In this document: one piece after another, positions 1 through 38,514 of the stretch
Numbering within the stretch: position 1 is the first letter of the stretch
Layout: each line of letters starts with the position of its first letter
Source: an uncultured Alphaproteobacteria bacterium
GTDB lineage: Bacteria > Pseudomonadota > Alphaproteobacteria > VGEJ01
Direction: 5' to 3'
Length of the DNA: 38,514 bases
Assembly: GCA_913041535.1 (NCBI GenBank)
Contig: CAJWJK010000017.1
Coordinates: forward strand, 1-38,514
Position numbers and translations under genes: made by a program
Notes under the pieces: generated by a model
What the model was told of the DNA's origin: nothing
What the model saw: the letters and a program-made list of their open reading frames with translations, nothing else
The model's database searches: none

Positions 1-142
1 ATTAATATTTTTTAAAACCCAAGTTGGCAAAAGCATATGTAATCAACGTAACATACATAATCGATTGAGTAGAGTTTTAAGACTCTGTCTAGTTATCTAG
101 AATTGCTAATATTTGCTATCAAAGGAGTATCTAATGAAATTT

Positions 143-379
143 TTATCCACCTTTAAAATTTTCCTTCCATTCATTGGTTTTTTCTTCTTGCTTCGGCAAA
201 TTTTTTATCGACTCTTCCAATTCATTTGCGTCCCACAAAACCTTTTGTTTTCCAACAACCCTCGGCTTTGGCATCACGCCTTCTTGAACAAGTCGGTCAA
301 AATGACTTGGACTCACGTCAAGATACGCGGAGGCCGTCGTTCGACTCATACACCGAGGCCATGCGGGAGGGGTTGCCAT
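143..379 (-). CDS. AlpA/MerR-like helix-turn-helix DNA-binding protein
   Basis: Small basic protein of 78 aa with a winged-helix HTH of the AlpA/excisionase (HTH_17) kind. The pattern is a helix with SRTTASAYLDVS, a recognition helix around SPSHFDRLVQEGVMPKP, then a wing and an acidic tail (VLWDANELEESIKNL). Such proteins usually regulate prophage or integrative-element genes or act as recombination directionality factors. I chose the ATG at 379; a TTG lies just upstream and a later ATG sits at the MSRTT position. No clear Shine-Dalgarno sequence precedes the start. No integrase or tRNA attachment site is visible in the window, so the element may lie to the left or be a remnant. The HTH assignment is fairly sure; the specific role is inference. 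Confidence 0.7.
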   Translation of the reverse strand: MATPPAWPRCMSRTTASAYLDVSPSHFDRLVQEGVMPKPRVVGKQKVLWDANELEESIKNLPKQEEKTNEWKENFKGG

Positions 380-977
380 CAATCCACAACCCGTAATTGA
401 GGTAATAGTTGCTCAGCGGACTCTACGAGAGGGATGGGGTAAAGCGACCAATCTTTCGACATAGTATATTCATAAACGGAAAGGTCGTGCCCAAACTAAA
501 TGATATTTTTCAACAATTACAGAAATTAAAAGGAGAAAAAATATTTTCTCCGGTTCTTGCCAGGCGTCACTCTGATCTTAGTCTCCGTCTTGCGGAGGCA
601 ATGTTTAAGTTAAGTAAAAATACGGATTCTATGGAAGTTTGTTAACCAGATAAGAACAAGAACTATTCAACTGGTTTAACGAATACAAAGGTTGTTGAGT
701 AACTAGACTTAATTCATTACTGGAAGACCCAAAATTACTCATCGAAATTGGCTTATCCACCACTTCCATACTGATTTCTGACCATACATCTAGATATGCA
801 CGTTTCAGTAATGCTTCTTTTGCTAATCTCTTTTTCAATATCGAATTAAAATGAGCATCTCTAAACCGTTTGCCACGCACAGTCAGCCGGATTTTTCCAT
901 TGTAAGCGTAATTATTCTAACTTAAATTCTTACTGAATGGCTTTAACTCTCTATGCAAAAAAAGGAAGGATGAACTG
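380..977. other. AT-rich stretch with unrecognised open frames
   Basis: About 600 bases with no gene I can name. A plus frame at 409-645 (78 aa, TTG start) and a convergent minus frame at 629-880 (83 aa, GTG start) overlap tail to tail. Both have plausible charged, helical composition, but neither has a convincing start or ribosome site. The minus frame stays open upstream of its GTG to about 920, with residues resembling YNGKIRLTVRGKRF, which vaguely recalls the N-terminal arm of phage integrases; this resemblance is weak. The stretch may be decayed mobile-element sequence next to the HTH gene. Confidence 0.3.
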
Positions 978-1280
978 ATGGCTAAAGGTTATGTTATTGC
1001 GATGGTAAAAATGACTAATCCTGGTGACTTTATGGCAAACTACGCATCTGTAGTTGCTGATGTGTTCGCCAAATTCGATGGTCGTTTTCTAGTGCGGACA
1101 CCTAATGTTACTCATCATGAAGGACGACAATTTGACGTCCATGTCATTGCAGAGTTTCCAAGTGTTGAAAAGGCAACGGAGGCATTGGAAAGTGATGACT
1201 ATAAATCGATTGTGGCTCACCGAACTGACAATACTGATACCGAATACGGCTCATTTATGCTGGCAGAGGGATTGGAATAA
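978..1280 (+). CDS. DUF1330 family protein
   Basis: A 100-aa protein of the DUF1330 group, a small ferredoxin-like alpha/beta fold related to the dimeric alpha-beta-barrel superfamily. Family hallmarks are the opening KGYVIAMVKMTNP, the central GRFLVRTPNVTHHEG, the strand VHVIAEFPSVEKATEAL and the DDYKSIVAHR segment. The ATG at 978 follows a good ribosome site (AAGGAAGG about 8 bases upstream). No catalytic function is established for the family. It stands alone: no close downstream gene follows on the same strand for about 200 bases. Family assignment is confident, function unknown. Confidence 0.88.
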   Translation: MAKGYVIAMVKMTNPGDFMANYASVVADVFAKFDGRFLVRTPNVTHHEGRQFDVHVIAEFPSVEKATEALESDDYKSIVAHRTDNTDTEYGSFMLAEGLE

Positions 1281-1328
1281 ACTTTAATAGTTATCGCCAT
1301 CATCGTCGTCAATTGGTTGTCGTGGAGG

Positions 1329-1348
1329 GTGGATTACGAAAAATCCAC
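1329..1348. repeat. Perfect 7-bp hairpin after the DUF1330 gene
   Basis: GTGGATT (1329-1335) pairs with AATCCAC (1342-1348) around a six-base loop. G-rich and C-rich flanks at 1326-1328 and about 1352-1355 could extend the stem with a bulge. No U-run follows, so it is not a classical intrinsic terminator. It could still end the DUF1330 transcript or stabilise its 3' end. Confidence 0.35.
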
Positions 1349-1476
1349 TATCCCCAAGTTCACCAAGGAACGAGGAATAATCCAAAACAAAAGACTAGCA
1401 CCACATGAGGCCGGTATAGCTGTGATGTTGATTCTGAGACTAGCTGAATTTCCCATTTAGGGGCAGAATATCAGGC

Positions 1477-1965
1477 ATGCGTACTCTGCTAGCCGTACTG
1501 ACCGTCCTCATGTTGTCTACCACGCCTGTCGTGGCTGGGGATTGGGAGGATGGAGTTTCCGCTTTCAATGCAGGTGATTTTAAGAAAGCGTTGCGGCTTT
1601 GGAAGGTGCTTGCTGAACAGGGGCATGCAGAAGCTCAGGGCAACCTTGGTTACATGTACGATAACGGCGAGGGAGTCCCCCAGGACAACGCCCAAGCAGC
1701 CCACTGGTACCACAAGGCGGCCGAGCAAGGGCATGAGCAGGCTCAGTACAATCTTGGTTTGTTCTACGCCATGGGCAAAGGTGTCCCTCAGAACCATGTG
1801 GAAGCCTATGCATGGTGGAGTATTTCTGCCACGCAGGGGGAGTATGATGCCAGGAGAAACAAAGGTATTGTGGAAGAGCAGATGACTCCCGACCAGATTG
1901 CCAAAGGAAAGGCATTGGCCTCGGAGTACTGGGAAAAGTACGTCGTACCGTTTCAGGAAGAGTGA
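1477..1965 (+). CDS. Secreted Sel1-like repeat protein
   Basis: A 162-aa protein with a Sec signal peptide (residues 1-20, cleavage likely after PVVA). A TPR-like helix pair (about 25-49, GVSAFNAGDFKKALRLWKVL) precedes two Sel1 repeats at about 50-85 (GHAEAQGNLGYMYDNGEGVP) and 86-121 (GHEQAQYNLGLFYAMGKGVP). The C-terminal tail continues MTPDQIAKGKALASEYWEKY, a common ending in this family. Sel1 repeats form alpha-solenoids that mediate protein-protein contacts, often in the periplasm or envelope; the partner is unknown. The gene is markedly richer in GC than its neighbours: 74 of 120 bases at 1621-1740, against 25 of 60 at 2221-2280. This suggests recent acquisition. Confidence 0.88.
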   Translation: MRTLLAVLTVLMLSTTPVVAGDWEDGVSAFNAGDFKKALRLWKVLAEQGHAEAQGNLGYMYDNGEGVPQDNAQAAHWYHKAAEQGHEQAQYNLGLFYAMGKGVPQNHVEAYAWWSISATQGEYDARRNKGIVEEQMTPDQIAKGKALASEYWEKYVVPFQEE

Positions 1966-2106
1966 TCGTGTTTTTACTGCCGAAATTTGCGTTTTGAAAA
2001 TGTTTTTTGTGGCAGCCCGAACCTATTTCCGTAATTTCTGTTTGGCGTTACCATAAACTTATGACAGCGGTAGAAATGTAAGTATGGAAAGTTTTGGGAG
2101 AGACAC

Positions 2107-2445
2107 ATGTCCCTGTTTGAGAAATATTTTAAAGCCTGCAACGATCTAGATAGAGCTCAATTGGAGAGTCTTTTGCACGATGACTATGTGTTGGAGCGTC
2201 CGGCAAAAGGAGATAAATTAAATAAGCATCAGGTTATAGACTTGATCATGAGCGGAGTTAGAGAGGATATGACGGCTCATAATCGCCGCCTGATATATGA
2301 AAACGATGAAGTAATAGTCAGTCACTCTATACTTGAAATTCCAAATGTTTCCAATGATGCGACTTTACTTGTTCGTTTGGTCAAAGATGGAAAAATCATT
2401 TATCAAATATCAGGTGCCACGCCGATGCCGGCCTCGGAAGGGTGA
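2107..2445 (+). CDS. NTF2/SnoaL-like fold protein
   Basis: A 112-aa protein with the layout of the nuclear transport factor 2-like / SnoaL superfamily. It opens with a helix (LFEKYFKACNDLDRAQLESLL), then HDDYVLERPAKGDKLNKHQV, and closes with strands around VIVSHSILEI and TLLVRLVKDGKIIYQ. Members are cone-shaped alpha+beta barrels that act as small isomerases, hydrolases or ligand-binding proteins. No catalytic Asp/His pair can be assigned from the sequence alone. The ATG at 2107 follows GGGAGAGACAC. The reading frame ends inside a perfect palindrome (2441-2450). Function is not predicted. Confidence 0.75.
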   Translation: MSLFEKYFKACNDLDRAQLESLLHDDYVLERPAKGDKLNKHQVIDLIMSGVREDMTAHNRRLIYENDEVIVSHSILEIPNVSNDATLLVRLVKDGKIIYQISGATPMPASEG

Positions 2446-2466
2446 TCACCACAGATGTTGCAACAT
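2441..2466. promoter_or_regulatory. Two adjacent perfect palindromes
   Basis: GGTGATCACC (2441-2450, containing the TGA stop of the upstream gene) is followed after four bases by ATGTTGCAACAT (2455-2466). Both are perfect two-fold palindromes in the short gap before the PEBP gene. They could be operator half-sites or a tandem processing or termination structure; a short T-rich run (TTTTAAT) follows the second. Role is inference. Confidence 0.35.
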
Positions 2467-2520
2467 TTTAATAAAGGGGTTTAAAAAAATTTAACCATTA
2501 AGAATTTAGAAGGAAAGATT

Positions 2521-3054
2521 ATGAAAGCTGTTTTGTTTGGGTTACATGCCGTTTTGTTTGCTTGGTTCTTATCCTTCACGGCCCATGCTTTTGAGGTGAC
2601 GTCTCCAGCATTTGAGGATGGTGGAAAATTGCCCAAAATATATGCGTGCTCCAAGCAAGGTGGAAAAGATCATTCATGGGAAATAGATATCCATGACGTT
2701 CCTGACGGCACAGTCTCTCTTGTGATCATTATGGATGATCCTGATGCTAAGTCAGTAATTGGAAAGACATACGTTCATTGGAATGTAAGCAATGTTCCAT
2801 TTGACACAGAATCGATTCCCTCAAAAAAACGTGGAAAGAAGATTGGCTTTGGGAAACTGGGCAGCAATGGTTCAGGGGGCAAAGCCTATCAAGGAATGTG
2901 CCCGCCCAATGGAGAACATAGATACACGTTGGCTGTGTACGCACTGAATACTGAGTTCACAAAGAGGCTTAGCAAAATAACCAGAAAAAGGTTTGAGAGA
3001 AAATATGGGGACATAATTATTGGCAAGGCGGAAATTAGTGGACGATGGGGGTAA
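2521..3054 (+). CDS. Secreted YbhB/YbcL-type PEBP protein
   Basis: A 177-aa phosphatidylethanolamine-binding-protein (Raf-kinase-inhibitor-like) homologue. Residues 1-23 form a Sec signal peptide, with cleavage after TAHA. The mature protein opens FEVTSPAFEDGGKLP, the usual bacterial PEBP start. The ligand-pocket signatures are present: a DDPDA loop with a later HWNV (YVHWNVSNVP), and YQGMCPPNGEHRYTLAVYAL. Bacterial YbhB/YbcL proteins are small periplasmic or cytosolic ligand binders whose natural ligand is mostly unknown. The ATG at 2521 follows AGAAGGAAAG. Two residues differ from the common motif (MCPP for the usual PCPP), which should not break the fold. Confidence 0.93.
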   Translation: MKAVLFGLHAVLFAWFLSFTAHAFEVTSPAFEDGGKLPKIYACSKQGGKDHSWEIDIHDVPDGTVSLVIIMDDPDAKSVIGKTYVHWNVSNVPFDTESIPSKKRGKKIGFGKLGSNGSGGKAYQGMCPPNGEHRYTLAVYALNTEFTKRLSKITRKRFERKYGDIIIGKAEISGRWG

Positions 3055-3238
3055 TTCTGTCGTGCTGGAAGACGCTAGCTCAGATAAGGGATCACTGCAT
3101 TCAAGTGGGCGTGACTCTTCCATACTCTCGCCGAACATTACGTCGTTGAAGTTCGTACTTATTTCCTTACTGATTATCCAAAAATAAGATGTACGTGTTT
3201 TATTGGGTACAAAGGGCTTAAATTATTCTGGGGTTTAA

Positions 3239-3670
3239 GTGAAAAGCTACTATCTTTCTGTAATTGTCGTGCTATCTCTTCTGTTCGTGGTACCGACGGC
3301 ATACGTCAACATTACTAGGGCTGATGAGATAGAGGAACTCGAGCGGAAACTGGAGTATTATAAAGAAAGAAAGGTATTGGATCTCGAACTGAAAATCATT
3401 AAGGCAAAAATAGAGGAACTTGAAGCAGAGTACAGTGATGTGATTGATACCAAAACCACGGTATCGGAAAGTGCTTTGTCAGGAGCTCATGAGACGAGTG
3501 AAGCTACGCAGTCGGCCACAATTGAGGAGGCTTCTACGGAAGTCGCGTCCAGTACGGGTTCAGACCATGAATGGGCAGCGAAGAACGGCCGTTGTGGTTA
3601 TTTCGGGTCTCTTGTTTATGGTCGGAGTAGCCAGTTATTTGTTAGTCGAAGATTATGTGAGGGACCATGA
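3239..3670 (+). CDS. Secreted or anchored coiled-coil protein
   Basis: An unrecognised 143-aa protein with a GTG start. Residues 1-28 form an N-terminal signal peptide or membrane anchor (LSVIVVLSLLFVVPTAYVN). A charged heptad-like coiled coil follows from about 30 to 68 (DEIEELERKLEYYKERKVLDL and onwards), then a Ser/Thr/Ala-rich linker to about 112. The last ~34 residues are encoded in the 104-nt overlap with the next gene in another frame and look unlike a designed C-terminus. Two readings are possible: this gene truly ends there, or a frameshift has separated it from the downstream membrane domain. The ribosome site before 3239 is weak. Confidence 0.55.
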   Translation: MKSYYLSVIVVLSLLFVVPTAYVNITRADEIEELERKLEYYKERKVLDLELKIIKAKIEELEAEYSDVIDTKTTVSESALSGAHETSEATQSATIEEASTEVASSTGSDHEWAAKNGRCGYFGSLVYGRSSQLFVSRRLCEGP

Positions 3671-4043
3671 CTTGGTTGGGCTTGCGTGCGGTGGCATAGC
3701 GATAGCGGTGATCATAGCGCTGCGGGGCGTTTGGGTTGATAAAGCAGCAATGACGATTGATGGAGAGGGACTATGGTTTGCGGATTGGAAATTGCCCCTG
3801 GTACCATGGCATCATGTAGCTGAAGTTTACACTACGGGCATTAGATTGCGCCCGTTGCTACGAATAGATCTTGTGAATTCGGACGGTTTTTTTAAGAGCT
3901 TGGACGCAGATTCGCGGAAGCGGATCCGGGGGAATCATTTAGTAAAAGAAGATCACCTTCTCATTCCAAATGGTGCGCTTGATATGTCCATCAAGGATAT
4001 TATGTTGAACATCAACGCGGTTCCCTCACGCACGCGAGGTTAG
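3567..4043 (+). CDS. STM3941-like membrane protein with PH-like domain
   Basis: From the ATG at 3567 this gives 158 aa. Two membrane spans (about 7-25 and 36-52) are followed by a soluble region resembling the STM3941/PH-like bacterial family: MTIDGEGLWFADWKLPLVPWHHVAEVYT, then LLRIDLVNSD, and a C-terminal LLIPNGALDMSIKDIMLNIN. The motif of a beta strand, a Trp and an 'I/V-x-W-x-x-V' start is typical. The frame is open back to 3444, but the residues before 3567 are Arg-rich and read out of frame through the coiled-coil gene. No Shine-Dalgarno sequence precedes 3567, which weakens an independent start. The gene ends four bases before pirin, so the two may be cotranscribed. Confidence 0.6.
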   Translation: MNGQRRTAVVVISGLLFMVGVASYLLVEDYVRDHDLVGLACGGIAIAVIIALRGVWVDKAAMTIDGEGLWFADWKLPLVPWHHVAEVYTTGIRLRPLLRIDLVNSDGFFKSLDADSRKRIRGNHLVKEDHLLIPNGALDMSIKDIMLNINAVPSRTRG

Positions 4044-4047
4044 AGTC

Positions 4048-4929
4048 ATGACCAAAGTGAATGAAAAGAAAATGATGATCAACTGTGTGCCAGGTGTTCC
4101 TGCCACTGATGGTGCTGGCGTTAAATTAACAAGGATGATTGGAACAGTGCATCTCGGCATGGTAGATCCATTTCTCATGCTCGACCGCATCGATTCTGAT
4201 GATCCTGCCTCATATATTGCTGGATTTCCAGATCATCCTCATAGAGGTTTTGAAACTGTAACAATCGTTCATGAAGGTTTAATTCGCCACAAGGACTCTG
4301 TCGGTAATGAAGGCGTAATTGGCCCGGGGGATGTTCAATGGATGACGGCTGGAAGTGGGATTATTCACAGTGAAATTCCCGAGATGATAGAGGGGCGATT
4401 AAGCGGATTTCAACTGTGGGTCAACTTGCCTTCTTATCTTAAAATGTGTGGACCTTCATATCAGGACATATCTGCCACTGAAGTTCCCGTTTTAATGTTG
4501 GGAGGCGTCACTGTGAGAGTCATTGCAGGAACTTATGATAGAAGGCGAGGTGCGGCCCGTCCGAAGATTGCAGCGCGAATTCTTGATGTAGTGCTTGAAG
4601 AGAATGTTTCATGGTCTATAGAATCACCATTAGAAATGAATTTGTTTATGTGTGTCTATAGCGGATCAATCAATGCTGAGGTTAGTCCTGGGCAAAACCA
4701 AGAGGTAACCTCGCCCTCAGTTCTTCTATTTGACCAAGGTGGAAAAATAGAGATAGACGCTGGGGAATCAGGTGCAAGGCTATTGTATTGTGAAGGAGAG
4801 CCGCTGAATGAACCCGTGGCTCGAAGGGGGCCATTTGTGATGAATACAGAGGCGGAACTTGAGCAAGCTGCGAAGGACTATAGCAGGGGCAACTTAACCG
4901 CAAAAACCCTCTCGACCGGGGCAATATAG
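4048..4929 (+). CDS. Pirin family cupin protein
   Basis: A 293-aa bicupin of the pirin family, cytosolic, usually iron-binding; some bacterial members are quercetin 2,3-dioxygenases or redox-dependent regulators. The N-terminal cupin keeps all four metal ligands: H63 and H65 (FPDHPHRGFETVTIV), H107 and E109 (AGSGIIHSEIPE). The core motif GPGDVQWMTAGSG is intact. The C-terminal cupin (about 165-280) is the less conserved half, as is usual. The ATG at 4048 follows a modest site (GGTTAGAGTC). It lies four bases after the STM3941-like gene. The enzymatic substrate cannot be inferred from sequence alone. Confidence 0.92.
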   Translation: MTKVNEKKMMINCVPGVPATDGAGVKLTRMIGTVHLGMVDPFLMLDRIDSDDPASYIAGFPDHPHRGFETVTIVHEGLIRHKDSVGNEGVIGPGDVQWMTAGSGIIHSEIPEMIEGRLSGFQLWVNLPSYLKMCGPSYQDISATEVPVLMLGGVTVRVIAGTYDRRRGAARPKIAARILDVVLEENVSWSIESPLEMNLFMCVYSGSINAEVSPGQNQEVTSPSVLLFDQGGKIEIDAGESGARLLYCEGEPLNEPVARRGPFVMNTEAELEQAAKDYSRGNLTAKTLSTGAI

Positions 4930-5012
4930 GGGATAGTGGTCTGTCACAATTTTTGTTGGCAAGGAGGATTGAATTTCGAATTTTGTGAATTGCATGCTAT
5001 GAAACGAAGGTT

Positions 5013-6503
5013 ATGCAACGCCTAGGTCACACCTGTCCAAAATTTCCCTTTGATAATACTTTTGCGCGGAGCCTCAATGGGTTTTATGTCTTTTGTAACG
5101 CAGCCCCGGTAGTTGCACCAAAACTCATCCAATTTAATAAACCTCTGGCCGATGAACTCGGTCTTGATGCGGCGATAAATACGTCACAGATTGGTTCTGA
5201 AATCTTTTCTGGAAATCTGATTCCCGATGGCGCAGAGCCACTTGCGCAGGTTTATGCCGGTCATCAATTTGGCCATTTTACTTCACAGCTGGGAGATGGA
5301 CGAGCGTTGCTCCTGGGAGAGGTGGTTGACGCTCAAGGGCACCGTCGGGATATACAGCTTAAAGGCTCGGGTCCCACACCATTCTCACGTAACGGTGATG
5401 GTAGAGCTGCTCTCGGACCAGTGCTTCGCGAATACTTGGTCAGTGAGTGCATGCACGCTCTCGGTGTTCCGACAACTCGTGCTTTAGCTGCTGTGACGAC
5501 GGGCGAGATGGTGAAACGCCAAATTTCACTACCGGGTGCTGTTCTCACTCGAATTGCTGCAAGCCATATTCGGATAGGAACTTTCCAATATTTTTCTGCT
5601 CGCGGTAAGTTGAATAAAGTGCAGGAACTTGCGGATTATTCCATCACACGCCACTACCCGCACATTGCTGGTGAGAAGAATCTATACCTTGCGTTCTTTA
5701 AGGCTGTTGCTGACGCGCAGGCGTTTCTAATATCTCGCTGGATGAACATAGGGTTTATCCATGGGGTAATGAACACGGACAATATGTCGGTATCAGGCGA
5801 AACTATCGATTACGGGCCCTGCGCATTTATGGATAAATATTCAGCTCATACAGTTTTTAGTTCCATTGATCATCATGGGCGTTATGCCTATGCAAACCAA
5901 CCAGTAATGCTGCTATGGAATTTGGCTCGTCTGGCTGAGACGCTTATTCCCATTGTCGACTCGAATGAAGATAGAGCGGTTCGGTGGTTAACTGAAGCGT
6001 TGGAGGAGGCCCAGTCTCTCTATTCCGCCTATTGGTTACAAGGTATGCGAGCCAAGATTGGACTTTCGACAGAGAGGCCAAGTGATCCAAGGCTTATAAA
6101 CGACCTGCTTGCATTGATGGAAGAATGTCAGACTGACTTTACACTTGTGTTTCGGCAGCTTCCACATGTGCTGCGGGGTGATAGTAACAAGGTGAGAGAT
6201 CTCTTCGCTAAGCCAACTGCTTTCGATGATTGGCTACGTTGTTGGCATTCACGCATAAAACATGAGGGGATTAAGCCGGAAATAAGAGCAGCACGTATGG
6301 ACGCTTGTAATCCTATTTGTATTCCACGAAACCACAAAGTCGAAGAGGCATTATCTGCCGCTGTTGATCGCAACGACATGAAACCCTTTACAAATCTTTT
6401 GGCCGTTCTCCTCCGACCGTTTGAGGAGTTCTCTGACAACCAAACGTATTATGTTCCGGGTCCTGAGTTGAAAGACGGTTACCAGACGTTCTGTGGAACG
6501 TGA
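5013..6503 (+). CDS. selO: Protein adenylyltransferase SelO
   Basis: A 496-aa SelO/YdiU pseudokinase-fold enzyme that transfers AMP from ATP to Ser, Thr or Tyr of target proteins, linked to redox homeostasis. Visible motifs are YAGHQFGHFTSQLGDGRA (81-98), K117 in QLKGSG, SRNGDGRAALGPVLREYL (125-142), the metal-binding NTDN with D256 (FIHGVMNTDNMS), and D266 in DYGPCAFMD. The length fits bacterial members. The chain ends in FCGT, so a Cys (C494) sits third from the end, where animal SelO carries selenocysteine. The start is the ATG at 5013, preceded by GAAGG. It sits alone, convergent with the minus-strand DUF1116 gene. Confidence 0.95.
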   Translation: MQRLGHTCPKFPFDNTFARSLNGFYVFCNAAPVVAPKLIQFNKPLADELGLDAAINTSQIGSEIFSGNLIPDGAEPLAQVYAGHQFGHFTSQLGDGRALLLGEVVDAQGHRRDIQLKGSGPTPFSRNGDGRAALGPVLREYLVSECMHALGVPTTRALAAVTTGEMVKRQISLPGAVLTRIAASHIRIGTFQYFSARGKLNKVQELADYSITRHYPHIAGEKNLYLAFFKAVADAQAFLISRWMNIGFIHGVMNTDNMSVSGETIDYGPCAFMDKYSAHTVFSSIDHHGRYAYANQPVMLLWNLARLAETLIPIVDSNEDRAVRWLTEALEEAQSLYSAYWLQGMRAKIGLSTERPSDPRLINDLLALMEECQTDFTLVFRQLPHVLRGDSNKVRDLFAKPTAFDDWLRCWHSRIKHEGIKPEIRAARMDACNPICIPRNHKVEEALSAAVDRNDMKPFTNLLAVLLRPFEEFSDNQTYYVPGPELKDGYQTFCGT

Positions 6504-6609
6504 AGTCACAGTTGGGTCCTTTCGAGGTGATTTGGCTTGTTCAGGATTGACGCTACGTAGTCGTAAATTATCTATGATTTGATGTCAAAAAAAGGTAAAT
6601 CTCTCAGGT

Positions 6610-7869
6610 CTAATCTTCGTTGAAAGCTTCGAGGGCTGCACGAAAACAGCTCAATGGAGTGCGAACGAAACCAGCGCCGATTTGGCCAACCCCAGGTTCC
6701 TTATGGGCAATACCGGTATTGAATAGCGGTGTTAATTCTTGGGCGACGACTTTAAGCACGTCAATGCCAGTGGGTGTTCCCCTGTAATTAAGCTGTGGAA
6801 TTTTAAAGCGGGTATGCTCTGTTAAGGTAATGTCATACATTTCGACCGCTAATCGAGTCGCCTCCTCTGGTGTTCCTCCTACGTAAGCAGCTAAGGCCGG
6901 GGCAGCTGCCATTGCGAAGGCACCAAGACCCATGGTTTCCGAGATTTCACTGTCACCGATTACTGGATTGGCATCAGACAGGTCATAACCTTCGAAATAC
7001 TTACCTGTCACACTGGGTACAGGTGTTGTGAACCACTTATCTGGAAAGCTGCTGATCTTTATGCCAAATTGAATACCATTGGCAGCCATGCATGTAACTA
7101 CAGTAGAGTTGGCCACACCAGTGGCCGCAGCCATCGTTGATTTTGCAACACCAATTGTCAGTGGTAGGAAGAAGATATCGTTTGCTGCCATAAATGATAA
7201 CACTCGTTCAGAAGAATCTTTTGAACTTGCTGATGCGGTTATGTGTGGGGCGAGGGCGTTGAGAATTAATGATGATGCCGCCTTTTGGCGACTATGGCCG
7301 TCGTCACCCATGTGGAGGGCTTGAGAAAGAATATCTCCTAAATTAATACCACCTGAACGGCGGATTGCCAGCCCAAGCACATCAGCTAGTTCGCCTTCTA
7401 TCCATGCCAAACGCTTAAGAGTCTCAGAGTCGTTCGCTCCATAACGTAATGCCTTGCCGCGCCCTTCGTTAATAGCGGCAAATGCTCGAATGTTGGCTGC
7501 ACGGTTCTCAGTGACAAGGACAGGCGTTGTTCGGGAGATGACGCCAGCGTAGGTTCCGCCTCCACCACTATCATTCGCCGACCGCAATGTAATCTTGCCA
7601 GAAGTCATCAGTTTTTCCGCATCAGCAAGACTTTCTGCCCAGCCGAGATGCAGTATTGATCCAAGTATAGAGCCTCGAAGAGCCCCTACCGTACGAGCTT
7701 CGTTCCATCCTCGTAGGGGAGGACCCGCATGAAGAAGCTCGTAAGTACCAAGATCGCTAACTATCTCTCCGGCCGGGATGATATCAACCAGATAGGGATC
7801 AGCCTCAGCAATGTGAGACAATACCTCCGCATTAGCTGAATTGATGGTATCGGTGGATGGAAATGGCAT
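6610..7869 (-). CDS. DUF1116 (YlbE/AllG-like) protein
   Basis: A 419-aa cytosolic protein of the DUF1116 family. Recognisable blocks are HAGPPLRGWNEARTVGALRG near residue 50, the glycine-rich GGGGTYAGVISRTTPVLV (about 103-120), LRRSGGINLGDILSQALHMGDDGHSR-type sequence in the middle, and the C-terminal GTPTGIDVLKVV. E. coli YlbE (AllG) is a subunit of the oxamate carbamoyltransferase formed with FdrA (AllF) and YlbF (AllH), at the end of anaerobic allantoin breakdown. Neither partner is visible here, so a different role or distant partners are possible. It follows the GYD gene by nine bases on the same strand, so the two are very likely one transcript. Confidence 0.85.
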   Translation of the reverse strand: MPFPSTDTINSANAEVLSHIAEADPYLVDIIPAGEIVSDLGTYELLHAGPPLRGWNEARTVGALRGSILGSILHLGWAESLADAEKLMTSGKITLRSANDSGGGGTYAGVISRTTPVLVTENRAANIRAFAAINEGRGKALRYGANDSETLKRLAWIEGELADVLGLAIRRSGGINLGDILSQALHMGDDGHSRQKAASSLILNALAPHITASASSKDSSERVLSFMAANDIFFLPLTIGVAKSTMAAATGVANSTVVTCMAANGIQFGIKISSFPDKWFTTPVPSVTGKYFEGYDLSDANPVIGDSEISETMGLGAFAMAAAPALAAYVGGTPEEATRLAVEMYDITLTEHTRFKIPQLNYRGTPTGIDVLKVVAQELTPLFNTGIAHKEPGVGQIGAGFVRTPLSCFRAALEAFNED

Positions 7870-7878
7870 TCCAAAACC

Positions 7879-8202
7879 TTATCCAGCCGGCGGTTTGTAA
7901 GCGATGGAATTGGCTTTTCTCATTGCTTTCATTGCATCGGCCATACTGTGTAGTCCCGTGATTTTCGTGCTCCCGGCACCTGATGCACCGATCATCAGCG
8001 CAACGGACATAGCATCAACATCGTTCTTAAGGTCTGCAATCACGACTCCGTCCCATTCGCCAAAAGTAAAGTAGTAATCTACAAGTTTACCGCCCAGCTG
8101 CTTAACAACAGCATTTGCCTGGGTTTTTCGATTCTGTGGTTTGGCTACCAGGCCCTGAACGCTTTTTGTGCTAAAACTGATTTGTATCATGTAACGTCGC
8201 AT
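7879..8202 (-). CDS. GYD domain protein
   Basis: A 107-aa protein of the GYD family (PF08734-like), a small alpha/beta fold related to dimeric alpha-beta barrels. Hallmarks are the opening RYMIQISFSTKSVQGLV, the AVVKQLGGKLVDYYFTFGEWDGVVIADL core, where the family carries its G-[YF]-D-x-V motif, and the KITGLHSMADAMKAM end. The ATG at 8202 has a good ribosome site on the minus strand (AGAAGGTGA about 6 bases upstream). It is the first gene of a two-gene unit with the DUF1116 protein. The family has no settled biochemical function. Confidence 0.87.
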   Translation of the reverse strand: MRRYMIQISFSTKSVQGLVAKPQNRKTQANAVVKQLGGKLVDYYFTFGEWDGVVIADLKNDVDAMSVALMIGASGAGSTKITGLHSMADAMKAMRKANSIAYKPPAG

Positions 8203-8272
8203 AACAGATCACCTTCTGGAAAATTGGGTATTTACATAGACGAACAATTTAGTCGATTTTGGGCCAATATGG

Positions 8273-8278
8273 TATGAT
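8273..8278 (+). promoter_or_regulatory. Candidate -10 element for the SnoaL-like gene
   Basis: TATGAT matches the -10 consensus at five of six positions and lies 48 bases before the ATG at 8326. The -35 position 17 bases upstream matches poorly. The gap is divergent, so this would serve only the plus-strand gene. Confidence 0.3.
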
Positions 8279-8325
8279 AAAGATGTATTGGTTATTGTGG
8301 CCGTTAACCCATAAGGGAAAACCAA

Positions 8326-8697
8326 ATGACCCCAAAAGAGATTGTCTTGAGTGGATACGAGTCTTTTTCGCGTGGCGACATGGAAAGTCTGGGAAGCATT
8401 TACCATGAGGATTGTGTGATTCGAGTAAACGGTGATCATGAGTTATCGCGGGAATATCAAGGATTTGATGACTGGCTTGCGAACTTCTTGTCACAAATTC
8501 CTATACGATTTCCAAATTTCAATCTGGAGATTCTGGGAGTTACTGCTGAGGATGACAGAGTTTACGTTCGTGTTCGCTACACGGCAGATAATCTGGATTC
8601 ACAATCAGTTCACATGTTTGTTGTAAAAGATGGATTGCAGACAGAGTTTGATATTTTTGATGACTCTCAAAAGATAGCCAGCGCCCTCCGCAGCTAG
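8326..8697 (+). CDS. SnoaL-like / NTF2-fold protein
   Basis: A 123-aa protein with a clear SnoaL-like pattern: TPKEIVLSGYESFSRGDMESLGSIYHEDCVIRVNG at the start, FDDWLANFLSQIPIRFPNFNLEIL in the middle, and VYVRVRYTAD then HMFVVKDGLQTEFDIFDD at the end. The superfamily includes polyketide cyclases, limonene-epoxide hydrolase-like enzymes and ligand-binding proteins; no specific substrate is suggested. The ATG at 8326 has AAGGGA about 9 bases upstream. It is divergent from the GYD/DUF1116 pair and unrelated in sequence to the other NTF2-like protein at 2107 beyond the fold. Confidence 0.83.
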   Translation: MTPKEIVLSGYESFSRGDMESLGSIYHEDCVIRVNGDHELSREYQGFDDWLANFLSQIPIRFPNFNLEILGVTAEDDRVYVRVRYTADNLDSQSVHMFVVKDGLQTEFDIFDDSQKIASALRS

Positions 8698-9003
8698 TTC
8701 TTGTAGTTCTATAGAGGTGGAGGTCATGTCGTTCCAGGTCGTGTTAGCTGTTCATCTGGTGACAGGGGTGAGTTGAGTTGAATTGAATATTAAGACCATT
8801 ATCTGTCTAGAACACTGTGGTATGGCAAACTATTTGGGGCAGAAGGGTCAGGGAAAGCATTTCATTTGTTTTGGTCGATAAGCTTGGTGCCCTAGTGGGG
8901 CTTCTTCCAGCATTAAAGCAGTATGGTGCGGGATCCATTAAGTACACACGCTGATTCCGAAAGAGATTCCTTCGTAGTATCGACAACTGATCCCACAATG
9001 TAA
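8698..9003. other. Intergenic stretch with a 45-aa open frame
   Basis: About 300 bases without a confident gene. A plus frame at 8817-8954 (GTG start) has protein-like composition, ending with VDKLGALVGLLPALKQYGAG and a short basic tail. It could be the decayed C-terminus of a larger gene or a chance frame; I do not recognise it and it has no ribosome site. A loose run of GAGTT/GAATT pentamers lies at about 8770-8788. Confidence 0.25.
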
Positions 9004-9798
9004 CTAGACAGCTAGCCAGCCACCGTCAATAGCGAGTGTGTGGCCGGTTACTAGCGCAGAAGCACCGCTGGCAAGGTAGATTATTCCACCCGCTATTTCA
9101 TCCGGATTACCAAGACGGCCCATAGGTGTTCGCGCCTCTATCGCTGCGACCAGATCTGGTCGATCATTTCGAAGTTTTGCTGCTAGATTGGTGTAGAAGA
9201 AGTGTGGAGCGATGGCATTGACGCGGATGCCGCGGTTCGCCCACTCTGCAGCGAGAGAGCGTGTCATGTTAATCAGTGCCCCCTTCGAGGTCTGGTATAC
9301 GGCGTGCGGAAATAATGCGTTGCCTCTGAATCCCATAACTGACGCCATTGAGATAATTCTTCCCTCACCTTGCGGTAACATGTGTCGAGCTGCTGCTCGG
9401 GCACACATAAACGGTGCGGTCATATTTACCTCGATAACCGCGTCCCACTCTTCATCGGAAAGATCTTCGGATGGTTGCCTCCGAGCGATGCCAGCATTGT
9501 TGAGAAGAATATTTAATTTGCCAAAGGTATTAGCCACTTCGTCAACTACTGAATTGATTTGCTCACGATCACTCACGTCGAGCTTAAATGATTGGGCTCG
9601 CCCTCCCTCTTTGCATATTTCATCTGCGACCTTTTCCGCGCTAATTGGGTCAACATCAGTAACTGCCACGTCAGCACCAGCTGCTGCCAGTGCTAGAGCG
9701 CTGATTCGGCCCAATCCATCTCCACTACCCGTAACCAAGGCCACATCCCCATCAATCCGAAACAATTTCTCTATGGAAAAGTTATTAACGCTTGTCAT
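9004..9798 (-). CDS. SDR family oxidoreductase
   Basis: A 264-aa classical short-chain dehydrogenase/reductase. Residues 23-31 give the Rossmann TGSGDGLGR; an acidic residue at the end of beta 2 (D48 in VTDVD) suggests NAD preference. NNAG lies at 100-103, a catalytic Ser around 150-153 (IISMASVMG), and Y168 with K172 (VYQTSKGA). The C-terminus has GHTLAIDGGWLA. The closest functional types are gluconate 5-dehydrogenase or 3-oxoacyl-ACP reductase-like SDRs; the substrate is not certain. I took the ATG at 9798, with GAGGTAAAA before it, rather than an extended frame to 9861 that lacks a ribosome site. Divergent from the VOC gene. Confidence 0.92.
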   Translation of the reverse strand: MTSVNNFSIEKLFRIDGDVALVTGSGDGLGRISALALAAAGADVAVTDVDPISAEKVADEICKEGGRAQSFKLDVSDREQINSVVDEVANTFGKLNILLNNAGIARRQPSEDLSDEEWDAVIEVNMTAPFMCARAAARHMLPQGEGRIISMASVMGFRGNALFPHAVYQTSKGALINMTRSLAAEWANRGIRVNAIAPHFFYTNLAAKLRNDRPDLVAAIEARTPMGRLGNPDEIAGGIIYLASGASALVTGHTLAIDGGWLAV

Positions 9799-10177
9799 TT
9801 TTACCTCAAACCAAGTTACTGTTGTCTTAGCTCGTATGTAGCAGGCTGGATCGCGCGTCAACGATTGATATCAGGTTTCAGCACAAAGTTCTTATCTATA
9901 TAGAAGGTTCAATGCTAGACGCGCGTGAAACATTAACACAAATGGCTTCTCCTTTAAGATCGCAACACCTATTATTATGCCGAGAGGAACGGCTGTAGCA
10001 CCCCCAACACCAGCAAGAAATCAACACGTCTATAATCGGAGCTTATGTGTTAGGCTGTGACTTCAGTACTCTGTAATATAGTGTGGGGCGGTACAATGAT
10101 GGTGAATGTTTAGAACATTCAATAGGTGCTAGCATGTGTGTTTTTCTGGACGACAGTTTCACTAAGGAGAAACAGGT
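9799..10177. promoter_or_regulatory. Divergent control region of SDR and VOC genes
   Basis: About 380 bases between two divergent genes with no gene of its own. A perfect TATAAT lies at 10031-10036 on the plus strand, but no good -35 precedes it and the leader to 10178 would be long (about 135 bases). A second AT-rich site (TATAGT, near 10077) is another candidate. Open frames here are shadows. I see no clear operator. Confidence 0.35.
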
Positions 10178-11182
10178 ATGAATGATAGTAGCAACGTATC
10201 TAGCGAAGCGATAAGCTTCGGTCCTCGTCGTCTTGGCCACGTTAACCTTTGGGTAGGGGATTGCCAGAGAAATACAGAACAATATAACAAAGTCTTTGGT
10301 TTTCACGTCGAGGCGACTGAGCCGGGAATTTTGGCGAGCTTTCTTGGCAACGGAAATACCCATCACGATATTGGAATGGTGCAAATCACAGATGGGGAGG
10401 ATCGGGTAGGTCGCGATGGCTCAGTGTTAATCGCTAAGGAAATATCGGGAAAAACTGGACTTTTTCATCTCGGCTGGGAGATGCACAATGAATCTCTTCT
10501 GGTTGAGGCCATAGATCGCCTTAGAAAGACAGATCAAGCTGTCGCCTTTTTTGCTGATCATCAAATTTCTCATAGCATCTACATTCCGGATCCAGATGGC
10601 AATCTGCACGAATTTTATGCTGACGAGCTAAAGGATTGGCGAAGTATTTTTCAAGGAGAATTAGAGCTTATAACAGGTGTATGGAATCCGGGCGATAAAG
10701 AGCCTCATGCTGATCCTCGTTATGACCCTAATCCACGTCTATATGGTGTAGATGATGCTCCGTTGCATCCATTACGTATTACGCACTGTGCCTTTGTGGT
10801 GTCGAATGTTAAAAGGGCGATGCATTTTTATGAGCATGTTGCAGGGCTGAACAAAGTTCACGTAGCCGATGACGATAGTTACGCAATTTTCGAGGGCGAT
10901 ATGGGTGACTACAATCTATCGATCTTTCAGGCAAGAGAAGGTGAGCAAGTAGGAATGCATCACTGCGGATTCCAACTTGCTGACGAAGAATCGTTGGAGC
11001 AATCTGTAGCATCGCTTATCGAAGACGGTGTCCATATTGAACGGCAGATTAACGATATCAACAAACGTAGCTTATTTCTGCTTGATCACGATGGAATCCG
11101 TTGGGAGTTTTGCGTCGATCGTGCAATAGATTATTCTGCTATCGGATTGGCGGATCCACTTGATCGCCCTTATCTTGCGTAG
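10178..11182 (+). CDS. Two-domain VOC protein, extradiol dioxygenase-like
   Basis: A 334-aa protein with two vicinal-oxygen-chelate domains in the arrangement of type I extradiol dioxygenases (catechol 2,3-dioxygenase-like). Domain 1 (about 15-150) opens RRLGHVNLWVGD and ends PDGNLHEFYAD; domain 2 (about 198-315) opens LRITHCAFVVSN and ends HDGIRWEFCVD. Metal-ligand candidates are present in both: H21, H97 and E145, and H203, H262 and E310. In canonical enzymes only the C-terminal domain keeps the Fe(II) triad, so the double set is unusual. The ATG at 10178 has AAGGAG upstream. Likely substrate is an aromatic diol, inferred from family only. Neighbouring SDR and FAD oxidoreductase fit a catabolic setting. 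Confidence 0.85.
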   Translation: MNDSSNVSSEAISFGPRRLGHVNLWVGDCQRNTEQYNKVFGFHVEATEPGILASFLGNGNTHHDIGMVQITDGEDRVGRDGSVLIAKEISGKTGLFHLGWEMHNESLLVEAIDRLRKTDQAVAFFADHQISHSIYIPDPDGNLHEFYADELKDWRSIFQGELELITGVWNPGDKEPHADPRYDPNPRLYGVDDAPLHPLRITHCAFVVSNVKRAMHFYEHVAGLNKVHVADDDSYAIFEGDMGDYNLSIFQAREGEQVGMHHCGFQLADEESLEQSVASLIEDGVHIERQINDINKRSLFLLDHDGIRWEFCVDRAIDYSAIGLADPLDRPYLA

Positions 11183-11193
11183 ATAAAAGTGAA

Positions 11194-11245
11194 GGGGCCG
11201 TAATAGAGGCTCACCAACACTCTATAGGCCCCACCAAGTGGGTGG
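11194..11245. terminator. Alternative hairpins between convergent genes
   Basis: GGGGCC (11194-11199) pairs with GGCCCC (11227-11232), with an inner pair TAGAG (11204-11208) and CTCTA (11220-11224). A second hairpin, CCCACC (11230-11235) with GGGTGG (11240-11245) around AAGT, shares three bases with the first, so the two exclude each other. Read from the minus strand the first stem is followed by a T-rich run, so it plausibly ends the FAD oxidoreductase transcript and may also stop the VOC transcript. Confidence 0.5.
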
Positions 11246-11278
11246 ATGGGTTCCAATAAACACCTAACCAGAAAAAGA

Positions 11279-12448
11279 TTACTCTTCAAAGCGATCTATG
11301 GTGAAAGGTGATAGCACATCAGGTTTATACCCCATCGCCATTGCAGCGGCTGCTTCACCAACTCCTGCTCCCATTTTGAATCCGTGCCCAGATGAGCCAC
11401 AGATGATGAAAAGGCCATTTATGTTGGGTGCGGAATCAATAATTGGGTTATCGTCAGGGCTCATATCGTAAAGGCCAGTGTACCCTGGTCTGATTCCACA
11501 ATCTGCCAGCATCGGCATGCGGGGTAGGAACGACCTCAAAATATTCAACGTTTCTTCAGAGTTGGCAACTGCATCATGAGTATCTGGGTTATTGACTTGT
11601 CTCTCCTGATTCGTTCTTTCATGGCGAAAGCCGGTTCCTCCACCTGCCCATGTGCCTAACAATATGGTGCTATTGCCATCTGGCCTCCCGTAATTCATCA
11701 AAATGTCATCAGCCCAACAGACTGGTAGAATTCGTCGGGCATAATTAGGTGCGTCAAGTACCGTCATGGTGTGACGTTCAATAAAAATGGGCAAATCCAC
11801 GCCAACTTGTTGAAGGAGGGGGCGTGTCCAAATGCCGGTGGCAAGGAGAACCTTGTCAGAGTGAATGGTATGGCCCTCTTTAGTTTGAACGCCAATTACT
11901 TGACCATTTTGAATTACAATACTCGCTACCTCTGTATTCAGCCTTACATTGCACCCTAAGTTCCTGGCCGCTGTCACTAGAGCATTAGTGGCACTATAGG
12001 AATCAGCGTATCCGCCAGTTGGCTCCCAAACGCCCATTTCTATGCCATCAAAGTTAAAATCGGGATAAAGCTGCGATAGTTCGGATGTTGTCAGGATTTC
12101 AATTTCGCAACCTAGGGCGTTGACCTCATTTGTTGCTTTCCGAAAGGCTGTGGCAGAGTTGTTGCCACAGCAATACAAATGACCGATTTGGTTCCAGCCA
12201 GCACTTTCGCCCGTTTGGGAAGAAATAGACTTTAAAATTTCAAGACCTCGTTTTGAAAGCCTTTGCAGTTCAGGCATTAGGTAAAACACGTGTGAACATG
12301 CGGACGATTGCCCAGTTGGACCTGAAGCTGGAAAGTTACGTTCCACTAGTGTAACGGCATGCCCTTGCGCAGCTAAGGCAAAGGCTGCTCCAGCGCCGGC
12401 GATACCGGCGCCTACTACAATTATGTCAGTGAAAGTGGTTTCAGTCAT
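11279..12448 (-). CDS. FAD-dependent amine/D-amino-acid oxidoreductase
   Basis: A 389-aa DAO-family flavoprotein, related to sarcosine oxidase, glycine oxidase and D-amino-acid dehydrogenases, which oxidise C-N bonds of small amines or amino acids. The N-terminal dinucleotide fold reads IIVVGAGIAGAGAAFALA (9-26) with E36 ending beta 2. The substrate half includes GVWEPTGGYADSYSATNALV, and the C-terminal FAD contact is FIICGSSGHGFKMGAGVGEA. The LLATGIWTR strand is typical. The ATG at 12448 is used. It is convergent with the VOC gene. No covalent-FAD Cys can be assigned with confidence; the exact substrate is unknown. Confidence 0.9.
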   Translation of the reverse strand: MTETTFTDIIVVGAGIAGAGAAFALAAQGHAVTLVERNFPASGPTGQSSACSHVFYLMPELQRLSKRGLEILKSISSQTGESAGWNQIGHLYCCGNNSATAFRKATNEVNALGCEIEILTTSELSQLYPDFNFDGIEMGVWEPTGGYADSYSATNALVTAARNLGCNVRLNTEVASIVIQNGQVIGVQTKEGHTIHSDKVLLATGIWTRPLLQQVGVDLPIFIERHTMTVLDAPNYARRILPVCWADDILMNYGRPDGNSTILLGTWAGGGTGFRHERTNQERQVNNPDTHDAVANSEETLNILRSFLPRMPMLADCGIRPGYTGLYDMSPDDNPIIDSAPNINGLFIICGSSGHGFKMGAGVGEAAAAMAMGYKPDVLSPFTIDRFEE

Positions 12449-12752
12449 TTTGTTCCCCGAAGTGGTATTGTTCCTGATAGACGATCTACATAAAGCAGAA
12501 GGGTGTCATTATCTGTTATCTAGAGCCAAAAATTAGAAGCGATTCGATCCTGATATTCAACCCTTGTCGAGGATAGTGTTGACGTATGCAAATGAGGGAT
12601 GCTGTACAAAAGAACTATGCGAGTGTGACAGGGTATCTTGACTAAGGTTTAGCATCATATCTTAAAAGTTATACTTAGCGTTTTGCCGACTGGTCAAACT
12701 TGCTGTTATGCTTCCACTGTTAGGTCGCTTAATTTCAATTACGCGGTAAGTT
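12449..12752. promoter_or_regulatory. Divergent control region before the antiporter
   Basis: About 300 bases with no gene. Plus-strand candidates include a TTGACT at 12638-12643 and a TATACT at 12670-12675, but they are 26 bases apart and do not form one good promoter. A weak -10 (TTAAAA, 12662-12667) would pair with the TTGACT at 18 bases. Promoters for both flanking genes must lie here, yet I cannot assign them firmly. Confidence 0.3.
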
Positions 12753-15242
12753 ATGGAAGATTTCTGGCTTTCAATTCTGGGGCTCACGGCATTACTCGCC
12801 ATTTCCGTGAGTCTGTTGCCAGCAGCTAACCGCCTAAATATCCCATACACAGTGCTTCTGGCTGTCCTGGGATGTCTTATTGGTGCAATCCAGGTCAGTA
12901 TAGGTAATACTGATAACCTGGGAGTAATTGGTGACTTCTTTACTGCACTACGAAGTTTCGAAATTACGTCAGAGGTAATATTTTTTCTCTTTCTCCCTGC
13001 TCTAATTTTTGAATCAGCGTTGGCCATCGATGTGCGCAGATTAATCGATGATATTGCTCCAATATTATTGTTGGCAGTAGTTGGTCTGCTGATCTCAACA
13101 TTTTTCGTTGGATACGCACTTTGGGCAGTCTCCGATGCTGCATTAGTAGCGTGCTTATTACTCGGTGCTATAATTTCGGCTACCGATCCTGTTGCTGTCG
13201 TGGCAATTTTTAAAGACCTAGGTGCCCCCAAACGTCTAGCCATATTGGTTGAGGGTGAAAGCCTATTCAACGATGCGACTGCAATTGTTCTATTTACGAT
13301 ACTTGCAGCAATGATGGTGAGTGATTCGGAACCCAACATTGTGTTGGGTGTTTGGTCATTCTTTAAAGTATTCGTTGGCGGTGTGTTGGTTGGATATATA
13401 CTTGCATACATATTTTGCCAGGTTATTAGTAGGCTGCGAAATCTTCCATTAGTTGAGATAAGTTTGACGATAAGTCTGGCGTATCTATCGTTTGTTATTG
13501 CAGAGCATTATCTTCACGTTTCCGGAGTGATGGCTGTAGTGACTGCGGCTTTGACCGTTGGTTCACTGGGTAGAACGGCTCTTTCGGCAGATGCCTGGAA
13601 ACTCTTGAGGGAAACTTGGGAGCAATTAGGATTCTGGGCTAACTCATTGATATTTGTTTTCGTCGGAATAATTGTTTCGACCGTTTTGCTGAAAGCTGGA
13701 ATGCAAGAGCTTTGGTGGCTGTTAGTGCTCGTAGTTAGCGCATTTGTTGCCCGCGCATTAATTCTGTACGGGTTGTTGCCGGTCATTAATTATATCGGTT
13801 TGGCCGATCGGGTTAGCGGTGCGTATAGAACCGTAATGTTCTGGGGAGGGTTAAGGGGTGCTGTATCTCTAGCATTGGCGTTGGCGGTGATAGAAAATCC
13901 AAACTTGGATGAAGGGGTGCAAACGTTTGTAGGAGTTCTGGTCACCGGTTTTGTTCTGTTCACATTATTTGTTAATGCAACAACGATGAAACCGGTGTTG
14001 CGTATGTTAGGGCTCGATAAGCTATCGCCATCTGACGTTGCTGTTAGAGATAGAGCGGTAGCTCTATCTCTGGAACGTATAGCAGGCACAATTGGATTGG
14101 TTTCCGCCGAGCACCAAATTGATGAAGATATTTCTCAAACAGTTATTGCTGACTATGCATCCAGGGCAGAAGGTAGAAAAGTTTCTCTAAGTGATATGAA
14201 TGAGGCGGTGTCACGCGAGGACTGGTTGCAGGTTGGGTTGGTGGCATTAGCTAATAGAGAGCGAGAGTCCTATATCTCCTACCACGCATCAGGGTATGTA
14301 TCACCGTCAATTGTGCGACTGCTTTTGGAGAGCAGTGAAGATCTTCTTGATGGAATAAAAGCTGGAAATATTGATGGGTATAACGCCGTTGTGGAAAGGT
14401 CCCTTGGATTTGGGTGGCGTTTCAAGTTGGGCCTGTGGCTTATGCGATATCTTGGGTGGGAGTCCTATCTGCGACGCTGTTTGGTTGAACGTTTTGAAAT
14501 ACTTATAGCTGTTGTAGCTGCATTAATCGGGGAACTGAAACATGGCCTTCCAAAAGTGCAGGAAGTTGTTGGCAACGATGTTGCGGCGTCTCTTGAAAAA
14601 ATACTTAGGCAACGTCTTGGCAGAACAAACGATTCCCTTAATGCGCTCCAGTTGCAATATCCAGAATATTCAAAAACCCTACAACAATGTCATCTGCAAA
14701 GGATAGCGATCCGTTTAGAAGATAGCCACTATCGCACCATGTATGAACAATCGGTGCTCAGCAAGGAGGTGTATGCCGATCTTTGTATAGACGTAAAAAA
14801 ACGAGCTATAAAAATCGAAGAATTACCGCCATTGGATCTTGGTTTAAAACCCGAAGACATGGTCTCCAAGGTGTCTTTTTTTGGGAGACTGAATGAAGGC
14901 CAGATTGCCCAGGTTGTACAGTTATTGAAGCCTCGTTTAGTGGTGCCTGGGGAAAGCATTGTCCGTAAAGGAGAGAAGGGTGACTCCATGTTCTTTATAA
15001 CATCGGGGGCGGTAGAAGTTATTCTTAAAGATAGTGCAGTGCGGCTTGGTAGCGGTGATTTCTTTGGGGAGATTGCATTGATTCACGAGAAGCCACGGGT
15101 AGCCGATGTTCAAGCGCAAACGTTTTGTGATTTGCTTACTCTTTCAGTAAAAGATTTTCGCACGTTATTGGACACGAATGACGAATTAAAGCGAGCTATA
15201 CATTCTCTAGCAGAAGAGAGATTGAAGGAGTTAGATGTTTAG
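12753..15242 (+). CDS. CPA1 Na+/H+ antiporter with cyclic-nucleotide-binding domain
   Basis: An 829-aa inner-membrane monovalent cation/proton antiporter of the NhaP/CPA1 (SOS1/NHE-like) kind. About 12 membrane spans fill residues 5-415, with ion-site signatures SATDPVAVV (142-150) and EGESLFNDATAIV (167-179). A long cytoplasmic helical region follows (about 420-700). A Crp-type cyclic-nucleotide-binding domain closes the chain (about 709-829), with phosphate-binding cassette GDFFGEIALIHEKPRVADV including E773 and R782. The nucleotide is likely to gate transport; this is inference from the domain. The antiporter core plus CNBD resembles the plant SOS1 architecture. The ATG at 12753 follows a modest GCGGTAAGTT. 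Confidence 0.93.
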   Translation: MEDFWLSILGLTALLAISVSLLPAANRLNIPYTVLLAVLGCLIGAIQVSIGNTDNLGVIGDFFTALRSFEITSEVIFFLFLPALIFESALAIDVRRLIDDIAPILLLAVVGLLISTFFVGYALWAVSDAALVACLLLGAIISATDPVAVVAIFKDLGAPKRLAILVEGESLFNDATAIVLFTILAAMMVSDSEPNIVLGVWSFFKVFVGGVLVGYILAYIFCQVISRLRNLPLVEISLTISLAYLSFVIAEHYLHVSGVMAVVTAALTVGSLGRTALSADAWKLLRETWEQLGFWANSLIFVFVGIIVSTVLLKAGMQELWWLLVLVVSAFVARALILYGLLPVINYIGLADRVSGAYRTVMFWGGLRGAVSLALALAVIENPNLDEGVQTFVGVLVTGFVLFTLFVNATTMKPVLRMLGLDKLSPSDVAVRDRAVALSLERIAGTIGLVSAEHQIDEDISQTVIADYASRAEGRKVSLSDMNEAVSREDWLQVGLVALANRERESYISYHASGYVSPSIVRLLLESSEDLLDGIKAGNIDGYNAVVERSLGFGWRFKLGLWLMRYLGWESYLRRCLVERFEILIAVVAALIGELKHGLPKVQEVVGNDVAASLEKILRQRLGRTNDSLNALQLQYPEYSKTLQQCHLQRIAIRLEDSHYRTMYEQSVLSKEVYADLCIDVKKRAIKIEELPPLDLGLKPEDMVSKVSFFGRLNEGQIAQVVQLLKPRLVVPGESIVRKGEKGDSMFFITSGAVEVILKDSAVRLGSGDFFGEIALIHEKPRVADVQAQTFCDLLTLSVKDFRTLLDTNDELKRAIHSLAEERLKELDV

Positions 15243-15275
15243 GTCATTCGTTAGTGAGTAAGATCATTGATCTCG

Positions 15276-15296
15276 ATATATTGGTGCGCAATATAT
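15276..15296. repeat. 8-bp inverted repeat after the antiporter gene
   Basis: ATATATTG (15276-15283) and CAATATAT (15289-15296) flank the loop GTGCG. It starts 34 bases after the antiporter stop. The stem is almost all A-T and no U-run follows, so it may be a weak terminator or an operator upstream of typA, whose leader otherwise (to 15502) shows no gene. A CACTAGTAGTG palindrome also lies at 15452-15462. Confidence 0.35.
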
Positions 15297-15502
15297 AAGT
15301 GTTTTGGTAAATTTCAAATACGAGGAGTCTTGATAAAGGGATGTTTCCGTTATCATCCAAGCGGTAGAATATCTATTACTATTTGTTGTGCTCACTGAAA
15401 ATACGCCAATTGTTAGTTTCACCTTGTTCAGTGATTTTAGATTGGGTGATTCACTAGTAGTGGTTGCACTCGTACGTGTTTACCTTAATTGAGCCGGTGT
15501 TT

Positions 15503-17317
15503 ATGGAAATTCGAAATATTGCAATAATCGCACATGTTGATCATGGAAAGACGACTCTTGTTGATTGTTTGCTGCGTCAGAGTGGTTCGTTTAGACCGAA
15601 TCAAAAAGTACCCACACAGGCATTAGACTCAAATGATCTAGAACGTGAACGTGGAATTACCATCCTAGCTAAAAACACGTCGGTAGTTTGGGATAATAAA
15701 CGGATTAATATTGTAGACACACCGGGGCATGCGGACTTTGGGGGAGAGGTTGAGCGTATTATGAGTATGGTGGATGGCGCCCTTGTACTTGTGGATGCTT
15801 CTGAGGGCCCTATGCCTCAAACCAAGTTTGTTCTCAGAAAGGCTTTATCATTGGGTCTGAGACCCATAGTTGTAATCAATAAAGTTGATAAGAAAGACCA
15901 GCGCGCGGAAGAGGTCCACGAAGAGACGTTTGATTTGTTTGCCGCACTCGGGGCCTCTAATGAGCAACTTGATTTCCCCGTTTTGTTTGGTTCGGCAAAA
16001 GACGGGTGGTTTTCAAGGGAAATGTGTGGAAAAAAGTTAGGAATTGCACCGCTTCTTGACCTCATAGTGAGCCACGTATCTGCTCCTAAAGTCGATGAAG
16101 TTGGGCCATTTAAAATGTTGGTAACGACACTGGAATATGATCCCTTTGTGGGACGTTTGCTGACTGGAAAGATATTATCAGGCCATATTCAGCCAAATAC
16201 GACTGTCCATGCCATATCGAGTCATGGCAAGGAAATCGGTGCTTCACGAATTTCTAAACTCGTGGCGTTTAGGGAACTGGATAGAGTGCCAATTGAGACC
16301 GGCCGAGCTGGGGATATCATAGCCTTATCCGGTATCGCCAACGCAACTGTGTCGGATACGATTTGTGCCTTAGACGTATACGATCCGATACCTACCGAGC
16401 CAATCGACCCACCAACTATTGCAGTGACTTTTTGTGCTAACGATTCACCGTTTGCTGGTCAAGAAGGTCAAATAGTTACAGCAAGGAAAATATGGAAACG
16501 CCTAGAACGGGAGGGTGAAGGAAACGTAGGAATACGTGTACAGAAGAAGTCTGACGATGAATTTGAAGTGTCAGGACGTGGTGAACTGCAACTGGCGATA
16601 CTGATTGAGACAATGAGACGTGAGGGTTATGAGTTATCGATTGGAAGGCCACGCGTATTGTTCATCGAAGAAGGCAGTGTGCGCATGGAACCAGTAGAGG
16701 ACATTGTTATTGACGTTGATGAAGAATATGTGGGCGTGGTTGTCAAGAAACTTGGTTCCAGGAGAGCAAGCCTGATGCATATAGAGCCTTCTGATGGTGG
16801 AATGCAGCGAGTTGTGTTCAGAGGGCCATCACGGGGTCTGATTGGCTATTTGAGCGAATTTCTAACCGATACTCGTGGGACAGGAATTATGAATCGAAGC
16901 TATCACGGGTATTTACCATATGCGGGCGACATAGAACAAAAGAGAAATGGTGCATTAGTCTCAACTGTAACTGGGCCGGCAGTAGCCTACGCTTTGTGGA
17001 ATCTTGAAGCGCGTGGTCCATTATTTATTAACCCTAATGAACTAGTGTATCCCGGCATGATAATTGGTGAACATAATCGGAGCGGTGATCTCGATGTTAA
17101 TCCAAGAAAATCTAAACAGTTAACAAATTTTCGCGCAGCTTCTAAGGATGAGCATATAAATCTAACACCAGTAGAGTCCATGACACTAGATAAGGCTCTC
17201 GTCTATATAGATGATGATGAGTTGGTTGAGGTTACGCCTAAGACAATCAGAATGAGGAAAAGAGAGTGTGATCCCATCAAGAGAAAAAGGAGTGCTAAAC
17301 GCCTAGCCGAAAAATGA
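15503..17317 (+). CDS. typA: Translational GTPase TypA/BipA
   Basis: A 604-aa ribosome-binding GTPase of the EF-G-like superfamily, needed for ribosome assembly and growth under stress. Nucleotide motifs from the chosen start are G1 AHVDHGKT (10-17), G2 region ERERGIT (48-53), G3 DTPGH (72-76) and G4 NKVD (126-129). Later come the EF-G-like domains with [21 protein letters not shown] and [21 protein letters not shown], and the BipA-specific C-terminus ([27 protein letters not shown]). The ATG at 15503 gives the standard family length. A longer frame reaching 15464 lacks a ribosome site and adds an atypical N-terminus. Convergent with the SDR-fold gene at 43 bases. Confidence 0.97.
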
Positions 17318-17360
17318 TGTGTAACGCGGGTTTCTCTAACCGTAGAATGCTGAACAGATT

Positions 17361-18137
17361 TCAAGTGACTGCGCAAATTCCACCATCAATATTGACTGAT
17401 GTTCCGGTAATATAAGCTGCACGTTCTGAAACCAAGAACGACACCAGGTCGGCATATTCTCTAGCTTCTCCTACGCGTCCAAGGGGTATGGTTTTTGCAA
17501 GTTCAATATAAAAATCATCGACGTCGTCAACGCCTGCCTTGCGTACCCATTGCTCGCTCTTGATAAGGCCAATGCATACGGTGTTAACTCTTATACCAGC
17601 GCACGCATACTCGTTTGCCAGTGCTTTGGTCAAATTAATTCCTGCCGCCCGTGTAACGGTGGTTGGAAGTACTTTTGCGGGGGGTGCTTTTCCTCCGCCG
17701 ATGGTTGCGTTAACGATCGCTCCACCGCCGCGGTCTCGCATCAGAGGAATCACCGCACGGCAAGTTCGGACAGCAGCCATTAGTTTTAAATCAATATCGC
17801 TTTGCCAGTCGCTGTCATCAACCTCTTCTAATCCCGAGGCTGCTGATTTTCCAGCATTGTTTACTAGGATATCAACGCCACCGAAATGTTCGACAGTGGA
17901 GCATACAAGTGCATCTATATCTGTTGCTTTGGATACATCTGAAGGCAGTCCCAAAACATCAGAATTTCCTGTGGCAGACTGTATCTCATTTGCCGCATCA
18001 ATTGTGTGTTGCTTTCGGCGGCCACAGATGACCACTTTGCAACCTTCTATAGCGAGTCTTTCGGCTGTCGCACGGCCTAACCCATCGCTTCCACCGGTAA
18101 CGATGGCAACTTTTCCTCTTAATCCAAGGTCTAGCAT
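17361..18137 (-). CDS. SDR-fold protein lacking the catalytic Tyr/Lys
   Basis: A 258-aa SDR-fold protein. The cofactor half is intact: VTGGSDGLGRATAERL (13-28), a basic end to beta 2 (GRRK, 39-42) pointing to NADP(H), and NNAG at 93-96. The active-site half is not: where Tyr-x-x-x-Lys is expected the sequence reads T159-T-V-T-R163 in VLPTTVTRAAGINLTKALA. The usual Ser around 145 is Thr in NATIGGG. The C-terminal TGTSVNIDGG is normal. Such non-canonical SDRs form known subgroups whose catalysis, if any, differs. The ATG at 18137 has AGGAG upstream and a perfect TATAAT beyond it. It is not a decayed gene: the frame is open and conserved elsewhere. Confidence 0.85.
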   Translation of the reverse strand: MLDLGLRGKVAIVTGGSDGLGRATAERLAIEGCKVVICGRRKQHTIDAANEIQSATGNSDVLGLPSDVSKATDIDALVCSTVEHFGGVDILVNNAGKSAASGLEEVDDSDWQSDIDLKLMAAVRTCRAVIPLMRDRGGGAIVNATIGGGKAPPAKVLPTTVTRAAGINLTKALANEYACAGIRVNTVCIGLIKSEQWVRKAGVDDVDDFYIELAKTIPLGRVGEAREYADLVSFLVSERAAYITGTSVNIDGGICAVT

Positions 18138-18162
18138 TTCTCCAGTTCTCCTCAGAAACGAT

Positions 18163-18168
18163 ATTATA
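18163..18168 (-). promoter_or_regulatory. -10 element of the SDR-fold gene
   Basis: On the minus strand this reads TATAAT, a perfect -10, about 26 bases upstream of the ATG at 18137. The corresponding -35 position is weak. The short leader and the AGGAG in it make this a plausible promoter. Confidence 0.4.
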
Positions 18169-18238
18169 TTTGTACAGGGCTTAATGTAGTAATCAGTAAA
18201 GTATTCCTACTCTCGGACGCCTCTGCTAATCTTCACTC

Positions 18239-19057
18239 GTGAATAAAATATTTGTACATCAAACTGTTATTGGAGCTTACGGGTTTGTTTGGCGTGAGCG
18301 GAAAGATTTCCTCTTATTATCTTTTCCTTTGGTCGCTGCTCTTAGTATTTTTAGCAGTTTATTAATTAGTAGTGCTATGCCACTCCAAGGTGAGGGTAGT
18401 AGTCAAGCTCCTATTTCTGTATCGGCCATTGGAATCGTCTTTGGTCTTATTAGCATGATCTGTGTGGTGATGTTCTCAGTAGCTTGGCATCGGCGGTACC
18501 TGTTGCCGCAGGAGTCCCTAACTGTAATTAGCGCGCTAAAATGGTCTCGGCGTCAAACACGTTTCCTTCTGATGGGAGTTTTACTTGGAATGATTGTAAC
18601 CGGGATTGTGTCGCTTGGGTTTTTAGCTCAGATGGCAGTCGGAGGCGGTATCGGGGCTGGTTCAGGGACGCCTGTCGCCATATTTGTAATTGCAACGCTT
18701 ATAGCCGGTTTCATTGTGTATGCTAGGTTGTCTCTCATTCTTCCAGCTATCTCTGTGGACGACACTATGACTTTTCAACATTGTTGGAATCTGACTAAAG
18801 GGAATGGGTGGCGACTTCTGACTATTGTTGTTCTTGGCTCTTTGCCAGTTTGGTTAGCCGGTATGCTTTTATCACTTTTGGCTAATTCCATCCTTTCTGG
18901 TTGGGGGATAGAGGAAAGCCTTACAGCTGGTCTAATTTTAAATCTGATTGATCAGACTTTAGCATTTATTGCAGTAGCTGTTGGAGTGAGTGTACTGTCA
19001 ATTTCGTACCAACGTCTCTCGGGTGCCAAGACTGCCACTACTGGCGCGGATTCTTAG
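18239..19057 (+). CDS. Six-span integral membrane protein
   Basis: A 272-aa inner-membrane protein of unknown function, with a GTG start and a short cytoplasmic N-terminus. About six hydrophobic spans lie at 24-46, 60-82, 108-130, 144-168, 192-217 and 228-256. The segment YARLSLILPAISVDDTMTFQHCWNLTKGNGWRLL resembles the recurring 'R-x-x-x-x-P ... W-x-x-T-x-G-n' motif of a loosely defined bacterial membrane family related to YciC and the membrane domain of glycerophosphodiesterase-like proteins. No transporter or enzyme signature is visible. It lies 88 bases before nuoA, and a separate promoter sits between them, so operon membership with complex I is doubtful. Confidence 0.72.
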   Translation: MNKIFVHQTVIGAYGFVWRERKDFLLLSFPLVAALSIFSSLLISSAMPLQGEGSSQAPISVSAIGIVFGLISMICVVMFSVAWHRRYLLPQESLTVISALKWSRRQTRFLLMGVLLGMIVTGIVSLGFLAQMAVGGGIGAGSGTPVAIFVIATLIAGFIVYARLSLILPAISVDDTMTFQHCWNLTKGNGWRLLTIVVLGSLPVWLAGMLLSLLANSILSGWGIEESLTAGLILNLIDQTLAFIAVAVGVSVLSISYQRLSGAKTATTGADS

Positions 19058-19094
19058 AGTCTAATCGTGGCTTTCGCTGCGGTAAAGGCACTTC

Positions 19095-19100
19095 TATAAT
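19095..19100 (+). promoter_or_regulatory. Candidate promoter of the nuo operon
   Basis: A perfect TATAAT lies 45 bases before the nuoA start, in the only noncoding gap ahead of the operon. The -35 region 17-18 bases upstream (around CTTTCG) is a poor match, so activation or a non-housekeeping factor may be needed. Confidence 0.5.
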
Positions 19101-19145
19101 CGCGGCCACATTGCAGTGAGGCGACTGTCTCATAGGGTATAACGT

Positions 19146-19511
19146 ATGGATGACTTTCTTCTTGAATATTTGCCTATATTGATCTTCTTATTGATCTCCC
19201 TAGGGATGGGTGTTGCGATTCTTGCAGGTTCGTTTTTGGTGGCGAGGCAGAAGCCCGATAGTGAAAAACTGTCAGCATACGAGTGTGGATTTGCGCCTTT
19301 TGATGATACCCGTAAACAGTTTGATGTTCGGTTTTATCTTGTAGCGCTTTTATTTATTATTTTTGACCTAGAGGTGGCTTTTTTATTTCCTTGGGCTGTC
19401 TCGCTAGGTTCGATCGGTATTTTTGGCTTCTGGTCCATGATAGTTTTTCTAGCTATTCTGACTATCGGCTTTATTTATGAGTGGCGAAAGGGGGCTCTTG
19501 AATGGGAGTAG
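19146..19511 (+). CDS. nuoA: NADH-quinone oxidoreductase subunit A
   Basis: A 121-aa membrane-arm subunit of complex I with three membrane spans (about 9-31, 60-82, 90-110). The conserved loop between spans 1 and 2 is present: [44 protein letters not shown], including the Cys and the acidic FDLEVAF. NuoA sits at the junction of membrane and peripheral arms near the quinone entrance. It is the first gene of the operon. Its last 10 bases overlap the start of nuoB. The ATG at 19146 fits the family N-terminus. Confidence 0.97.
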
Positions 19512-20029
19512 ATTCTGCAGCCTACGAAGGCAATGCTGATGTATTGGCACGCGGTGCTTACGCTGAGCTTTCTGACAAGGGTTACTTCATCACTCAAACT
19601 GACAAATTAGTTAATTGGGCGCGGACTGGTTCGCTATGGTGGATGACGTTCGGTTTGGCTTGTTGTGCAGTTGAGATGATGCATGCATCGATGCCACGAT
19701 ATGACCTTGACCGCTTTGGCGTTGTGCCCAGGGCGAGTCCGAGGCAGTCGGACGTAATGATTGTTGCGGGTACTCTGTGTAATAAAATGGCACCCGCACT
19801 TCGCAAAGTATATGATCAGATGGCAGAGCCTCGCTGGGTCATTTCAATGGGTAGTTGCGCTAACGGTGGTGGCTATTACCATTACTCCTACTCCGTAGTG
19901 CGTGGCTGTGATCGTATCGTGCCAGTTGATATTTACGTGCCCGGGTGTCCGCCGACGGCAGAAGCGCTAGTGTATGGCATTCTTCAGCTACAAAGAAAAA
20001 TTCGGCGTACCGGTACGATTTCGCGCTAG
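19502..20029 (+). CDS. nuoB: NADH-quinone oxidoreductase subunit B
   Basis: A 175-aa peripheral-arm subunit that holds cluster N2, the last 4Fe-4S cluster before quinone. The ligands are visible: tandem Cys in [11 protein letters not shown], then Cys in [11 protein letters not shown] and in [14 protein letters not shown]. The core [18 protein letters not shown] and the MGSCA strand match the family. The ATG at 19502 lies within the end of nuoA (10-base overlap), which suggests translational coupling. Together with NuoD it forms the quinone-binding site. Confidence 0.98.
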
Positions 20030-20048
20030 TTTCTAGGGGTCTCTAGCA

Positions 20049-20663
20049 ATGCACGATGATGATGCGCTGGTTAAGCTGGGTGGTAGAATTTTAGAGGCAT
20101 TACCGGGCGAGGTGGCGTCATACAGTGTTGAGCACGGTGAACTAACAGTTATGACTGGAGCTGAGGGTATTCTAAAGGCTCTCAGTTTCTTGCGTGATGA
20201 TTCGGGGTGCCGGTTTAAAGTTTTGATGGACATATGTGGAGTTGATTATCCGGAGCGCGCTCTACGCTTTGACGTGGTTTACCATCTATTAAGTCTTCAG
20301 CACAATCAGCGAATTAGGCTAAAACTTCAGACATCAGGTGAAGTGCCTGTGCCATCTGCGACGCAGATATTTCCCGCCGCGGGCTGGTTTGAAAGGGAGG
20401 CGTGGGACCTCTACGGCATACCTTTTGCCAATCATTCAGATCTGAGAAGAATTCTTACGGACTATGGGTTCGAGGGACATCCCCTACGCAAAGACTTTCC
20501 GTTGACTGGCCATGTGGAACTTAGGTATGACGATGAGCAGAAGCGGGTAGTTTATGATCCGGTGTCCCTTACTCAGGAGTTTCGGAGTTTTGATTTCCTG
20601 AGTCCTTGGGAGGGAACTGTGTACGGCGCTACTGACGATGGGAAAACTGAGGAAGGTAGTTAG
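20049..20663 (+). CDS. nuoC: NADH-quinone oxidoreductase subunit C
   Basis: A 204-aa peripheral-arm subunit (30-kDa homologue). It is separate from nuoD, as in alphaproteobacteria and mitochondria, not fused as in E. coli. Family signatures are [46 protein letters not shown], the [23 protein letters not shown] block and [13 protein letters not shown]. It scaffolds NuoB and NuoD and has no cofactor. The stop codon overlaps the GTG start of nuoD by one base. Confidence 0.97.
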
Positions 20664-21841
20664 TGGCCTCATCTCAAATCAAAAGTTATACAGTAAACTT
20701 TGGTCCGCAACATCCGGCGACCCACGGGGTTCTGCGTCTAGTTATGGAATTAGACGGGGAAATTGTGGAGCGGGCAGACCCTCACATCGGTCTTCTTCAT
20801 CGCGGTACCGAGAAGCTCATTGAGAACAAGACATATCTTCAGGCGATACCATATTTTGATAGGCTGGATTATGTTTCACCGTTGTGCCAAGAGCACGCTT
20901 TCGTGCTAGCCGTCGAAAAGTTGGCCCGCATAGAGGTGCCGATAAGGGCGCAGTATATCCGTGTCCTTTTCTCGGAAATAACACGTATCCTAAACCATCT
21001 GTTGAACGTGACCACACAAGGTATGGACGTTGGTGCGATGACACCAGTGTTGTGGGGTTTTGAGGAGCGTGAGAAATTGATGGAGTTTTATGAGAGAGCA
21101 ACAGGCGCCAGATTACATGCTAACTATTTTCGCCCTGGGGGAGTTCATCAAGACCTACCTGATAACTTGTTAGAGGATATCTCCGAATTCTGTGAATCTT
21201 TCCCAAGCTTTGTTAGTAAATTAGAGGGTTTACTAACTGAAAACCGAATATTTAAACAGCGCAACGTTGATATCGGTGTTGTGTCACAAGATCAAGCGCT
21301 TGCATGGGGATTCTCTGGGCCAATGCTGCGTGGATCGGGTATTGCTTGGGACTTGAGAAAAGCGCAGCCATACGATGTTTATGAGAGGATGAACTTTGAT
21401 ATTCCAATTGGGAAGAATGGTGATTGTTATGATAGATATTTGCTGCGTATCGAAGAGATGTTGCAAAGCATCAAAATAATTAATCAATGTATTGAAGAGA
21501 TGCCATTAGGGGCAGTGATTACTGATGATAGAAAGTATAGTCCTCCCTTGAGATCTGAGATGAAGCAATCAATGGAAGCCCTCATTCACCATTTTAAACT
21601 ATATACGGAAGGTTTTCACGTCCCAGCGGGAGAAACCTACACCGCAGTTGAAGCGCCTAAAGGGGAATTTGCAGTTTATTTGATATCTGACGGAAGCAAT
21701 AGACCGTATCGGTGCAAGATTCGCGCTCCTGGTTTTGCGCATTTGCAATCGCTTGATATGATGACGCGCGGGCATATGGTAGCTGACGCAGTTGCTATTA
21801 TTGGTACTCAAGACATAGTCTTCGGAGAGATTGATAGATGA
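20663..21841 (+). CDS. nuoD: NADH-quinone oxidoreductase subunit D
   Basis: A 392-aa subunit (49-kDa homologue) that forms the quinone pocket with NuoB; it descends from the NiFe-hydrogenase large subunit but lacks the metal ligands. Visible motifs are [22 protein letters not shown] near the N-terminus with the quinone-contact His, [22 protein letters not shown]-like sequence at [13 protein letters not shown], and the end [39 protein letters not shown]. It starts at GTG sharing a base with the nuoC stop. Its own stop overlaps nuoE as ATGA. Confidence 0.98.
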
Positions 21842-22446
21842 GTCGTTCGCCTGCTCCTGAGAGATTTCAGCCTTCTACTTTTTCTTTTTCTGAAGAAAAC
21901 TTGTCCCGCGCGGAGGTTGTGATTGGTTATTATCCGCCGGGTCGTAAAGCTAGCGCAGTCCTTGCTCTTTTAGATCTTGCTCAACGTCAGAATGATGGAT
22001 GGTTGCCAAGAGCAGCGATGGATGCGGTAGCGAAATACTTAGATATGCCACGTATACGTGTTTATGAGGTGGCCACGTTTTATGAGATGTTCAATCTCGC
22101 TCCTATCGGAGAACACCATATTCGCATCTGTACAACTACACCGTGTCAACTACGTGGGGCGTTAGATATAGTTTCCCGCGTAGAGAATCATCTAAACGTA
22201 GAACTTGGGGGCACAACAAACGATGGAAAGTTTACGGTGGACGAATTTGAGTGTCTCGGAGCCTGCGTTAATGCTCCTGTTATTTGGATTGATGATGATT
22301 ATTATGAAGACCTGGACCCAGATAAGGCTGTAGCAATTATTGATGCGCTGTGTCGAGGCGAAAAACCTACGTCGGGTCCGCAGATAAATCGCCTCACATC
22401 GGCACCAGTGTCTGGAGCCAGAACTCTTTTAAAGCCCGTAGATTAA
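21838..22446 (+). CDS. nuoE: NADH-quinone oxidoreductase subunit E
   Basis: A 202-aa subunit (24-kDa homologue) of the NADH-dehydrogenase module carrying the 2Fe-2S cluster N1a. Thioredoxin-like ligands are CTTTPC (CxxxxC, in [15 protein letters not shown]) and the ECLGAC pair. The N-terminal helical domain ([53 protein letters not shown]) is canonical. The C-terminal ~25 residues form a variable tail. The start ATG overlaps the nuoD stop. Confidence 0.97.
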
Positions 22447-22449
22447 GTG

Positions 22450-23748
22450 ATGCTGTCAGATAGAGATCGTATTTTTACTAACCTGTACGGCCAAGATCAT
22501 TGGGGTCTCGTCAGCGCGCGCCAACGTGGAGTATGGGATAGAACACAGACATTATTGGGAAATGGGCGCGACTGGATAGTTCAACAGGTAAAAGATTCGG
22601 GATTAAGGGGCAGGGGGGGTGCAGGTTTTCCCACTGGACTGAAGATGTCGTTTATGCCCAAAGAATCAGATGGCAGGCCGGCATACCTTGTCGTAAATGC
22701 TGACGAGTCGGAACCCGGAACATGTAAGGATCGTGATATATTACGGCATGATCCTCACAGACTGCTTGAGGGTTGTGTGTTGGCTGGTATAGGAATGGGT
22801 GCTTGCGCCGCCTACATATACATTCGTGGAGAGTTCATTAGGGAGGCAAGAATTCTTCAGGAAGCTGTAGAGGAGGCTCGTAACGCCAGCCTGATTGGGA
22901 AAAATGCATGTGGTTCTGGAAGGGAATTTGACATTTTCGTGCATAGAGGTGCTGGGGCATATATATGCGGCGAGGAAACAGGACTTCTTGAGAGCCTTGA
23001 GGGGAAAAAGGGGATGCCGCGCCTGAAACCGCCCTTTCCAGCTTCGGTGGGGTTGTGGGGGTGCCCCACAACCGTAAGTAATGTGGAAACCATATCTGTG
23101 ATTCCAGAAATTCTTCGGCGCGGTGCCGATTGGTTTTCTGGACTTGGGCGGCCAAATAATACAGGAACTAAATTGTTCTGTATCTCTGGTCACGTTATGG
23201 AACCCTGTAATGTTGAAGAGGTTATGGGTATTCCCTTGAAGGAACTGATAGAACGACATGCCGGTGGCGTGCGGGGCGGATGGAGTAACCTTTTAGCTGT
23301 TATTCCAGGTGGTTCATCTGTACCAATGATACCAAAAACAATTTGTAACAACGTTTCCATGGACTTTGATGCGCTTGCAGAAGTCAATTCTGGTCTGGGC
23401 ACCGCTGCTGTCATTGTAATGGATAAAACGACTGATGTAGTTGCGGCTATTGCTAGATTGTCTCGCTTTTATATGCATGAGAGTTGCGGCCAATGTACAC
23501 CGTGTCGCGAGGGAACGGGGTGGATGTGGCGTGTGATGGAGCGCTTGGTGTTGGGCAAGGCAGAGATTGAAGAAATCGACTTGTTGCTTGAGGTTGGATC
23601 GCGAATTGAGGGGCATACGATTTGTGCTCATGGTGATGCGTCCGCATGGCCTATTCAAGGGCTGGTTCGTCACTTTCGACCTGAGATTGAAAGGCGAATA
23701 CTTGATCGTTTGAAGACTCAGACATCTTCTAGTGGTTTATCAGTGTAA
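22450..23748 (+). CDS. nuoF: NADH-quinone oxidoreductase subunit F
   Basis: A 432-aa subunit (51-kDa homologue) that binds NADH, FMN and cluster N3; it is the electron entry point. Motifs in order: glycine-rich [19 protein letters not shown] for [19 protein letters not shown] for [22 protein letters not shown], and the 4Fe-4S ligands in [12 protein letters not shown] with a later Cys in [10 protein letters not shown] use the ATG at 22450; a GTG immediately before it (22447) would add one residue. The nuoE stop lies three bases upstream, so the genes are coupled. Confidence 0.98.
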
Positions 23749-23757
23749 GGGGTTCCT

Positions 23758-25812
23758 TTGCCAAAACTAACGATTAACGGTAGTGATATTTCTGTAGAAA
23801 AGGGTACGACAGTCCTTCAAGCATGTGAGCTCGTTGGGGCCGAGGTGCCACGCTTCTGCTATCATGAACGTTTGTCAATTGCCGGTAACTGCCGAATGTG
23901 CTTGGTGGAACTAGAAAAGTCCCCAAAGCCAATAGCCTCTTGTGCAATGGAAGTCGCAGACGGAATGGTGGTGCATACCGATACACCGCTTGTTAAGAAT
24001 GCACGAGAAGGGGTGATGGAGTTTCTGTTAATTAATCATCCTTTGGATTGCCCCATATGTGATCAAGGTGGTGAATGTGATTTGCAGGATCAATCAATCA
24101 CGTATGGAGCAGGACTTGGTCGTTTCACGGAAAAGAAGCGGGCGGTGGATGATAAGGATATTGGACCATTAATTAAGACTATCATGACCCGGTGTATTCA
24201 CTGTACGCGTTGTATTCGGTTTGCCACGGAAGTTGCAGGAGTTGAAGAGTTTGGTGCAACCGGGCGAGGTGAGCACATGGAAATTGGAACATACGTGGAG
24301 GCCGCCGTTACGTCAGAATTGTCCGGAAACATGATAGACCTCTGCCCAGTCGGAGCTCTTACATCTAAGCCTTATGCATTTAATGCTCGTCCGTGGGAGC
24401 TAAGGAAGTGTGAAAGTATTGACGTCCACGATGCGGTGGGTGCCAATATTAGAATAGATGCGCGCGGGGCTGATGTAATGCGTGTCCTTCCACGACGCAA
24501 CGATGACGTAAATGAAGAGTGGATTACTGATAAAACGCGGTTTTCCTACGATGGACTGAGCATGCAGCGTCTTGATACACCATATGTTCGTCGTGGGGGC
24601 GTATTAAAGAAAGCTTCATGGGAGGAAGCTTTTGGTGTCGTAGCTAGTCGTATCAAGAATATGCCAGGTGACAGAATTGGTGCCGTTATTGGTGATCTTG
24701 TGGATGCAGAATCTATGGTTGCACTTAAAGACTTATTTCATTCACTGGCATCACCGCATATCGATTGTCGCCAAGACGGTTCCAAAGTGGGAAAAGGGGT
24801 TAGAGCTGGGTATCTCTTCAATACCACCATAGCCGGAATTGAACATGCTGATGCTTGTCTGTTGGTCGGGACTAATCCTCGTATGGAGGCACCTCTGATA
24901 AACTCACGTCTCCGAAAACGCTATCTTATGGGGGGCTTTCCAATTGGCGTAGTTGGAGCTTCTGAAGATTTGACGTATGACGTAGAGTGGCTTGGTGATG
25001 GGCCAGACGCACTTGCTTCCATTGTAGATGGTGCTCATCCGTTTTTTGAAGTTTTACAGAGGGCAACTAACCCAATGCTAATCGTTGGGCCTGGAGCTCT
25101 AGCTCGGGAGGATGGAGAGGCAGTACTGGGGACCACAGCAAAGATTGCAGAACTAACAGGCATGGTGCGTGAAGATTGGGTTGGTTTCAATGTGCTTCAT
25201 TCTGCTGCCGGCCGTGTAGCAGGGCTTGAGTTAGGGTTGCTTCCTGGCCCTGGGGGGCAAGATGTCAATGGAATACTGAACTGTGCGGCTGAAGGGAGGA
25301 TTAATATCGTATATTTACTGGGCGCTGATGAGATACCCATGGAGCGCTTAGGAAGCGCATTTGTTGTCTATCAAGGACATCATGGTGACTCTGGTGCCAA
25401 CAGGGCAGATGTAATTTTTCCTGGTGCAGCATATACAGAAAAAGAAGGCACCTACATAAATACCGAAGGCCGTGTTCAACGCACGAGAAAAGTTCTTTTT
25501 CCGCCTGGCTTGGGCCGCGAGGATTGGACCATAATTAGGGCTCTTTCGGATACTTTGGGTCACAAACTTCCGTACAATAATGTGGGCCAATTGAGAGATC
25601 GAATGTGTGCTATTGCACCTCAGTTGTCAGTGTTAGGATCTGTAGATCCAGCTAAGTGGGGCGAGGTGGGTTTTTCTGGTCCTATGAGAAGGGAACCTTT
25701 TGCGGAAACCGTGAAGGATTATTTTCTAACTAATGCTATTTGCCGAGCATCTATAACCATGGCTGATTGCAGTGCGTTGAAGGGCTCTAGAGAGGCAATG
25801 GCGGCTAAGTAG
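23758..25812 (+). CDS. nuoG: NADH-quinone oxidoreductase subunit G
   Basis: A 684-aa subunit (75-kDa homologue). The N-terminal ferredoxin domain holds N1b ([15 protein letters not shown] and a later Cys in ASCAME). The His/Cys segment [19 protein letters not shown] gives N5, and [16 protein letters not shown] plus [15 protein letters not shown] gives N4. A molybdopterin-oxidoreductase-like domain without cofactor fills about 220-600 ([21 protein letters not shown]). The alphaproteobacterial form is shorter than E. coli NuoG, as usual. It starts at TTG (23758): the next residues, [23 protein letters not shown], are the family N-terminus, and GGGG lies upstream. Confidence 0.97.
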
Positions 25813-25813
25813 A

Positions 25814-26842
25814 ATGGTTGACGGTAGCAGCATAGGGTTTTGGGCAGGTTATGCGTGGCCAGTCATTTTGATTGTTCTGAAAGTTCTAGCCATTGTGGTG
25901 CCTCTCTTGCTTCTAGTTGCCTATATGACCTTAGCTGAACGGAAGATTATGGCAGCAATGCAGATGCGACTTGGACCAAATGTCGTGGGCCCTCTCGGTA
26001 TCTGGCAAGCTTTTGCCGATGGTTTAAAAATGATCTGCAAAGAGACGATCATACCGACTGGTTCCAACAAGGTGGTCTTTCTGGCAGCTCCGCTTATTAC
26101 TTTTGTTTTGGCAACTCTTGGGTGGGCTGTGGTGCCATTCGATGCAGGCCTGGTGCTGGCAGATATAAACGTAGGGGTGCTGTTTCTTTTCGCGATCTCA
26201 TCTCTTGGTGTTTATGGAATAATAATGGCTGGCTGGGCTTCAAATTCACGTTATCCGTTTCTCGGGGCGCTGAGATCTGCGGCTCAAATGGTTTCATACG
26301 AAGTATCAATGGGTTTTGTCATAATTACGGTGCTGCTTGCTGTTGGGTCACTCAATCTCTCAGACATCGTTGAAAGCCAGCGCAACATCTGGTTTTTCAT
26401 ACCATTATTCCCAATGTTTATAATATTTTTCATTTCAACATTAGCTGAAACAAATAGGCATCCGTTTGATTTGCCTGAAGCTGAGTCGGAACTGGTTGCT
26501 GGATATCAAGTAGAATATTCAGCGATGACGTTCGGTTTATTCTTTGTAGGCGAGTACGCCAACATGTTTCTTATGAGCGCATTTACGACAGTACTTTTTT
26601 TGGGCGGATGGCTTCCACCATTTGACATCGAGCCATTTACGTGGATTCCCGGCTATATATGGTTTTTTCTAAAGGTCGCTTTCTTGTTGTTTGTATTTGT
26701 TTGGATAAGAGCAACTTTACCTCGGTATCGTTATGATCAACTTATGCGACTCGGTTGGAAAGTATTTTTGCCATTTTCGCTTCTGTGGGTGGTAATTACT
26801 GCGGGAGCTTTGATCATCTTTGATTGGCTTCCAGGAGCGTAA
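25814..26842 (+). CDS. nuoH: NADH-quinone oxidoreductase subunit H
   Basis: A 342-aa membrane subunit (ND1 homologue) with eight spans; it forms the quinone tunnel at the foot of the peripheral arm. Conserved loops include [24 protein letters not shown] (38-61), [28 protein letters not shown], and [25 protein letters not shown] with the acidic residues of the E-channel. The end is [22 protein letters not shown]. The ATG at 25814 lies two bases after the nuoG stop region. The next gene is 71 bases downstream. Confidence 0.98.
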
Positions 26843-26913
26843 AAGACAGGAATGAAACATGACCGTGGTTGCTATTTAATAGCGTGAATTTTCAGTAGGG
26901 TATTGAAACTAGA

Positions 26914-27402
26914 ATGCAATTTTTTCGTCAAAGTTTAAGGTCACTTCTGTTAACTGAGCTTGTGGCTGGGATGATCGTTACACTAAGGCAGTTGTTTAAG
27001 CCGGCCGTAACCATCAATTATCCCTACGAGAAAGGCCCGCTGGGGCCCAGGTTTCGCGGTGAACATGCACTTAGGCGGTATCCTAATGGTGAGGAGAGAT
27101 GTATCGCATGCAAACTATGTGAGGCGATCTGCCCAGCCCAGGCAATACTAATTGAGGCAGAACCCCGCAGCGACGGCAGTCGGCGAGCGACGCGTTACGA
27201 TATTGATATGACTAAATGCATCTATTGTGGTCTCTGTGAGGAGGCATGCCCTGTAGACGCTATTGTAGAGGGCCCGAATTTTGAATTTGCTGCTGAGACA
27301 CGTGAGGAATTGTTTTACAACAAAGAAAAGCTTCTTGCTAATGGGGATCGTTGGGAGCATCAAATATCGGCTAATCTTAAAACTGATGCCCCGTACCGTT
27401 AG
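26914..27402 (+). CDS. nuoI: NADH-quinone oxidoreductase subunit I
   Basis: A 162-aa peripheral subunit (TYKY homologue) holding clusters N6a and N6b. Two typical 4Fe-4S motifs are seen, [15 protein letters not shown] and [15 protein letters not shown], after the N-terminal amphipathic helix ([17 protein letters not shown]) that lies on the membrane. [20 protein letters not shown] precedes the first motif. The 71-base gap upstream is the longest within the operon and contains a small GCTAT/ATAGC hairpin at about 26870. The start is the ATG at 26914. Confidence 0.98.
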
Positions 27403-27438
27403 TTGACTTAGGATCAAGGAAGGAAAGCGATCGCTATT

Positions 27439-28053
27439 ATGATCGTTCAGACAATAGTCTTCTACATTTTTGCAGGCGTAACCATTGGTGCGGCGGTTAT
27501 GGTGGTTGCTGCTCGTAACCCAGTGCATTCGGTATTATTCCTAATCTTAGCCTTTTTTAACTCAGCGGGTCTTTTCGTGCTCATGGGAGCTGAGTTCGTG
27601 GCAATGATCTTGATCATTGTTTATGTTGGGGCAGTCGCTGTGCTCTTCCTGTTTGTCGTCATGATGCTGGATATCAATTTTGTCGAATTACGCCAGGGCT
27701 TTCTACAATATTTGCCTATTGGCGGTGTGATTGGACTTATATTGATGATAGAGCTCATCATGTTACTGGGTGCTGAGACTGTTGCGATTCCAAAAACGCT
27801 GCTTGCAACGGTTCCAATTCCACCGATCGAGGATCGAACAAACACAGCGGCGATTGGTGATGTTCTTTACACGAAATACATATACGCGTTCCAAGCAGCG
27901 GGTATGGTGCTATTTACGGCTATGGTGGGTGCAATTGTTTTAACTTTAAGAGAACGGTCTGGTGTTCGAAAGCAGCGGATCAGTAATCAAGTTTCGCGAA
28001 GACGAGCAGAATCGGTTGAGTTAAAAAAAGTTGAACCGAGGGATGGTCTATAA
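27439..28053 (+). CDS. nuoJ: NADH-quinone oxidoreductase subunit J
   Basis: A 204-aa membrane subunit (ND6 homologue) with five spans. The conserved third-helix region is [26 protein letters not shown], containing the pi-bulge segment involved in coupling; [27 protein letters not shown] precedes it. The C-terminal ~35 residues are a basic, charged tail ([27 protein letters not shown]) that varies in the family. The ATG at 27439 has AAGGAAAG upstream. The stop shares a base with the nuoK start. Confidence 0.97.
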
Positions 28054-28358
28054 TGGTTGAGCTTGGCCACTATCTTACTCTTGGGGCCATTCTTTTTACG
28101 ATAGGAATTTTAGGAATCTTTCTTAATCGTAAAAACGTGATAATTATTCTTATGTCAATCGAACTGGTATTGCTTGCGGTAAACATGAATTTTGTAGCCT
28201 TTTCTATTTACTTAGGGGATCTTGTTGGCCAGCTCTTTGCGCTTTTTATACTGACTGTAGCGGCAGCAGAAGCAGCTATCGGACTCGCTATTCTTGTCGT
28301 GTATTTCAGAAACCGCGGCACAATAGCCGTTGAAGACATCAATATGATGAAGGGTTAA
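28053..28358 (+). CDS. nuoK: NADH-quinone oxidoreductase subunit K
   Basis: A 101-aa membrane subunit (ND4L homologue) with three spans. The conserved [31 protein letters not shown] carries the first buried Glu, and [29 protein letters not shown] carries the second, both part of the proton path. Length is exactly that of the family. The ATG at 28053 overlaps the last base of nuoJ. Confidence 0.98.
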
Positions 28359-28363
28359 TCGCC

Positions 28364-30304
28364 TTGCTTTACGTGCTAATTGTCGCGCTTCCTCTATTAG
28401 GCGCAGTTATTGCAGGTGTATTTGGGCGTAGGATCGGTGCCAATGGCGCGAATTTGGCAACTTGTACGTCTGTTATTATGTCTGCAGTTCTTGCAATCAT
28501 AGGATTTGTTGAGAACTGCATTATTGGGGACGGAATCTCCTATAAAGTTTTATTATTTACTTGGATTGAAAGCGGGTTATTTGAGGCGGGGTGGCAAATT
28601 CGTATTGATCCCCTGACCTCTATAATGTTGCTAACAGTCACCTCTATTTCTGCTCTTGTGCATGTATATTCAATTGGTTACATGGCGCACGACCCGCACA
28701 AACCAAGATTTATGTCCTACCTATCTTTGTTTACATTTTCAATGCTTATTTTAGTAACATCGGACAATCTTCTGCAGTTATTCTTTGGGTGGGAAGGAGT
28801 GGGTTTGTGCTCTTATTTGCTGATAGGGTTTTGGTTTCAACGTCCCTCAGCAAATGCTGCAGCAATCAAGGCATTCATTGTAAATCGCGTTGGAGACTTT
28901 GGTTTTGCACTCGGTATAATGGCTATATTTTTGGTTTTTGGCTCGGTGGACTTTGATACCGTATTCTCGTTAGCGGGTGGGGTGGCAGGTAAAAGCTTTG
29001 TATTTTTGGGCGTGGAATTGGATGTACTGACTACCATAACATGCTTGTTATTTCTTGGCGCAATGGGCAAATCAGCACAACTAGGTCTGCATACTTGGTT
29101 GCCCGATGCGATGGAGGGACCAACTCCTGTATCTGCACTGATTCATGCTGCAACGATGGTAACAGCTGGGGTATTTATGGTGGTTAGGTTCTCGCCGCTA
29201 TTTGAATATTCGCCAGTAACTCTCACGATTATAACTGTAATTGGTGCTAGTACCGCTATTTTTGCAGCAACTATAGCGCTGGTTCAGAATGATATTAAAC
29301 GCGTAATAGCATATTCAACGTGTAGCCAACTTGGTTATATGTTTTTTGCCGTCGGTGTGTCTGCATATTCTGCAGCAATCTTTCATCTATTCACTCACGC
29401 GTTTTTTAAGGCCTTATTGTTCCTAGGGGCAGGTGCAGTTATCCATGCTCTTAATGACGAACAGGATATGCGTAGAATGGGCGGCCTATCAAAAAAATTG
29501 CCTACTGTTTGCACGGTTATGTGGATTGGCTCACTCGCATTAGCTGGCGTGCCATTTTTTGCAGGCTTTTATTCTAAGGATATAATTATTGAGGCTGCTT
29601 ATGCTGCGGGTACTGTACCGGGTTCATTTGCCTTTTGGGCAGGGATACTTGCTGCGCTCTTGACAGCCTTTTACTCGTGGCGGCTCTTGTTCATGACTTT
29701 CCACGGTAGCAGTAGGGTAGAGACAGCATCCCTAGCGTCGATTCACGAACCATCATTATCTATTAGAGTGCCACTTCTGATATTAGCCGTAGGGGCAATA
29801 TTTTCGGGCTATTTGGCATACGGAATGCTCGTTTCGGTTGACCATTCCTTTTGGGGAGCTTCAATTTTTCTTTTGCCGACGAATAAAGATATCCTTGAGG
29901 CAGCTCACCATGTTCCGTTTTGGGTCAAAGCTGCGCCCACTATTGTGGCATTGCTCGGCATTTTATTAGCGTGGTACTTCTATATCTTTAGACCAAACAC
30001 GCCACAAAAGTTAGTGAAATCTCATTCTGAATTGTATCAATTTCTTCTCAATAAATGGTACATTGATGAGTTATACGACTTAATTTTTGTAAGATCATCC
30101 CGCCTATTGGGTTACATTTTCTGGCGAGGTGTTGATTTGCGGTTAATAGACGGCTTTGGCCCGGATGGGATTGCAAAGTCAGTAATTCGGCTTGCTAGTC
30201 GTGCAAGCAAACTTCAGTCCGGGTATCTTTATCATTACGCGTTTGCAATGTTAATTGGTATTGCAGCATTTTCTACTTGGTATTTTTACAGGTACGGAGA
30301 ATAG
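28364..30304 (+). CDS. nuoL: NADH-quinone oxidoreductase subunit L
   Basis: A 646-aa antiporter-like membrane subunit (ND5 homologue), one of three proton-pumping units, with the long lateral helix at its C-terminus. Key residues for proton transfer are visible: E144 in [20 protein letters not shown]236 in [24 protein letters not shown], and the following [15 protein letters not shown] at 28364 is taken as the start because [20 protein letters not shown] matches the family N-terminus; AGGG lies upstream. The reading frame ends two bases before the nuoM start. Confidence 0.97.
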
Positions 30305-30305
30305 A

Positions 30306-31823
30306 GTGTTGGATGGTTGGCCACTTCTATCTCTTATAATATTTTTGCCGTTAGTTGGTGCGGCATTTATAGTTTTGATTCGAGGTGAAGAATCAATTGT
30401 TTCGCGCAACGCCAGAAACGTTGCATTGTGGACGGCGTTAATTAATTTTGTTTTGACGTTAGTTCTGTGGCTAGAGTTCGATAATAGCACCTCCCAATTT
30501 CAGTTTGTAGAGAAGATGCCATGGATCGATACAAGCATTGGTTACCATGTGGGTGTCGATGGTATTTCTATGCTGTTTGTCGTACTGACAGGTTTCTTAA
30601 CGCCTATTTGTATTTTATCAAGTTGGAATTCAATAACACATAGAGTTAAGGAATATATGTTGGCGTTTTTAGTAATGGAAACGCTGATGATGGGTGTCTT
30701 TTGTTCGTTAGATTTTGTGTTGTTTTATCTGTTCTTTGAAGGCGGGCTCATTCCGATGTTCTTGATCATCGGTGTATGGGGTGGTGTTCGACGAACGTAT
30801 GCGACTTTTAAGTTCTTTCTATACACCCTTTTGGGGTCGGTTCTCCTGTTACTAGCGCTGCTAGCAATGTATTTGGAAGTTGGAACAACGGACGTTCCGA
30901 CGCTTATATCGCATAACTTTGATTCTGGAATGCAAAAGTGGTTGTGGCTTGCGTTTCTTGCCTCGTTTGCCGTGAAGTTGCCCATGTGGCCGTTTCATAC
31001 TTGGCTTCCTGATGCACACGTCGAAGCGCCCACGGCCGGATCTGTCATTCTCGCGGCTGTACTATTGAAAATGGGCGGGTACGGGTTCCTGAGGTTTTCT
31101 ATACCAATGTTACCGGATGCCACCGAATACTTCACACCATTAATGTTTGGTCTGGGTGCCGCAGCTATAATCTACACATCCCTTGTTGCACTCGTCCAAG
31201 AAGATATGAAAAAACTGATAGCGTATTCCTCTGTCGCTCATATGGGTTTTGTTACGATTGGTATTTTTACACTTACCCCGCAGGGAATCGAAGGCGGAAT
31301 TTTTCAAATGATAAGTCATGGGTTAATTTCGGCTGCGTTATTCTTGTGTGTTGGTGTCCTATACGATCGTATGCATACTCGTGAGATTGCACGGTACGGC
31401 GGTCTTGTGAATCGAATGCCCAAGTATGCATTCGTTTTTATGGTGTTTACGTTGGCTAATGTAGGGTTGCCTGGAACTACTGGATTCGTTGGGGAAATAC
31501 TGGTTCTTGTTGGTGTGTTTCAAGTGAATACCTGGGTGGCCGCATTAGCTACCACTGGTATAGTGCTTAGTGCGGCATATGCCTTATGGCTTTATCGCCG
31601 CGTGGTCTTCGGTTCGTTACGACATGAAGATTTGCGTCAAATACTGGACTTGAATCGACGTGAGGTGGTGATTTTTGCTCCAATTGTTGCGGCGGTAATA
31701 TTATTTGGAATTTATCCCAGTCCACTTTTAGACGTTATGCATGTAAGTGTAGCCAATCTAATTGATAATTATGAATTGGCTACAGCTCATATCACTTCTG
31801 CCCAAATTGTATCGCAGAACTAA
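30306..31823 (+). CDS. nuoM: NADH-quinone oxidoreductase subunit M
   Basis: A 505-aa antiporter-like membrane subunit (ND4 homologue). Proton-path residues are present: Glu about 145 in [21 protein letters not shown], Lys in [26 protein letters not shown], and Lys in [18 protein letters not shown] choose the GTG at 30306 (TTG at 30309 is an alternative): GGAG lies six bases upstream and the next residues, [20 protein letters not shown], are the usual start. A longer frame reading back to 30255 lies inside nuoL and is not credible. Confidence 0.97.
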
Positions 31824-31838
31824 ATAAGGCTCATCGTA

Positions 31839-33287
31839 TTGTATTCATTACCGGATCTCGTTCCTGCACTTCCAGAGTTATGGTTAGCAGTAGCTGGCAT
31901 GGCACTTTTGATGGTGGGCGTGTTTTCGGGAAACAGGTCAACTCATTTGCTTATATGGTTATCTGTGGTGGCAATTGGGTCAGCTTTAATTCTTGTGCTT
32001 TATGTCTCTCCGCAATCCTCTAATTCTATAACGTTTTCGGATATGTTTATTGCCGACCGTTTTGCGGGATTTAGCAAGTGCCTAGTTCTCATTGGATCAG
32101 CATTGGCTTTGGTATTATCCATAGGCTACCTCAAGACGGAGAGGATCGAGAGGTTTGAGTATCCAGTGCTATTGGTTCTCGCAACTTTAGGTATGTTGAT
32201 GATGGTTTCGGCTAATGACCTCATCGCACTGTATTTGGGATTAGAGTTGCAGAGTTTAGCGCTATATGTGTTAGCAGCATTTCGTAGAGAATCTCTGCGT
32301 TCAACAGAGGCGGGCCTTAAATACTTTGTATTGGGGGCTTTATCTTCCGGCATGCTCCTTTATGGATGCTCTTTAATTTATGGGTTCACTGGGAGCACAA
32401 ACTTTACGGCCATTGCGTCCTCGATAGTCGCTAGTCCGACCGTTGGTGTTGGCTTGATCATTGGTTTGGTTTTTGTGATATCGGGTCTAGCTTTTAAAGT
32501 GTCGGCTGTACCCTTTCATATGTGGACGCCGGATGTTTATGAGGGCGCACCAACTCCGATTACTGCATTTTTTGCTATAGCACCTAAGATTGCTGCCCTT
32601 GCTCTTTTCCTCAGAATACTAGTTGGACCTTTTCTTGAGTTGGCTGGGGATTGGCAACAGGTGATCATTGTAATTTCTGTAGCATCCATGCTTTTGGGAA
32701 GCTTAGCTGCGATATGGCAAACCAACATTAAGAGATTAATGGCATACAGTTCAATAGGTCACATGGGCTATGCCTTAATTGGTTTGTCTGCTGGCACGGT
32801 AGAGGGTGTGCGAGGGGTGCTTGTTTACCTGGTAATATATTTGGCAATGAATGTCGGTGCGTTTTCTGTGGTGCTGTGTATGCGTAGGGACGGCGAATCA
32901 GTGGAGAATATAGAGGACCTTTCGGGACTCTCTCAGACTAATCCAATGCTTGCTCTGGCGATGGGTGTTTTTATGTTCTCATTAGCTGGTGTTCCTCCTT
33001 TAGCTGGTTTTTTTGCAAAGTTTTATGTGTTTATGGCGGCAATAAATAGTGGTCTCTATGTCGTTGCGATTATTGGAGTTTTGGCGAGTGTTATCGGAGC
33101 GTTTTACTACGTTAGAATAGTAAAAATAATGTATTTTGACGAGCCGCGTGAAACCTTTGAAAAACCTATCCGACGGGAACTTAGTGTGACAATGGCGGTT
33201 GCGGGTGTTTTTTCGCTTTTCTTTTTTCTCTACCCTGGCCCCATCATTAATCAGGCCCAGTACGCTGCTCTTTCGTTATTTCCGTGA
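31839..33287 (+). CDS. nuoN: NADH-quinone oxidoreductase subunit N
   Basis: A 482-aa antiporter-like membrane subunit (ND2 homologue), the last of the operon's 14 complex I genes. Typical stretches are [19 protein letters not shown] with the buried Glu, [26 protein letters not shown] with the Lys and His, [22 protein letters not shown] and [19 protein letters not shown]. It starts at TTG (31839), matching the family opening [18 protein letters not shown]. The stop codon overlaps the GTG of birA (GTGA). Confidence 0.97.
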
Positions 33288-34078
33288 AATTCGGGTTAGT
33301 AAGCGAGCCGACGCAAGTGCTTCCCGATTTTTATCAGTTGGTGCGACTGCAGGAGGTGTCGAGTACCAGTGATGAAGCTAAAGCACTAGCGCAGGACTGC
33401 GCTGGCGAAGGCACGATTGTTGTTGCTGATCGTCAGTTAGGGGGTCGGGGGAGACATGGAAGGGAATGGCATTCACCTTTCGGAAATCTGTATCTCTCTC
33501 TAATCCTGCGTCCCGGCTGTTCTGCGTCTACCGCATCACAACTCTCATTTGTCTCAGCTCTCAGTGTTGGCGGGGCATTGTCGGTAATTATACCAAGTGT
33601 TCAAAAGGTTCGGTACAAATGGCCCAACGATGTGTTGTTGAGAGGTCGGAAACTCTCTGGAATATTGCTTGAATCAAATCTTCACGATGATGGAATGGTC
33701 GATTGGTTGGTTGTGGGTGTGGGTGTGAACGTGCAATCCCACCCTTCAGATAGTCAAGTAAAATGGCCGGCCACCTCGCTACATGCCGAAGGGTTTAAGT
33801 CAATTACCGCGCATACAATGCTGAGAGAGTTTTGCACTGCATTTCATCGGCGTTACATGTTCTGGAGAGAAAATGGATTTGCTCAATTGCGGGAAGAATG
33901 GCTGGCTTCAAATATTGGTTTAGGTGAGAGAGTAGAAGTTTCATTTCCAATGGGGGTGGTAACTGGAATACTTTCAGATGTGGCTATGGATGGCTCCATA
34001 GCTTTGTTGGATGATAAGGGTAGGTATCACAAGATTTCATCGGGCACTTTGAGGCTGCTTGAAAGATTGGATGGATAG
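33284..34078 (+). CDS. birA: Biotin-[acetyl-CoA-carboxylase] ligase
   Basis: A 264-aa biotin protein ligase that attaches biotin to carboxylase carrier domains through biotinyl-AMP. The adenylate loop [21 protein letters not shown] (53-73), [19 protein letters not shown] (112-130) and the VVGVGVNV strand are present. The chain starts directly with the ligase core and lacks the N-terminal winged helix of E. coli BirA, so it should not repress biotin genes itself. A C-terminal SH3-like domain (about 215-262) follows. The GTG start overlaps the nuoN stop, which ties expression to complex I genes. Confidence 0.96.
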
Positions 34079-34081
34079 AAA

Positions 34082-34846
34082 ATGTTACTGGCTATCGATT
34101 CAGGTAATACAAATACCGTATTTGGTTTGTTTGATGGTGACACTCTTTTAGGGCAGTGGAGGATGGTAACGAATGCGCATCGTACCGCTGATGAATATGC
34201 GGTTTGGTTGGGGGAGATGCTTGGCCTGGACAACCGAACTCTCAAGGAAATCAATGGTGTGGTTATTGCAACTGTTGTTCCTCAAGTCATATTCAATTTG
34301 CGCCAGCTCTGTGAACGTTATTGTTGTTGTAAACCGATCATCGTCACTAATGAAATCGAACTCGGCCTTCGGGTGCTAGTGGATCGGCCAGCTGAAGTTG
34401 GGGCAGATCGCCTCGTAAATGCAGTAGCTGCGTATAAAACGTATAAAACAGCGCTCATAGTTATAGATTTCGGTACCGCCACCACATTTGATTGCATAAA
34501 TATGGATGGCGATTACATTGGCGGTGTGATTGCACCAGGAATAGATCTTAGTTTGGAAGCTTTGCATCAGGCTGCAGCAAAACTTCCACTCATCGCGATT
34601 GAGCGGCCTGAAAGTGTGCTTGGAACCACCACGGTGGGGGCTATGCAATCTGGTATCTATTGGGGATATATATCATTAATTGAGGGGATAGTTGCTCGCA
34701 TTCGCAGTGAGCGGGATGAGGTGATGAGCACGGTTGGCACAGGGGGACATGCGCAACTCTTTGCCCGCTCCACATCAGTTATTGAGCACTTGGATTCTGA
34801 GCTGACGTTGCGTGGTCTGCAGCAAATTTTTCAACGCAACGTGTAA
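34082..34846 (+). CDS. coaX: Type III pantothenate kinase
   Basis: A 254-aa ASKHA-fold kinase for the first step of coenzyme A synthesis, using ATP and typically a monovalent cation. Motifs seen are DSGNTNT (6-12) for phosphate, the PAEVGADRLVNAVAAY pantothenate/dimer region (103-118, G107-R110), IDFGTATTFDCIN (128-140) and GGVIAPGIDLSLEAL. Type III enzymes are not feedback-inhibited by CoA. It lies three bases after birA. The ATG at 34082 matches the family N-terminus. Confidence 0.97.
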   Translation: MLLAIDSGNTNTVFGLFDGDTLLGQWRMVTNAHRTADEYAVWLGEMLGLDNRTLKEINGVVIATVVPQVIFNLRQLCERYCCCKPIIVTNEIELGLRVLVDRPAEVGADRLVNAVAAYKTYKTALIVIDFGTATTFDCINMDGDYIGGVIAPGIDLSLEALHQAAAKLPLIAIERPESVLGTTTVGAMQSGIYWGYISLIEGIVARIRSERDEVMSTVGTGGHAQLFARSTSVIEHLDSELTLRGLQQIFQRNV

Positions 34847-34854
34847 CTGTAAAC

Positions 34855-36555
34855 GTGACAAATTATAATGCTCAGGATCTTTTGTTTGTGCCGTTAGGTG
34901 GTGCTGGCGAAATTGGCATGAACCTTAATCTTTATGGTCACAAGGGCAAGTGGCTGATGGTCGATTGCGGCATGACCTTTGCTGACGCCGCTCTGCCAGG
35001 AATAGACCTGGTTTTGCCCAATCCAAGTTTTGTTGAACAACATTCTCAAAATATTGTTGCGCTCGTGCTTACACACGCGCATGAAGATCACATTGGCGCG
35101 ATTCCTTACCTATGGCCGCGGCTTAAATGTCCTATCTATGCGACACCGTTTACTGCGGCGCTTTTGCGTCGAAAGCTGGTTGATGCAGGGTTGGCTGAGC
35201 AGGTAAGTGTAAAGTCTGTCGATACCGCTGGGGGGCTTACTCTTGGGCCATTTCATGTGCGTTATGTAGGTATGACACATTCAATACCTGAAGCTAATGC
35301 ACTAGCGATAGAGACGTCGGCTGGTTTGATATTTCATACGGGTGACTGGAAACTGGATGATAACCCCATGGTGGGGTTGCCGACGGACGTTTGTACGATA
35401 TCAAATCTTGGAGATAACGGCGTTCTTGCGATGGTATGTGATTCAACAAATGTGTTTAGATCTGGTGAATCGGGATCGGAATTAACTGTACGTGAGACCT
35501 TGCTGGATATCATAAAGAAAAAGAACCAACGAGTAGTTATCACAAGCTTTGCCTCTAATGTAGCAAGGGTTGAAACAGCTGCAAACATCGCTATTCAATC
35601 AAAAAGGCATCTTGTTCCAGTTGGACGATCTATGTGGAGAACAATAGAAATAGCAAGGGAAACTGGTTACTTAGTCGATTTTCCTGATGTTATTAGGGAA
35701 TCAGACGCAAGAGATTTAAAAAGAAGTGAAGTGCTTTATTTATGTACCGGGTGCCAGGGTGAACCGCGCGCAGCGATGATGAGAATTGCAACTGGATCCC
35801 ATCCTCATCTAGAACTGGATGAAGAGGATACTGTGATATTTTCATCCCGAATTATCCCGGGCAATGAACGTGCCATAGGCATTCTTCAGAATTTGCTGGT
35901 TAGAGGGGGAATTGAGGTCATTACAGAGCGAGACAACCTCGTGCACGTTTCCGGTCACCCTGCCCGAGATGATCTAAGGAGAATGTATGAGTGGGTGCGC
36001 CCTCGTATTTGCATCCCGGTGCATGGAGAGGCCCGGCATATATGGGAGCATGCGCGTTATGCGAGTTCACTTGGTGTTCCTACGAGTATTGCTGTGAGCA
36101 ACGGAGACGTGGTTAGGGTTGCACCTGACCCAGCATGCATCATTGACAAGGTATCTGTGGGACGGCTTGTCGTGGATGGCAGTGCGATTGTAGACGTAGA
36201 CCACGAGAGTCTTCGACACCGCCGGAAACTGACTCAGTCAGGACTTGTTATTGTGAGTATAGTGGTTGGTAGGTCAAGACAACTTGCAGCACGCCCTAAA
36301 GTTACACTTATAGGAATTGCTGACCTTGATGACACCATTACTAAAGGATGCGTTGAAGTGTTAAGCTCACACTTTGATGGCCCCGAAACAAAGAAGATAA
36401 CTTGTGACGAAGCGATAGAGGAGGAGTGTAGGCGGGCGCTACGAGGGTATCTTAAAACTATAACTGGAAAGCGCCCGCGCCTAGAAATTCACGTTTGTCG
36501 TGTGGTGAATAGCAAGAAGCTAGGAGTTGGTGAACAAGAAGTGGTTCAATCGTGA
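34855..36555 (+). CDS. rnj: Ribonuclease J
   Basis: A 566-aa metallo-beta-lactamase/beta-CASP ribonuclease with 5'-to-3' exo- and endonuclease activity, for mRNA turnover and rRNA maturation. Motif 2 is LTHAHEDHIGAIP with H74, H76, D78 and H79; motif 3 His appears in GMTHSIPEANA; motif 4 Asp in FHTGDWKLDDNP. beta-CASP features follow: SSRIIPGNERAI, and the C-terminal SGHPARDDLRRMYEWVRPRICIPVHGEARH. The GTG start at 34855 gives FVPLGGAGEIGMNLNLYG at the N-terminus. In alphaproteobacteria the gene typically sits here, between coaX and the epimerase. Confidence 0.96.
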   Translation: MTNYNAQDLLFVPLGGAGEIGMNLNLYGHKGKWLMVDCGMTFADAALPGIDLVLPNPSFVEQHSQNIVALVLTHAHEDHIGAIPYLWPRLKCPIYATPFTAALLRRKLVDAGLAEQVSVKSVDTAGGLTLGPFHVRYVGMTHSIPEANALAIETSAGLIFHTGDWKLDDNPMVGLPTDVCTISNLGDNGVLAMVCDSTNVFRSGESGSELTVRETLLDIIKKKNQRVVITSFASNVARVETAANIAIQSKRHLVPVGRSMWRTIEIARETGYLVDFPDVIRESDARDLKRSEVLYLCTGCQGEPRAAMMRIATGSHPHLELDEEDTVIFSSRIIPGNERAIGILQNLLVRGGIEVITERDNLVHVSGHPARDDLRRMYEWVRPRICIPVHGEARHIWEHARYASSLGVPTSIAVSNGDVVRVAPDPACIIDKVSVGRLVVDGSAIVDVDHESLRHRRKLTQSGLVIVSIVVGRSRQLAARPKVTLIGIADLDDTITKGCVEVLSSHFDGPETKKITCDEAIEEECRRALRGYLKTITGKRPRLEIHVCRVVNSKKLGVGEQEVVQS

Positions 36556-36956
36556 TTGGTCGTTTAAATCATGTTGCAATTGCTGTTCCTGATTTGGAGC
36601 ACGCATCTGAGACCTACAAGCGTTCTCTTGGTGCTGAGGTGTCCGAACCATTGGAGTTGCCAGAACATGGTGTTCGGGTTGTTTTTGTATCTTTAACTAA
36701 TACTAAAATTGAGTTGTTAGAACCGTTGGGTGTTGATTCTCCGATCTCAAAGTTTTTAACAAAAAGTCCTTCGGGTGGTATTCATCATGTGTGTTATGAG
36801 GTGGATGATATATATGCAGCACGTGACGCTTTAGTAAAAGACGGAGCAAGGATTCTTAATAAGAATGACCCCGTTATTGGTGCCCACGGAAAACCAGTCA
36901 TATTTTTGAATCCAAAAGATTTTAACGGCGTTCTGATCGAACTTGAGCAGTCCTAA
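36552..36956 (+). CDS. mce: Methylmalonyl-CoA epimerase
   Basis: A 134-aa single-chain VOC enzyme that interconverts (R)- and (S)-methylmalonyl-CoA in propionyl-CoA catabolism. The metal triad fits: H7 in RLNHVAIAVPDLE, H78 or H79 in GGIHHVCYEVDD, and E130 in GVLIELEQS. The KIELLEPLG and GARILNKNDPVIGAHGKPVIFLNPKDFNGVLIEL stretches are the family core. It starts at GTG overlapping the RNase J stop (GTGA). BirA upstream would serve the partner propionyl-CoA carboxylase; the carboxylase genes are not in the window. Confidence 0.95.
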   Translation: MIGRLNHVAIAVPDLEHASETYKRSLGAEVSEPLELPEHGVRVVFVSLTNTKIELLEPLGVDSPISKFLTKSPSGGIHHVCYEVDDIYAARDALVKDGARILNKNDPVIGAHGKPVIFLNPKDFNGVLIELEQS

Positions 36957-36959
36957 ATC

Positions 36960-37202
36960 ATGACTTGGTTCACGGGGACTGCAACGTTCTTAATTGTTTG
37001 GTGGTTAGTCTTGTTTGCCGTGCTGCCATGGGGAGTAAAGGCTGCTCAGCGACCGCAGATAGGGACAGAACACGGCGCACCAGAAAACCCCAACCTTTGG
37101 CGAAAGGCATTGGTAACAACGCTCATCGCTCTTTTGATTTGGGGTGTTGTCTTCGTGATTATTGATTATGGAATGATTTCTATTTGGGGTCCGAGTGCAT
37201 GA
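36960..37202 (+). CDS. DUF1467 small membrane protein
   Basis: An 80-aa protein of the DUF1467 family with two membrane spans (about 5-25 and 52-75) and the conserved PWGVKAAQRPQIGTEHGAPENPNLWRKA linker. It is found in alphaproteobacteria, commonly in this position between the epimerase and proS; its function is unknown. The ATG follows the epimerase stop by three bases, so it is cotranscribed. Confidence 0.93.
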   Translation: MTWFTGTATFLIVWWLVLFAVLPWGVKAAQRPQIGTEHGAPENPNLWRKALVTTLIALLIWGVVFVIIDYGMISIWGPSA

Positions 37203-37540
37203 AGTAATGCATCAAAGGATAAGATGCTTTACAAAAAGAAAAGCAAGATCAAAAGACCTCGCTTTTAGATGCCCAATCTTTGTTGGGATTATATCGATTG
37301 GTCCGCAGAACCTCCCTGAATTCGGGCGTATGGCTTATATCTGCAGCCAACTTTCGTGAATTGTACGGTATTTGTCAGATTATGTCACCGTTAAGATTCA
37401 TAGAAGTCTATAATCTTCTTCGCACCTACCAACAAGGCCATCAACGTCAGTTGGAGCTGCCCAGTCTTGTTGTTGCTATGTGTATACGGTTTGCCTAGAG
37501 TCGGAATCTATTCAACTACAAAAAAGAGCTAAGTGTTAAC
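37203..37540. other. Intergenic stretch before proS
   Basis: About 340 bases without a gene I trust. Weak hairpins may end the upstream operon: GCATC...GATGC near 37210-37226, a nine-base stem with one mismatch ending GCTTTT near 37240-37266, and CCCAA/TTGGG at 37272-37287. None has a good U-run except the short TTTT after the second stem. A 72-residue open frame here has no ribosome site and no recognisable similarity. The proS promoter should lie downstream of these. Confidence 0.4.
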
Positions 37541-38514
37541 ATGCGTTTAACTAATTTTTTCATGCCTACCATGAAAGAGATACCCGCCGAAGCGCAGATT
37601 GCTTCGCATCGGTTAATGTTGCGTGCAGGCATGATTAGACAGTCCTCTTCAGGAATATACTCGTGGCTTCCTCTAGGTTTTCGAGTCATGAAGAAAATCG
37701 AGGCAATTGTGCGGGAAGAGCAAAATGCAAGTGGTGCTCATGAGATACTAATGCCAACTATACAACCAGCTGGTATATGGCGTGAAAGTGGCCGATATGA
37801 TGAATATGGTAAGGAGATGTTGCGCATTTCAGACCGCCATGACCGAGACATGTTGTATGGTCCAACCAATGAAGAACTGGTTACTGATATCTTTCGAAAC
37901 AATATCCGTAGTTATCGTGATCTACCGCTCAATCTCTATCATATTCAGTGGAAGTTTCGTGACGAGGTCCGTCCCCGCTTCGGTATTATGCGTGGACGTG
38001 AATTCTATATGAAGGATGCGTACTCATTTGATATTGATGCCGTCGCGGGTCGCCACTCATACAATAAGATGTTTGTATCCTACTTGCGCACGTTTTCTCG
38101 CCTCGGCTTAACAGCTATTCCCATGGCAGCTGATACAGGCCCAATCGGAGGCGACCTGAGTCATGAATTCCTAATACTCGCGGAAACTGGAGAGTCGGAG
38201 GTGTATTGTCATAAGGATCTGACAACTATGGAGCCATTAGGTGAGGGGGTTGATTATAACTCTGACCTGCAGCCCTTGGTGAATCGGTGGACATCGCTTT
38301 ACGCAGCCTCGGATGAGAAACATGACCAAACTCGTTTCGAGGCGAATGTCCCACGAGAGCATCAAGTATCGGCGCGTGGCATTGAGGTTGGTCACGTTTT
38401 TTACTTTGGCAGCAAATATTCGGCGCCGATGGGAGCTGTTGTTGTTGCCCAAAACGGAGATAGTGTGCCGGTTGAAATGGGATCATATGGTATTGGTGTA
38501 TCGAGGTTGGTTGG
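37541..38514 (+). CDS. proS: Prolyl-tRNA synthetase (partial)
   Basis: The first 324 codons of a class IIa aminoacyl-tRNA synthetase that joins proline to its tRNA; the gene runs off the right edge. The N-terminus reads [27 protein letters not shown], then the motif around [21 protein letters not shown] and [14 protein letters not shown], and class II motif 2 in [29 protein letters not shown]. The segment [10 protein letters not shown] near the edge is the start of motif 3. The downstream anticodon-binding domain is beyond the window. The start is the ATG at 37541; no strong Shine-Dalgarno is visible. It follows the operon after a gap, so its own promoter is likely. Confidence 0.97.

Follow-up and report, generated by a model that had tools for sequence, protein, structure and literature searches.

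A DUF1116/AllG-family gene in lineages without neighbouring FdrA, from an uncultured alphaproteobacterium

The window analysed here, a stretch of 38,514 nucleotides from an uncultured alphaproteobacterium, carries a DUF1116/AllG-family gene that belongs to recurrent lineages of the family lacking FdrA nearby. The reading that we favour, with modest confidence, is that this gene (6610–7869) encodes an intact DUF1116 enzyme working without FdrA, AllH and carbamate kinase in amide or ureide catabolism, the adjacent GYD-domain gene being a neighbour.

The E. coli AllFGH enzyme finishes allantoin breakdown. According to the report on it, all three genes, allF, allG and allH, are needed for oxamic transcarbamylase activity; AllG was given its function in 2024, only as one of the three subunits, and is predicted to be a homodimer (PMC11326118).

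Results

The 419-residue product of 6610–7869 (minus strand) matches the AllG family PF06545 over the whole profile (positions 1-215 of 215; E 1.8e-71, 240.6 bits for a cut-off of 27) and, in a tblastn comparison, shares 40% identity with E. coli AllG. Its AlphaFold2 model, built from 39 sequences, has a mean pLDDT of 90.7 and superimposes on PDB 3clq over 412 residues (Z 59.0, rmsd 1.5, 39% identity), the 3clq sequence itself being a match to the window protein over its whole length (phmmer E 1.5e-91). No fold relative beyond 3clq had a meaningful score among the matches listed.

The gene before it on the minus strand (7879–8202) encodes a GYD-domain protein of 107 residues, which belongs to PF08734 with an E of 3.5e-18 and 65.8 bits, above the curated cut-off of 31.4. 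That the DUF1116 gene lies nine bases after a GYD gene, as had been read from the sequence alone, is thus confirmed by the reading-frame coordinates and the Pfam matches. Direct reading of the sequence shows AGAAGG before the GYD start and AAGG before the AllG start, both resembling ribosome-binding sites, the latter motif spanning the GYD stop at the edge of the minus-strand gap (7870–7878) that leads from this stop to the AllG start. Because of the nine-base gap, the common strand and the plausible ribosome-binding motif before each start, a two-gene unit headed by the GYD gene is likely, and the GYD gene is probably co-transcribed with AllG in the source lineage. The unit diverges from a SnoaL-like gene (8326-8697, plus strand), and the intergenic region between them (8203–8325, by reading-frame coordinates) is where its promoter would be placed, if the unit is real. 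This region contains no sigma-70-like match, and the counts of sigma-70-like and terminator-like sites are no higher than in shuffled sequence.

With profiles built during this work, AllF was found near AllG at 84 of 115 loci. Among the 31 others, L129 and L139 have the contig end at AllG, L048 and L067 carry a segment resembling the FdrA C-terminus in the AllG frame and were counted as FdrA-linked, and L055 and L217 are FdrA-free but fragments; after exclusions, 25 FdrA-free proteins were placed in a tree of 65 AllG sequences together with 40 that have AllF, AllH or AllK nearby (L067 among the latter). The label "no AllF, AllH or AllK nearby" changes 3 times on this tree, as compared with a mean of 20.2 when labels are shuffled and with none of 500 shuffles being as low; the tree was built by a fast procedure and contains long branches that meet, and no more than 2 changes are required by its starred branches. 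The FdrA-free AllG genes would, on such sequence grounds, form coherent lineages rather than strays, and the function of these lineages is probably not oxamate carbamoyl transfer. The sequence-only reading had proposed a different pathway defined by the GYD-DUF1116 pair: its first half holds, as the orphan gene falls in FdrA-free lineages and a different system is likely, while the tie to GYD is unsupported.

The window protein belongs to a clade of four FdrA-free proteins with a support of 100, which is joined weakly (82-84) to L215 and to a group hereafter called clade B (83 for the L215 join). The small size of this clade, four members only, counts against the favoured reading. Its further members were hunted in 385 genomes of the class, 398 of the phylum, 3 of the order of G254, 369 of the class of G607 and a collection of genome contigs, and only L060/L094, L061/L096 and L095 were recovered; the scan of genome contigs can miss relatives, as two short peptide patterns served as its query. 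No clade member was found by the scan of viral contigs, nor any AllG in G001, the sole other sampled genome of the source family. Relatives of DUF1116 are present in 193 plasmid records, all below 60% identity and 140 of them predicted to be conjugative; they include NZ_CP062120.1 and many Enterobacterales plasmids.

At 26 of the 115 loci (L064, L066, L072 and L202, for example), AllG is preceded in frame by a segment of some 45 residues that resembles the FdrA C-terminus. It is found in none of the FdrA-free clades, and is also missing from many linked AllG proteins, that of E. coli included. Such in-frame segments or fusions would fit a physical partnership of FdrA and AllG in the linked group. 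A single open frame made of a whole FdrA followed by AllG was seen at L145 and L146.

The two groups can also be separated by individual residues. At least 97% identity across 84 linked sequences, 51 of which stem from a single pattern scan with many close relatives, defines 71 columns (E. coli numbering is used throughout). Five of these columns are lost outright in the window clade (E69, M101, V144, R258 and D298) and nine partly. R258 and D298 are present in all 84 linked sequences and both missing in 24 of the 25 FdrA-free ones, the window protein having Ala and Val at these positions. As no more than 2 to 3 independent contrasts underlie the correlation (p 0.5 by sign test), it is a lead and not proof. 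Counterparts of H44, E129, R136, D184, H187, R189, K238, N259, D301, S302, E306, N380, T381 and H385 are kept in the window protein, which thus retains the majority of the conserved polar positions, and these residues may be catalytic, judging from conservation only. One exception was seen among the FdrA-free genes: L051:9478-10686 retains R258 as well as D298, although its genome gave no strong FdrA match, and adjoins an open frame that looks, by its sequence, like a FAD-dependent oxidoreductase.

The neighbourhoods of the FdrA-free loci differ from one lineage to another. In clade B (L040-L047 and L079), AllG has a gene of the glutamine-synthetase family no more than 1.3 kb away at eight of the nine loci, on the same strand in three of these eight (L041:10768-12279, L042:10402-11766, L043:10387-11811, L045:2316-3806, L047:7469-8923 and three more loci); two of the proteins matched PF00120 by scan and the rest were called by similarity to one of those. 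Weaker glutamine-synthetase matches lie 4.8-6.0 kb away at three other FdrA-free loci (L052, L054 and L055), and none of the 84 FdrA-linked loci has such a gene near AllG. The pairing of glutamine synthetase with DUF1116, on which the literature search returned nothing, looks more promising than that of GYD with DUF1116. Elsewhere, FdrA-free genes have as neighbours Rieske oxygenases, amidases, PhyH dioxygenases, an AtzH-like protein, a molybdopterin dehydrogenase, amidohydrolases and an asparaginase; as they were picked by eye, these families are examples and not rates. At L215, the neighbours include a Rieske oxygenase, an amidase and a DUF2237 gene. At L217:6557-9063, genes for an amidase, an AtzH-like protein and a divergent DUF1116 protein follow one another on a single strand, which hints at the catabolism of carboxybiuret-like compounds or ureides.

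Within the window clade, AllG of L095 comes after genes for a BMP-type ABC transporter, a cupin regulator and a class III aminotransferase. Both this gene order and the Pfam families concerned would suit a narrower form of the favoured reading, in which the substrate is a ureido acid and L095 displays how a single compound is taken up, decarbamoylated and transaminated. We regard this narrower form as unlikely, since the order is known from one locus of the clade only, whose contig breaks off some 300 bases past AllG, and was absent from the window and from L060 and L061; the neighbours of the last two, as judged by eye, are housekeeping-like, none of them pointing to a pathway, which also counts against the favoured reading itself.

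The GYD gene was then considered as a partner of AllG. A profile search found GYD near AllG at 1 of 123 AllG loci, this one being the window itself; the 123 include two same-contig duplicate pairs and seven loci with flanks of at most 1.5 kb, the remaining flanks being at most some 10 kb long and in part clipped by contig ends, and the profile, built from 36 loci, recovered 36 of 36, i.e., its own building set. GYD is absent at the three nearest AllG relatives, L060, L061 and L095 (65, 65 and 61% identity, respectively). Across the class, AllG is present in 36 of 385 genomes and GYD in 69, and the two are adjacent in the source genome only, the next closest pair being about 9.2 kb apart in G138 (tables compared by eye). 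The adjacency is real but, on this evidence, private to the lineage. GYD is thus probably a lineage-specific neighbour rather than a conserved component of the DUF1116 system, and the adjacency looks incidental.

These counts bear directly on the proposal, put forward in the sequence-only reading, that GYD is an accessory subunit or partner and that the two proteins make up a distinct complex for carbamoyl transfer or amide processing. The proposal draws on the layout described above, with its short gap, shared strand, plausible ribosome-binding sites and likely co-transcription, but the want of recurrence in related genomes, an outcome that the sequence-only reading had itself named as refuting, tells against it and we find it improbable. 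The source genome has a second GYD gene (C1:44692-44970, which is L090:7693-7971, with the family match at C1:44734-44955), located after a GcvT-like folate-binding gene (PF01571), a context that differs from that of the first. GYD relatives occur in 86 plasmid records. A literature search by domain name returned no title on the biochemical function of the GYD domain.

Whether AllG has partners away from the window was addressed in the whole source genome (2,088,478 bases, 2.09 Mb, in 39 contigs, with a listed completeness of 100), in which it is present as one copy. Profiles built for this work detected no AllF/FdrA, AllH or AllK in the window. Genome-wide, there was no PF11392 (AllH/DUF2877) match at E 0.001, the E. 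coli control being detected, and no FdrA at E 1e-8; a weak FdrA match (C5:58833-59378; 23% identity, E 1.9e-6), covering residues 109-290 only of E. coli FdrA, is taken as a succinyl-CoA-synthetase-type protein. Carbamate kinase was undetected with a single query, the E. coli AllK protein (best E 0.106). The missing partners, noticed at first over 38 kb, are therefore missing from the genome as a whole, as far as FdrA, AllH and carbamate kinase could be detected.

FdrA was searched in 29 genomes, namely 27 with FdrA-free or divergent AllG (the divergent ones being those of G377, G317 and G135) and two FdrA-linked comparisons, G045 and G128; some of the assemblies are incomplete (G254 has a listed completeness of 63). 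Strong matches were obtained in both comparisons and in G299, G377, G080, G217 and G157, each of these five also having an FdrA-linked AllG copy. Seven of the other 22 genomes have weak, partial matches (23-27% identity) and 15, the source genome among them, have none at E 1e-8. The presence of FdrA beside another DUF1116 copy, which the sequence-only reading had named as speaking against it, is hence not seen in the source genome; it is seen in a relative, G157, which has an FdrA-free AllG (L061) and an FdrA-linked one (L062).

It might be argued that the window gene encodes a standard subunit of oxamic transcarbamylase and that fragmentation of the assembly has hidden its FdrA and AllH partners, given the 39 contigs and the level of identity with the E. 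coli subunit. Yet the listed completeness is full, R258 and D298 are lost, and AllG stands partnerless 6.6 kb inside its contig in a family where AllF is near AllG at most loci; moreover, the partners are likewise missing near AllG at three related loci, among them the clipped L095. This explanation is therefore held to be quite improbable.

Between L060 and L061, the closest pair, dN is 0.141 and dS 0.925, giving a dN/dS of about 0.15 and indicating purifying selection; synonymous sites are saturated in the pairs that include the window. GC3 is 0.414 for AllG and 0.463 for GYD, as compared with 0.387-0.455 for twelve other genes measured, and base composition gives no sign of a foreign origin. 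A decaying remnant of an allFGH cluster, as the absent partners and the patchy distribution (none in G001) might suggest, is very improbable in view of a full-length, stop-free frame with its conserved core kept, the constraint between the two closest relatives and a GC3 like that of the neighbours.

Discussion

On balance, an intact enzyme that works without FdrA is the best explanation of the window gene. Such an enzyme would use a small amide or ureido substrate in the catabolism of nitrogen compounds, either as a homodimer or with a further partner, and its reaction would not hand carbamoyl phosphate on to carbamate kinase. As neither FdrA nor carbamate kinase was found in the source genome, a pathway by way of carbamoyl phosphate becomes less likely there. 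FdrA may, as we infer from its resemblance to acyl-CoA synthetases, be the carbamoyl-phosphate binder of the E. coli complex.

A wider view, which we put forward tentatively, as a possibility somewhat short of even, is that DUF1116 is a general amide or ureide module, with oxamic transcarbamylase as one of its versions, that several old lineages have swapped or shed FdrA, and that R258 and D298 mark dependence on it. Lineages of this module could work beside a glutamine-synthetase-like enzyme, or beside Rieske oxygenases and amidases, and the window clade could work alone or, in the source species, with GYD.

The recurrent FdrA-free DUF1116 lineages, rather than the GYD pairing, are the part worth following, and they appear to be a branch overlooked so far. 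No account of FdrA-free DUF1116 was found in the accessible text of the literature on DUF1116 and AllFGH, a search that had subscription papers outside its scope. If many DUF1116 genes are FdrA-free, the Pfam description "Oxamate carbamoyltransferase subunit AllG" misleads for those, and the family holds further enzymes of nitrogen catabolism. The FdrA-free forms also offer a way to ask what AllG itself does within the three-part enzyme, and R258 and D298 are two residues open to testing.

When compared with known systems, the window protein is like the E. coli AllG (YlbE) of AllFGH in belonging to the same Pfam family, in aligning over nearly its full length at about 40% identity and in sharing a conserved core, and neither AllG frame has the FdrA C-terminal-like segment. 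It is unlike the E. coli system in that its genome has no detected AllF, AllH or AllK, and in the replacement of R258 and D298 by Ala and Val, a distinction drawn from the present alignment and not from published work. As regards the GYD family PF08734, the window member is over the Pfam cut-off and has a DUF1116 neighbour only here among the 123 loci. Finally, the window protein resembles PDB 3clq, a DUF1116 protein of Enterococcus faecalis, in its match over the whole length and in its predicted fold, which is that of the family.
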